A stretch of 64,000 nucleotides of DNA. It comes from Pisolithus tinctorius (Eukaryota > Basidiomycota > Agaricomycetes > Boletales > Pisolithaceae). Of the stretch, positions 1-64,000 are shown piece by piece. The DNA lies in NCBI GenBank assembly GCA_024663395.1, contig JANFAH010000012.1:186001-250000 (forward strand), in the 5' to 3' direction. Under the pieces are notes generated by a model, which saw only the letters and a list, made by a program, of their open reading frames with translations, was not told the origin of the DNA and searched no databases. Made by a program: the position numbers and the translations under genes. How positions within the stretch are numbered: position 1 is the stretch's first letter; each line of letters opens with the position of its first letter.

Positions 1-2
1 AT

Positions 3-212
3 CTGCAGCTGCGCTACAACCCAGGGACCATCATTGCATTTTCAGGTTCAGCATTGGAGCATGGGGTGGGAGCTGTAGATGGTGACAGAGCATGCCTGGC
101 GTACTACATGCATGCCAACATACATCAGTCAGTGCATGTTCCCATGTGTCAATCACCACAGATGGATGACCTACTACCTAGACCAGTTGCAACTGGAGAA
201 CTGTTGATTTGA
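3..212 (+). pseudogene. C-terminal fragment of a TET/JBP-like 2-oxoglutarate/Fe(II) dioxygenase
   Basis: An open frame enters from the left window edge and stops at 210-212, giving about 69 residues. It contains RYNPGTIIAFSG, then LEHGV, then GDRACLAYYM. This His followed about ten residues later by an Arg matches the end of the double-stranded beta-helix fold of 2OG/Fe(II) oxygenases, where the distal His binds iron and the Arg binds 2-oxoglutarate. The phrasing resembles the fungal TET/JBP family, which is expanded in basidiomycetes together with KDZ transposons and acts on 5-methylcytosine in DNA. That family assignment is from memory. The N-terminal HxD half lies outside the window, so completeness cannot be judged. 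It could be another 2OG oxygenase family. Confidence 0.5.
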
Positions 213-551
213 AGCTGCAAAATTTAATGTAAGATTTAGTAGGTGATGCAGATCTCGTATTTTATTAGGATATGCTGGCTCTTGAACTTCAGACAGGCAG
301 TGTTGCCAAGATTTTGCAAATGGGTGGGTGCTTAGACATCATAGATTGGGTGGGTACTCAGAGCTAAAGGGTTTGCATCATAAACTGCAACAGAAGTAAA
401 ACTACTCAGGCCATCATGCAGGTGGGCAGATTGTGAGACATCACACAGATGGGCAGGGGTTCAGACATCATGTGAATGGGCAGCATCTCATAAATGATCA
501 ACATTTACAGCAATGTATATACAACCAACTCCACAGTCAAAAACATGTAAA
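213..551. other. Non-coding stretch with degenerate short repeats
   Basis: No convincing frame is seen. Phrases such as 'gggtgggt' and 'agacatcat' recur several times, indicating a degraded short repeat. CpG dinucleotides are nearly absent. Confidence 0.4.
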
Positions 552-1580
552 CTATTGAAGCAGCATGCCCAATAACCTGCACAATGCCCACCACCTAGTG
601 TAGAAATGGTCAATTTGTCGACCCTGATCATTGACAAAATTGGCATATTTCCAAATATTTTCGATGCAGTAGTTTACCTGCTCCTCAATATGGCCATCAA
701 GACAGTCTGCAATTGGTGCCTCAGGCAATGGCCATAAGCCCTGGGCCATCATCAACTATTTGCAGCAACAAGAATAAGTGGCATACCTTAAAAAAATACC
801 AGGCCATGGAAAACAATCCTTTGCCTTGCAATCTTTGGGAATCCACTGCATATTCTTCAGAACAATATAGCCACCAAGGGAATGCAAAGCCAGAATTGGG
901 ATCAGCTGTGTGTGGGGTCCAATGTGGGATGATGGCACTGATATTGTCGATTATGCCAGATGCACTAAGGGGAATTAGCTGCATTTGCTCACAGAAGCTA
1001 ACCTCATCATCTTGGTGTCTGAGGTATGCATGGTAGCACACTGGGAGGGGAGGAGTATAACTGGCACATGACACCATCACCAGAATCAAGCTATTAAGCT
1101 GATTCTGAAGGAATTATGTATCAGTCCCACATTGTGAAAAATTGATGTAAAACCTACCAAGTCCATTGCTAGGTTTGCAAACCAATGTGCAGGCCATTCT
1201 GCGATATTGGCAGTCTGCTTCAAATGTACAGAGGCCACCTTGATCTGGCATGCCAAGTAGATGACACCCATCTCTACCACAGACTGGTGAGATGGGTGTG
1301 ATTGGCTGGTGATGAATGGCTCCAGACAATTTTCAAAGGCAGAATGTGGATAACAAACAACTTCCATCAAATCAAGCATATTGACGAGTCAAAGGCCCTG
1401 AGATGCTGCACCATACTGGTCCCTTGCAGCTGTGCCCAATTCTCTCACAATGGCATTTGCAGCACACACAAGGTGCCTATTGAGGGTGGGATTGAATGGT
1501 GTGTCACTGGGAGTGGTGTTTCCACAGTAGCAAGATACCATGGCATGTAAGGTGCACAGGACTAAAATTATCAACGTCAA
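552..1580 (-). other. Unrecognised minus-strand open frames, probably an eroded gene
   Basis: Several minus-strand frames lie end to end: 552-755, 721-1,089, 1,086-1,379 and 1,389-1,580. The 721-1,089 frame (122 codons) includes the phrases YHAYLRHQDDEVSFCEQ and PHWTPHTADPNSGFAFP, which look like real protein. The frames overlap slightly and change phase, as expected of a multi-exon gene or one broken by frameshifts. I recognise no domain, catalytic motif or signal peptide. The context is transposon relics, so a transposon passenger or hypothetical gene is likely. Confidence 0.3.
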
Positions 1581-1681
1581 TGGTGTATCAGATTAAGCTC
1601 ATGCCCATACCCTGATTGCAATGTGGAACAGGTGCCAATCCCCATTGTTCCATTTGAAGAGATTGCTGTTCAGATGGAAGT

Positions 1682-2600
1682 TCACCTACATAATTGATGG
1701 ATATCACTGATCACATGAATAGAACCAAATAAATGCTCACTGTTGCATATTTCTTTGAAAAGATCCCTCATCTCTGATTGTTTGGGCATGCCAAAAGTCA
1801 AATGGTTTGCACCATTGTCCTCATCCACTGCCAAGTCAAAAGATTTGATGGGTACATTTGAAATGTGTGGGGGAGGTGTTGGTTCCCTCATATCCTGCAA
1901 TTGTGCAAGCAGGTTAGTTGGAGAATCGGGTTGAGGAGATCGGTCCCTCAGATTTGATGATTCATGGGTGATGGGCAGAGGATACAGTTCCCACACATTC
2001 TGCAAGTCTGCCAGAAAATTGACCTGCATAGTAACGTCTTGTGCAGGTGTTGAAGACCTGTCCATCCTGTTTAATTTCTCATCTGTGACTGGTGGTGCCA
2101 ATGGTTCCTGCACATTCAGCAATTGCTTGAGTAGATCCATGTTCATACCATCTGCTGGGGGAGCAGTTGGTTCCCATTCATTCAGGAACTGATTCATCAA
2201 GTTTTCGTGTGGATCTATTACTAGAAAATTAGTTTGTTTGTTAGCTTGAAGGGCAATTGTGCCAACTCACTGGCCACAATTCCACCCTCTGCCAGAGCAG
2301 TTGGCTCCCTTTCCTGCAGGAACTGAGCCAGCAAACTTTCAGATGAATCTATAGCAAAAGAACTTTGTTGTTGAGCTTGGAGAGAAATCATGTTCACTCA
2401 CTGGCCACAATATCAATGTTCAGCCCTGCCATGTCCACCCTTCCACTTGAGACAATTGGTGGTGGGGTTGGCTCTCACAACTCACGCAGTTGTACTAGCC
2501 TCTCCTCCAGATTTTTGGACTGCTTCATGCAGGAGCTAGATTGCCTTGGCTCAATTGGTCTTACATTAGCTGTGGATGGCTTAGGTCACTGGATCCAACA
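1682..2600 (-). pseudogene. Relic gene encoding repeated L-x-Q-L...EPTPPP-like motifs
   Basis: The 1,682-2,200 frame (172 codons) repeats a motif of the form LL.QL....EP.APP: LLKQLLNVQEPLAPP, FLADLQNVWELYPLP and LLAQLQDMREPTPPP, with FLNEWEPTAPP at the start. Minus-strand translation upstream (about 2,280-2,345 and 2,455-2,520) shows two more copies, ending EREPTA and EPTPPP. The last has an in-frame TGA just before EPTPPP. The motif spacing is irregular, so these are diverged internal repeats, not a simple microsatellite. Function is unknown; Leu-rich heptads plus Pro turns suggest short helices separated by proline linkers. Stops and phase changes argue that the gene is broken. Confidence 0.4.
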
Positions 2601-3089
2601 ATGAAGACAACCTCACCTTGACAACAGAAACGAACTTGGCAGGACTGTTCAGTGGACATATTCAACGATGATGGGTTCACTGATAGCTCAATGATCAATC
2701 AACATTTAAACTTGTAGGAACAATGGTGAGAATATCATTCACACCATGGGAAGCAAGGTTGGACAATGGCAGATGGAGCCAAATTTTGGGTAACAGCAAT
2801 ACATGGGAGATGAGCAGCAATATCTCCCTACATAGATAGCTACCAGTCGCTTCCACATGGCCAATACATAGACCTGTCCCACTCAGCTCTCCGCTCAATT
2901 GTCCCACTCAACCATCCCACTTAACTATCCCTCTCTCTGATATCAAAGATGCCTCTCACAACCACCATGGTGTCATGAGCTACTGTACATTCCATACACT
3001 TGTATTCTAATGTGTAAAACTAGGCTAAGCCCTCTATAGACCATACACAAGTTCCAAAAAAGGTTTCTGCTCTGAATGTTTGAGGGATT
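2601..3089. other. No gene seen
   Basis: Only short frames without recognisable motifs. CpG-poor composition like its surroundings. Confidence 0.4.
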
Positions 3090-4009
3090 TGACAACTACT
3101 TCTGCTTCTGATTGCTGCCTGTTTGCTTGTGTGATCTCTTTGCATCAGGAGATGGAACATCTGCATCTGGCCTTGCAGGGGCCTTTCTGACACAAGGTGA
3201 CTTCCAGGTGCTCCCAGGGACACCCTGTTTCACATTTGCAGATGCTGCATTGGAGGTTACAGATCCATTATTGTTTGACTTGGACAAGTGTTTGGCCCCA
3301 GGTCAATGTCAATTCATGTCTGGCTCACTCGATTCTGACAGAGCCTACTTAACACACAGTGCAAACTTGTTAGCCATGACAACTGATTCAACATGACCAA
3401 ACTTGCCTTGTGTGTGTGCTTCAGGGCAGATTTCAGCTTTCCACCTTTATTTCTGCTCATTGACCCCTCCTCAGTTGGGAGGTCAGTGAAAGGAATGCTC
3501 TCCAATCCATCTGCATCTGCGTATTCTGAGTGGTCCTGTAGTTCAGATGTGTACTTGCTCCCTGAGTGCAGATCAGGGTTTGCTGTGAATACAAGTTACA
3601 GTGGGAAGCTCACTATTCAGGGATGTTGCCAATTTCTTTGAATTGGATAGGGTGGGCAAATAAGTGTCTTCATCAGCTTCATCATCAGAATCATGGCTGT
3701 TGCTTTCCCTCCCATTATCGTCAGTTAGCACTTTATTTTGTGGATGATGCACCAGGGTGTTTGCATGGGCTGGAGGTGCAGAGAGCTGCTCATTATGGGA
3801 ACCATCAGCTGGTGGGGGATTTGAGTGGGAATGAGAAGGGAATGGTGTCTTGGCATGGTTTTGCCTCCTGCCAGATACATGAAGACCGGAATCACATTAG
3901 TGCTGATCTGTTGTGCATGAAAATCACACATGGCACACCTTTTTAGTGGAGGGATCATCTGTTCCAACATCACTCCCCTCAGCCTTGCCATGATCATCCA
4001 AACTGTCAT
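3090..4009 (-). other. Unrecognised low-complexity minus-strand gene remnant
   Basis: Minus-strand frames at 3,725-4,009, 3,314-3,505 and 3,096-3,287 each look protein-like. The last is rich in Ser, Lys and Pro and ends KRSHKQTGSNQKQK, typical of a disordered, basic, possibly nuclear C-terminus. The middle frame carries an acidic stretch EYADADGLESIPFTDLPTEEG. Frames must be joined across stops, so this is either multi-exon or decayed. No domain is recognised. Repeat copy 1 starts immediately to the right, at 4,014, and may have truncated the gene. Confidence 0.25.
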
Positions 4010-4013
4010 CCAG

Positions 4014-5870
4014 TGTCACACACCAAAGGTGTTGTGGACATGGTTACAGCTGACTCTGCCTAACTCATCAATGAGTTGTGTGCAATGCCCATGCCATGCA
4101 GAAGAAGACTAAAGGCCTCATGCATAGAAAGACTGCTGGACATTAACAGTCATCCTTTGCACAAGAACAAGTTGTCAGTGCTAAAGAGAAAAGAGGAAGT
4201 GAGTTAAGCATGCATTAAAGGTTTTTAGTGCCCATGTATGGCATTCTGGTTTTTGTCATATCTCTGCCATTTCCAAAGATATCGACTCTGTTCTCACACT
4301 CACTTAAAGTGCTCAGATTCTTCCTTCCAAATTTGGAGAGGATCCTCACACTCTATGCATTTCTACAGCACTCCATCCATCAGACACTCATTTTGCTAAG
4401 TCCATCAATCATGGCCACCTCTTTGTCAGTTGTCTCGCTTGTCTCATTTGCCAGAGACAGTGGCTATGTATATCTGCCAGGCATTCCCACCAGCTTCCAT
4501 CCTGAAGCCCCCTGGTTCATCCCATCATTGTCAGCCCCATCTCATCCCATGCAGCTTGGTCAGTGTGTTCTCCTTGTCAGTATGACTTCCAGAAGGATGT
4601 TCTTTGGTCGCCTCAGGTCTGTCACTCAGTTAGAAAGGTCTTATGTGGTCATTTTGGTCTCCCCAGTTGATGAAGCATATGGATCATTCCTCCCTGCTCC
4701 CTGCACCATCTTTATTCCAGTCTTGTCCATCATTCTTCCCACATTGCAACAGCTGCAGCATAATCTACTGTTCTCCAGCCTCCCAGATCGCATTCATGAC
4801 AAGTATGATGTGCATCTTGCCTTCTTACTGCAAGATCCAGCAGAAGACGTTCCCCCTTCTCCTCCTCCATCAGAGCCCTGTCCATGAAGTTTTTGTTAAC
4901 TTCACTGAGAGGATGGAAGGGTGGGAGATGCGATCACTTATGCTCCCATTGCCCCACAGACCCCCAATGCCCTAACCCCCTTTGATGCCTGACTCATGCC
5001 CTTCAATTCTGGAATTAATACTTCCTTATCTGGAAACACCATCCATCTGTCATGCCATCTTTGGATCTAGAGATGTCTCTGCTGAGATCTAACTTGCATC
5101 GCCACCCCCTAATGTGATATCAGTGTACTTACTCAGTTTCTGACTCCATTTGACTCGTTTTGTGATATTTTGATTGTCCTTGACTCATTCATTGCCAATA
5201 CTTACCAGTCTTCTTTGTTTGCTTACTTTTCATTCTTTGCTTACTCATCATGATTACTCAGTCCTTACTCATTACTTACCAGGTGTTTGTGCCTTGTTTG
5301 TCACAAGCTGTGCTCCCCCCACAGTATATAAACCCCCATGTACTTAGCTACTCAGAAGCAATCAGAAGCAGTCCAGAAGTCACTCAGCAGTCAGTTCAGT
5401 GCCTATCTTGTCGTCGACAGTTGAGGCTCATTCAGAAGAATCTATCTGTCTTCATTCATATCATTGGTAGTTGAGGCTCTACAAAGGGGTCTATCTACCT
5501 CCATCATTTATCTGAAGCTTTATCCCCACTTGGTCAGCAGTCCTGCTTAGTCATCCATCCACTCCTGTGTAACTTGTCAATGACTTGTGCCAGGAGCACA
5601 TTGTATCAAAGTCCATCGTTCCAGAAGTCCTCTCGGCTGAACACCTTCACTCTGTTCAGCATCCCCCATTCAATCATCATCCATTCATCTTCTCCTGTGT
5701 AACTCATTGATGACTTGTGCCAGGAGCACCTCCACTTGAAGTCTCCCCCACATTTAGGTTTTCCTGCACTCCAGGTTCTGTGGAGGCAAACCACCACTTG
5801 CTCTTATTTGTCTTTTGTGTTGGATTTGTTTGGTTTTCACCAGCTTTCCACACTTTGATTCACACTGGGC
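4014..5870 (+). repeat. 1.86-kb dispersed repeat, copy 1 (LTR-like)
   Basis: This copy aligns by eye along its whole length with 8,205-10,229. It begins TGTCACACACC and ends ...CACACTGGGC. Inside is a TATA-like 'tatataaaccccc' near 5,323, followed by a run of 'cagaagcaatcagaagca'-type repeats, which resembles the U3-TATA-R layout of an LTR. An internal partial duplication surrounds 'gacttgtgccaggagcac' (about 5,580 and 5,710). No target-site duplication flanks this copy, so LTR identity is unproven. A 219-codon plus frame at 4,228-4,887 is pyrimidine-rich and I do not treat it as a gene. This copy lacks the tRNA-bearing insertion of copy 2 and serves as its empty site. Confidence 0.75.
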
Positions 5871-7470
5871 TGTCATCTGGGCTATCATCTGCACTATCAT
5901 CCACACTATCATCTGCACTATCATCTGCACTATCATCTGCACTATCATCTGCACTATCATCTGCCACTCCCTCTTTCTGCACTTTACCCTTGCCCTTGAC
6001 ATTTTTCCTTCCAGGATTCTTTTTGTATTTGGGGGCAGGTGTCTTTTGGTATTTCCACTGCCTCACAACCTGGAGGGGTACCAAAGTTCTATCCACTGGT
6101 GGCTGCAGCTTGCCAGATCGATTGATCCATTTCTGAAATCCAAACACATCATTTGGATGGGTTTCCTGTCGCTTGCACCAAAAGGACAGCAGCTGGGTAG
6201 CTGTTGTCGTCCACATGTGACTTGGGTCATGGTCGAAGGTAAATCCTTCAGGAAGATGGCAGGCTGCTATCATTTCTGCTTGATGATGACCGAAATTCTT
6301 GAATGGCACTGCTGATGAGGGATTTCTGCATGCTAATCCTGATAGCACTTGTCAGAGATTGAGAAGACTGAATACTCTGGCCACTCATGGTAGTGAGCAG
6401 TCATAAATCTGTGAACCATTTTTTGTAGTTGGTCCCAGCTAAGGCCTGCGATTTCTCCTATCCAAATCTCTCCATCGGCATTTTTCACCAATTTCACACA
6501 GTCAACCTTGCCTGTCCTTGTTGCTTTGGCTGCTGTCTTTTTCTGAACATGTTCAGGACTTGACTTGCCATCATGCTTGGGCAGTGTTCCTGGTTCCTCA
6601 AATGTTTCCCCAAGGTACTCTTGCCAGCTTCCTTCCAGTGTGTGGACATCATTGAAGGGGATCCCATCTGCAATTTCATTATTGAAGTCCATACTGTCAT
6701 TGCATGAGTCTTACCTAGGCCTAGAGGAGAATATGGTGGACTCATGTGCATGCCTGTATAGTTCCCTCCTCATTTTTCCACCCAGCCATACACACTATGC
6801 ACATTCTGCAATATCTCCACATCTCCATTGCAAAGTTTCAGACATACTTGTACCCATACTTGGCTGCATTCCTGGGAACCAGGATAAATTGAAGACTGGG
6901 AAGTTGACCTCATAAAATTGCACCTTGCTTTTGTCTCTGGTGCAGGGCCTTCCCACCCATTCCACCTTTCTGCTATATCTTCAGCTGCAGCCAATTGTTC
7001 CTCCATCAGGTCATCCTGAATAAAAGCTGTCAATGCATTCTGATACTGTTGGATCTGCTTGCTTCCATGGGTATCGCCTTCTTCTACTTTCATTTTTGCA
7101 AGCTTCTCCTGTATTTGCTCTTGGTACAATTTGCAGACCACTGCCCACACAGAGTATTTGTAACTGGATCTAAGGGTAATTTGGGGCTTCTTTGAACAGA
7201 GGGGCTTTTTCAACCAATCTTGTATTAGCTACAAGGGTGCTTTGAATTGTGAGCATCCAAATCAGAACTTTTAGAGCATACCTTGCACTTGGTCTGGACT
7301 TTGCTCCCTCTCAACTCTTTGTTCCTGTCCAATCCCTGCATCTCCCTCCCATATGGATAGCAGAACTGCAGGCTTCTTCTTCTTTCCTGCTTGCCTCCAT
7401 TCCTGGTGTCAGAACTCAAGGATCTCCAACTCTTCCACTTCAAACATTTCTTCCTCCCTTTCCCCCACAT
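5860..7470 (-). CDS. Hypothetical basidiomycete protein with an acidic DDSA tandem tail
   Basis: Minus-strand exons are visible at about 7,225-7,470, 6,770-7,213, 6,333-6,692 and 5,860-6,348. Protein-like parts include ...VVCKLYQEQIQEKLAKMK, a segment GLSWDQLQKMVHRFMTAHY, and HPNDVFGFQKWINRSGKLQP. These belong to a class of hypothetical proteins common in transposon-rich Agaricomycete genomes; I recall the style but not a named family. A basic KGKGK linker then precedes eight DDS(A/V/P) units. The stop codon lies inside repeat copy 1, so that repeat supplied or truncated the C-terminus. There is no membrane segment or catalytic motif. Exon boundaries were not resolved, and decay cannot be excluded. 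Confidence 0.45.
5871..5966. repeat. 12-bp tandem repeat (about 8 copies) encoding DDSA
   Basis: The unit 'atcatctgcact' recurs with few changes. Read on the minus strand, each unit encodes Asp-Asp-Ser-Ala, so unit-number changes keep the reading frame. It starts directly at the right edge of repeat copy 1. Confidence 0.85.
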
Positions 7471-8204
7471 CTGATGGTTCTATATCTTGCTCACCATCAG
7501 CATCATCTCTTTTTGTCTGATCCCAGGTGTCTGATTTGTACTGGGACTCCATGGAGTATGATGTGGTATGATGTATAATGGTGTATAATAGATGGTTGGC
7601 TACTAAGTTTTTTTGTGCCCTTGTTTGGTCTCAATGCATTTCAGTACTAGTGCAGTCATGCCAAGGAATTCATTCAGACCTCCATGGAGCAACCGAAATA
7701 TCCAATCAGGCTGATATCTTTGACAGGAGCTCCATGAAGTGACTGAAATATCCAATCAGGCTGATCTCTTTGACAGGATCCTGCCCAAAGGTGGATTAGC
7801 TCCCAGTTTGCATCCAGGCTGTCAGTTGGCTTGCCCAATCATATCCATACTTATATTGATACCAAACATCTCATTTCACCTTCATCAGCTAATATAGCAT
7901 CCAAATTCACCATCATAATCCAGGCAAAGCACCCAGGTAATGTTGCAGCAGGAAGGGAATGTGCAGGCAGGGATTGAGCAGTAATAAGAAGGCAGTGCAA
8001 TGCATTGCACGAGGCCAGTGTAGTTGCGTTTGTATTTATGCCCTGACATGTGTTAAGGTACCGATGTCAATAGAGCTAAATGATAAAGTGACTTGCACTA
8101 GTGGTAGCATTTCTAACAACTGACCTCATACTGTCAAATCAGCAACCTCCAGATGGCCAAGGGAAGCACTCAAAAGGGCATGAGAATGATTGGTCCTACC
8201 CTGG
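7471..8204. other. Intergenic, with a 50-bp tandem duplication
   Basis: The phrase 'gaaatatccaatcaggctga' occurs at 7,695 and again at 7,745, within two copies of a 50-bp unit (about 7,680-7,780). No gene is seen between this and repeat copy 2. Confidence 0.6.
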
Positions 8205-9030
8205 TGTCACACACCAAAGGTGTTGTGGACATGGTTACAGCTGACTCTGCCTAACTTGTCGATGAGTTGCACAAAATGCCCATGCCATGCAGATGAAGAC
8301 TAAAGGTCTCATGCCTAGAAAGACTGCTGGACATGAGCAGTCATCCTTCACACAAGAATGAGTCATCAGTGCTAAAGAGAAAAGAGGAAGCAAGTTAAGT
8401 GCACATTAAAGGTTTTTAGTGCCTGTGTACAGCATTCTGGTTTTCATTGTATCTCTGCCATTTCCAAAGATGGCAACTCCATTCTCACACTCGCTTAAAG
8501 TGCTCAGCCATGCAATTCTGCCTTCCAAATTTGGAGAGGATCCTCGCACCCTACACATTTCTACAGCACTCCATCCATCAGATGCTCATTTTGCCAAGTC
8601 CATCAATCATGGCTGCCTCTTCATCAGTTGTCTCACTTGTCTCATTTGCCAGAGACAGTGGCTACATATATCTGCCAGGCATTCCCACCAGCTTCTGTCC
8701 TGAAGCCCCCTGGTTCATCCCATCATTGTCAGCCCCATCTCATCCCATGCAGCTTGGTCAGCGTGTTCTCCTTGTCAGTATGACTTCCGGAAGGACATTC
8801 TTTGGTCACCTCAGGTCCATCACTCAGTTAGAAAGGTCTTGTGTGGTCATTTCAGTCTCCCCAGTTGATGAAGCATATGGATCATTCCTCCCTGCTCCCT
8901 GCACCATCTTTCTTCCCACATTGTGACAGCTGCAGCATAGTCTACTGTTCTCCAGCCTCCCTGATTGCATTCATGACAAGTATGACATGCATCTTGCCTT
9001 CTTACTGCAAGGTCCAGCAGAAGACGTCCC

Positions 9031-9207
9031 TGTTGCAAGTGTAGTACTCCAGCACTCAGCAATGCTAGTCCCTACTAGCACTTGGTGGTTAAAACCACAC
9101 CAAGTAAGCCAAGATACCTTGACCAAATAGCTCAGTGGTTAGAGCACCCGGTCGAAACCTGGGAGGTCCAGGGTTCAATCCCCTGTCTGGTCGCATTTAT
9201 TGCAACA
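9031..9207 (+). mobile_element. 177-bp TG...CA mini-element carrying a tRNA-like gene
   Basis: The insertion starts TGTTGCAA and ends TTGCAACA, a perfect 8-bp inverted terminal repeat. It is flanked on both sides by GTCCC (9,026-9,030 and 9,208-9,212). Copy 1 of the host repeat has the uninterrupted site at about 4,846-4,860, which confirms a clean insertion. TG...CA ends with a 5-bp duplication are the signature of integrase-mediated insertion (LTR/TRIM type), although a small DNA transposon could look the same. The body contains an imperfect hairpin around 'cttggtggttaaaaccac' and then the tRNA-like sequence. There is no coding capacity. Confidence 0.8.
9121..9193 (+). tRNA. tRNA-like sequence, anticodon-position GAA (tRNA-Phe-like), inside the mini-element
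   Basis: A 73-nt sequence folds as a full cloverleaf. The acceptor GACCAAA/TCTGGTC has one A-C mismatch, the D stem is GCTC/GAGC, the anticodon stem CCCGG/CTGGG has one G-T pair, and the T stem is CAGGG/CCCTG with loop TTCAATC and discriminator G. Box A (TAGCTCAGTGG) and box B (GGTTCAATCC) of a Pol III promoter are intact. The loop TCGAAAC puts GAA at 34-36 but has C rather than the near-universal T at position 33, so decoding function is doubtful. No downstream oligo-T terminator is seen before the element ends. Confidence 0.7.
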
Positions 9208-10229
9208 GTCCCCCCTTCTCCTCCTCCTCCATCAGAGCCCTGTCCATGAAGCTTTTGTTAACTTTGCTGAGAGGATGGAAGGGTGGGAGATGTGATCACT
9301 TATGCTCCCATTGCCCCACAGACCCCCAATGCCCTAGCCCCCTTTGATGCCTGACTCATGCCCTTCAATTCTGGAATTAATACTTCCCTATCTGGAAACA
9401 CCGTCCATCTGTCATGCCATCTTTGGATCTAGAGATGTCTCTGCTGAGATCTGACTTGCATCGCCACCCCCTAATGTGATATCAGTGCACTTACTCAGTT
9501 TCTGACTCCATTTGACTCATTCTGTGATATTTTGACTGTCCTTGACTCATTCATTGCCAATACTTACCAATCCTCTTTGCTTGCTTACTTTTCATTTCTC
9601 ACTTACTCATCATGATTACTCAGTCCTTACTCATTACTTACCAAGCATTTGTGCCCTGTTTGTCACAAGCTGTGCTCCCCCCACAGTATATAAACCCCCA
9701 TGTACTTAGCTACTCAGAAGCAATCAGAAGCAGTCCAGAAGTCACTCAGCAGTCAGTTCAGTGCCTATCTCATTGTCAACAGTTGAGGCTCATTCAGAAG
9801 AGTCTATCTGTCATCATTCATATCATTGGTAGTTGAGGCTCCATCAAGGGTCTATCTACCTTCATTCATCATCTGAAGAATCATCTGTGCTTTGTCAGCA
9901 CACCTGCTTAGTCATCCATCTACTCCTGCATAACTTGTCAATGACTTGCATGAGGAGCACATCCAAAAGATCATCACACCAGAGTACTTTCAGCTCAATA
10001 CCTTCACTCTATTCAGCATCCCCCATCCAGTCATCACTCACTTGTCTACTCCTGCATAACTCATCAACAACTTGTGCCAGGAGCCCTCTACTTGAAGTCC
10101 CCCCCACACATTCAGGTTTTTCTGCACTCCAGGTTCTGTGGAGGCACACCACCACTCACACTTTATTTGTCTTTGGTGTTGGATTTGTTTGGTTTATACC
10201 AGCTTTCCACACTTTGACTCACACTGGGC

Positions 10230-13200
10230 CATCAGGTGATGCAGCTGGAAGTCAAGACTCAGAGAACTGGAGGTAGATATAGATCACGATTGGTAGAAGT
10301 CATGATCAAACAGCCAGATCCAACAACCCCTGTCCATTCTCCCTGATCCTTGCCATCCAAGCATTCAAGGTCTTGCTCCCACAAGTACTTTGATGCATGG
10401 GCGGATTCAGCCTTCAATGGACATGAAAGCATGAGCCCACCAGTCCAGCAGCTGATGTTACCATGGAAAAAGGCATGCAGCAGTTTGCCAACCTGAAAGC
10501 AGACTTCATATGGTGTGTCAGATGCAGAACAATTACATCCATGAATGGGTTCCATGGAAGGGGGAGTTCTTGAAGATACTCCTGGAGCTGGAAGCCTCCC
10601 CAGAGCCAAGGAACTGCACCTGGTGTGGCAATGATGGGGTGTACAGATGTCTGGATTGCTTGCATCAGCCCCTATTCTGCACAGAATGTTGCTGGAAGAG
10701 TCATGAGAGCCTGCCTTTCCACAGAATCCAACAGTGGACAGGGGACTTCTACAAGGAATCTGCCCTCCATATAGTGAGAGATCAGTTGGTTGCCCAGAAT
10801 TACATTCACATCAAGACCCACAGACTGGCATTCAGTTGCACCTGGGACATGGTGGAGCACCCTGTCCCCATGTGATCACACAAACCCAGCAAGCAGCAGG
10901 TGAACCTCTGCCCATGGATGATCAAGAGTGGGAAGATGTGGAAGATATCAAAGAAAACCCAAAGCACCTCTGTCCTCCAGCGGGGTCAAGATATCTCACC
11001 ATCATGGATGTCACAGGTGTTCATTTCATTGTAGTGAATTAGTGTGAATGCGAGAATGCAGAAGCCTTATACATACAGTTACTCAGAGCCAAACTATTTC
11101 CCTCAACATTTGAGAAGCCAAGCACTGCATTCACATTTGCAGTTCTGGATGACTTCCTGAGGGACAACCTGGAATGTGGAACGTCCAGTATGAACTATGA
11201 CAGCAAGTTGCATCAGATCATATCCAGTGTGTTTCCACACCTTGTTCCAGTAAGATTTGTATTTTGGTTCCAACTGTTGGAATATCTGAAGGGTCAATCA
11301 GGATAGATACTGTGAGCTTCTATGGGTTGCATGGAAATGGTGATACCTCAAGCTACTTAAATGGAATGGATTCCACAGGACAACCAGGTCAGCAGAGAAA
11401 GGCAGACTGGCATTATTTTGCACAGCATGCCCCCAGCCTGGAATAAATGTCAATACCAATGAGGATTTGGACCAGTAAGTGGCTCCAATAATGCAATCCT
11501 CATATGCTGACCTTCTCCAGCTGGCAGTTCACTCACACAGTAGTAATGGACAGAAACTTTAAAGCAGAACACATGCATGAGTGGAAATCTGAAGACCAAG
11601 TGTGGTTGATGGACAGACTAGGTTATATGGTGACCAATCCACACTACATGGACTATTTGAAGGCCACTCCACATATTGCAGAGGTATGAATTCATTCAAC
11701 CTGTGCAAAACATGATCTGAGCTCAGGCACAGAAATCCACCTGCAACAACCACAGAGCTATCAGTCAGGCAAATGCAGCCCAGGGAAAGCTTCATGCAAC
11801 CAGATTTGGGGCAACTGCATGCACATGGCATGGATGCTTTTATCCACATTGTGTTGTTGACTTCCAAAAAGGAGAACGGTATGAGGTTGAATCATCGATT
11901 TTGACACCTGCTGATGGTGCTGCAGACAGTTGAACATGGACTACTCTTTGGCAAATGCGTTGGGATACAATATGGAAGGGATCAAACAAGTGGTTTGCTT
12001 CTATGACATTAACTGCTCCTACATGATGAATCTGCAGAAGCATGTGGGTTGAAGTGAGTTGATTGATATCCCATCATCACTTCGGATTATCCCTGGAATT
12101 GGCATATGGCATGTGCATGGGCACAAGAAGGAATGTTATGCATGGTATGCCCCACTGTTCATCAAGGGGGCCAGATGGGTAGACAGAGAAATCATTGAAA
12201 CATTGTGGTCCATCCTTAACGTGGCATCCACATCTGCATGTGGGATGACCTCACCACATTGCCAAGAACTGCTGGATTTCCAGATGAATGATTTCAACTT
12301 CATGAAGATGATTTGGATTGGTTAGTCTGAGGATCCACTTGCAGCACACTCTCTGACATCCAAGATTAAGTGGATAGCCTATTGTGGAAGCTCAAAGTGG
12401 CTCGAGCAGCAGTGCCATTGGTGAGGCAGGCATATATAAAGCTAGATGAAGCCTTGACTGCAGAGCAGCGAGACAGCTGGCAAATGCAAGAGATTCGTGC
12501 ACTGCAAGATCATGTCAATGACCCATCTGCCATGGACATCTTCAAAGTTCAATTAAGGGTGGGTATGGCATCCGCCTTTTTGGATAAACACAAAATACTT
12601 ACATATCACAAGAAGCACCAACAGTGCATGCCATCAAACTAGCATTATTGGAGGAACCAAGACCCAGTGGAAGCCTACATGGAGTGGCTAGTTGGCTAGT
12701 GTGTGGTTTATGCTTAGAAGAGGCCATAACCTCACTTCACATGGACAGAAAGGACATTGGGGAATAGGCATTGGAATTGAAAAAATTGGCTATGGCATGC
12801 CATGCTGATCACATTTCATCTGAACAATCGGGTTTTATCACAGATGCTGCGATTTACTTGAAGCTGCACCTTGAAGTGGGCTCCAACACTTCCGCCAGCA
12901 AATCCATACAGCCAACTGCATTTCTTGACACAAATTCCAAGCAGGATTATGCTTCAGATGATGGTTGGCTGGACAATGTGGGGGATGAGTTGCCTGCCTC
13001 AGATGGAACCCTGGCAGGACTGCAGGACAAATTGCCGCTTCCATCCACTCTTGGCATTGACACATGTCGAGCTCAAGGGCTTCAAAATCTTGCAGAAATG
13101 GAGCTGAAGCTTCACACAGGTCAAGCTAATGATGTGCTACATGGCCTCCATCTTACGTTGGCAGACAAGGCAGCTGTCTTTCAGGGGGTGGTGCACACAG

Positions 13201-13826
13201 CTAAGAGCTATTCTACAAAAACTCAGGCCTGGGATATGATCCACACTATCAATGTCTCAGTAAAAAAACAGGCCACAATTTATAATTGATGCAGAGATGC
13301 CATGGTTGCACTTGGTGCAGGTGCAGATATCTTAGGACATTATCAAGAGCTTCATAAAGAAGACCTGGCTGTGCAGACAGTGGCCTTCTCCCAAAATGCA
13401 CAGGAGCACTGTGGAACCCATCTTCCATAGTTTTGGTCAATCAACATCCCACAGGACACAGAATCAAAGAGTTGGATGTCTGAATGTATGTTGACCTTAC
13501 TGTTCAACAGTGCTTTAAGGTTGATGAACTTTCTTCAATTAGTTTATCGCATTCATTGGCTGCAAGCAAAATCTGTCAAAGATCATTGGGAAGAAGAGGA
13601 AGAGCTTGTAATATCAGAATTTCAATGGGCTATAAGTTTCTTCAGATTTCAAGCAAAAGAATGGCATAAGATACAGATGGGAAGCAGTGCTATTGGAGCT
13701 CCTGGGGTGTGGTGTTATGCAGCAAGGCAGAGGATGATGTATTTGAGGTTGGCCAAGCATGCCGAATGCAAATGGCAGGCCATGAATGCGACTGATATTC
13801 AGTTTGTCCTGGAGAAAGATTTGTAG
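10230..13826 (+). pseudogene. KDZ-type transposase pseudogene with CxC2-like cysteine cluster
   Basis: Decayed coding sequence follows the KDZ (Kyakuja-Dileera-Zisupton) protein order. The N-terminal cysteine cluster is C..C.....YRCLDC......C..C...H, followed by WTGDFY (10,615-10,755). Next come a segment with TAFTFAVLDDFLRDNL (11,125-11,165), then MDYSLANALGYNMEGIKQ (about 11,938-11,990). The core region IGIWHVHGHKKECYAWYAP...VDREIIETLWSILN lies at about 12,095-12,220. The C-terminal part includes LGIDTCRAQGLQNLAEMELKL (first part 13,053-13,100) and IHWLQAKSVKDHWEEEEELV (about 13,550-13,610), ending with a stop at 13,824-13,826. In-frame stops and frameshifts are numerous, so the element is dead. 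No terminal inverted repeats were identified. Confidence 0.85.
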
Positions 13827-14159
13827 TTAAATGTTAGCTGAATGTGAACCTGCAGTTTCCATCCCCTGCCTTTGCATTCCACCCTGTAGCTGATGGGCGG
13901 GTCAGCAGGTACTTTGCAGGAGACATCCAGTTGCAAGCTAGCCCATTCATTCACCTTTCGCATGTTTTATTTCCATTGTGGATATGTCTGGTATGACATG
14001 AGTATGTATATTGTCTGTCTTGAAAGGCTCATGCATCCATGGGCTGAGATGAACAGCAACAAACCATTGTTGGGAAACAGAATATTTATTGCTCACTGCA
14101 GAGGGTGAATTGGGCACTAGTGACTGGCTGAATGCCCTTGGTTGTATTTCCATCTGCTG
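13827..14159. other. No gene seen
   Basis: The 3' flank of the KDZ relic. Frames are short and carry no motif. Confidence 0.4.
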
Positions 14160-15010
14160 AGAAATATTTATCCACTCATTTGCCAAGCTTCTGCCTATTG
14201 AAATACCTTGGCTCCTGCAATAGCAGAATGCAACTTTTCCCCTGAATTGAACCTTGTGAATCTCACACTCCACTCATTTGCACATGTCCCACCTGTGGGC
14301 ATACCTTGGATCCTATGTTAGCACAATGAGAATATTGCTTTGCATTTGCATCTGATGACCAATTGCTCTCAGCCTTGCATCTCACACAGTCTGCTCACTC
14401 TGAAGGGTTCCATCTATCAGGATCCATTGAATGCCATGTTAGCAGGTCAAGACAGTCCATATCAACCTTGCATATTGCGCAGGCTGCTCATTTAGAAGGG
14501 TTCCATCTATTGGGATCTGCAGAATGCTGTTTTCACAGGCTGACATCTTCCTTTGCATTGTTATCCTATTATTAGCCATTATCTTGTTTTGTAACTCCCA
14601 AGTGAATGCTGTAAATAGCATAGCCGCTCGTTCACCAGGTGTCTGTCCATTGGGATTCACCAGTGGCCATATTAGCAGACTCAGATGTGTCTATCAGGAT
14701 CCATGGAATGCTGTTTTCACAGGCTGACATCTTTCTTTGCATTGTTATCCTATTATTAGCCATTATCATGTTTTGTAAATCCCAAGTGAATGCTGTAAAT
14801 AGCATAGCCCACACATTCGGGTTCTGTCTATCAGGATCCATCGACTCTGGTTTTAGCAGAATGAGACCATCCTGCTATCTCATTTTTTAAGTTTCATGTT
14901 AACTATGCTATATCACAAAGCCATGCATTCACTAAGCTTCTGCCTATCAGGATACATCAGTGGTTGTTTTAGTAGAATGAGATTATCCTTCACAATTCTG
15001 TTGGCTGTCT
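14160..15010. repeat. Degenerate tandem repeats around a 'tatcaggatcca' core
   Basis: The core 'tatcaggatcca' or close variants recurs about every 90-145 bp (near 14,190, 14,300, 14,415, 14,510, 14,650, 14,692, 14,828 and 14,946). Two sub-blocks starting 'gaatgctgttttcacaggct' at 14,522 and 14,706 are nearly identical over about 100 bp and are 184 bp apart. They create look-alike short ORFs on both strands that I do not call genes. Confidence 0.75.
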
Positions 15011-15194
15011 AGCCATTATTGTCTTTTTCTCACTCTTAAATAAAGGTTGAATATACAATGCAGCAGGAGTGGTCAATTAAAACGGAAATATAAAATGACA
15101 TTGTATGTACCGTGGAGGAGTAAAATGATAGATGGCCTCGTTCACCCTGCTGTCCTATCTGCCCTTGTCTCATCTGCCAGAGGCCCAAACAGAT

Positions 15195-15520
15195 TGATGA
15201 GATCATCACCCAATGGTCATCCATATACCCAAATATGCAGAGCCTCCAGCTTGCAAGCCATCCTGTTCAGCATCTGCATGGTTTCATCTTGTTGTATTTG
15301 GAAATCATACATTCAGTCCTCATGATATTGGCAGTGGGCCTCAGCATTGCGGAGTCAATGTTCCAGATCTTCAATTCGCTCTTCAAACATGTTGGACATT
15401 TGTGACACCTTGGTGATTGGGGCACAGACAGGTGATGGTGCGCTGGGAGTTGCAGCAGTTATGAGTTGGACAGGTGCTGCAGTTGTCAATGGGCAGGTGT
15501 CTGCTTTGAATACAAGGATT
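15195..15520 (-). pseudogene. Relic of a coiled-coil protein
   Basis: Minus-strand translation reads SQMSNMFEERIEDLEH, then after a stop LRNAEAHCQYHED, then after another stop MYDFQIQQDETMQMLNRMA. The heptad pattern of Leu/Met with Glu and Gln is typical of a coiled coil. At least two in-frame stops interrupt it. A Pro/Ala/Thr stretch precedes it (TPSAPSPVCAP). I do not recognise the family. Confidence 0.35.
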
Positions 15521-15788
15521 AACCATGATAATTAGCATAAATGTGGAGTGATTAAATGTACCTGCTACTGTAGATTCCTCTACCACCTGTGCAACGGATG
15601 GGCCAACCTCGATGATTGAATCTGCTCGTACAGCAGCTGGGATTGGGTGGGAATCCCTGTGTTTGAATGCAGGAATATGAATCTCTGAATAAAATTTGAG
15701 TCAGCAGTAAATACATGAAATTGGAAATGTACTGAGTGAAGATCCCTTGGGGATTGTCTTTCCCTGGTTGGAGGGCCCAACCCCAGCA

Positions 15789-16880
15789 TCAATGGCTTTG
15801 GAAGCCATCAAAACATGTCACTTTTGGGGATGTTCCTTTGGGCTTTGGGATTCTTGGGCCTCCATCATTGGGGACAGACTTCAAGCTCACTTTTTCCCCC
15901 TGGCTCACGATGGATTCTGTCAAGTTGGAGCAGTAATGCCACCTTTGGCATGGCTGCATCAAATCTTGTGACCATTGCACAGGAAGCAGGACTTCCCAGG
16001 GTTCCTGTAGCATCAGACCTTGCATCTGCAGCATGACTCACAGGAATAGGGGTCAGGGGAAGGTGTCCTTCTGAAAGCTAAGGCAGCGTGACCATATAGT
16101 CTGTCTGATGGTGGACAAGGCTTGCGTTTCGATTGGCCTTGAGCAGAAACATTGTCTTCATTGTCAGTTTCTGCTGTTGCCTTCATAGAGCAGGATTGAC
16201 ATCTGGATTGATGGGTCATCATTTTTGCAGCAGCTTGGCACTTCTGCCTGCCTCATACTGGTTCTTCCTCCTCGTCCTCCTTCTCTGGCACCTCATCTTC
16301 ACCCTCATCATCCACCTCCATCCTGTGCGAGCCCTCTGCTATCATTTGCTCCACCTCTGCCTCAGTCACTTTCCATTTTCCTTTGTTGCTCGTAGGCATT
16401 TCAGTCTCTTGAGTGGGTGATGTTGGTGCTGGCACCACATGGGGCATAGGGAGGCCCAACTGGTGGTAGTTGTATCGATGCTCGACAATGTCGAGCCACT
16501 TGTAGTTGGCAACATCAGTTTTGGAAGGGGCTAGGGTGGTCTTCCACTCAGGCCACAGGTGGTCAATCAAGCTGAGGTCTTCATGCCACTTTAAGAACAT
16601 GTCAATGCTGATGAGGGTCATCAGAATCTCATCTGTCCTAGTGATGAGGTCATGTACAGCATCCTGAATACATCAGTTAGTGAAAAAGTGTGATGAGGCT
16701 ATGATGCACTAGTTCATCGTTTATTGCCTTAATGGCACCTCTCCACTTCGCAATCTTGTCTGCCTTTCCCAGCTTGCTGCTTTCTGCAATATCCTTGAAG
16801 TAAATTTGAAGAATGCAGTTGGCCACAGCATCAAGCTCAGGCAATTTCTTGAAGAGCTTGTGAGACGACAATGATGACAT
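15789..16880 (-). CDS. Hypothetical protein with acidic tail
   Basis: The minus-strand gene probably starts at 16,880 with MSSLSSHKLFKKLPELDAVAN. A short intron of about 45 nt (roughly 16,667-16,709; donor GTGCAT, branch CTAAC, acceptor TTCAG) joins ...AINDEL to DAVHDLITRTDEILMTLIS. The second exon has WPEWKTTL, then KGKWKVTEAEVEQMI and a strongly acidic end EVPEKEDEEEEPV with a stop at 16,253. Further minus frames (16,013-16,222 and 15,789-16,034) contain several Cys (MMTHQSRCQSCSMK) and could be later exons. This kind of protein is common around basidiomycete transposons; no biochemical function is known to me. Confidence 0.4.
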
Positions 16881-17329
16881 GTTTCTGATGATGAGACGAT
16901 GGGGTAATTCAATGGTGAGAGTGGTGATGGTGATTGGAGAGAGGAAGAGTCAGAGGTTAAAGACAGACAATGAGATATGCAGATGTCGCATTTTTTATCC
17001 TGCCTATGAATGATTCCCATGGCATGACAGCAATACTGGTACAAGTCCATAATCCTGAATGCATATATGAAGCAGAGACTCAGATAAAGATATTATGCAT
17101 TGTTCTGAATAGCATTGCCATTTGTTTTGTGTGTTTCCTGTCTGCTCCAATGGTGGAGTCCTGGCTCATGGCTACATAGACCAGCACCTGAGATTCCAAC
17201 TGAATAGGCAAATTGTCCAACATGAAACACAATTTATAGTGGGAAATTCAGATACTTCATAGTGCAAGAGGTTCCACTTTCTTCATTTCTTGTCTTCCTG
17301 GGCCCATCTTATATTGTGACAGGGGGATA
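16881..17329. other. No gene seen
   Basis: Upstream flank of the preceding minus-strand gene. Frames are short and CpG is rare. Confidence 0.4.
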
Positions 17330-18525
17330 ACCCAATATGGATAGGCCTGTCCATTTGCAGTGAGCTATCTATGATACAATGGATTGGCCCACCTTATGCA
17401 GTGCCAAGGGTTTGTAATCCTGCAATGGATGGATTGGCCTGTCTTATGCTGTAACACCGGTTTTTGTTTTCCCTTATCTGCTGCCTGAGAATACCATGGA
17501 TGGGCCTGTCCTTATGTAGATCCCTTTGATCTCCCTTTCTGCCACCTGAGAATGCCTTACATGGGCCATCCTTATGTAGATAGCTTGGATCTCCCTTTCT
17601 GCTGCCTGAGAATACCATACATGGACTTGTCCTTATGTTGTGACAGGGGTGCATCTGGCTAGATGGGCCTGTCCATTTGTTGTGACGATATACATGATAC
17701 TACTGAAGGCCTGTCTTTATGTTTCATCAGAGGTACATCTTAATGTGGACAGGCCTGTCCATATGCTGTGACAATATAAATAATACTACTGAAGGGCCCA
17801 TCCATATGCTGTGACTCTATTAAATGATATTAGTGACAGGCCCATCTTTATGTTTTGACAGGGTACATCTTACTGGGGCTGGGCCTGCCCATATGTTGTG
17901 ACAATATAAATAATACTACTGAATGGCCTGTCCATATGTTGTGATGCTATACATGAGATTACTGATGGGCCTGTCTTTATGTTTCATCAGAGGTACATCT
18001 TACTGTGGATGGGCCCATCCACATGTTGCATAATACTACTGATGGGCCCAACCTTATGTTGTGACTCTATTAAATGATACTTGTGATGGGCCTGTCTTTA
18101 TGTTTCAACAGCAGTACATCTTACTGTTGACAGGCCCATCCATATGTTGTGACATTATGAAACAACATTACTGATGGGCCCATCTTTATGTTGCAACAGA
18201 GGTATGGCTTATTATGAATGGGCCTGTCTAGATGTTGTGACACCATAAATGATATTACTCCTGGGCCTGTCCATATGTTGCCAACTTTGTATTCTAATCA
18301 TAGACAGGCCTGTCCTTATGCTGTGACCCTCTCCATGTTATGATAGGCAGGCCCACCTTGATGTTGCAACAGGGGTGTAACCTACCAGGATGGGCCCATC
18401 CATGTCTTACAGCAGCTCAGTATACTTAATTGGTCACAGGCCCATCTAAATGTTTCAGCATCCTTACCCACCACAGGCCCTCCCATATGTTGTGGTAATG
18501 CACTTACAGGCCCGTACATATGTTG
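17330..18525. repeat. Satellite array of about 44-bp monomers with a three-monomer higher-order unit
   Basis: Each monomer begins with a variant of 'gggcctgtccatatgttgtg' and recurs about every 42-46 bp, for roughly 27 copies. Two monomer types are clear. One continues 'acaatataaataatactact'; the other continues 'tttcatcagaggtacatctta'. The second type recurs near 17,709, 17,840, 17,968, 18,088 and 18,176, so spacing is close to three monomers for the first four. A lone monomer fragment, 'caggcccatct', sits at about 19,602, after the foldback and MITE. Confidence 0.85.
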
Positions 18526-18530
18526 CTCTT

Positions 18531-19089
18531 GTCATTCCCTGGACTGTTTCCCTCCCCATGCCTGATGTGTTCTGAGACTAATCAGTACTTGGAAGGCTGA
18601 GAATGTTTTGGAGGTCAATCTGGCACTTCAGCACATGATGGACAAACTATCCCCCTCTCAACCAATGCATTTCTGGCACAGGGACAGTGGTATGGAAGTT
18701 AGGGCAAGACAAAATCCTCTTTACCCCTGGGTGTCATCAGAAGGATATGCTACTGAACTGCCATGGAGCAGAATCCTGTGCTTCCATCTGGCCCTGAATA
18801 TTGCCTTTGGTCACATATGACCAAATAATCCTTCCCCAGTCATCTCCAGTTCAGATCAGAGCAAGATCTAGTGAACCCTCTTATGGTGCTCAGAGCACAA
18901 GGAGGTTTTGTCTCACCCCAACTTCCATACCAGTGTTCCTGTGCCAGAAATGCATTGGTTGAGAGGGGGATAGTTTGTCCATCATGTTCTGAAGTGCCAG
19001 ATTGACCTCCAAAACATTCTCAGCCTTCCAAGTACTGATTAGTCTCAGAACACATCAGGCATGGGGAGGGAAACAGTCCAGGGAATGAC
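18531..19089. repeat. Foldback (large imperfect palindrome)
   Basis: The left arm, from 18,531 ('gtcattccctggactgtttc'), is the reverse complement of the right arm ending at 19,089 ('...gggaatgac'). The arms are about 190 bp with few mismatches. The spacer is about 18,723-18,896. It abuts the end of the satellite. I see no clear target duplication. The 18,608-18,820 ORF is a by-product of the left arm. Confidence 0.8.
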
Positions 19090-19379
19090 TGACAGCAGGT
19101 TTTTTAAGGCACTGATGATTCTGAGAGCATGTTATACTGATGGCACTGTGGTGGCCACCAGTATTTGACAAGAATTCCTTGAGAAAATAACCATGTGAGC
19201 TAGAGAGATGATTTCATGCGTTGTGGTAAAAGAGGGAGGGTTAATGGTACAAGTCCAATGTTTGTCATTGTTTACATGCTGACAACTCATCTGGAAGATC
19301 ATGTGGTCTATTATGTCATCATATTTTCCCATCCTTCATGCCCTTAATCCCATCAAAAGGTCACTTTTCACTATTTCAC

Positions 19380-19596
19380 CAGTCAGGGACAAAAGCATTG
19401 CAATGCACTTTTTGGAAAGAATAGGGTGTATCTTGGCATGTATTGCTTTGTTTTGACTGAACCTTAGTGCTCTGGAAAGCTTAGAGTCACCCCTTTCCAA
19501 TGGTATAGGTATCATGATTATCTGTGCAGAGTAGCCCAAGCAACATCAGCAGAAAGTCACACCTCACAAACATTGCAACGCTTTTGTCCCTCACTG
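19380..19596. mobile_element. 217-bp MITE with 26-bp terminal inverted repeats (Tc1/mariner-like ends)
   Basis: The left end CAGTCAGGGACAAAAGCATT... (19,380-19,405) and the right end (19,571-19,596, reverse complement CAGTGAGGGACAAAAGC...) match at 24 of 26 positions. TA follows the right end; the left flank lacks TA. The CAGTgAGGGACAAAAG terminus resembles Tc1/mariner elements of basidiomycetes. It contains no transposase. Confidence 0.7.
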
Positions 19597-19824
19597 TATA
19601 GGCAGGCCCATCTCAGGGTCTATATAAGTGTTGGTGTTTTGGCACACAGGCTGCCCATGTGTTGTGACTAAGTGTGACTACACTATGTGCCCCATCATCA
19701 TCATGTAGCTTCATATCTTGTGTCTAGTTAGCACTGCATATATATTTGCTCCAGAATGCATACATTTGCTCCTCCAAACATGTCATAAATTGATTCAATG
19801 CAAGTACAAGATGCAGTAACTACA

Positions 19825-21351
19825 CTAAACAAAATCTGCCACTTCATCTTCAAAGAAATCTGATTCTACATCTGATTCCGCATCCATGTCACCCCTCTGC
19901 ACTTGCTTTCCCAAGACAAACTGATAGTCATTCCACATTTCTGTCGCAATGTCGTCCTGCATCCTGTGCATGAATAAGTCTTCTTCTACACCTGTTGCAC
20001 ATCCCATAGCTTGGAGATGAACAGGAGCGCCTTCACCTTCATCGTCTTCATCAGCCATGAGGTCACCTGTGCCCTCCCCATTCTGATCATGGGTATAGAT
20101 GAAATTGTGCAGTGTACAGAGGGCCACAGGAATTCATGCCTGTATGTCGATGTCATATTCTGGTTCCAGGAGCAGTATTCAAAACCAGCACTTCAAAACA
20201 CCAAAAATACATTCTATCACATTCCATGCAGATGTGTGCTGCAAGTTAAAGAGTTCCTCTTTATTCATTGGTCTGATGGGAACTAAGAAAATGGAAAAAG
20301 GAATGGAAAAAGGAAAACATACCAGGTGTTGGCACAGCCCCATTCTGCAAGATGATACTGAACACCTCAGTAGGGGATGAGCAGCTCTTGACATGAGGGG
20401 TGGCCAGCATCAACAAGAAGGTATTTTCTGGCAGGGATGCGGAGATTGGCAGATGTTGCATCACCATATACACAAGCATCTGTTGCAGACCCTTCCCACC
20501 CTGTCAATGTAAAGATGAACCTCAGACCGAAGTCACAGATAAAAAGCCCATTCTGTGAGAGGAATCCTTTGTGATTGTGATAGTTTGAACATATGATTGC
20601 GGGGGGGGGATACAGGAATGTGGCAGCCATCGATTGCACTGATTGCATCCTGAAAGTATGGCCAAAACTTGGGGTTGTGGCATATTTTTGGATGGATGGC
20701 TTCACCAGTTGGAAACTGTACATAGATGGAATAGAATGGTGGGTCTGAAAATATAAAGAGCAATTTCTTGAAGTATCTGTTCACAAATATGTGAATTGTC
20801 ACATGGATTTTGTATCAAACTCACTGGGATATCATATCATTTGATCACTGAAATCATTCACCAATGTGCCTGATTGTCAGGCCAGTTACACATGTACACA
20901 GGAAAATTGCAAGCTGTTCCTCCAGGGTAACAAACTTTGAGTTTTTATGACCAATACCTCAAAGCTCCTCAACAAGCTCAACAAAAACCTCCTTGCTCAT
21001 ACCAAACTCACAGCAGATATGATCAGGATGACTGGTCAAGACTTCCTGGACCCACATTTCTCCAGAGAGTCTGGAGGTGTGGTATGGTATCAGGTCTCTG
21101 TGCACACTGGAACCAATCAGCTCAGCCAACAAGGCCAGAAGTGTCTGGAGAAGGACCAAGATTTGCTGCAGCAGGGCATGGTGTACATTCAGATGATCAG
21201 GCAGCATGTTCAATCCCCAACATGCTGCCAGGCCTTGTGCTGAACTTGTGCGCCACTTGTCAAACAAGAGAACTGTGTGAACTTCAACTGAACTACAGTT
21301 TCCGTACAAGCTCTGAAGCAGAAGCCCAAAATTGAAACTTGGACTTTGCAT
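19825..21351 (-). pseudogene. PIF/Harbinger (DDE_4-type) transposase, decayed
   Basis: The minus-strand protein starts MQSPSFNFGLLLQSLYGN and follows the Harbinger order. It shows HTSRLSGEMWVQEVL, then FVTLEEQLAIFL, then KFWPYFQDAISAIDGCHIP (first Asp). GLRFIFTLTGWEGSATDACVY and YLLVDAGHP (second Asp) follow, then NKEELFNLQHTSAWNVIE with FGVLK (Glu) and an acidic tail ending FFEDEVADFV. All three DDE residues are visible. It is broken: TGA stops occur after VELVEEL, inside GE*FQ*SN, and in PY*GVQYHLAEWG, and a frameshift lies at the C8/G8 run near 20,601-20,608. One intron with donor GTATGT splits the last third (about 20,290-20,330). Confidence 0.85.
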
Positions 21352-21370
21352 TCGTGCGGGCGTGCACAGC

Positions 21371-21380
21371 TTATATAATG
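21371..21380 (-). promoter_or_regulatory. TATA-like box upstream of the Harbinger start
   Basis: 'ttatataatg' lies about 20 bp upstream of the transposase ATG on the minus strand, in the first CpG-normal stretch after the repeat-rich flank. Confidence 0.4.
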
Positions 21381-21398
21381 GATCACATGACTACATTG

Positions 21399-21435
21399 CC
21401 GAAGTCGAAGTCGAAAACTTCGACTTCGACTTCGG
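21399..21435. repeat. Perfect 17-bp hairpin of GAAGTC repeats
   Basis: CCGAAGTCGAAGTCGAA is followed by a 3-nt loop AAC and its exact reverse complement. The arms are themselves GAAGTC direct repeats. It lies about 50 bp upstream of the Harbinger coding start and could be part of its terminal sequence or a cis-acting site. Confidence 0.75.
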
Positions 21436-22075
21436 AGGGTGAACGGCGCCTTAACTCTCCAAAATCCGTTGTGTTAGTCTCGATCCAGACATTACAGCCA
21501 ATATGCGAGAAACTGCAACCCCGAGGATTCCGGGGTGCGACCCATATATATCGGGGTTGGGATCAATTACCAGCGAATCGTCATCAATATTACAACCATC
21601 GGAGCCGCCACAACCGAAGTTCCAACACTGAAACTTCAAAAGCACAGTGCGCCTTGAAGGTGATTGAGAGTTGAAACTGTCAACATTCAACTGCCAAGGT
21701 CCCGTGCAATGGAAAGTACGAGAACTTACCTCTCCAGTACGGGGAATGGTGATCCGGGCTCGCTGGAAGGAGCGGCCGACCAGTGTTCACTTGAAGGGTT
21801 GATGGATTCGTCCGCCAAGCTAGTACCCGGTACCAATGACTCCTCTGCCCAACTAAATTCTCTCGCATAAACCATCAGCGGGATTCTTGGAACGACCCTT
21901 GCAACGTACTTGATTCTATATCCTCGTCGACGTTCATAATGGGCCATCTCACCTTGTTTTATCTGCCGGCCCTCTGCTCTCTGGCAACTCTGCTCTTCTA
22001 CGCGTTCTTCACTGCATCGACTTGTGTTGTTCCTCTTCTTTTGCTGTCCCCCCCGTCCCACCAGGGTGTAATACG
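21436..22075. other. Intergenic between Harbinger and the NRPS-like gene
   Basis: Sequence changes to CpG-normal here. A short inverted repeat 'aaccccga ... tcggggtt' lies at about 21,519-21,557. From about 21,890 on, the sequence is shared with 34,910 and 47,150, so copy A of the duplicated module starts near here. No complete gene is seen. Confidence 0.5.
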
Positions 22076-24673
22076 ATGACCAGTCAGTTATACGCAGACT
22101 CTGAGCGCTACTGGCACGCGTTGTTGTCAGACTTCAGCTCGGTCCTCCTCACCGAACGTGTTCATGCACCTTCAGCCTCTGCTTCCATTTGCATCACGAA
22201 ATCAAACTCAGATTTCAAGCATCTTGCTCTAGAACGAATGAAGCACGAGGATATTCGTTTGACTCTGCTGTATGCTTGGGCTGTGGTTCTGTCACGCCAT
22301 GCTGGAACTGAGGATGTCCTTGTTGCTGAAGGCATGTCATTTAACGTCTTTGAGTTTTACCACTAAAGAATAATGTGTATCTAGCTCTACCAGGGATTGG
22401 TCTCGTCCCTCGACGGGTTCAGTTTGCCTCGACACCCTCTCCTCGAGAGCAGTTGTCCATGCAACTAGCTCAAGATACCATTCATGCGTCGGCAGCCTGG
22501 GTAGTCGCCAAGAGCATGATGAAAGAGGGAATGCACTCTGTTGTGGAGATTCTAGAGGAGCCTGCGTTGTCGCTGTTCTCCTTGGATCCGGGATCGCATT
22601 TCCGCTCATACGGCATGCCGCTGTACCTAACACTCTCGTACACCCCCTCGCGGTCGTTCACCTTTACTTTGAGGTTCGATCCCGGCGTTTTTGACGTGCA
22701 AGATATGCAGTATATGCTCAACCACCTTGTTCTTGCATTTGAGCAACTCGTCGTTAACCCCTCGTTGCCTGGTGCGGAACTCAACATGATGACTGCGAGC
22801 GAGCGAGCGTTCATGCAGGAACTCCCCTCTATCATCAAAACCAGCAGTTTAGCGGAACCGGAGAACCCCTCACGTTATACTTACGTTTACGATCTGCTGG
22901 CACGTCACGCCCTTGCTCGTCCAGACAATGTCGCTGTTGAATGCGATGGAAGATTGGTATATACCTATGCTGGACTCGATGCCGCTTCCAACCAATTCGC
23001 GCGGTACTTGAAAGATGCTTTATCTGTTCGTCCCGGTGATATTGTACTTCTTTTCTTGCCGCGGTCTCCGATGGTTATCGTTGTCCTCTATGCGATCCTA
23101 AAAGTTGGCGCAGCATATCTCGCCGTCGACATTGAAACACCTATCATACTCTTCCACCAGACAGTCGATATGACTAACTCCTCGTTATTCCTGACAGCTA
23201 CATCGCTGGAGGATAAACTGCGTGCGATGAGTTACGGACAGAACATTGTTTCGATAGACACCGTGGCGGAGAAATGGTGTCACTTGGATAGCACATGGCA
23301 GCCTGGCCTCTTTCCTATAGGAAATCCGAAAAACACTCTGGCGTATTTAATTTTTACAAGTGGATCGACTGGTCCTCCGAAAAAATGCATGACGTCGCAT
23401 TCGAATTTGGTGCACTGGATCGTCGAAGCTGCGCCCGCTTTTGGTCGTACGATGGAAACACGTCAGCTTGTGGTAGGATGATCTTCGTCTCTATCATTGT
23501 CAGCAATCAGTGATACGCTACACAGGTGCATGAATTGTACTGGGATGGTTCTATTGAAGAAATCTTCCTCACGCATTACGTTGGCGGGTCGGTTTGCATA
23601 CCTATGAAAATTGAAACCGTGTCCGACATACACGACGCCCTTATTGCAACAAAAGCCAACTCGATTACCATTTCACCGACGCGAGGTATGCAGCTGCACC
23701 CTGCAGATTACCCATTCTTGAAATTGGTTGTGTTCACGGGTGAACCCCTGACGCGGTTCGTACGGGAGAGTGCGTCTCATCTTCTTTAGCTTCTCCATTT
23801 TACAAATTATATACGTAGAGTGGCTTAGTGATGGACGAACGCTACTCAACGGTTTCGGTCCCAGTGAGTCCGTCTGCGGGTTTACGGTGGAAACACCCGT
23901 GCGCTCGTCAGCATCAAACGAGACCCCCGTGGGGTTCGGTATTGGAGGGCAGACACGATTTTACGTTCTAGATTGCGACATGAAGTTCGTGCCGGTTGGT
24001 TGTGTAGGGGAGATATTTGTGTCTGGTCCAACTGTGGGCTTAGGTTACCTTGGAGACCCAGAGGCTACCGCACAGTCGTTCACGGTGGACCCATTCAGGA
24101 AAGAGTTTAGGATGTACCGAACTGGAGACTTTGGCCGGTAAGTCTTAACGCGTCCTGCCCATTCTGATCTTTGAATGCTGGTTTTCCCAGTGTCAACCAT
24201 GAAGGACGACTTCACTTCATTGGACGTCGTGACAGGCAAATCAAACTGACTGCTTGCAGAATTGAGCTGGGTGTGTTAATTCATCGTTTCGGTTTGCAAC
24301 TTGCGAGGTCTCACCTGCTGCAGGAGAAATCGAGGCTGCTCTCCATGCGGCCGAAAGCAAGTGGTCGATAGCAGCGGAGCTTGTCACATACAATGAAGAG
24401 CCGCGCATCGCTTCATTCCTTGCCTCCCGCTTCGTCAATGGCCCACACAAATTAACGCTTCAGCTGTCGGACGATGCCAAGGCCGAAATTCTTCGTTTGA
24501 TGGCTTTCATTCAGCCGAGATTATTGAAGTTCCGTTGGCCTACAATTTGGGTCCCAGTCGATGGACTGCCATGCACGCTCACCGGGAAGCTAAACCGCAA
24601 ATGTTTACGGGAATTTTTCCATGGGTTGCCACGATCCACGCAGAACGATTTGGCGATGCTTGCCACAGCATAG
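22076..24673 (+). CDS. NRPS-like protein: partial condensation domain plus adenylation domain, no carrier domain
   Basis: The N-terminal part (MTSQLYADSERYWHALLSDF...LLYAWAVVLSRHAGTEDVLV) and the start of the next exon (LPGIGLVPRRVQF...) match the second half of an NRPS condensation domain. The HHxxxDG active site is absent. A full adenylation domain follows: A3 TSGSTGPPKK (23,356-23,385), YWDGSIEEIF (A4, with the Asp that usually holds an amino group), NGFGPSESV (A5), YRTGDFGR (A7), GRRDRQIKLTACRIELG then EIE (A8) and LTGKLNRK (A10 Lys, 24,578-24,601). Four introns in the adenylation part splice in frame by eye. The protein ends about 24 residues after A10, without a carrier (T) domain. A stop and frame change near 22,360-22,375 may be an intron I could not resolve, or damage. 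PAL1 lies 1.2 kb downstream on the same strand. Confidence 0.7.
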
Positions 24674-25792
24674 CAGAGCCGGCCACCAGACCAACAACGA
24701 CCAGAACATAATGCGCGTTCCGCAGCTCAAGTGCCTCTGAAGTCTCGTTTCTAATATCTATTTTCCTTCCAAGAGCCGACCGGACCTCATGCGACAGGGA
24801 TATCGATGGAGGGTCCCACGCAGTACATATGCTTTTCAGTAAGCCGGTTATTCTAACCATATTTTGGACTTCGAGCCATTTTCTCTTGTAAAATGATTTG
24901 CTAGTATCACTCCTGTACTGCGATGAATGTATATAACAGTCTGTTAGAGTTATATTGTAAGGTGTGACAATTGACAGCTTCCATTTGGGGTGGTAGGTAG
25001 GTAATCACTCATGTTGTTTACGTTTCTTCTAGGAGTTGGAGGTGGTCGCAGGGAGCAAAAGAGTGCAGAATTTATACCAGAAAATGCATCCCGAGTCAAG
25101 GGAACCGAATGTCACGCTTCTTCCTGTCTTGGGACCTGAGTGGTGCTCTCAATCCATACATAATCTATGCATCACCAGAAATAGTTTCGTGACTGGTTAC
25201 TCGGGATATGACACTTGCCCACACTAGGTATGTTCACGATGGTGTCACTGTAAAATGTAAATCGACCGCAGGGTCAGGGTCTATAGACCAGATGAGAGTA
25301 GAAGCGAGGCGAGAGGTGGAAGGACCCCGTGCCAAGAGGTGTGCAATGCGAATCGCCTCGCATACTGGCTGCAAAAGCCAACCACCCGTGAGCGTGCCGC
25401 TATGCCGAAGGGAGTTGTATCGAGAGACTTGAAATCTAAATCACAGCGGCGATGAGAAGGATCATACGTAGAGACAAAGAAAGAAAGAAGTGCCCCTATA
25501 TGGCAACGTTTTGCTTTTCACTTCCGTCCTTCGCAGCCATCCAACAATAGTCACTTTCTCGCTCCTCCTGTCTTGCCTTGCTCCCAATCATGGGAGACGC
25601 ACATGATATAAGAGGTAACCCAACTTTCCCCCCATCACGCCACAGGACTGGATGACGACAATGCACGAAGGTTCTTTAATTGCGCTAGGCCCAGTGCGAC
25701 AAGCCACGCAGCAACACCACACTTCTGATGTACTTAATTTTGTTTGTTGGGATGGTGATGAGGGACTCCCGGACGGGCCAGAGGGTCTTCGG
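24674..25792. other. Intergenic between the NRPS-like gene and PAL1
   Basis: No recognisable gene. The first 250 bp are shared with 36,200-36,480 and 40,370-40,630, the same position behind the relic copies, confirming that the duplicated unit includes the 3' flank. Confidence 0.55.
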
Positions 25793-25800
25793 TATATTTA
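25793..25800 (+). promoter_or_regulatory. TATA-like box of PAL1
   Basis: 'tatattta' lies 59 bp upstream of the PAL1 ATG, a usual spacing for a fungal core promoter. PAL2 has 'tatataa' at 36,824-36,830, 52 bp upstream of its ATG. Confidence 0.5.
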
Positions 25801-25858
25801 ATGTGCATCTCAGTGCTAGCCCTGGCTTTCGTTCTCCACGCTTCCATCTCTCGGCACC

Positions 25859-28417
25859 ATGTCTTCTCACTTGTCTCGCGTTAACCAGCACTTGGAATCA
25901 GTTCGGTCATATTCTCATGGTCAGAAAACCGCGGTCATCGACGGCCACAGTGTCGATGTTCCCGCAGTAGTGGCTGTCTCGCGGTTGGTCCTACAGAAAT
26001 ATGAGCGTCGCTATCTGACCCGGTTGATTATTGTAGCGATGCTCATCTTCCCCGTATTGACTCCTCTCCAGAAAAACAGCGAGAAATCGCCGACGCGGTC
26101 GCCGTCGTCGCGAAGCTAGCGTTAGGTGAACAAAGCCAATATGGGATTACTACCGGCTTCGGAGGGAGCGGTGAGTTCGGTGGCCCTTTCCCCATGTAAA
26201 TTGGTCCTCATCCCTCGGACTCGCATATTTTAGCGACAACGCGGACCAAACAAACCGCGCTTCTACAGAAAGCGCTCATCGCGCACTGCCAAGCTGGCAT
26301 CGTTCCCGCTTTTAAAAACGGACAAGTTCTCACCCCTGAGGAACAGGAACTATTGTTTCCCCAAGATTGGATCCGTGGTGTGATGTTCGTTCGACTTAAT
26401 TCTCTCATTCGTGCCCAATCTGGAACGCGTTGGATCGTCATCGAGGGTTTATACAAACTACTGCTTCACGACGTCGCACCTTGTGTTCCGATTCGTCAGA
26501 GCATAAGTGCATCTGGAGATTTAGCTCCTCTTGCGTACATATCTGGCGTCTTAACTGGTCATCCCGATAATTACGCATGGTATGGTCAAGGGTAGTTCTT
26601 GTTTGCGTCCTTGTTATCGCGGCTTTGCACTTATGGCACACGTAGCGCGGAACGCAGGGTGTATGATTCCCCCACTATTCTGCAGAAGATCGGGTTGCAA
26701 CCGATCGAGTTCATTGCTAAAGAAGGACTTTCACTAATAAACGGCACGGGTGCTTCCAGTGCTGTTGCATCTTTGGGGATGCATGACTGCCACATCATTG
26801 GTATCGCTTCCCAGGTCTTGTCCGCCTTCGGTAATCTGGTTTTGTTTCGGCTTTGAGATGTGGTCGTACTCAAGTACCATATTAGCGGTCGAGGTGCTCA
26901 AGGGGTTCCAGGAACCGTTCACTCCATATCTGCACGAAGCTGCCCGTCCGCACCCAGGCCAGATCGAGGCTGCAGCTAACATCCGTCGTGTTCTCCTGTC
27001 TTCCAAGCTCGCACGACCTCATCATGTCGAGTCTGACCCCGAGGCAGCGCTACGACAGGACAGATATTGTCTGCGTTCCGTTCCACAGTGGCTCGGACCG
27101 CAGCTTGAGGACCTGCTTGTCGCGCAGAAAATCCTGGATGTAGAGCTGAATTCGACAACAGACAACCCCATTGTCGACGTGCAGAAAGAATACCTGCATC
27201 ATGGTGCGAATTTTATGGCTATGGCCGTGACTTCAGTAGGTGGTTGCTTCTTTGAGGATTGTCTTTTGTTCATGAATCTCAGGCAACAGAGAAAATGCGG
27301 CTGGTGGTACACCATATAGGTACGCTGACCGCCTCTAGGGACACAGGGACACACGGAATTGATATTCTGTCCCAAGCCAAGCTGATGTTTGCTCAGCTCA
27401 CCGAACTGCTGAACCACTCCACGAATTGCGGGTTGCCTCCCAATCTCGCGGTTGGCGAGCCTAGCGTCGACTACAGTCTGAAGGGCGCAGATATTGCTGC
27501 CGCCGCCTACCTCTCTGGTGGGTTGAGAATGGGTCCGGCAGTAATGTCACTCGTTAATCGTTCTTTTAGAGATTGCGTATCTTGCTAATCCTGTCAGCAC
27601 GCACGTTGTTTCTGCTGAGATGCACAACCAGTCAAGTGCCTTTATGTAGACTACGGCTGATGCGCACTGACATACTCACACAGGTCTATCAACTCTCTTG
27701 CTCTGATAAGCGGGCGCTATACCCTTGACGCAGTCAAGCTTTGTTTCATGGAAAGTCTTATTACGTCCCTACTGAGCGTCCCTGCCAGCGATACTTATAG
27801 TCATATAGTTGATGTCAACCCACATCTTCGCTCTCTGCCAGGCAGCTGATCTCCGGACCATCGAGGCGACATTCCGTAGCAAGCTCTTCTCCGTACTTCG
27901 CACCGAGACTGCCATGCACCTTCCTGGTGTACGATTTGACGATAACTTCTTCACACGCCTCAATAATCGTCTGATCGTGCTCTTGAACGGGTCTACCGAT
28001 CAGGATTCCACGACTCGTTTCGAGCGTGTAATTGGTGACCTTGCGTCCACGCTCATATACCTCCTAAATGATGAGACCGCCACCATGGACGTACATCTCA
28101 AAGCCATCAACCAGTGGCGCATATCACTCACCAGACATTCCCGTCAAATATTCATGGAAACCAGGGCAGCTTATGCAAAATCCCCTGATGCTGGAGGGAA
28201 GTTGCTCGGCCGAACCGGCATGCTTTATACGTATGTTCGGGGGGTGTTAGGAGTGAAGATGCATTGGGGGGACCCGAACATGGACAAGACAACGATTGGG
28301 TCGGAAATCGCGAAAATTTTCCGATCGTGGAAGTCCGCTGAGATGGCGGAGCTGATGGTCAGAATTTTGGTGGGTCCAGAAGGGGGTTCGGGTGGTAGTA
28401 GTCGCGCGAAACTTTGA
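25859..28417 (+). CDS. Phenylalanine (tyrosine) ammonia-lyase, copy 1
   Basis: PAL deaminates L-Phe (or L-Tyr) to trans-cinnamate (or p-coumarate). About 687 residues in ten exons fit fungal PAL. Visible parts are YGITTGFGGS joined to ATTRTKQTALLQKAL, the MIO cofactor triad Ala-Ser-Gly (26,509-26,517) in ISASGDLAPLAYISG, LINGTGASS, RQDRYCLRSVPQWLGP, STTDNPIVDV, NCGLPPNLAVGEPS, KGADIAAAAYLS, and a C-terminal TIGSEIAKIF motif. The substrate-selectivity position aligned to His136 of yeast-type PAL is His (CAC, 26,284-26,286). Eight introns obey GT-AG. The ninth (27,751-27,808) would start GA (GAAAGT), where PAL2 has GC, so splicing of this copy may be impaired. Same strand as the NRPS-like gene. 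Confidence 0.9.
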
Positions 28418-29130
28418 GTGCTGCCGGTCTGCATCTGGTGGGGATTAATTTGTGGGAGTGCAGGTGCTCTCTATGTAAAACATCCTTGTGTGTACTTATG
28501 CAACCCCAAAATGGGGTTTAGAGCCGAGATACGATGAGCTGTTTGATCACATGGTGCAGTCCATGCTAGTGGAGAATCCGGCTCACATGTTGTGGAGAGA
28601 AGAAAGCTTTTTATTCTCAGTTGCTGCAATAAGGAAGAAACACTACGAACAAGCTGCTGCTGCTCAGGCATGAGCAGCTCGTTGGTCCCACCAAGGGCAC
28701 AGTCCAATTCCAAGTCTGGCAGAAGCAGAACCCAACAACGTATCAGTGGCATCGAGAGCATCCGAAATGGAAAACGAACCACAGGCTCAGTTCCCGCCCA
28801 TAGAACTTGTCATCGACTGGGTTTCGGCACCACGTCCTGGCAGGATTATTGAAGTACATACTTAGTTTAGTACAAGACTAATGGGTACGAGGACGTCCAT
28901 TCCTGAACAACTCATGACATTAACGCCTCTGTAACATCCTCTAGTCCGAGGGCCTTAGTTTGAGTGTCAGATATGAGATGACATATATGGATGAAATCAT
29001 CCGAAGAGTCCTAAAGAGGATCATGGTTATTCTAGGACGCGGAACAGTCCTGGTCTATTTTCATCTTTTGTTGCGCACGATCATGACGGTCCGAACTCCG
29101 AGCGACCGCGGGAGGGCGCAACTATACAAT
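28418..29130. other. Intergenic with an unrecognised plus-strand frame
   Basis: The 28,488-28,673 frame contains YDELFDHMVQSMLVENPAHM, and after a phase change VGPTKGTVQFQVWQKQNPTT can be read to about 28,790. It looks protein-like but I recognise no family, and it needs a frameshift or intron. The rest holds nothing I can name. Confidence 0.3.
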
Positions 29131-30075
29131 GGTAAACCCCCAATAATTCCGCGAAATGTTTACTGTGGAAATGCGCGACTTAGACCATCGAATGCGCGTT
29201 TTGGACTGTTGACTGTGTAATTTAGACCGTTGAATGCACGTTTTAGACCTTAGAATATGTATGCATTTCGAACACTGTTGCATGTGTGTTCAGAATCTGT
29301 CGGACGCGTCAATTAGGGCGCATGTGTTTACAAAATTTTCATAACGCTCAAACTCGGAATTAATCAATTAAATTTAGGTTGCCCATGTCACGACAGAAGA
29401 TGATCCTAAGAGCCCAAGACGGTATCATTGTGTTTAATGCCTGACAAAGTAGTATGTAGTATTGTGAGTCATATGTCGAGAGATTGACTGAAAGTGGACA
29501 TTAGTAAATATCATCACTGAGGAAGTGATCATTGGACCAGGGATTGACACGAGGAGCAGCAAATGGACTGCTTGGTTCTGGCACACGGCGCAGTATCATA
29601 TCGTCGACACTCGGTTCAACAAAGTCTACTGAGAGGGGAACTCGCTTCGGGGGGGGGGGAGGGGGAGCCCTCTCTCAGCGCTCTGAAATGGAAGTCGAAT
29701 GATGGGAATGTGGTAGGAGAAACCCACAGCCGTACAAGGATGCTGTTGGGCGCTTTGAAGAGCTTGAAGGGGTTGGCCAAGTATCTCAGGTATGCTGGCA
29801 GACCCTGATGAACAAAATTCGAGGTGGTCTGGCATTCCGGCATGAGGAGAATTTCATTGACCGTGCTGCAAAGCAACTCGCAGCAAAGTTTAATATTACA
29901 CCAGTGTGACCCCCATAGCACTCGTTATGCGCCCGGGACTCTATTTTATAGACAGCTCCTTAAATGTGCACATGACGTGTCTAAACGCGCACACAAGATA
30001 TCCAAAACGCGCATTCTGTGGTCTAAGTCGCGCATTTTCACAATATACATTCCGTGGAATTATTTGGGGTTTACC
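29131..30075. mobile_element. 945-bp element with about 78-bp terminal inverted repeats
   Basis: The left arm, from GGTAAACCCC (29,131), and the right arm, ending GGGGTTTACC (30,075), are inverted copies for about 78 bp. Both contain 'atgcgcgacttagacca' and 'aatgcgcgttttgga', which recur in diverged form just inside. No matching target duplication was found. The interior (29,520-29,910) has fragments such as MNKIRGGLAFRHEENFIDRA, which I cannot assign, and a G9-run near 29,650. This is probably a non-autonomous DNA transposon or MITE carrying a captured gene fragment. Confidence 0.6.
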
Positions 30076-30342
30076 GTTCCATACGCAACGGTCTATTGTT
30101 TTCGCTGGAAGGCACTTTCACCCCTGCCTTTGAAATCCGAGTTGCGAATGTTTCCGACATGACAAGTATGTGACGTCATCTGCTCATCGCAGTTCCACCT
30201 TCTCCACCTGCTCCATTCCCTCCTCCCTCCTCGGAAAGTCCCTTTTCACTACTAGCATGGTGGATCAACGTTCCCCTGCTGCGCTTGTGTTGGCCGTCAA
30301 CGTCGTGTGCGACGGCGATGGTACCTGCCACAGTGCTCTCGA

Positions 30343-30366
30343 CCCCCCCCCCCACCCCCCCCCCCC
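30343..30366. repeat. Poly-C tract
   Basis: Twenty-three C in 24 positions, interrupted by one A. It lies beyond the 3' end of the MFS gene. Confidence 0.9.
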
Positions 30367-30557
30367 TGAAACATTTATTTTCATTTTAAAAACTTTTTCC
30401 ACCATTCCTGAATGCGTTTTTTGCTTCGTCCCGAATCCACACTCTATGTCCAACCAAATGTACATTGTATAGTACAGTATAATTGTGTTCGGGTAGGAGA
30501 TTGAGCCATGCATGGATCCGCGTCCTGGATTGCCCGAAGGGCCAGTGTATGTAAGTA

Positions 30558-32425
30558 TCACGGTATCGATTCCGAGTGTGTACTCCTGTTTTTACTGTCT
30601 TTCTTCAACTCCGGAAGGTGCTTCGACAAGAAGGCTAACAAACACGAAAGGACCAGAAGTACAATATATACCAGATTTCCTCCAAGTAAGTTGTATTCTT
30701 TTGAGAACGCAAATAGTGATGTGAACATTGCTGGCCCCATTGCCCTTGCAATCGATACCGTAGTCTGGCTGAGACCATTCACTGTACCAAGCGAGTGCTT
30801 GTTCGGCGAAGCCCTCGTGACAAATAAAGAGATAATAGCTGTAATTTGTCGATTGCATGAGGGAGCTACTCACTATATCGAGTAACGGGTGACATACCAT
30901 AGGACATATCAACTACTGACCACGAGAGTAGCTGAGCAAAGATGAGCATCCAGATGGCTGGGCCAACTTCCTTTTGAACGTGGATGACCCAACTCATAAT
31001 CGGGAATGTAACAATTGTGGGGAAGAATGCAAGTACGGTCGAACAAAATACCCTTCTTGCACCGAAACGATCTACTGCCCGAGCCGCAAATAGCATTTGA
31101 AGCAGGCCATTGCCAAAGCCAAATGCCGTCAAGCACACGCCAATGGCGAATGGTGACAATCCCAATCCCCCAATTTCGATAGGGGCTCCATAAAACAAGG
31201 GTACAAGAGCGAAAAAACCAATGTCGACAAGAGCCAGTATACCATAATTTGCGACGGGTATCATCACCGAATAGGTTTTGAGTAGAGCACGAATTGGTAC
31301 TGGGGAAGCATCTTTGCCACCCGGTGTGCCAATCCGAGTATCTATTGAAGGTATCTCTGGCTGAAGGCTATTCCCATGTCGCTTCGATGGCAGCGACTGT
31401 ATTCTGAGATGGTTAACCGTTCAACATGGTACGCGACGCTGGCTCACCTCCTCCAAAAGTAGTGCAGTTATGAAGAATGAGAAGGCAGCGAACGACGCGG
31501 ATACGAGACAAGGGAGGAAGTACGGGTATCGAATCCAGAACGACCCTGAGAAGAGCTCGGGCCAATGGTCATGCGGCTTCGCCAACCCGCCCCCAAAAAG
31601 GGGACTGTCAAGGACTTGATGTTCAGCACCCGGTAGGCACGAGAGCGTGTTTACGTACGCGATTGAAGCACCAGTAGAGAAAACGATAGGGATAAGCACA
31701 AATGCCTGGGCCATATTGGTGTCGTCTGTTATTTCGCCTATGACGCTTTTCATCACCCCGATATTACCGTTCAAGGCTCCGGCAATACATCGACTACAGC
31801 CAAAATTTGGATTACACTCCAAGCTGAGTGCACTACAAGAGTTCTTACCTCGCAATGAGCGCCCAGAGCGTCTTGGATAGTCCAAAACACAAATTGGATA
31901 TGCTCAGACCCATGAGGCCAACAAGTAATACGGGCTTGCGGCCGACGTAGTCGGATATCCGACTCCAGCTCAAGACCGTCAGTGCTTGGGTGACAAAAAA
32001 CAGGGATTCCTGAAGGTAAATTAATTGAAAGTCGTGTGAGAACAGAATGCATATGTATCTCGTGAAGCTGGTTTCCCGAGACCGGAGTTCGGCCGAACAC
32101 ATCCATGAGAATCGCTAGACGAATACTCACAATAGTGCCAGCATAGTATCCTATCTTGCGATCGTCGCCACCCGTAACGCCTACCTCCCTTATTAGCTAC
32201 ACGGCGTTGGTGGGCGATGGAAGCCGTCCAATCAGCCCCCACAGTGCTCTACAGTGATCTTACACACGTTTTACTCACCTGATTTATGAACGGGTAAATG
32301 TATTGCGATGACATAGGCTCAGTGGCAAGGACGAACAAGACAAGCCCCAGTTGTGTTTTTGGCAGGGGTGTCTTCGCCTTCGCTTGCGAATTTTCTAGTA
32401 GGGGAGTGCTTTCATCGGTAGCCAT
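30558..32425 (-). CDS. MFS transporter, DHA1-like general substrate/drug exporter
   Basis: The start MATDESTPLLENSQ (32,425) is chosen because an N-terminal acidic leader followed by LGLVLFVLATEPMSSQYIYPFINQ is typical of this basidiomycete family. Motif A SDYVGRKPVLL follows LTVLSWSRI. CIAGALNGNIGVMKS and the EITDDTNMAQAF loop follow. The second half has LSPFAIGVCLTAFGFGN and VDRFGARRVF, then LFVTRASPNKHSLGTVNGLS and a final segment ending ...SKHLPELKKDSKNRS. Six or more introns splice in frame, and no stop or frameshift was found. The protein should be a 12-helix proton-coupled membrane transporter. It sits between the two PAL modules and points toward PAL1, so it could export the product, but this family also includes unrelated transporters. 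Confidence 0.85.
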
Positions 32426-33189
32426 TTTCTTCACAACCACCGCGCAGGATACTACACGAGCTGTTAAGAAGGGAAGAAAAGATGACCGGTCAGTCAAGGA
32501 GCGCCATTATAAGGGCGAATCAGTCCTCCGAACAGCCATCGAATGATGCTGCGCAGTTGTAATGAAGAGCTAGTCTCGATTTCAGACGACCAACGACCGA
32601 GAATCGGCGACGAATACCCAAAATGCCTAGTTAGTACAAGGCTAATAAAGTGGAATCGGAACGCCTCACCGACCCACTTGGGATGCGAATAAGCATCAAA
32701 ACGCAGCGTGCGTGTCGCGGGAATCAGCCGATCTACAAAATCAAGCGCTCAGTCAAGCAGACTACTTCGGTACAGGCCAGGTTTAGACCACCAAAAGTTC
32801 TTGTATAGGAATATTTTTTGCAAACCAGAATTCCAACAGATCGGGGAGTCACTGCGGAAACGAGATTTTGTCTGGCACCGCCATGGGCAGACGACAGGAT
32901 ACGGTGGGCGAGCAGGATCAGCTTCTATCTTCATAGTTCGGACTATGACAGCGTGTACTTGTCAAGTCAGTCGCCGATCGCATTACGTAATCCTTTGGAA
33001 AATCTCAAACAATGTTTCCTTCCCACAATGCTTGTGTCCAGAATTCGGAGAGGGAAATGAGCTGGATCATCTCTATGTACCCCAGAGTGAAGTATACCTG
33101 ATTTCCAGTCCCAAATTGAAGGAGTGCGCACTGTGCAGTACGGAATTAAACCATATCTAGTTGACAGTGCATGTCGTAACTAACTACCA
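32426..33189. other. Intergenic upstream of the MFS gene
   Basis: No gene is recognised. A 150-codon plus frame at 32,708-33,160 has no motif and no homologous copy elsewhere in the window. Confidence 0.35.
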
Positions 33190-34260
33190 CTTCTTACTCG
33201 GCCCCAATTGTTAGGCTCCCCGAGCATTAATAATGTAATGATGCTGTCAAAAGAACCATTACCAACATGGCTGCCGACGAACATGTGGTGATTGGTAGAC
33301 ATTTTGGCCAGCGATACTGACAGGGAAATGGAAGGTGAAAGGCAGTTTTAGGCCAGCACAGTAGGCGCAACGTCGCAACGTCGACAATGATGCACTACTA
33401 CCAGTTCACCAGTTTTGCAAAATCGAAACACTGTATCTCAGTACTACACAACTACACGGGTAAATAATATGAAGAGTGCACGAGCACGTACAGGGCGATG
33501 CGTAAAGGAACTTCTGATAGAGACGGAAGTAACACGTGAGGTGTAGAAGCTGCCAAAGAGGTGCTGGCCCGTTCAAAAGACGAAATGACACAAGAGTTGC
33601 AAACGTTCCCATCGGCCCAATGGCATTTTGTCGCACCTTGCATTGTAACTCGGACCACGTTTGACGTGTTGACACACAAGTAGCACGTCACTCCGCCACT
33701 GATATTGTCACCTATTGTCAAGTTCTCGCATCCCTCCATTGCAACAATGATTACAATTATGTAAAACGTCCTCTTACCTCTAAAGTTTTTGTGGGAAGTG
33801 GGGAAGTGTTTGAAGATTCCTATGGCAGCGTTTCACATCTATCTGCTGTGGTTTGATCTCAGTCCTGACAAGTCATTCTGAAAATAACCCCTTTGGACCA
33901 GTAAACTGGTTCCCCCTTGTGTACAGATGTATTTTTTCTTTAAAAGAGTACCCAGCCCTTTTGAGATATGGTATGGCACGCTCCGTGTACAATAATATGG
34001 CTTAAATTGAAGTGTAACGTGCTGTAGTTGGCATTTTGCCACCCTGACATTTTGCAAAACTGGAGTATTCGCAATTCAGAGCGGGAATCTGGAATGACCA
34101 GATGTCTCACGTTCGCTCCACCTTCCTCTTGCGAGACTTGCGATGGGGAAACTGTACCTTGCCCTAAGAATATTGGCCCCCAGCCCCTCCAATGCCACAG
34201 CAGCACCGACTATCCCCTACGTTGTCTGCCGAGTCTGCGACCTCGAACAAAGTGAGTGAC
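33190..34260. repeat. Block-flanking duplicated segment (partner of 39,610-40,130)
   Basis: 'aattgttaggctccccgagc' (33,208), 'aggccagcacagtaggcg' (33,350), 'gcgggaatctggaa' (34,080) and 'cccctacgttgtctgccgag' (34,212) all recur in the same order at 39,618, 39,800, 39,868 and 40,091. The left copy has about 550 bp of extra sequence in the middle. No gene is seen inside. Confidence 0.7.
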
Positions 34261-34499
34261 GGGAAAATGGCACTTACGGCTGTACCACGTCCATGGATCC
34301 CATTTAAGTCGCATAGCCTGACTCCGACTGCCACGCACAACGGGTGCAAGGCAAACTATGTTTGGCTTGATATCAGTCATTCAATCATGTGACGACAACA
34401 ACCTGCGCAACGCGTCTGTCGACACTCACGTAGGCAGGCTGATATCCGGTTTTTTGTTAGTAGGTCCACCCCAAGTCCACTCAGAGTGATGTTCAATTC

Positions 34500-36197
34500 G
34501 AAGGTTTTGCGGATGTTTTCCTTCACGCGAAAGGGGGAACCAAGCAATTCTAAGTGCTATTAGCTAGCGAAGTCAAAACTTTCTCCTTCCCAGCTGAAGG
34601 TGTTGGGCACAATTGTTCAGTGATCCCTTCCCCACTCGCCTATGCACATACGGAAAATCGCCCTTACCTTGTGCAGCGTCTCGAGGGTACTGGGATCGAG
34701 CTGTTGACTTTCATATCATCTATTACACAAACCATGGCCACCCATAACTTTCTTGCATATAGTGGATACTCGGTTATGCAATTTTCCGCATGGGAGCTCA
34801 TCTTATAACACCACTTGGAAGGGTGGTGATAATGTCGTATTCACCTTATCAAACGCCGAACAGCGACTTCACGATGTTGTCGACGACATTTCCGAACCAA
34901 CCCCTTGCAACTTTACTCAAATCTATATCCTCGTCGATGTTCATGATAGGCCATCTCACCTTGTTTTATCTGCCAGCCCTCTGCTCTCCGACAGCTCTTC
35001 TCTTCTAAGCGTTCTTCACTACATCGACTGGTGTTGCTCCTCTTCCTCTGCTGTCCCCCCCGTCCCACCATCTGGGTGTAATACGATGACCAGCCGGTTA
35101 TATACAAATTCTGAGCGCCACTGGTACACCTTGTTGTCAGACTTCTGCACGGTCCCTCTCACCGAACGCGTTCGTGTACCTTCAGCCCCTGCTTCCATTT
35201 GCGCCACGAAATCACACAGATTTCGAGCATCCTGGTCTGGGACGAATGAAGCACGAGGATATTCAATTGACTCTACTGTATGCATGGGCTGTGGTGTGTC
35301 ACTTTGCTGAAGGCATGTCATCTAGCGTCTTCAAGATTTACCACTAAAGATTAGTGTATCCAGTACTACTAGGGATCGTTCTTGTCCTTGGACGAGTTCG
35401 GTTCTCCTCGACTCTCTATCCTCGAGAGCAGTTGTCCATGCAGCTTACTCAAGATACCATTCATGCGTCGGCGGCCTGGGTAGTCGCCAAGAGCATGATG
35501 AAAGAGGGAATGCACTCTGTTGTGGAGATTCTAGAGGAGCCTGCATTCTCGCTATTTTCCTTAGCTCAGCGATCGCATTTCCGCTCATACGACATGCCGC
35601 TGCACTCTCGCACACCCCATCGCGGTCGTTCACCTTCATGTCATTACTACTGGCCTTATTCCTTAATATTCCTTGATTTCCTTTGGCTATACTTCGGTTC
35701 GCCATTGTAATGGTTTTATATAACGTCGTAAAGCTATATCCATGTACACTGCTGGACTTGATGGTTGGGGTTCGATCCCGGCGTTTTGGACGTGCAAGAT
35801 ATGCAGTATATGATCGACCACCTTGTTCTTGCGGAGGCTACTGCGCAGTTGTTCATGACGGATCCATTCAGGAAAGAGTTTAGGATGTACCGAAATGGCG
35901 ACTTCGGCTGGTGAGTTTCAACGCGTCCTGCCCATTCTGATCTTTGAATGCTGATTTCCCGAGTGTCAATCATGAAGGACGACTTCACTTCATCGAACGT
36001 CGAGACTGGCAATTCAAACTGACTGCTTGTAGGATTGAGCTGGGCGTGTTGTTTCATTCTTTTGCTGAATTTCTTCGTTTGATGACTGTTATTCAGCCGA
36101 GATTATTGGAGTTCCGTTGGCCTACGATTTGGGTCCCAGTCGATGCAGTGCCATGCATGCTCACTGGGAAACCAAACCGTAAATGTTTGCGGTAATC
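34500..36197 (+). pseudogene. NRPS-like relic B (internally deleted copy of the 22.1-kb gene)
   Basis: The condensation-like start (TSRLYTNSERHWYTLLSDF, about 35,090-35,150) and REQLSMQLTQDTIHASAAWV (about 35,425) match copy A. About 125 bp of unrelated sequence (roughly 35,640-35,765) interrupts it. Sequence then jumps at about 35,835 from the end of the condensation part straight to the A7 region (FRKEFRMYRNGDFG), deleting about 1.3 kb that includes A3-A5. A second deletion near 36,055 removes the segment after A8. The tail WPTIWVPVDAVPCMLTGKPNRK is retained. It is non-functional as an adenylation enzyme. PAL2 lies about 680 bp downstream, mirroring copy A. Confidence 0.8.
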
Positions 36198-36700
36198 TTT
36201 CCATGGGCTGCCACGATCCACGCAGAACGAATTGGCGATGCTTGCCGCAGCATAGCAGAGCCGACCAATAACAATCCAAAAATAATGTGCATTCCGCAGC
36301 TCAATTGCTTATGAAGCCTCGTTTCTAATATCTACTTTCCTTCCAAAGACTGATCGAACCTCATGCGGCATAGATATCGAAGGAAGATCCCACGTAACGC
36401 ATATGCTTCTCGGTAGGTCGATTATCCTGATAATATTTTGGACTTCAAGCCATTTTCTCCTGTGGAATGGTTTGCAAGTCAGTATCACTTCGTAATCAAG
36501 CAGTTTCCCTTCTTTCGAATTCTGTTGTGCTCATCTCGCAAGCGCGACAATTATAGCGCACGAGCCACCGGTGGTCAAACAGGAGCGGGCCAGATGACAA
36601 AATTGCGTGTGTCAGCCCCATTGACAAGTCATGCGGTCAATTGAGTCGATACCGAGCATGTGAAAACTCGGGGGACAAACATTTTGCAGACCCGCCTAAC

Positions 36701-36821
36701 GGCGTTCTTGAGACCGTCCGGGGGCACTGCGTTACTCGTGCGGCGTCCACAAGGCCATCCGGGGCATTGCTTTACTTGTACGGCGTCCACAAGACCGTCC
36801 AGGAGGGTTGCACTTCTTGAA
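36701..36821 (+). promoter_or_regulatory. Three tandem 40-41-bp repeats in the PAL2 promoter
   Basis: Units start 'ggcgttcttgagaccgtccg' at 36,701, 'ggcgtccacaaggccatccg' at 36,742 and 'ggcgtccacaagaccgtcca' at 36,782. The array ends just before the PAL2 TATA box (36,824-36,830). PAL1 has no equivalent array. Repeated upstream units could multiply a regulator site; this is inference. Confidence 0.7.
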
Positions 36822-36881
36822 CATATATAATGTGGTCCTCCATTCTGGCTTATGTTCTCCACGCTTCCAGTAGTCGGCACC

Positions 36882-39444
36882 ATGTCTACTCACTTGTCTT
36901 GTGTCAAGCAGCACCTAGAATCAGTTCGGTCACATACTCATGGTCAGAAAATCGCGGTCATCGACGGCCAGAGTGTCGATGTGCCCGCAGTAGTGGCTGT
37001 CTCTCGGTTAGTCCTACAGAAATCTCAGCGTCGCTATCTAAGCCCGGCTAACTATTGTAGCCATGCTCATGCCCCCCATATTGACTGCTCCCCGGAAAAG
37101 CAGCGAAATATTGCGAAAGCAGTCGCGGTCGTCGCAAAGTTGGCTTCAGGTGAACAAAGCCAGTACGGGATCACTACCGGCTTCGGAGGGAGCGGTGAGT
37201 TTGGTGACCATTTTGCTCCCTTTTGCCGTATAAACTGATCCTCATCCTCCGATCTCGTGTATTTCAGCGACAACGCGGACCAAGCAAACTGCGCTTCTAC
37301 AGAAGGCGCTCATCGCACTCTGCCAAGCGGGCATCACTCCCGCTTTTAAAAACGGACAAGTTCTCACCCCAGAGGAACAGGATCTATTGTTTCCTCAGGA
37401 TTGGATCCGTGGTGTGATGTTCGTTCGACTTAACTCTCTCATCCGTGCCCAATCTGGAACGCGATGGATCGTCATCGACGGTCTATACAAATTACTGCTT
37501 CACGACGTCGCACCTTGTGTTCCGCTCCGTCAAAGTATAAGTGCATCTGGAGATCTAGGTCCTCTTGCATACATATCCGGCGTCTTGACTGGTCATCCTG
37601 ACAACTATGCATGGTATGGTCAAGGGTAAGCCTTGTTTGAGTCCTCGTCACTGTAGTTTTGCACTTATGTCGCACGTAGCGCGGAACGCAGGGTGTACGA
37701 TTCTCCCACTATTCTGCAAAAGATTGGGTTGCAGCCCATCGAGTTCATCGCTAAGGAAGGCCTTTCGCTAATAAACGGCACGGGTGCTTCCAGTGCAGTT
37801 GCTTGTTTGGGGATGCATGATTGCCATATCATCGGTGTCGCTTCCCAGGTTTTGTCTGCCTTCGGTAATGCAGTTTCGTTTTGGCTTTGAGATTTGGTTG
37901 TACTCAAATACCATATTAGCGGTCGAGGTGCTCAAAGGGTTCCAGGAACCATTCACTCCATATCTGCACGAAGCTACCCGCCCGCACCCAGGCCAGATCG
38001 AGACTGCAGCCAACATCCGTCGTGTTCTCCTGCCATCCCAACTCGCACGACCTCATCATGTCGAATCTGACCCTGAGGCAACGCTACGACAGGACAGATA
38101 TTGTCTGCGTTCCGTTCCACAGTGGCTCGGACCGCAGCTTGAGGACCTGCTTGTCGCGCAGAAAATCCTGGATGTAGAGCTGAACTCGACAACAGACAAC
38201 CCCATTGTCGACGTGCAGACAGAATACATACATCATGGTGCGAACTTTATGGCTATGGCCGTGACTTCTGTAGGCATTTTTTCCTTTGAGAGTTGTCTTT
38301 TATTCACACATCCCAGGCAACAGAGAAATTGCGACTAGTAGTGCACCATATAGGTATGCTCTGATCGCCTCTGGGGACACACGGAATTGATATTCTGTTC
38401 GAAGCCAAGTTGATGTTTGCTCAGCTCACCGAATTGCTGAACCACTCCACGAACTGTGGGTTGCCTCCCAACCTCGCAGTTGGCGAACCTAGCGTCGACT
38501 ATAGTCTGAAGGGTGCGGATGTTGCTGCTGCCGCCTATCTCTCTGGTGGGTTGAGAACGGGCCAAACAGTGTTGTCCCTCGTTAATCGTTCTTTTAGAGA
38601 TCGCGTACCTTGCCAATCCTGTTAGCACGCACGTTGTTTCTGCTGAGATGCACAACCAGTTCTGTATCCTAAGTGTAGACTCCGGGTGATGTGTACTGAC
38701 GTACTCATAGGTCTATCAACTCTCTCGCTTTGATAAGCGGGCGCTATACTCTCGAAGCGGTCAAGCTTTGTTTCATGGCAAGTCTTATTACGTCCTTACT
38801 GAGTGTTCGTGCCGGCGATACTCATAGTCCTGTAGTTGATGTCAACCCACCTCTTCGCCCTCTGCCAGGCAGCTGATCTCCGGACCATCGAGGCGACATT
38901 CCGTAGCAAGCTCTTCTCCGTACTTCGCACCGAGACTGCTGTGCACTTCCCCGGTGTACGATTTGACGACGATTTCTTCACACGCCTCAACAGTCGTCTG
39001 ATCGTGCTCTTGAACGGGTCTACCGATCAGGATTCCACGACTCGTTTCGAGCGCGTGATGGGTGACCTTGCGTCCACGCTCATATCCCTCCTAAATGATG
39101 AGACCGCCACCATGGACGTACCTCTCAAAGCCATCAACCAGTGGCGCATATCACTCACCAGGCATTCCCGCCAAATTTTCGTGGAAACCAGGGCAGCTTA
39201 TGCAACATCCCCTGATGCTGGAGGGAAGTTGCTCGGGCGAACAGGGATGCTTTATACGTATGTTCGGGGGGTGTTGGGGGTGAAGATCCATTGGGGGGAC
39301 CCGACCATGGACAAGACAACGATCGGGTCGGAAATCGCGAAAATTTTCCGATCGTTCAAGTCCGCTGAGATGGCGGAGCTGATGGTCAGGATTTTGGCGG
39401 GCTCAGAAGGGGATTTGGGTGGTACTAGTCGCGCGAAACTTTGA
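36882..39444 (+). CDS. Phenylalanine ammonia-lyase, copy 2
   Basis: A paralogue of PAL1 with the same ten-exon structure and about 687 residues. The MIO triad Ala-Ser-Gly is at 37,543-37,551, in ISASGDLGPLAYISG. All junctions splice in frame by eye. The last intron (38,778-38,835) is of the rare GC-AG class (GCAAGT...TGTAG). The selectivity residue that is His in PAL1 is Leu here (CTC, 37,318-37,320), which in plant and fungal PALs favours Phe over Tyr. Other changes are mostly conservative, and no stop or frameshift is seen. This copy appears the more likely of the two to be functional. It lies behind NRPS-like relic B and has its own repeat-bearing promoter. Confidence 0.92.
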
Positions 39445-39609
39445 GCGCTGCCAGTCTGCTCCTGGCAGAGATTAATTTGTAGGAGTGCAGGTGTTGAGGG
39501 AATACATCCCCATGTTGAAAATCTGTCCTATGTAAACATCTTTGTATGTGTAGTTGAGAAGTGACAAAGATATTTTTAGATGTAAGGTGGCAGCGGCTGA
39601 CAAAGCCTT

Positions 39610-40130
39610 ACTCAGTCTTAATTGTTAAGCTCCCCGAGCATTGGTGTGGTCATTGGCAGGATGGTTTCAGAAGAGACGTTCAACCTTGCCGACAATTAAC
39701 ACGGCTGTCTACTGACGTGTGGTATTTGATCAGGTCATTTAGGCAGCGCGATAACACAAGCAAAGTAACGAGAGGTATGCATAATGGAAGGTGAAATTTT
39801 AGGCCAGCACAGTAGGCGAAGCGTCGCGACGCTGAAGATGACGCAATATTGACAGTTCATACGTGGCGGGAATCTGGAACGACCAGAAGTCCTGCCTTCC
39901 TCTTACGAGACTTGCAATGGGGAAGCTATACCCCGCCCCGATTCTCACACACCCTGGTCGAGACCAGAAATAGTCAAACGCCGGCGCCAGGCAGTAGTAG
40001 GACATTTCCAATGGCATGCAACAGCTAATGATCATGTTTCAGGAATATTGCCCCCCTCAGCACCCCCTCTGCCACCACAGCAGTCACGATCCCCTACGTT
40101 GTCTGCCGAGTCTGCGACCCCGCACAAAGT
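39610..40130. repeat. Duplicated segment behind PAL2 (partner of 33,190-34,260)
   Basis: Same ordered landmarks as listed for 33,190-34,260, about 6.4 kb apart in direct orientation, so the pair flanks module B. It ends directly before a further adenylation-tail relic. Confidence 0.7.
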
Positions 40131-40159
40131 GACGGAAAATTGCAATCTGAAGCTTCAAT

Positions 40160-40368
40160 TCGAGGACGATGGGAGGGCTGAGATCTGTCGCCTGATGACT
40201 TTCATTCAGCCGAGATTATTGGAGTTGCGTTACGCTAAGGTTTGGGTCCCAGTTGATGCACTGCTATGCACGCTCACTAGGGAGCCGAACCGTAAATATT
40301 TGCAGGAATTTTTTCATGGGCTGCCACCATCTGCGCAGCATCAGTTGGCGATGCTTGTCATAGCATAG
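40160..40368 (+). pseudogene. NRPS-like relic D: adenylation C-terminal tail only
   Basis: The frame reads EICRLMTFIQPRLLELRYAK, WVPVDALLCTLTREPNRKYL and GLPPSAQHQLAMLVIA before a stop, matching the last about 65 residues of the 22.1-kb gene. The A10 Lys region TGK is changed to TRE. Its 3' flank also matches that of copy A. Confidence 0.85.
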
Positions 40369-41499
40369 CATAGCAAGCCAGCGGACGAACAGCGGCCGAA
40401 ACATAACACTCGTATTCCGCAGCTGAAGTAGCTGGGCGACTGAGGTGCTTCTGAAGTTTCGTTTCTAACACTTATTTTCCTTTCGAAGGCCGACCGGACC
40501 TCAAGCCCTCGGGATGGGGATATCGAGGGAGAGTCTCATTTGACACTCATGCCTCTTAGCGGGCGGGTCGTCCTGACCACATTTTGGAGTTCGAGCCAAT
40601 TCTGTCCTGTGGGATGGTGCAAGTTAGTATCACTTTCTGTCCTGTGATGAATGCACGCGACACTGTTGGAGTTGCGATGTAAGGTGAGACAACTGACAGT
40701 CTCCATTTCGCGTGATGCAGGCCCATCAGCGAGCATGTATCAAGGTTCCCGTATTCGATATCTCCAAGTGCGTTAAGAAGGGAGTCGAGAGTAGATTTCG
40801 AAGGAGACACTCTCTGAAACCTTACACCGCTGCTGACTGCTTGGAGCCCTAGCTCTCGTCTTATGATGGTAGGTGCATAGCCACCAGGTACCATTCAAGT
40901 GTTCCATTAGGTCTCGTTCCGCGGAAGCCTCGGCTCTCCTCCGAGAGGACTTTTTCACTCCTCGATCACGAGATATGGTGGATACAAAATCGCACAACTC
41001 ACTCACTAGATACGAAATGCAGCATCTTTCTCCCGGGCTTGAACCACTAGTTCTGGAAAAACGGTCGGTTATACGATACAACGTACAACTCCCTGATTCT
41101 GGTGGGGGCAACATGTCAGCGTAAGAGTATGTCGTTGTCATCGGCACTCTTGTGAAAGGACTTGATGAGTCTTGTGCGTGTCTCCTGGAAGGGCATTAGG
41201 AGCACCCCTGTGACGGTGCGTCGAAACATACAACGATGTAACTGAGCCTTTTCCTAAGGTCTTATGGTGACTTTCCCACAGCCGAAGATTTTGGAAGGTT
41301 AATGGCTAAAGAGATACACGCACGTTCAGAAGTACACGTGTACGTATGTACTCAAATATGTATGTACCAAACAAAACAAGCCTGCCTATCAGTATCACCA
41401 CGTAAGACATAAAAGGGTGCGTAATAGATGTTCCAGAGAACCGCGTGGACTCGGATAAAAGATTAACGAGTGAAGCAATGAAGAATCACACGAGGCTTC
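40369..41499. other. Intergenic
   Basis: The first about 260 bp are the shared 3' flank of the NRPS-like unit. A minus frame at 40,773-41,147 has no recognisable motif. Nothing else is supported. Confidence 0.4.
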
Positions 41500-43857
41500 C
41501 TATGGCTCCGCGGCTGCACTTCGGTGAGCCTCCTTTCCAGCACCATCTCCTTCCTTAATGCTTTCCTCACTCTCCGACTCTGGCTGGTAAAGCTGCTCTG
41601 GTGTCGGGTTTTGGAACAGTATGAACTTCTTAATCCCATACGGGATCTGTCTGAGCCCGTACGCAGCATGGACACGAGCGGGCACTGAGAACACCTGATC
41701 CAGTTCCTCGAGCGTCTTACCCTTCGTCTCGCGTACGAAGAGGAGGATGAGGAACCAGAGAACCATGCACCACGCTGCGTACCATCCGAATGCACCTTGG
41801 GGCTTGAACGCAAGTACCAGAGACGGCCAAGTGATGGACAAAACAAAGTTCCAGAACCAAGTCGTTGCGGTTGCAAAGGACATGCCAATGTCACGGATGT
41901 AGAGTGGGAATGCTTCGGCGGAATAGGTGAATGGAACAGGCCCTTCGCCGGGTGAGTAGAAGATGGCGAAAAGATCTGGAAGAATGTAAGCGACAGTTGT
42001 ACTGAGCAAAACAAGCAGTTCACATACAGATGCCAACCGCTACCCCAGCAATTCGTCCTTCCCTGACGGTATCCCAGAAAGAGAAGCCAGTTATCAGGAG
42101 ACAAATCGCCATACAGGGGAAGGTGAACAAGAGCAAGTTACGACGCCCGAACGTGTCAATCTGGGATGGATGAATTACAGTACAGACACCGTAGAAAGAG
42201 AAGACATACAGTAAAGACTGCTGGGAGCGCGAATAACCAGTTCAAAACTCCGAAACCAACCGTTGCCGCGAGAGCAGAAGTATCCGAGAAACCAGACTGG
42301 GAGAAGATGTTCGACGAGTAGTACGCTGCGAGAGCGGATCAGACTACGATATGCCTCTAGGCAAGAAGGTAAACTAACCAATCACGTTTACCCCACAGAA
42401 CTGTTGGCCAAACATGACAATCCAACTTGCGAGCGCTGCGTTCCTGTTGCGGGGAATAGTAAACATCTCCACGACGCGGTTTCTACCCTTCTTCATCTCG
42501 TTCTCTGCTTCGAGCAGGATATGGATATAGTACAGGTCGCGGGCGGCTTGAACACGTGAAAAACGCAAGCGACACAGTTCATTGAAGGCTTCCTCGTATC
42601 GACCCTTGCCAATTAACCAACGAGGAGATTCGGGTGCGTATAACACTTGCAAGCAAACGATCAAACCCGGGATACCCGCAGAGGCAAGCATCAACCGCCA
42701 GTTGAGGCCCCTGATACCTCCTGAGTCGGGAATGAAGTAGAATGCTAGATCAATGATGTCGCCGAGTCCGATGCCAAATGCTGTCCACATTTGCCACATC
42801 ATGACAAGTGCACCACGGATTGGAGCTGGCGCACATTCAGCGGCATAGACGGGGACGGTCGCAGATTTGGGGCCGATGCCGAAACCGAGGAAGAACCTCG
42901 CGATGAAAAGATGCCACCAGGTATTTGTCAATGCTGACCATATACAAGTGAGAAACGAGATTAAGCAAGTAACAAAGATCGTTTTTTTCCGCCCAAGCCA
43001 TTGATTCATGGGATGGGTTAGCCAACATGACACGGTCGCGCAGCAACTAGTGTGTGAGAATCAGTGATGGCAAGGAAGATATTTGGAGGCTAATGATAAC
43101 GTACAGATAAGGCGCAGAGTTAACGACGCCGAGTAACCAGTTGCCACGCGCTGATGCGGATGATGAGAGGTGTAATCAGACATATATAGAAGCGAAGTAC
43201 ACACAAGTCCTGGTATCCATTCCAAATTGTGACGGATAAAAAAGTTGGGCCCCGTTAATGACAGCCTCATCCATGCCTTGTACTGCGGCAGCCAGGGAAG
43301 ACATGACGACCATCTATGTAAGTATGGGAGAACGCGCGTCAAAGGTGTACTCCATGTGTGAAAGTCGAAATGTGGAGTGCGCACGTAGTAGAGAGTCCCT
43401 GTTTGTCTCCATTTGTGGGTAACCTCGTCCTCCAGAAACTTCTTATCTTCGTCTGTAAACATGTCGTACTGCTTATAGGCTGGCAGGGGTTTGAGACAGA
43501 CCGAGGGACGAAATTCAAGTCACACTGACCATCCGCATTTTGTGCTACAAGAGCCCCCTTTTTCAGTTCAGGAAGCAAATGTGAAAGGCCCCTCTCCTGA
43601 GCGAATATCTCGACCTCGTTCATGAGAGTTTCGTATGGGACCCCTCGTAGTGGATTGGCCAACTTGGCATCGAGGTTGCTGTACTTATCGGGTGAAAAGG
43701 TGGAAGACGAACGAGGAGTGAACCACGCACGAAACAACCCTAGTCTTTGCGTCCAAGTGGGGATGGTGTTCATGGTGACGCTTCGACTCCTGTACGCTAT
43801 CCGACATGGTGAGAGCACAGGATAAGGGGGAGAAGCTCGCCGTATCTCAGACGACAT
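41500..43857 (-). CDS. MFS sugar porter (hexose/polyol/inositol transporter type)
   Basis: The minus-strand gene has several short introns. It starts MSSEIRRASPPYP (43,857) or, less likely, MNTIPTWTQ (43,773). Signatures are MFTDEDKKFLEDEVTHKWRQ before the first helix, GMDEAVINGAQLFYP, WLGRKKTIFVTC, the PVYAAECAPAPIRGALV loop, YAPESPRWLIGKGRYEEA (the PESPR signature), FTYSAEAFPLYIRDIGMS and VRETKGKTLEELDQVF (the ETKG signature). The cytosolic tail is acidic (ESEESIKEGDGAGKE). It should be a 12-helix plasma-membrane importer. Motifs read through without stops. The long N-terminal extension (about 100 residues) is typical of basidiomycete members near the inositol/polyol branch. Substrate cannot be told from sequence. 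Confidence 0.87.
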
Positions 43858-43959
43858 TTGTTTTTATACGAGAGGGCAAGCCTAAAGTGGGAAAGAGAAG
43901 CCATTGGCACCCCAGTTTGGAGCGGGCATCATTCTTTTAGCCGACACGCTTTCTAAATT

Positions 43960-44395
43960 CTGATCGATGGAGAATTTCATCGTCCAGAACGGTCCACCCG
44001 TACCCGCCCCATCTGTACTCGCAATCCACAGATTCGAAGACTCTCTCCGAGTCCATCGCATACGTTGGTGGCTTCATTCTATGGGGACGACAACATGCTC
44101 GTCGTTCAAGGCGGCGCGCGCGTTGCATCATTAATGTATACATACATGGCAGAAACCTAAACTTACTTGGCCTATTACACCGCCCTCCCTGCGGCTATTC
44201 TACCATGCCGCGATTTCGAGAGGGTGGGGGTTTGGGTTGGTAGGTGTACTCATCATGGCCCAGCATCAAGGACTCTCCACCCCGTGTCACACCGTCGCTA
44301 TCACCCCAATTTTTGAACTTTTGACACGGTAAATCCAGTGACACAGCATGCATGTGCACTCTTGACAGTACTCCATGATCGCGGCGGTGGCGGCA
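43960..44395. repeat. About 430-bp direct repeat, copy 1 (partner of 46,290-46,690)
   Basis: 'ttcatcgtccagaacggtc' opens and 'gtactccatgatcgcggcgg' closes both copies, which are 2.3 kb apart. Copy 2 has small deletions. No coding frame is conserved between them. Confidence 0.8.
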
Positions 44396-44693
44396 TCTCA
44401 TCGACGATAATGTCTGCAGAACTTCCCTCTTTCTCCGCTCGTTGAGGCTGTGGTCCAAACGGGGTAAATTCCTCCACAAATATCAGTCAGCGAATCACAG
44501 CATTCATCGTTACCCTCCTCTCGCACGTCCTCCCGCAGTCTCTAGTGTCGTGATCAGTGACGTCATACACGCTCCACGAGCGCTCTCATTCTGTCGTTCC
44601 TGGCAACGATTCCGACACCCCTCAATACGGTAAGTGCTGCACATGATGTATCAAGCATTGTACTGAGACCGGTGAGCAGAAACGTCGGCGCGA

Positions 44694-45083
44694 CTATTGT
44701 TGCTGGAAAAGCACCCGAAGTTCGACGTCAGTATGTAGGTTGTTGCAATTGTCAATCGTCCGGCCAATCAGCATCGCCCATCCGAATTTGGAAGGCACGT
44801 GCTCAGAACTGATTTCCCGATGGCTGAACGGGTTCTTTGGGCTACAACTTGAGAAGAGAACGGAACCACCGAATATATTGGGGTTATCGTAACTCCCGAT
44901 GCTTGGAGTCGCATAGTGCTGCGAATGAGGCTGTGGCTGAGGGAATGCTGGAAGCCACCCTCGGGGTCTCACCGTTCGGCCCATCAGAATGTTTGCCATT
45001 GTCAGGGTCGGCTGCTCTGTCGAAAGGCGGTGATGCGCCCGCATCAATCTGAGCCACAAGCTCCCAGTCAAGCGCGCCTTCAA
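44694..45083 (-). other. Uncertain 129-codon ORF
   Basis: The frame reads MKARLTGSLWLRL... and ends DVELRVLFQQQ, with an internal ATG beginning MANILMGRTVRPRG. No motif, paralogue or intron is seen. It may be chance. Confidence 0.2.
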
Positions 45084-45250
45084 CCGCCCAAGAAGTCGCA
45101 GGACCCGTTTAAGCGCATCGGCACTTGTGCCAGCTCCGCTGGTACATGGTAACGTGTATGCCTATGTAAGTCTGGCGTAGCGATTTGCTCAGGAACAGGT
45201 CAGTTTTCCTCGTTACTGAGATACAAGAACACGATAATAGTGATGGCAGG

Positions 45251-45538
45251 TCAGACGACGAGCCATCCAGTAAGCACGGACCGCTATATGCGGATAATAT
45301 CATACCTCATGGGTACACGACGAACCCAGCGTGCTCGCTTTCCCATCCACCTTCGGTCTCGTGTAGGACTGACTGGCGCATATGTCTACACAGATCAGAC
45401 AACGATCCACCGAGTAGGCCCGGGCCGGTATGCGCGGGCAATATTATACCTCATGGGTGTACGACGAAGACAGCGTGCTTGTTTTCCGATCCGCCTACGA
45501 TCTCACGCAGCACCGACCAGCGCATGCGCATATGTGGC
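45251..45538 (+). repeat. 144-bp tandem duplication inside an open frame
   Basis: Unit 1 (45,251-45,394) and unit 2 (45,395-45,538) are diverged copies. 144 bp is exactly 48 codons, and the plus frame 45,240-45,545 stays open through both. Parallel peptides are RYMRIISYLMGTRRTQRARF and RYARAILYLMGVRRRQRACF. I do not recognise a protein family. Confidence 0.7.
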
Positions 45539-45545
45539 TAATTGA

Positions 45546-46289
45546 CTACCATTCACACGCATTTCAGTTCGGCCCTGCATAACTTCGGACCAGAGAGTAT
45601 GTAGTCCGTGACCTCGAGGTGTAACTTCCGCCCAATATCCGTCAACGGTCAAGTTCGAACGGGCCTGAACGTTCTGCGGCTGTTCCGGCCACGGCTATTT
45701 TCTTAGTGCCATCAGTGTCGGAACGTGTCGACCTTCTTCACTCTTCACGCTTATCGCGGTGCCGAAGGTGGGTCGTCTTTGAACCTCCTTGCAACGTGCA
45801 TATAGCATTCCTCATTCGTTCGGATCACGCGTGCCTATCGGCCCCTATTTTATGAAATGATTTCGATCGGTGAGTGCAATCCAAGTACGCATACCCGAGT
45901 ACAATGAATTCATGCTATCTGCTAGAAAAGGAGTTTCTCTGACAGACTCGAAGGGCTGGATGGACAGAGTCAGTTAGTAACGTGGTTGGAGGTCATGTGT
46001 GGCGAGGGCAACGTGCGTTGCAACTGGCTAAGCTGACTTAGGCAGTCAGGTGAGAGTGCTTCCTTCATACCCACCTCAATGCAGCATGTTTTGTTGCGAA
46101 TTACGTTTAGTCATATGGGATGACCTGCAGGTCGCTTTCATATAACGCAGCAATGTGAAGTCTTCCGCAGCCCACTAGTTCCTTGTGTAACGGGTATTGT
46201 GGACGGCTGAAATATCCCTCCTTGTCGCATGAACCACAAATGGTGGCACCCAGTTCATCGTCGGAAGTCTAGAAGGTTGCCATCGGTGA
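45546..46289. other. No gene seen
   Basis: CpG-normal sequence without a frame of note. Confidence 0.4.
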
Positions 46290-46690
46290 AATTATGACCC
46301 TTCTTCATCGTCCAGAACGGTCACCCGTACCCGCCCCATGAGTACTTGCAACCCACAGATTTGAAGAGTCTCCGAGTCCATCGCATCGATGGCTTGATTC
46401 TATGGGGACGACAACACACTCGTAGTTCAAGACGGCGCACGCCTTGCATCGTTAATGCATACATACATGACAAAAGCCTCAACTTACTTGGCTAACGGTT
46501 ACACTTCCCTTCCCCACGGCTATTCTACCATGATATGAATTTGGATTAGCAAGTACACTCATCATGACCCAGCATCAAGAACTCCCCCTGTCACACCATC
46601 GCTATCACCCGAATTTTTGACACGGTATATCCGGTGACACAGCATGCATGTGCACTCTTGACAGTACTCCATGATCGCGGCGGCGGCGGC
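46290..46690. repeat. About 400-bp direct repeat, copy 2 (partner of 43,960-44,395)
   Basis: See copy 1. At its right edge the sequence switches directly into the start of NRPS-like relic C, which is homologous to 34,500 onward. Confidence 0.8.
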
Positions 46691-48317
46691 TTCAGGCTTC
46701 TCGGACGTTTTCCTTCACACAAAACAGGAACCGAGCAAGTCTGAGTGCTATTAACTAGCGGCTACAGAGTCCAAACTGTTTCCTTCCCAACTGAAGGCGT
46801 TGAACACAAGTTCAGTGATCCCTTCCCCACTCGCCTATGCACATACGGAAAATTGCCCATACTTTGTGCAGTGCCCTCGAGTTGAGCTTCATATCATCTA
46901 CTAGACAAACCATTGCCACCCATAGCCTTTTTTCATATAGTGGATACTCTGCGAGCAAGATTTGCATGTTGTGCGACGATACAGGTCTTGCCCTTCTCTC
47001 GTGAGATACTGGTTACATAATTTTCCGCATGGGAGTTTATCTTATGACACCACTTGGGGGGGTGGCGATAATATCGTATTCACCTCATCAAACGTCGAAC
47101 AGCGATTTCACGATGTTGTCGAGGGCATTTTCGAATGAACCCCTTGCAACGTTACTCGAATGTATATCCTCAGCGATGTTCATAATGGGCCATCTCACCT
47201 TGTTTTATCTGCCAGCCCTCTGCTCTCCGACAGCTCTTCTCTTCTGCGCGTCCTTCACTACATCGACTTGTGTTGCTCCTCTTCCTTTGCTGTCTCCCCC
47301 GTCCCACCGTCTGGGTGTAATACGATGACCAGCCAGTTATACGCAGACTCTGAACGCTACTGGTACACCCTGTTGTCAGACTTCTGCTCAGTCCCTCTGA
47401 CCGAACATGTTCGTGCACTTCCAGCCTCTGCTGTATGCTTGGGCTGTGGTGCTGTCACAGCATGTCGGAACTGAGGGTGTCCTCATTGCTGAAGGCGTGT
47501 CATCTAACGTCTTCGAGATTTACCACTAAAGAATAATGTTACCAGTACTGCCAGGGATCGTTCTTGTTCCTCGACGGGTTCGGTTCTCCTCGGCTCTCTA
47601 TCCTCGAGAGCAGTTGTCCATGCAACGCGCTCAAGATGCTATTCATGCTTCGGCAGCCTAGGAACTTGCCAAGAGCGTGATAAACGAGGGAATCCACTCT
47701 GTTGCAGGGATTCTAGAGGAGCCTGCATTCTCGCTATTTTCCTTAGCTCGGTGATCGCATTTTCGCTCATATGACACGCCGCCGCACCTAATACTCTCGT
47801 ACACCCGATCGCGCTCGTTCACCTTCATGTTGAGGCTCGATCCCGGCGTTTCTGATGTGCAAGATATGCAGTGTATGCTCGACCACCTCGTTCTTGCGTT
47901 TGAACAATTCCTCGCTAACCCCCCATTGTCTGGTGTGGAAGTCAATATGATGACTGCGAACGAGCATGCGTTCATGCAGGAACCCTCTCTGTCGTCGAAA
48001 TCAACAGTTTAGCGGAACGGGAGAACCCTGCACGTTACTCTTACGTTTACGATCTGCTGGCACGTCGTGCCTTTGCCCGTCCAGACAGCATCGCCGTTGA
48101 ATGTGATGGAAAAGTGGTATATACCTATGCTGGACTCGACGGGGCTTCCGACCAATTCGCGCAGTACTTGAAAGATGCTTTATCTGTTTGTCCCGATGAT
48201 ATTGTACCTCTTTTCTTGCCGCAGTTTCCAATGGCCATCGTTGTCCTCTATGCGATCCTAAAAGTCGGCGCAGTATATCTCGCTGTCGATATTGAAACTC
48301 CTACCATATCCTCACCA
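46691..48317 (+). pseudogene. NRPS-like relic C (5' part only)
   Basis: Homologous to relic B from 34,500 and to copy A from about 21,890. Readable parts are SQLYADSERYWYTLLSDF, REQLSMQRAQDAIHASAA, LDPGVSDVQDMQCMLDHLV and, near the end, YLKDALSVCPDDIVPLFLP with VGAVYLAVDIETP. Stops interrupt the frame at about 47,660 (TAG) and 47,752 (TGA), and there is a frameshift at about 47,985. Homology ends abruptly at about 48,317, before A3, so no adenylation activity is possible. Confidence 0.85.
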
Positions 48318-48505
48318 TAAAGGCAGAGTGTCTAAAACGGCCAGCAGGAACAGCAGACTGATGGGGGGACAACAGGTCGGCCATCAGGGCATTCACTCGC
48401 TGGTAAGGAATGGTAGGCCACAGGGGGCCAAAGCTAGATCGTTAAACTACGCTAGAATAGTGCAACATAGGGTAGAACCACCCTCACACACTTAAACTCA
48501 GACTT
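48318..48505. other. Junction segment between two truncated genes
   Basis: About 190 bp with no match elsewhere in the window, ending 'cagacttaaaaaaagtc' on the plus strand. It joins the truncated end of relic C to the truncated end of the SulP gene. The A-rich end could be the 3' end of a retroposed fragment. Confidence 0.4.
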
Positions 48506-51500
48506 AAAAAAAGTCTACGACTATGAACCGTACAGGGTTGGTTCGCCAGTCCAGATCCTTGATAATACTCCGTAACTTTCCTTCAACGCGCACGATCGTT
48601 CCAAAGAAAAGGAAACCTTGTAGTTGGATAATACGTGTTTGTTTCGAGACTTCGTGGATGTAGGCCCTGTATGCAGCAGGACGGCGGACAGTGGACATGA
48701 TTGCGCTGCCAGGGTAGCATGCTCGAATATTCCGCCGCCGCGAGTTCTGTGCGACAAAGAAAACACCTTTGCAAGGAATGAACGATACATGCTGGTATCA
48801 TAGTTAAATGAAAAGAAAACTCACAACTGACAATTATCCCGAACAGCACTCCAATCATGAAATGCCACAGTCATCGTCACCATGATGCTCACGATGGTCA
48901 CATACTCAGTCCTGCAATGAAATCGGTGTCAGCATCACCCGTTCCCCTTCCACCTTGCGGAAAAGGAAAGAAAATGTCGCCACGCACCAACTCACGCGAT
49001 ACCTTGTATCCCACAATGCCTCCTCGACAAGGTCAATTCCAAGCGCAAAAATTAATGCACCGACGACGACGAACGCTATCACAGGCAAGTGAACGGGCCC
49101 TTAAACGAGATTTGAGAACTCAAGTGAGGTGACGACGTACGGATGTATGCAACTGGTGCCGTGCCGACCAGCAGGATGAAAAGGGTCACAAGAGCAAGCA
49201 TTAACCCTGCGATTCTATTTCCTCCTCCGACACGGTAGAACCTATCGAACGACAAGCTTCGCGTGAGTGTCCAGTACAGAAAAGTGCAGGGAACAATTAC
49301 ATCAACGTAATGACATAGACAAGATAATTGGGCCTACAAATGGAGCGAATTTGTTAGAATGACCTGGCAACATCGCACTACGAGGAAAGAGACGAGCATA
49401 CACAGAACCCAGAAATCCAGAACCGAATTCGGCGACCCATGCCCGACGAGTTCCTTGTTCGTGTCGATATCTTGATTCAACGAAACGGCTACTCATGATC
49501 CCACCACCGACCCAATTGCCATCATTATATCAGCGACTTATCATGAAACAACCAGACCGTAAATTAGACTCACACAAAGCGGGGACGTTGAGGGGCGGAT
49601 GCAAAATATTAAAAAACAACCTATCCCGAGAAAACCCTTCTGGACCTATTGATCTCAAGTCTATGATGTGACACTTACACTGCTAACTGCGTCGGCAACG
49701 TATTCCACGTTGGTATCCACTTAATCAAGCCGAGGTCTCCAGGCACAGCAAAATCAAAAACTCGAGAAATACACAATTTTATGACGAGAGACGGACTCAC
49801 CGAAATAGGTGTAGAACTCATACCAACCTTCGGACCCAGTCGTTCCTGCAGAATCGAATAGCCATCCGTCTCTTCGTAACATTTCTAGATCGAGACCTGC
49901 AGCAATGACTATCACATAAAACACCACCGGTATCACCAAGAAATTTATTGTCCGAAAAAAAGATTGGGTATGAGCAGTATGAGTAACTTAACAGCCGGAA
50001 AGAAAATAAGCTGTACTCACAGATTGGAAACACGAGTTAATGCTTCAACCGGGATGTAATGACCCTCATCAGGATAGCTAGGGCCAAAGGCGGGATCCAC
50101 TGTCCAAGTGCATGTGCGTTCGTCGTTGAATATCGAGGGGTGTCCCGCGTAGGTGGAACGAGCGCATCGGAGGGCAGACGTGTGCTATCTGTCAATCTAA
50201 CAGATCGACGGACGTGGCAGAATTAGATGGATCCGAAAATATGAGTGCCCCGGTCAATCCGAGTTTTGCTCACTCTGTCAAAATAGGGAACACGCCAACT
50301 CCACCTATGCACCCGACGAGGATATGTCTCGGGAAGAATCCGATGATGAAACCGAGAGTAGGTATCCCAGCAGGAGGAACGTCAGTCCCGTACATCATCC
50401 GCGCCAACTATCGGTACGCAGGCTCCATCATCGAGACAAGATGAAGTGCGTTATGGTTTGACAAATTTACTTACCTGTCAAAACAGAGGACAAGGCAAAT
50501 GCAACGAGCGTTGTTGCAATCACTTCACGCACGTGCTCTTTCCCGATCTCTCTATCTCTATTGTCGACGCGATGATATGGAAAAACGGCTGCCCTCACAG
50601 GAAATTTGGGCAATCGGAAGCACAGTATTCGGACATCGGAAGCGGGATCAGATTGGAAACCGTGAGAAGGTTATGGTCATACGACTGTCTCGATCATGTT
50701 ACTCCCATTCGTACCTGCGAACTGACTTCCGCCAAACGAGTAGATGAATTGGGAAGACACTGCTCTGGAAATGAATTCAGTTTCAAGTGTCAAGCCATCC
50801 CCTGAATTTTGTGCCCATATTCCCGAGAAAGCAAAAAAGCGGTGGAACCGGGATTCGAGTCGGATGGTGGTGTCGGCAATGCCATACCATCGACACTACC
50901 AAAGGAAAGCTCGTACTCACGAGACGAAAAATAGCGATACGCCAATTCCGCCCAAGCTAGTGAAAACACCGGAAGCAGGAAACATTATCATTCCATCTGC
51001 GGGAATGTCCATGAAGAGAATAGAAAGGACGCAGAAAGAATCCCTCACAGGAGAGACCATCCAAGATGTTCAAAAGGGCACCAAAAATGACTGCAGGAAC
51101 AGAGGAAATGGCTATTTTTGCCACATCGCAAATATCGACGTCGATTTCAAATACGTGATGCAATCTGGAGCCCAAACCCGTGAGAATAGTTTTCTTGGGA
51201 GGACCAAGACTGGAGGGGGGATCGGGATGGGTGATGACGGTGTGCCGAGGCAATGAGGGCGCCGTTTCAGATAGCGTACGCGGTAGTGCTCCTTCTTGCT
51301 CTTGTATTGGGAAAATACCACTTTCCCGAGCAGCGATCTCGTCCCTCCCTCTATAGCGAGGCTTGTCAGGGAGGGACCCCCCCAGTTGTGAAAGACGATG
51401 ATCGTGAGTGTTCGACAATCGTTGGCATACTTCCATCGCTAGGCGTTGTCAGTTTTCGAGTGAGTAGGAAAGACAAGCCCGATGGTGTGAATAAGGGAGA

Positions 51501-51899
51501 TCCAAACGATGTATCCTCGTGTGAGGAGGTAGAGAGCATCTTTTGTGACGTCCCCGTCTCTTGAGACGACTCCACAGTGAGGGAAAGAGCAGGGAAATCT
51601 GAGGCGGAGGCAGAAGCAGTATCTAAGGACGCAATTTGCAGATGGGAAATAAAATATAGATCTCCGGCAGGCCCATCTCTATCCTGACAATCGTAAGGAA
51701 GAAAAGCCACCGATTCAGAGGGAGAAGACCGAGGGACGGGGTGGGCATGATCAGAATCGAAGTCTCGCACTCGTGCACGTTGTCCGTGTGGCCAATGATC
51801 GGACGTAAATGGCGGTTCCTGGAGGACGCAAGATCGCCCGTGGGAAGGAAAAGGCAAATTGGACAACTGGACGGTATTCTCGCGTATGTCACCAGACAC
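48504..51899 (-). pseudogene. SulP/SLC26-family anion transporter with STAS domain, truncated and frameshifted
   Basis: The minus strand starts MSGDIRENTVQLSNLP (51,899) with a long Ser/Pro-rich cytosolic leader. Transport-domain parts seen in order are ILDGLS and [85 protein letters not shown], and GALIFALGIDLVEEALWDTRYR. IGVLFGIIVS, CVFFVAQNSRRRNIRACYPGS and the start of a STAS domain (SKQTRIIQLQGFLFFGTIVR, ending RFIVVDFF) follow. The layout resembles the fungal Vsb1/YGR125w-type SulP proteins. Near 48,865-48,905 two reading-frame breaks are needed between TEYVTIVSIMVTMTV and WHFMIGVLF, and the STAS domain stops abruptly at the 48,505 junction. It is probably inactive, with the leader and membrane part otherwise well kept. 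Confidence 0.8.
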
Positions 51900-53504
51900 A
51901 CGTAGGTGAGTGAGGATGCGACGAGGTGTAGAGTAGTTTCGTCATTGGAGAAGCCTGTTACGTAATCAGCCTATGGTATCGAGTGGGAGAACGGAATGAG
52001 GCGTAATGAGGGGTCATCGGTTCAACTACAATTCCAAAGCAGGAACAGTGTCATACCCTGCTCGGTGGAGGTATCCCTCGTCTGGAGGCAATGAAAACAA
52101 GGAAGGCGACATCATGGTGTTGCGTTCTATTAGAGCCCGGGTTGCGGCTAGACCGTCGTGCGAGCGGTCGAGGCCTGGGGTGCTCATTTGGGCTTCTGGT
52201 GAGATCATCGAAGACGATGATTCTAACGATGACATTCTGGCGAGAGTTCGGGCTGGACATGAGTGATCTCGCGCCGCACTTGCTTTATGCTTCATCCCTC
52301 ATATTGTTGCCGATGTCTGCCGTCGTGGGGGAATATATGTATTGGGCTTATCAACCGACGAGATGACAAGCCCATTGATGTAGAATTTTAGGAATCACCA
52401 GTTTATGCCCATGCAGGCGTTCACTGTAAGCCACAAGAGTCCAGCACGAAAGTGGTCATCCAGAAGGAAACCAGCACCTCTGAAACAACCGCGAAGAAGT
52501 CAGAAGACGCTTCAAATCACGGATGCTATTCCGCACGTACTCACGCTTTCTTCACCGCATGTACATGTCGACAGTCCGGATTGGCACTACATACTCGAAA
52601 CCAGGCAAAGACGATATCGACGACCTCGAACGACCACTCGACTCTACTTCCCCAGTCCAAACAATTCAATGCGTTACACAATATCAACAACGGACAGGAA
52701 ATCTGGGATTGCACGTAGTAATGAAGGCCTGATTTTGAGACGTTGATCACTCACAATTTTGTTTGGTGTATATAATACTTATCACGGGCAAGAGAATCAG
52801 ACCTTCTGTAATTGCTTTGTCAAGTGTCCTTCGGTGATGTCAGTACTGCAGGCAACACAAATTATCTGAAGTCTGTCATTGTATGTCCCGTTAATCCACC
52901 TTGCGCATTTCTCCATCGTTGGCATGACGCAGGCCCTCCATGTAACAGCATCACTGAATACAACCCCCCCTTCCTTAACACCATCCAGCTTCTTTCCAGA
53001 ATCCCCTCAGTACCAGCATGTACTTGACGAACAGGGCACTTGATGCTGCATTTACTGATCATGTCCTCTCGTCCACACCATTACTACGCATAACGTTCTG
53101 TCAGCAGGTAGTCCACCCTTTGCATGATGGCACTTTCTCTTCAACTGTGGTGATAAATCACCTACCATTTCTCTTCTAACATGCAACTGTAGCAGGACCC
53201 TGCGTCGGTCTGGAACTCGGATGATAACAACTGTAAGTCTTTATTGCTGCTGTCGCTCAGACTTAATGCTCACAAAGGAAATGTGAATGGGCCATGGCTA
53301 ACGTAAATCCAATCGCACTGACATGTTGATGTGCCAGCATCACACCATGGGGCGTGTTTGGCTAACATGGCGTGTGAACGGTGCCTGTCGTCGAAACAAC
53401 ACGGGTCTGCAGTTCGTTTTTCACATATTTGCCATCACTCTCACCTCGTCTGCTACTCAAAGTATTGTTTTCAGTTGCTAGTCCCCCATTTTACTACATT
53501 ATCC
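51900..53504. other. Intergenic, no recognised gene
   Basis: Several 60-110-codon frames occur (such as 52,405-52,746) without motifs or homologues in the window. CpG frequency falls from here rightward. Confidence 0.4.
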
Positions 53505-56500
53505 ATGGCTTCTGGATGGTTCAGCAGACTCTGTGACTTACGGCCGCATTCACGAGTTCCGCGAAGCAAGGCTGTCGTTCCACGAGTTTCAATCGAAGTC
53601 ACTCAAACAAGTACGTCTCAGACAAAGCAAACTACACTGGCTGAATTTATTTGGGTGCCGTCTTCCCTAGGCAGTGCGAATCTTCATGTCCCTGTACTGG
53701 CTGAGATTGCCACTCCTGCACTTGCTGAGGTTACGCATCGTGGTTCCACCCCAACAGGCATTCTTGCACCTGCACTGAGTGACGTTAGCATTCTTTCACG
53801 TTCTACTCAGGACACTGTGGAGAATCTTGTCTCTGGATTGACTGATTCAGTATGCATGAGTATGTATTTTACATCTTGATATCGGGCAAGGACTTTGAAT
53901 TATCCCAGAAACAATTTCTCCGAAAGCCAATTACTCCTTAGATCTCACCTTATCTAAAGGGCATATTGATCGCATCCACCGTTTTCGTATCCTTGTCATG
54001 GGCAGAGCAAATGCGGGAAAAACAACTATCTTACAGAGGATCTGTAACACTACGGATCAACCAGAGGTTTTCAATGGTGATGGGAAAAAGGTATGTAAGA
54101 GGCATGATCATTTCTTGAGCCTTGTCGTTGACTGTATCCAGGTTGATGCCACTATGGTGCAAGGTTCACTGGCAGTGAGACCATCTCCCCATTGAACATA
54201 GCTTGCTATTGATTGTTTCTAGCGTGGATACCACAGCATTGAGGATGAGCTGATCTTTAAGAGTAGTCCACGCTTTGTGTTCCATGATTCATGTGGTTTT
54301 GAAGCTGGGAGTGAAGCACAATTTGGTGTAGTGAAGGAATTTGTGATGGATCGTGCCAATACAGCCAAGCTAGACAAGAGAATACATGCTATTTGGTAAG
54401 TACTTCCTTGACTGACACTTGAAAGTTAAGCACTGTTGTTGGGTTAGGTTTTGCATCCCATTGAATGAGAGTCATAGGATGGTGTTGGCTGCTGAAAGAA
54501 AGTTTTTTGATGAGTGTGAAACTGGACATGGTGTGTTTACACTGGTATCTTTGCTTTCATGAATCTGAGGGCTTCCATAGTTCCTGTGATTGCATTGCTG
54601 ACCAAGGCAGACACCTTGGAACTTGAGGCTATGCAGGAGATTGAGGAGCTAGATGTAGGGATGGATAAAGCAAGGATTGCTGAGATACAGAGCAGGATGT
54701 TGGATGAGAGTCTTTCAAAAGCTAAAGATTGGTTGAGTGGGTTAAGGTTTCCACCCTGTGATTTCCTGCCCTTGACAGGTAGGCATTGCATATTACCATC
54801 CCTGTGGTTTTGGTTATAAATTGGTGTAGGGATGCAAAAAGAAGGTGCAAATTGCATGGCTCTACTCAAGTGCACAGCAGATTGTTTGAGTGAGGGGGCT
54901 CTGCAAAAGCTCCTTATATCAACACAACAAACAAATCTGGCAATGTGTATTGAATTTGCTGTGAAGAAGTGAGTGGCAAAGTTGAAGCTGAGGCATTGTA
55001 ATAACAATATGAAAGGTCCTTGAAGGCTTGCATGAAGGATGGTTATGGTTATAATGACCCTAGGCAGCTAGCAGTTCTTCTATCATCATGGTTTCCATAT
55101 GTGAGTTTATGTGTAGTATACATACATATGGAAGATGTATAAAACTGATTGTTTGATAGGATGTATGTGAAATCACCAAAGGTTATAGCAATAGATGCTG
55201 AACATTCCACTGAATGTATTCACTCTCACCCTGCTGGACTTGGGTTGGTAGTTTGTAAGTGGAGTTATGGCAGTAGAAGGTACAGGATGAAAGCTGATGA
55301 TGTTCATATCCTTTCTGTTTGACTTGGGTTGATAGGCAGTGAGTGGTGTCATGGCAAGTGATGCAGTGTGGATGTTGACAATCTTCACTTTCTCCTTTGA
55401 TTAATAGGAAGTGAGTGGTGTCATGGCAGATAGTGGACAGTGGATACTGATGATGTTTACTCTGCCCTGTTGGACTTTGGTTCATAGGCAGTAAGTAGGG
55501 TCATGGGAGCTGGTACAGCATGGATGCTGACCATGTCAACTTGTACCCACTGGACTTGGATTGACAGGCAGTGAGTAGAGTTATGGTAGTGGTGGAGTAT
55601 TGCTGACCACATCCACTCTACCCCTGCCTTGTTGGACTTGGGTTGATAGGATGTGAGTGCAATCATAGAGGTGGAGGAGATTGGATGCTGATGATGTTTA
55701 CTCCCCATATTGGGCTTTGGCTGACAGGCAGTGAGTAGAAACAGGGCAGGAGGCTATGAATGCTGACCATGTTCACTCCCACTCCATTGGGCTTTGTGGT
55801 GATAGGCAGTAAGTAGAGGCAAAGCAGCATGTAATGGAGTAAGGATACTGACCATGTTTACTCTCATCCTGCTATAGTGGGTGAGTGCTGCCATGACAGA
55901 TGGTAAAGGTCAGATGTTGACACTCTCATCCTCCTGGGCTTTTGTTGATAGGAAGTGAGTGGAGTCTTGGCAAAGGTGAAGGCTGGATGCTGATTATATT
56001 CACTCCCACTTGGTTTTATAGTTGGTGAGTGGAACCATGGCAGCAAGTAATAGAGTGTGGATGCTGATTATGTATGTTTGCTCCTACCCTGCTGGACTTG
56101 GGTTGCTAGTGGGTAAGTGAGGGCATGGCAATGGATGCTGACCATGTCCACTTACAACCTCTTTGACAGGATGTGAGTGAAATCATGGCAGGAGTATAGG
56201 GTAGACTCTGATTATGTTCCCTCATACTCTGTTTGACTTGGATTGATAGCTGGTGAGTGAAGTGTTGAAAATGGTGGAGGTTGAGTGCTAACTCCACCTG
56301 GTTGGGCTGATAGTGGGTGGGTGGATTCATAGTAGATGGTGAATGTATAATGTTGACCACGTTCACTGCCACCCTCTTGCATTTGTTTTGATAGAATGTG
56401 AGTGGAGCCACAGCAGTGGTGGCAGTTGCACACAGATGCTGACTGTGTTTATTCTGCTTTTGTGGACTTGCTTCAATAGCAAGTAAGTTATCTTTGAAGA

Positions 56501-57268
56501 ATGTGCCTACTTGGTAAAATCATTTGTAGTAGATGGTAAGTTTCATTGATCTAGACATACCAGAAAATTTAATCATCTATTCTCAGGATGTATGTGTGCT
56601 CCATTATCATCAAATGCAGTGTTGACAATGGTATCTCCACATGCAACCATCAGACAGTCAGTCATGACCACCTTTGAATGTCTGATAACTTCTCATTCCC
56701 TCACACAGAATGTATGCATCCTCATTTTCTATTGTGACTTAAATATGCAGAGTGACCAATATATTTTACAGCTGGTTTGTGGCTATATCTCCCCCTCATG
56801 TCAACTCTCATAATAGCTGTGAAATACCACTTAGATGGTATGTTCCTTTTTTTCCTCACTGTTGTTTGGGGTCAATATCTGGTTGCCAAATGACAGTCTT
56901 TCATTCACAATCCATCAACTTCCAGTATTCCTGCATTATCAACTTCATTGAAATCTCCAATGAGGTTTATAGCAGAACATGGCATTGGTGGGCAATATCT
57001 CAGGTTTTTTGACATGACAAAACTTATAACAGCAGGAACTATTCTTGTGTTTGAATCTTTGTACTTCTTGTTGCAAGTCAAGAAGGAAAGTCAGCAAGAT
57101 ATTCAAGCACATGTAACACTGGCTGTTGAGCAATATCAGACATCAGGTGTCCAAGGTAGAGTTATTAAACTGATTGAGGAAGCTTTTTCAAGGCATGGTG
57201 AGAATGTGGAAGATTTATGGCCTGTTCTTGTGGATATTGCAAAGGAGAATCAAATGTGTAAGGCTTAA
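53505..57268 (+). CDS. P-loop G-domain GTPase with a microexon array
   Basis: The start MASGWFSRLCD is followed by a Ser/Thr-rich leader of about 120 residues. The G domain follows: G1 GRANAGKTT (54,001-54,027), G3 DSCGFE, then FCIPLNESHRMVLAAE and G4 TKAD within VPVIALLTKADTLELEAM. All introns from 53,830 to 55,100 splice in frame (branch CTRAY, YAG acceptors). After the exon ending LAVLLSSWFPY (55,100), the path to the last exon (about 56,926-57,268: IPALSTSLKSPMRFIAEHG...LLQVKKESQQDIQAH..., stop 57,266-57,268) consists of 20 or more three-base exons. A final two-base exon CT (56,817-56,818) before the last exon would keep frame. Members of this family are abundant in Agaricomycetes; their cellular role is unknown to me. 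No stop or frameshift is forced anywhere, so the gene looks intact. Confidence 0.75.
55101..56925 (+). repeat. Array of introns separated by single-codon (3-nt) exons
   Basis: Acceptor YAG, exactly three bases, then donor GTRAGT (or close) recurs. Triplet positions: GAT 55,160; TTT 55,252; GCA 55,336; GAA 55,408; GCA 55,488; GCA 55,568; GAT 55,650; GCA 55,728; GCA 55,806; TGG 55,878; GAA 55,952; TTG 56,022; TGG 56,110; GAT 56,170; CTG 56,250; TGG 56,314; AAT 56,395; CAA 56,480; ATG 56,533; GAT 56,587. Weaker candidates follow: TCA 56,658; AAT 56,709; CTG 56,772. Introns are 48-89 nt. About sixteen of them (55,163-56,479) are homologous, sharing a gtgagtggagtcatggcag-like start, 'ggatgctgaccatgttcact' (branch CTGAC) and 'tggacttgggttgatag' ends. 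The first intron and those after 56,483 are unrelated in sequence. Confidence 0.8.
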
Positions 57269-58014
57269 TTCTTTTGTGAATATGGCATACTCAAAAGCTT
57301 TCAATCAGCAAAGAACTTGTTGAAATAAAACCAAAAGTTGTTTTATAATGCCCTTTCTTGTTTGACTATGTTAGGATATTAAATCCTATCTCTGGACTGT
57401 GTTATGGTTATGAACCATTCTCTGAACTTTGGATCCATCCTTTGGTCAGCACATTGCATGTGACAGCAGTTCTAAAGGTTCTGTACATGATGGTAGGCAG
57501 AATCCATAGATGTGTACAGTGAGAAATACTGCATTGGAAACATTTCTCTTTTTTGCTGAAACCATTCAAAAAGTACTATCTCTACAGTACTTCACATGTA
57601 TGGTTAAATGCAATAATAAATCTTGTCTACACACATATCCATGCTGTTTCATGCATACTCACACATTTATGTCAACATGTTGATAGAAGGAAAATAATTT
57701 TGTGAGTTTGTGAGGACAAGGGTAAAATTCTGATGCAGTGAGTAAGACCAGGGGGCCTCTAGAGCCTGGGTCTAGACTAGATAGGATGTCTGAGGGAGGT
57801 GATGACAATGTACAAGGAACACCCTTGACAGCAGTTTTTGGCCATTCCCACAGTCTTTAGACATAGTTTATGTGTACATGAGAATAGGTCATATAGATGC
57901 CATCCTCAGGGTGAGGCTTGTGCCAATTCCAAAAATAGTTGCATCATCTATGAGCCTCCAATGCCATAATGAATTCCCTAGATACTGTATGTATGTAAGG
58001 CAACATCTGCTAAC
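57269..58014. other. 3' flank of the GTPase, no gene seen
   Basis: CpG-poor, without motif-bearing frames. Confidence 0.4.
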
Positions 58015-58255
58015 CTTTGTGAGTCACTCTTAAGAGCCACTGGTGGCAGTTCACCATAGTAGACTTACATTTCTGAGAAGCTATACTGAGGGTCTTGCTG
58101 AAGCTTTTTTGTGTTCTGTGACAATCCAGGGTGCAGGCTCCACAAACTTTTGTGAGTAGCTCTTAAGAGCCACTGGCAGTGGTCCACTGGAGTAGACTGA
58201 TGTTGCTGAGAGGCTATGCTGAGGGTCTCAGTGGAGTTTTTTTTTGTGTTCAAAA
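58015..58255. repeat. Tandem duplication of about 130 bp
   Basis: 'tttgtgagtcactcttaagagccactgg' (58,016) and its copy (58,148) are followed by matching 'gtagactgatgttgctgagaggctatgctgagggtct' variants. Two diverged units. Confidence 0.7.
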
Positions 58256-58542
58256 CCATATGTTTTTTTGTGTTCTTTGTGGCAGTCATCCTATACAATA
58301 TGTTTTCTTTGGTTAGTTTTGAGCTTGGTCACATGAGTATGATTTGCAGTGCATAAATTAATTGTATTGGGGGTATACAGAACATGGTGTGTATCAATGA
58401 CCAACACATACTGTGCATGAGATCTTGGAAGAGTATTGTAAATTTTTAAAAAAGTTTTCTCTCAAGAATAATAAGGAAGATGTATGCAAATGGTAACATG
58501 TAAGCTTGAAAAACACCAATCCCCAGAAGCTAGAACAGCAGG

Positions 58543-58914
58543 CTACTCAGTAGCAGACTCAGACTTTGTGGTGTCACTGGGATGTGGCAGAAGAGGAGTA
58601 GCACCAACAGCAACCTCTGGGATAATAGCAGTCTGGCTGACAGGAGCAGGGTCATGGCAGAAGTGAGAATCATCATACCTTCCCCTGCCAAAGTAGTAAT
58701 CTGGCACATAAGTGATAGTGACATGCTGGATGTTGTGGTTTGGATGTCCCATGTTACTAGTCTGTGGCTGTGGCATGGTTGATGGTGTGCCCTCCATGTA
58801 TGATCTGTAAGATGGATGGCCAGATGGTGGATATGGGGGAGGATAGGGAACTGCTGGATGGTTGTACCATCCTCCATGAATGATAGTGTTGTAATCATAA
58901 GGTACCCCTGGCAT
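58543..58914 (-). CDS. Hypothetical Pro/Tyr-rich protein
   Basis: The minus-strand frame starts MPGVPYDYNTIIHGGWYNH, continues with YPPPYPPSGHPSYRSYMEG and QPQTSNMGHPNHNIQH, and ends PSDTTKSESATE. Composition is that of a disordered Pro/Tyr/His-rich protein. No domain is recognised. An alternative overlapping minus frame (58,530-59,033) is less protein-like. Confidence 0.35.
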   Translation of the reverse strand: MPGVPYDYNTIIHGGWYNHPAVPYPPPYPPSGHPSYRSYMEGTPSTMPQPQTSNMGHPNHNIQHVTITYVPDYYFGRGRYDDSHFCHDPAPVSQTAIIPEVAVGATPLLPHPSDTTKSESATE

Positions 58915-59132
58915 CTGCCATGGTGGGATACCTGGCCCAGGGAGCCACTTGGTGAAAGTATGTCATTGCAAGGGATGATTGAACTGCATAGCATGGAGAG
59001 GGTGAGGTACATTGTAGCTGATATGCAGGCCACCAGGAACCAAGGTCAAACTTGAATGCATGCCATGAAGGGAATGTGGACTGGTTTGCTGAGTACTGTC
59101 AGCCTAGTGTTTCCATGACTTTGGCTTGCTGC

Positions 59133-59255
59133 TGGCTATTAGTCATAGCCAGTGCTGGTTTAGCTGGGCCAAGCATAAGCCAGAGGCACAGCTTCTCACA
59201 GCTTTAAGGTGGCTATGCTAGCTGTGGCTAGTGACTTTAAGCTGACTAATAGCCA
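59133..59255. mobile_element. 123-bp MITE-like element with perfect 13-bp inverted ends
   Basis: TGGCTATTAGTCA (59,133-59,145) and its reverse complement (59,243-59,255) bound a stretch rich in 'ctagc' and 'gctatg' sub-palindromes. No target duplication is clear. Confidence 0.55.
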
Positions 59256-60600
59256 GGTCATTTACACTGTAAAATTAATAAGTGGATTGACAAGGGCATG
59301 ATACACAAGACAGTTCAATTTGTCCTTTGCATGCTGGGATGTCATGACTCAATGTATCCTAACATATATGCCTATTTGTAACTTTAAATATCCTACTTAA
59401 CTATACTTGTTCTGGCTTGAGTGTACAACATTCAAACCCATTAGACAGCAGGAAATCTAATTTACTGGAAAAGTATCTATGGCACAGGCAATGCACAGAT
59501 ACAATGCACCTAATGAACCTACAAAACACTTGACAGCTCTCAGCAATGTGGCTGGTAATATATGCCATGGATTAGCTGGAGGATGCTGGAGTGGGGAGAC
59601 AGGGCCCAGGGAGATGTGTGTGACTGAGAAGACTGATTGATTGCTCATAGGAAGGGGCTGCTAGAGTATATGGGCTGCAAAGGGAGAGTTGACTGCAGAA
59701 GTGTGTCATCACTGGTAGGATTTTCTGGGGTCCAATGTTGACTGCTGGGTAGCTTCTCAGCTTGCTGCCCCTGGGTATGACCAATTTTCCAGCAGCCCAG
59801 ATGGGCTAGTTGGCAGGTACTGTGGAGGTGCAGGACTGAGGGAAGTTGATTGCAGACTAGATTGTAGTAATGGCAGTGAGAAGGAAGGTGGTAGAGGTGA
59901 ATACTGCAGACTGGTTGATGAATAGCCAGGAGATGTGAGATTGAGAATGGGTAATATTGGAGAGTATGTTGGTGATGTAGCCCCTCTGCTCCTGACATAG
60001 AGTGGAGATGTTGCATACTATGGCAATGTGCCAAATGGTGAGGTTGCTCTACCATATGGAGATTGAGGGATATAAGGTGATGTGGGCAAGTACACATTGG
60101 GAGAAGTCAGGCTATACCCAGGGCATAGCAACTATGTTTTGCACTGGCAGAAAATGATTGATGATGGCATCATTCAGGACCAAGTTCAACATTGTGTCCT
60201 CAAGTTGGCAGAGGAAAATGTCTTCTTTGACTGTACCCTGCCCATAACTTCACCACTGCTATCAGACATTTGACATCCTTGGGTAGGATTTTGCACTGGA
60301 GGGTCTGTGAGGCAGTTGAAATTGAGACAGGTGTGATCTCAGCAGAATCAAAGTATTTACCAAATGGCAGGTGAAGCATATGTGAACATTCTCACCTTCA
60401 ACAAGGTTGGTATGTGCTCCATTGAGGAGTATTCTGGTGAACTCCCATCAGCAGAGATCATGTAGGATCTCCTCATTACATACCAGAAGTGCAAAGAGAA
60501 ACTCATGCAATTGTTGTGTTTGCTGAAAGGAGTGTTTTTACAAGAAATCTAATGATAACAACAGTGAATCCATAATGGGAAATATGTTTGCACACATGTA
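59256..60600. other. Unrecognised region with open frames on both strands
   Basis: A minus frame at 59,645-60,097 is His/Ser/Leu-rich, and an overlapping minus frame (59,572-59,784) reads WCKIGHT-like material without motif. A plus frame at 60,082-60,273 reads YPGHSNYVLHWQKMIDDGII. None is recognised and I do not call a gene. Confidence 0.25.
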
Positions 60601-60609
60601 GTGGCCCCT

Positions 60610-61500
60610 AGGTGATCAGCACCATACTACTACACTTTTTTGGTAATCACTACACCACAAAAAGCACACTATAGGGCTATCCCATACTACTACTGACTTG
60701 TGGTAACCAAATTGGTAGTAGTTTAGTAGCCCATTAGCCAACAACCCTAATCAATTGAACTTTCTTGGTAATCAAAAAAGCACACTCTAGGGCTATCCTG
60801 TACCACTACCAACTTGTGGTAGTCAAGTTGCTAGTAGTTTACTTGTCCATTAGCCAACATCCTGAGTCAACTTCACTTCTTTGGTAGTTGAAAAGTGTAC
60901 TCTAGTACTACACAATACTACCAATTTGTGGAAATCAAATAGGTAGTAGACAAAGTAGCCCTATAGTAGGAAAAGGAAGTTGTCTGGTTGGCTTTGTGCT
61001 GTTGTGTAAAAGGCATGAGTTTTGGTGTCCAAAATTGTATGCTTTTGTGCATTTGGTGGATGGAAACTTTCTTGAGGTTTAGTGTCTGTGCCACACTACA
61101 CAATTTCCTAATCATCACTACACTTTTTTGCTAATCAAGCATTCCCCTTCCTTTGTAGTCACTCTACACTTTTGGTAGTCAAACATGCACACTACACTTC
61201 ACTACACTTACTTGGTAATAGAAAATGTGGACTCTACACAATAAAGCTACACTACACTACACTACCCTTTTTTGACAGCCAAACATGCAAACACCACACT
61301 ACTCTTTTTGGTGGCCAAACATGCAAACACCACACTACCCTTTTTTGGTAGTCAGAATTTTGGACAATACACAAACACTACACTACACCCTTTTGGTAGT
61401 AAAACATGTAGACACTTATTAGGTAATCAAAAAAGCGGACACTACCCAACAAACCACTACATTTTTGGTAGTGAAACATGTAGAACCACAGGAAGTAGTC
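60610..61500. repeat. Two neighbouring tandem arrays built on 'ttggtagt' motifs
   Basis: From 60,640 to 60,960 a unit of about 120 bp ('actctagggctatcc...ttgtggtagtcaa...ggtagtagtttagtagccc') occurs three times. From about 61,085 to 61,490 a shorter unit ('cactacactttttggtagtcaaacatg', 45-60 bp) recurs about eight times. Both share the ACTAC/GGTAGT theme, so one may derive from the other. Confidence 0.75.
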
Positions 61501-62124
61501 ACAGAATGATGATGTCAAGATGAAAGTTATAGTTCCAATATGCTCATCCAGTGAGTGCCAACATTGTTCCTGCCATGGGTCTTTGCAAGATGTACAATTA
61601 ACCAATCCTATAATACCCCTGATGGAAGTGCATTTTTCTTTTTACTACACCCAACTTCTGCAGGACAAAGCCCCTTTAGGGCCAAGACTAAACTCATCCT
61701 ACCTTTATTATTTTCCACTGGCCCAGGCTGTAAGGCCCTCCAGTGGTCCACTGTGTTCCTGCCATGTGTTTTACTCATCTTGCCCTGGTGTTGTGGGAGA
61801 GGCTCTAGATGTCTGCAAGGTTGATCATTACTGACATGTACCTGTCTGCACTGGGCAGAGAGTACCAGACAACTGGGTGGGGTGGCATCTGCTGTGGAGG
61901 AATCATGCATGAGCATTTGATTCTATGTACAACTTGATGTGGGGTTTCATGTTGAGTTGGGTGGCTTGCAGCAGTGGGTGGCTTGGTGTTGAGGTTAGGT
62001 GCCTGAGCAATCCTCCATGGTGATGCACTATATTCCCACTGCAACTGTGTTGCAGTTGTGTGGTGAAGGCAGGTTTGGAAGGTTTGGGTATAGACATGCC
62101 TCTTGTAGGTTCTGTGGAGGAGTA
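61501..62124. other. 3' flank of the LINE, no gene called
   Basis: Short overlapping frames on both strands without motifs. It is the region just downstream of the LINE stop on the minus strand. Confidence 0.4.
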
Positions 62125-64000
62125 TCAGTTCTGATGGTCAAAGGGTAGTGGAATGTAACCAAAGGTTGCTCTGAGGCATCTTGTGTCATTGATATATTTA
62201 ATCAGCAGTCCTTTTGCTTTTGGGTGTGTCAGGAGGGTGGCCATAGTGAATGATTTGTGCCCTAGGGTGTTAAACAGTATGTGTTGTGCATGGTTGTAAG
62301 ATGGGCATTCATATAGGTAATGGTGGACTGACTCCTTCTTGTCATAGTTGCACTGGAGGTACTTGGGTGTGATGCTTCACTTGATGTGGTGGAGATGTTG
62401 GTTCAGTGGCGCATGGCCCATCCTCAGTTGGGTGAGGATGCCTGTATGTTTTTTCATCAGATGTCCTACCAGTTTCATGAATGACAGGGAGGGGAGACTG
62501 CTGTCTATCTTGCTGAGGTGGGGATGTCTGAGGGACCCACTGTCATATCCATGACTCTCGGACTCGGACTCAGCCCAGTCCGGACCCCTAGCCCCTAACT
62601 CCAGTCAAGTCCAGTCCTGGTCCAGCCTAGAAAACCCAATCCCAGCCCTAGATAACTCAACTCTGGCTTGCATAACTCAAGTCCGGTGTTTTACCCCTAT
62701 CTCCGGTCCGTTTCGGCCTCCCGGCCTCGTGCTGCTCCACCCCGGTCCTCCTAGGTCTATGTCTGGGTCACCCGGACATAATTCCGGTCTGTTTCCCTTT
62801 GTTTGTACTATATTTAGTCTAGCCCGTTCATCAGACTTTGCTTACTGTACAATCCTGTGTCCGACCCTGGTTATGCCGGTCACCCGGACTTTGGCTATTA
62901 GCCTCTGCATAGCCACTGTGGCTATCCTTGTCTTGCTAATCATCTCACTAATAGCTTATTCACAAGTCCGGCTCAATGTTCATTATCCCGGACTGGCCTC
63001 ATGTATTTAACCCCTGTACATACTTCGTAGCACCCTCAGTCAGAATGTCAACTTAGTATTACCCTCAACTCCGTACTACCCCTCGAGACTACTCTATAGC
63101 TAAGGCCGAGCCTTAAGCTATCCCCGGCCCCTGTCCTGGACCTCTCCCCAGCTTGCATAAGGGTACAGCACATAAGCTGAGACCAAGGGAGGTAGATCCA
63201 ACCCCGGACCGGCTTCCCCTTGTGCGCACTCCAACACCGGTCGGTTTCCCACGCTACCGGCCTTGTTCCCACGCTCCCGGTCTTAAGTCCGGTCCTCTGG
63301 ACTTAGCCCCTAACCTCCGGCCTCAACTCCAGTCCAACTGGACTTGGCCCCTGTCTCTTGGCCTTGACTTTGGCCACTCGGACTTAACCCCTGTCACCCG
63401 GTCTTGAAGCCTGGTCACCTGAGGGTAAACCCGTACTTCACACCCACACCAGTTGGACCTCCAGATGTTCATGAGCTTCTCGTTGTTGTGTTGTGCCAGG
63501 GCAGACAAGCTTGCTGGCAATGCATGACATAGGGAGGGTGGGAGGTGCTTGGTGACAGTTGACTTTGTCTGGTCTTGTGTGGCAGTTTTTGCCTCTGTGT
63601 CTGCTAATTCATTACCCAGTATGCCTGTGTGACCTGCTATCCAGTGTAGGGTGACGTCCCCTCTTCCCAGGTGTTTGTCCTCCACTAGCCATCTGAATAT
63701 TTTTCTGAAACACAATGCAAGATAATGTCCTGGCTTGGGTAGTGTGTTCTCACCTGATTTGATGATAGCTTGGTTGTCAATAAAGACAGAGGCTGGGAAT
63801 ACTACATCTCTCATGGTGTGGAGTAGGTGGGCCATGAGTATTATGGCTACTGCCTTGGCCTCATACACAGTATGTTTTCTTGCTGAGCTAAGGTGATAGC
63901 ACATTGTGGTGAAGTGACATGATTCAATGTACAGGGCAGTGGCTGCACCTACCTTGCCATTAATGAGTGAGCTGTCAGTGTATACCTTTGTTGGGTCATG
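62125..64000 (-). pseudogene. LINE (non-LTR retrotransposon) RNase H and C-terminal region, interrupted and running off the window
   Basis: Minus-strand translation from the right edge gives VYTDSSLINGKVGAATAL (first Asp), TVYEAKAVAI (Glu), VFIDNQAIIK (second Asp) and LHWIAGHTGILGNELADTEA (His and last Asp), a complete RNase HI DEDD set. It continues ALAQHNNEKLMNIWRSNW up to 63,448. The same protein resumes beyond the solo LTR at 62,535 with RHPHLSKIDSSLPSLSF, GILTQLRMGHAPLNQHLHHI, a stop, and the Cys/His tail YLQCNY...HHYLYECPSY, ending at 62,125. The layout fits basidiomycete LINE ORF2. The reverse-transcriptase domain lies beyond 64,000. The in-frame stop in HIK*S and the LTR insertion make this copy dead. 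Confidence 0.85.
62541..63442. mobile_element. 902-bp solo LTR with target-site duplication
   Basis: It begins TGTCATATCC and ends GTACTTCACA. CCCAC is duplicated at 62,536-62,540 and 63,443-63,447. The LINE frame reads across once the LTR and one duplication are disregarded. Inside, 'cggactt' and 'ccggtc' phrases recur, and a 'tatttaacccc' TATA-like site lies at about 63,004. It is clearly richer in CpG than the LINE it interrupts, pointing to a younger insertion. No internal LTR-retrotransposon genes are present. Confidence 0.88.

Follow-up and report, generated by a model that had tools for sequence, protein, structure and literature searches.

Predicted arrays of consecutive three-base exons in a GTPase gene family of Pisolithus tinctorius

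The described genes closest in outline to the locus presented here are the micro-exon genes (MEGs) of flatworms, although no counterpart of long single-codon exon arrays was found in the literature searched. The working definition of a MEG, as outlined in PMC7653826, is a gene of at least seven exons, of which at least half are micro-exons shorter than 70 nt and divisible by three, with a run of at least four. The gene model predicted in the window (the whole stretch of 64,000 nucleotides of P. tinctorius DNA analysed) falls within this definition, with 34 exons, 25 of them shorter than 70 nt and divisible by three, and a longest run of 24. Successive short exons divisible by three are common to the flatworm MEGs and the window family (PMC7653826, PMC4015677). 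The MEG products mostly have signal peptides and are varied through exon skipping (PMC4015677). However, unlike the flatworm genes as these sources outline them, the arrays presented here have uniform one-codon exons, 24 to about 75 of them in succession, near-identical repeat introns, and variation located in the genes.

Other systems are similar in part. The HNWD family of Podospora (het-d, het-e and het-r) is likewise a fungal family with concerted repeats within and between loci, a few hypervariable codon positions and unstable repeat number (PMC1805685, PMC2873952). In the HNWD genes as described there, however, the conserved repeat is the coding WD40 unit, with four variable codons per repeat, while here the intron is conserved and the sole exonic codon varies. 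The HNWD proteins combine WD40 with a STAND NTPase; a Pfam scan of the proteins P0010, P0009, P0001 and P0012 gave GTPase-like and weak matches only, with neither WD40 nor STAND. The HYP effectors of potato cyst nematodes, as outlined in PMC11228951, also have a hypervariable centre between conserved flanks, with motif number and order specific to the allele. In these effectors it is coding motifs at single loci that vary, while here it is one codon per intron-bounded unit of a gene family, and near-identical duplicates are found here without codon change. Isolated exons of 1 to 3 nt are spliced in plant APC11 and VPS55 (PMC8831610), and an isolated 3-bp exon is described in Drosophila homothorax (PMC7392893). 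These tiny exons are single in the cases reported, while here they occur in runs of dozens.

The array in the window spans positions 55,101-56,896 and consists of 24 units of exactly three bases, separated by 25 introns of 50-89 nt; the lengths originally given were 48-89 nt. The units read DFAEAADAAWELWDLWNQMDTNLM, and the spliced array is likely to consist of 72 bases reading GATTTTGCAGAAGCAGCAGATGCAGCATGGGAATTGTGGGATCTGTGGAATCAAATGGATACAAATCTGATG. P. tinctorius is a root partner of trees. The features of the gene are given below; the codon exons are those of the 34-exon model, with other support in brackets.

53942..54090, +, GTPase exon with P-loop (GRANAGKTT); open frame, 5' start as modelled
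54142..54174, +, GTPase exon of 33 nt; open frame, matches VDATMVQGSLA of P0010
54223..54395, +, GTPase exon; open frame of model
54448..54530, +, GTPase exon; open frame of model
54581..54778, +, GTPase exon with TKAD motif; open frame of model
54830..54968, +, exon whose end is the end of P0010; open frame
55016..55100, +, final large exon 5' of the array, ending ...WFPY in phase 0; open frame of model
55101..56896, +, array of 25 introns alternating with 24 three-base exons; splice signals, model
55160..55162, +, codon exon 1, GAT (D)
55252..55254, +, codon exon 2, TTT (F)
55336..55338, +, codon exon 3, GCA (A)
55408..55410, +, codon exon 4, GAA (E)
55488..55490, +, codon exon 5, GCA (A)
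55568..55570, +, codon exon 6, GCA (A)
55650..55652, +, codon exon 7, GAT (D)
55728..55730, +, codon exon 8, GCA (A)
55806..55808, +, codon exon 9, GCA (A)
55878..55880, +, codon exon 10, TGG (W)
55952..55954, +, codon exon 11, GAA (E)
56022..56024, +, codon exon 12, TTG (L)
56110..56112, +, codon exon 13, TGG (W)
56170..56172, +, codon exon 14, GAT (D)
56250..56252, +, codon exon 15, CTG (L)
56314..56316, +, codon exon 16, TGG (W), donor GTGGGT (hand-placed; chain search)
56395..56397, +, codon exon 17, AAT (N)
56480..56482, +, codon exon 18, CAA (Q)
56533..56535, +, codon exon 19, ATG (M), first of recurring tail (tail searches)
56587..56589, +, codon exon 20, GAT (D), tail (tail searches)
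56654..56656, +, codon exon 21, ACA (T), tail, donor GTCAGT (tail searches)
56709..56711, +, codon exon 22, AAT (N), tail (tail searches)
56772..56774, +, codon exon 23, CTG (L), tail, donor GTTTGT (tail searches)
56835..56837, +, codon exon 24, ATG (M), tail (fits first residue of P0001; tail searches)
56897..56987, +, first large exon 3' of the array; P0001
57036..57257, +, C-terminal exon; P0001
57309..57328, +, last exon, stop TAA; P0001

More 5' exons are located upstream of 53,942, as in P0010 (M404DRAFT_611050), the deposited model of the window gene, which ends before the array. Those parts of the original prediction that sequence alone can check come out as expected. The prediction of at least 20 consecutive one-codon exons joined in frame without a stop triplet agrees with the model, which has 24 units and is open from 53,942, with no internal stop, until the TAA at 57,328. 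A downstream in-frame exon exists, as was claimed, but it starts at 56,897 (TCTTTC...) and not at about 56,926, because the frame would be out at the latter position.

The acceptor-triplet-donor regularity that had been noted is confirmed: the strict pattern YAG-NNN-GTRAGT has 17 matches on the plus strand of 55,000-57,000, while 1000 dinucleotide shuffles of 55,101-56,930 gave a mean of 0.068 and a maximum of 2. Relaxing the donor to GT[AG][AT]G gives 21 matches in the same interval (shuffles: mean 0.67, maximum 6). Three further units, with donors GTGGGT, GTCAGT and GTTTGT, were placed by hand, giving the total of 24, and these agree with a chain search blind to codon identity except for a stop penalty. 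The claimed signals thus hold for the acceptors, with YAG before all 24 units, but not for all donors: GTRAGT follows 17 of the 24, with other donors in several introns of the 3' part. When spacings of 0-15 were tested with the strict donor in 55,000-57,000, the only match besides those at 3 was a single one at 6; the absence of spacing 0 argues against recursive splicing with empty exons (AG|GT). All 24 units are within the size of microexons (about 30 nt or less, between splice sites), the sites here being predicted. Of the 23 between-unit introns of the window, 18 have a branch-point-like CTRAY/TTGAC 12-55 nt 5' of the acceptor.

Across the genome, a pattern of two successive three-base units has 1,355 forward and 1,499 reverse matches, 2,854 together, and its reversed-pattern control has none; this control and the window shuffles rule out a chance origin of the three-base spacing. 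The four-base version gave 0 + 0 matches. Its reversed control gave 216 + 176, which from reading them we attribute to an array family with units like GTGAGTGATTTGAT (C1:2778066-2781180). Such arrays are present in 36 of the 37 paralogue loci fetched, with up to 75 detected units. These loci are the best-scoring of 130 family matches plus one picked via P0009, so that the fraction is no estimate for all 130. The near-duplicates L012, L014, L019, L034, L035, L044 and L048 were left out of pooled counts, leaving 30 distinct loci; 92 of their 1,171 units, filled by a loose rule, were also omitted, leaving 1,079 strict triplets. One triplet analysis was based on the window and 15 loci, with 582 triplets. 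The sequence WFP[Y/F]|GT precedes the array in 26 of the 30 loci, and 945 of the 1,132 array introns contain a branch-like motif, compared with 186 once shuffled. The units are related by descent, and their repeated splice signals are therefore not independent observations.

It is important to consider whether the array is only an intronic satellite, with acceptor and donor three bases apart by happenstance, which is removed whole or stepwise and leaves no exon. The unit is plainly a tandem repeat, its 3-nt spacing could descend from a founder unit, and the P0011 model lacks the array peptide. In addition, protein-database searches, including those with the spliced array peptides of the window gene and L018, found no array-spanning transcript and, P0009 in another phase excepted, no protein with an array peptide. 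However, the window array is, on this measure, old, because the sequence beside its triplets has a mean pairwise difference of 0.66-0.67 (calculated from a unit list one position off the final one); it is absent from the output of Tandem Repeats Finder. Its introns are nearly saturated and their lengths spread over 39 nt, but all 24 exons are nevertheless 3 nt. Stop triplets are also avoided: the middle triplet of the genome-pattern matches is TAA or TGA in 4 cases, while AAA, CAA, GAA, AGA, CGA and GGA together account for 778. A part of this rarity could be an effect of splicing, since both stops create a second donor over the acceptor. The 1,079 strict triplets include one stop, compared with 40 TAT in the same context.

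Further evidence comes from the diverged neighbours L010 and L016. The alignment score of their array peptides is 151, while the maximum in 2000 order shuffles is 97; the identity of their introns is 0.685 at homologous positions and 0.641 at others. The predicted peptide is thus alignable where intron positional homology is almost lost. Such strong conservation was seen in only this one of 406 pairs (median z of 0), so that most arrays are without demonstrated peptide constraint. A codon tail, roughly M-D-H-N-L-V, recurs in the paralogues. In all 29 loci listed, the unconstrained chain search placed D at one and the same codon of the tail; a search in which codon positions 2, 5 and 6 were constrained recovered the complete tail at 22 of 30 loci. 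The near absence of stops, the positional retention in L010/L016 and the conserved tail support the suggestion that the array triplets behave as coding.

The protein P0001 is identical to the translation of 56,835-57,328 minus three introns and starts at the last one-codon exon. Its first residue, Met, fits the ATG of exon 24 and does not fit the TAT end of the preceding large exon, which argues against both the satellite and direct splicing from 55,100 to about 56,926, the outcome that the original prediction had named as contrary to it. P0001 could be a splice-aware prediction from genomic DNA, and of the 24 exons it lends transcript-like support to exon 24 at most. Another deposited model, P0009, decodes through 19 predicted three-base exons of L049 (0 of 200 shuffled controls), but it uses a different reading phase in them and passes over two predicted units, and the model may be computational only. 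Taken together, we consider the satellite explanation quite unlikely.

The arrays might also belong to decaying or silent copies from which no protein is made. One TGA triplet is present in each of L011 and L033, that of L033 in a loose-rule unit, and the array region is strongly CpG-depleted. Repeats under methylation are often CpG-depleted. Against this, the window model is open across 34 exons, the splice signals persist in a saturated array, and P0001 resembles the product of the window gene itself. We regard silence of the copies as very improbable.

The introns and the codons of the family differ greatly in their variation. One intron of 75 nt has at least 62 exact copies at eight loci, adjoining many different codons, and the same 75-nt consensus is found in L018, L023, L026 and L045; concerted evolution of the repeat units is thus seen within and between loci. 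Locus L023 has about 72 units, and the flanks of L018, L023 and L026 are 95-98% identical. Where flanks are 94-98% identical, the codons and array peptides of the loci are nevertheless unrelated and their unit numbers differ. The repeat that is conserved is the intron, and the exon is what varies. In 12 arrays the per-site variation of codons is 5- to 54-fold above that of introns, an excess that may come from selection or from other causes. Where introns are identical or one site apart, the Hamming distances 0/1/2/3 of upstream codons number 172/217/96/426 (expected 148/222/124/418), so that intron near-identity tells almost nothing about the upstream codon. Codon and intron variants are most closely linked for the downstream codon within the 10 nt next to it (0.557 of 61 pairs; 0.18 expected), but the decay with distance is not smooth, some distant bins being raised too. 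Adjacent codons show slight autocorrelation (lag 1, z 2.3; lag 4, z 3.1). In the pair L017/L021 the triplets differ more (33/52) than the introns (411/1375). Hypermutation of codons is not supported: six near-identical pairs (L015 is in two of them) have 0 of 564 triplet sites changed and 15 of 12,421 intron sites, and L010/L035 has 0 of 39 and 81 of 1,225. Duplication or exchange of several codons as a block is not apparent either, as the longest shared runs between arrays and the repeated runs within them match shuffles.

Introner elements are near-identical introns at many sites of one genome. A similar origin could be proposed here, with copies of a master intron inserted between the codons of a coding sequence that was there before, or taking the place of introns at such boundaries, the codons being old and the introns young. 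The exact copies at eight loci, the uninformative upstream codons and the unchanged codons of near-identical duplicates are all in agreement with it. This proposal concerns origin and is compatible with the splicing part of our preferred explanation. However, the unrelated codons and differing unit numbers between same-flank loci leave no old shared coding sequence visible, and no paralogue with the array codons in a single uninterrupted exon was found. The intron-copy search gave 864 matches; those listed are all at 14 loci with the family C-terminal exon, none in an unrelated gene, and unlike introners they form head-to-tail arrays with 3-nt spacing in one gene family. Mobile introns are, in our opinion, an unlikely source of the arrays.

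The preferred explanation is that the 24 window units are probably spliced in frame as single-codon exons, from the exon end at 55,100 to the exon start at 56,897. Splicing would proceed by intron definition: the spliceosome would recognise each 50-89-nt intron by pairing its donor, branch site and acceptor, and an exon of 3 nt would not itself have to be defined. In the resulting GTPase, a variable insert to which every one-codon exon contributes one residue would lie between the G domain and a C-terminal domain that is helical, and gain or loss of a unit would add or remove one residue and never alter the frame. Exchange between loci may homogenise the introns, with the codons retained or diversified, the latter most likely through selection for varied peptides. 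The array-encoded segment would be a stretch of the protein that can differ completely from one close gene copy to another. More tentatively, the thousands of single-codon exons in homogenised introns could form a one-amino-acid diversifying device for a recognition repertoire of the GTPase family; the introns would serve as interchangeable homology arms, allowing segments of about 10-75 residues to be rewritten, lengthened or shortened by the residue without frameshift. The mode of change of the arrays leads us to guess at a role in recognition, of self/non-self or of the partner.

If the splicing is real, dozens of consecutive three-base exons put intron definition to a strong test in nature and also probe the minimum exon size. 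The usual logic of repeat evolution is reversed, with the non-coding spacer conserved and the codon variable and decoupled; homogenisation of introns without codon drag, and fungal recognition diversity, thereby become directly testable. The original prediction did not include the extent of the arrays across the family, the homogenisation of their introns or the codon turnover.

The G-domain signatures P-loop GRANAGKTT and TKAD are visible in the protein. For MMR_HSR1 (cut-off 21.9), P0012 scores 24.3, above the cut-off, and P0010 scores 20.8 (E 4.5e-4), below it. A PDB sequence search with the family alignment gave no match; Foldseek placed IRGa6, IIGP1, mitofusin and BDLP among G-alpha chains, at TM of about 0.3 with a model of pLDDT 67. 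The GTPase and the C-terminal domain are joined in one model in two of the 61 database proteins collected, both from P. tinctorius, which points to a blind spot of annotation.

The array region of the GTPase gene in the ectomycorrhizal basidiomycete P. tinctorius (window positions 55,101-56,896) contains the pattern YAG-NNN-GTRAGT 17 times, against 0.068 per shuffle. With a looser donor there are 21 units against 0.67 per shuffle, and once three weaker donors are counted the array consists of 24 three-base units alternating with 25 introns, each 50-89 nt long. The original prediction of at least 20 successive 3-nt units with YAG and GTRAGT signals is borne out by these 24 units, 17 of them in the strict pattern. 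A model of 34 exons (seven upstream, the 24 units and three downstream) has an open frame from 53,942 down to a terminal TAA whose last base is 57,328, in agreement with the claim that the triplets hold no stop and that the downstream exon can be joined in frame. The start proposed for that exon, about 56,926, has to be corrected:

56,897, + strand: start of the first exon 3' of the array (window model)

The predicted array segment is translated as DFAEAADAAWELWDLWNQMDTNLM. The gene is already known in part, through the database protein P0010 (M404DRAFT_611050, strain Marx 270), which matches its GTPase part and ends at 54,968, ahead of the array. The observed/expected CpG ratio is about 0.1 at window positions 1-20,500, about 1 at 20,500-53,900 and about 0.01 at 54,000-62,000. 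The second boundary crosses the GTPase gene, the 5' part being CpG-normal and the array nearly CpG-free (one CG in 55,101-56,900).

The 92.5-Mb assembly of 221 contigs, in which the window is C12:186001-250000, gave 130 matches to the C-terminal exon of the gene. Of the 37 fetched paralogue loci, 36 have arrays in which five or more units could be chained; the sole exception is L028, where no such array was found. Setting aside 7 near-duplicates among the 37 arrays, the window included, leaves 30 distinct loci with 1,171 units, a loose rule having supplied 92 of these. The largest arrays detected are those of L024 (75 units) and L023 (72), each read across two joined fetched pieces; that of L036 (68) may extend further, as it starts right at the border of the fetched DNA. 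Across the genome, a pattern with two successive 3-base units has 1,355 + 1,499 matches and its reversed control 0, while the same pattern with 4-base units has 0 + 0 and its reversed control 216 + 176. An array of 3-base units at C1:2778066-2781180, near a distant family member, is built with a second family of introns, about 82 nt long (GTGAGTGATTTGATGGCAGG...). By reading, a tandem repeat around GGGCCCATCCATATGTTGTGAC at window positions 17,470-18,193 resembles one at 4301-5000 of L028, where it precedes the tail exons; L028 is the paralogue in which no codon array was found.

In the 30 loci the strict sites have the donor GTGAGT in 902 and the acceptor TAG in 975 of 1,079 cases, and the median array intron is 75 nt. 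Of 1,132 introns, 945 have a CTRAY/TTGAC motif 12-55 nt ahead of the acceptor, and shuffling lowers this number to 186; as the introns share a common descent, they do not give independent counts. Since each intron is complete and the motif is kept in 18 of 23 introns of the nearly saturated window array, intron definition would be the natural mode of splicing.

It is important to consider whether the triplets are read as codons. L010 and L016 are neighbours on contig C63 with C-terminal exons 77% identical in protein. Their array peptides align with a score of 151, whereas 2000 shuffles of the order gave no score above 97. Intron identity, by contrast, is 0.685 at homologous positions and 0.641 at others, and 7 of 53 introns are matched best by their homologue. 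Over the whole array the triplets differ at 46 of 163 sites and the introns at 1,432 of 4,384. The last six codons form a recurring tail, M-D-T-N-L-M in the window and commonly M-D-H-N-L-V in the paralogues. Its D codon is in place in 29 of the 29 loci listed (the chain search was blind to codon identity except for a stop penalty), the whole tail is found in 22 of 30 distinct loci (with the search constrained at three codons), and its codons show the synonymous variants TTG/CTG/CTA and GTG/GTT.

Stops are rare, the 30 loci having just one in 1,079 strict triplets. Among the matches to the genome-wide two-unit pattern, 4 have TAA or TGA as the middle triplet (two of these from duplicated places on C15 and C32), against 778 with AAA, CAA, GAA, AGA, CGA or GGA. 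This rarity was considered as an effect of splicing, as TAA and TGA after YAG make another perfect donor that overlaps the acceptor. However, TAT after YAG likewise makes a fungal-type donor, GTATGT, and it occurs 40 times. Spellings that would introduce splice sites are avoided in the triplets: TAG does not occur at all, there are few AAG, CAG and AGG, and few of the NTA and NGT types. C, which would form CpG with the donor, is never the last base in the 1,079 strict triplets. Codon preference differs by array, L018, L020, L023, L024, L037 and L047 each having its own few; E and R are favoured in L037, L, D and A in L020, and S and R in L047, and some of the six spell E as GAG, not GAA.

In young arrays the introns are nearly identical but the codons are not. 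In the homogenised cores of 12 arrays per-site variation is 5- to 54-fold higher in codons than in introns, and 911 intron pairs with at most one difference have codon distances near random. In L018 the upstream triplet is common to 28 of 126 identical-intron pairs, against 13% by chance. One 75-nt intron has at least 62 exact copies at 8 loci, and the matches listed for it all lie at 14 loci of the GTPase family; for 48 of these copies, which come from six fetched loci, there are 15 different codons on the downstream side and 13 on the upstream side. L018, L023, L026, L045 and L047 share flanking DNA 94-98% identical and an intron consensus identical at 72-75 of 75 positions, while their codons, in 13 to 72 units, are unrelated. 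Six near-identical locus pairs show no codon difference, and at present codon change is not rapid. As a candidate mechanism, intron exchange between loci combined with selection that maintains codon variety fits best, but no trace of block exchange between arrays was found in the codon order.

Searches of the open-licence literature found no paper on Pisolithus with microexons or on single-codon exons, although such absence is no proof. Published cases found there are isolated 3-nt exons, RPS24 microexons and the micro-exon genes of flatworms; under the working definition in PMC7653826 the window model would qualify as one of the latter. Despite this common outline, no counterpart was found in this literature for dozens of successive exons that are all one codon long, for homogenised introns or for variability at the level of codons.

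The protein P0001, with the source tag lgn (presumably the Logan assemblies), is the translation of 56,835-57,328 minus three introns; it starts with a residue that agrees with ATG, the last one-codon exon. The simplest reading of P0001 is a transcript contig, but it may be a splice-aware prediction from genomic DNA. P0009 (BKA82DRAFT_4213248) decodes in order through 19 predicted 3-base exons of L049, with the phase shifted and two predicted units skipped; with the middle shuffled, such decoding succeeded in 0 of 200 controls. An existing annotation thus threads 3-base exons, which is not proof that RNA does. Two results count against a coding reading: the array peptide is absent from P0011, and protein searches with the spliced array peptides of the window gene and of L018 found no array-bearing protein besides P0009.

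The Pfam search gave a weak match to a G domain (MMR_HSR1). P0009, as modelled by AlphaFold at a mean pLDDT of 67, comprises a G domain, a long helical portion and a helical C-terminus; residues 317-380, which include the array position, have pLDDT below 50. Its top structural matches include IRGa6/IIGP1, mitofusin, BDLP and G-alpha chains. With a TM of about 0.3, a possible kinship with immunity-related or dynamin-like GTPases counts as no more than a lead.

Among the database proteins P0001-P0061, only P0009 and P0011 join the GTPase and C-terminal domain in one model. The arrays may be spread wider than P. tinctorius. In several Pisolithus species and in Astraeus, public models are interrupted at or ahead of the last large exon before the array (WFPY exon, 55016..55100), and the C-terminal domain appears separately, as small proteins.
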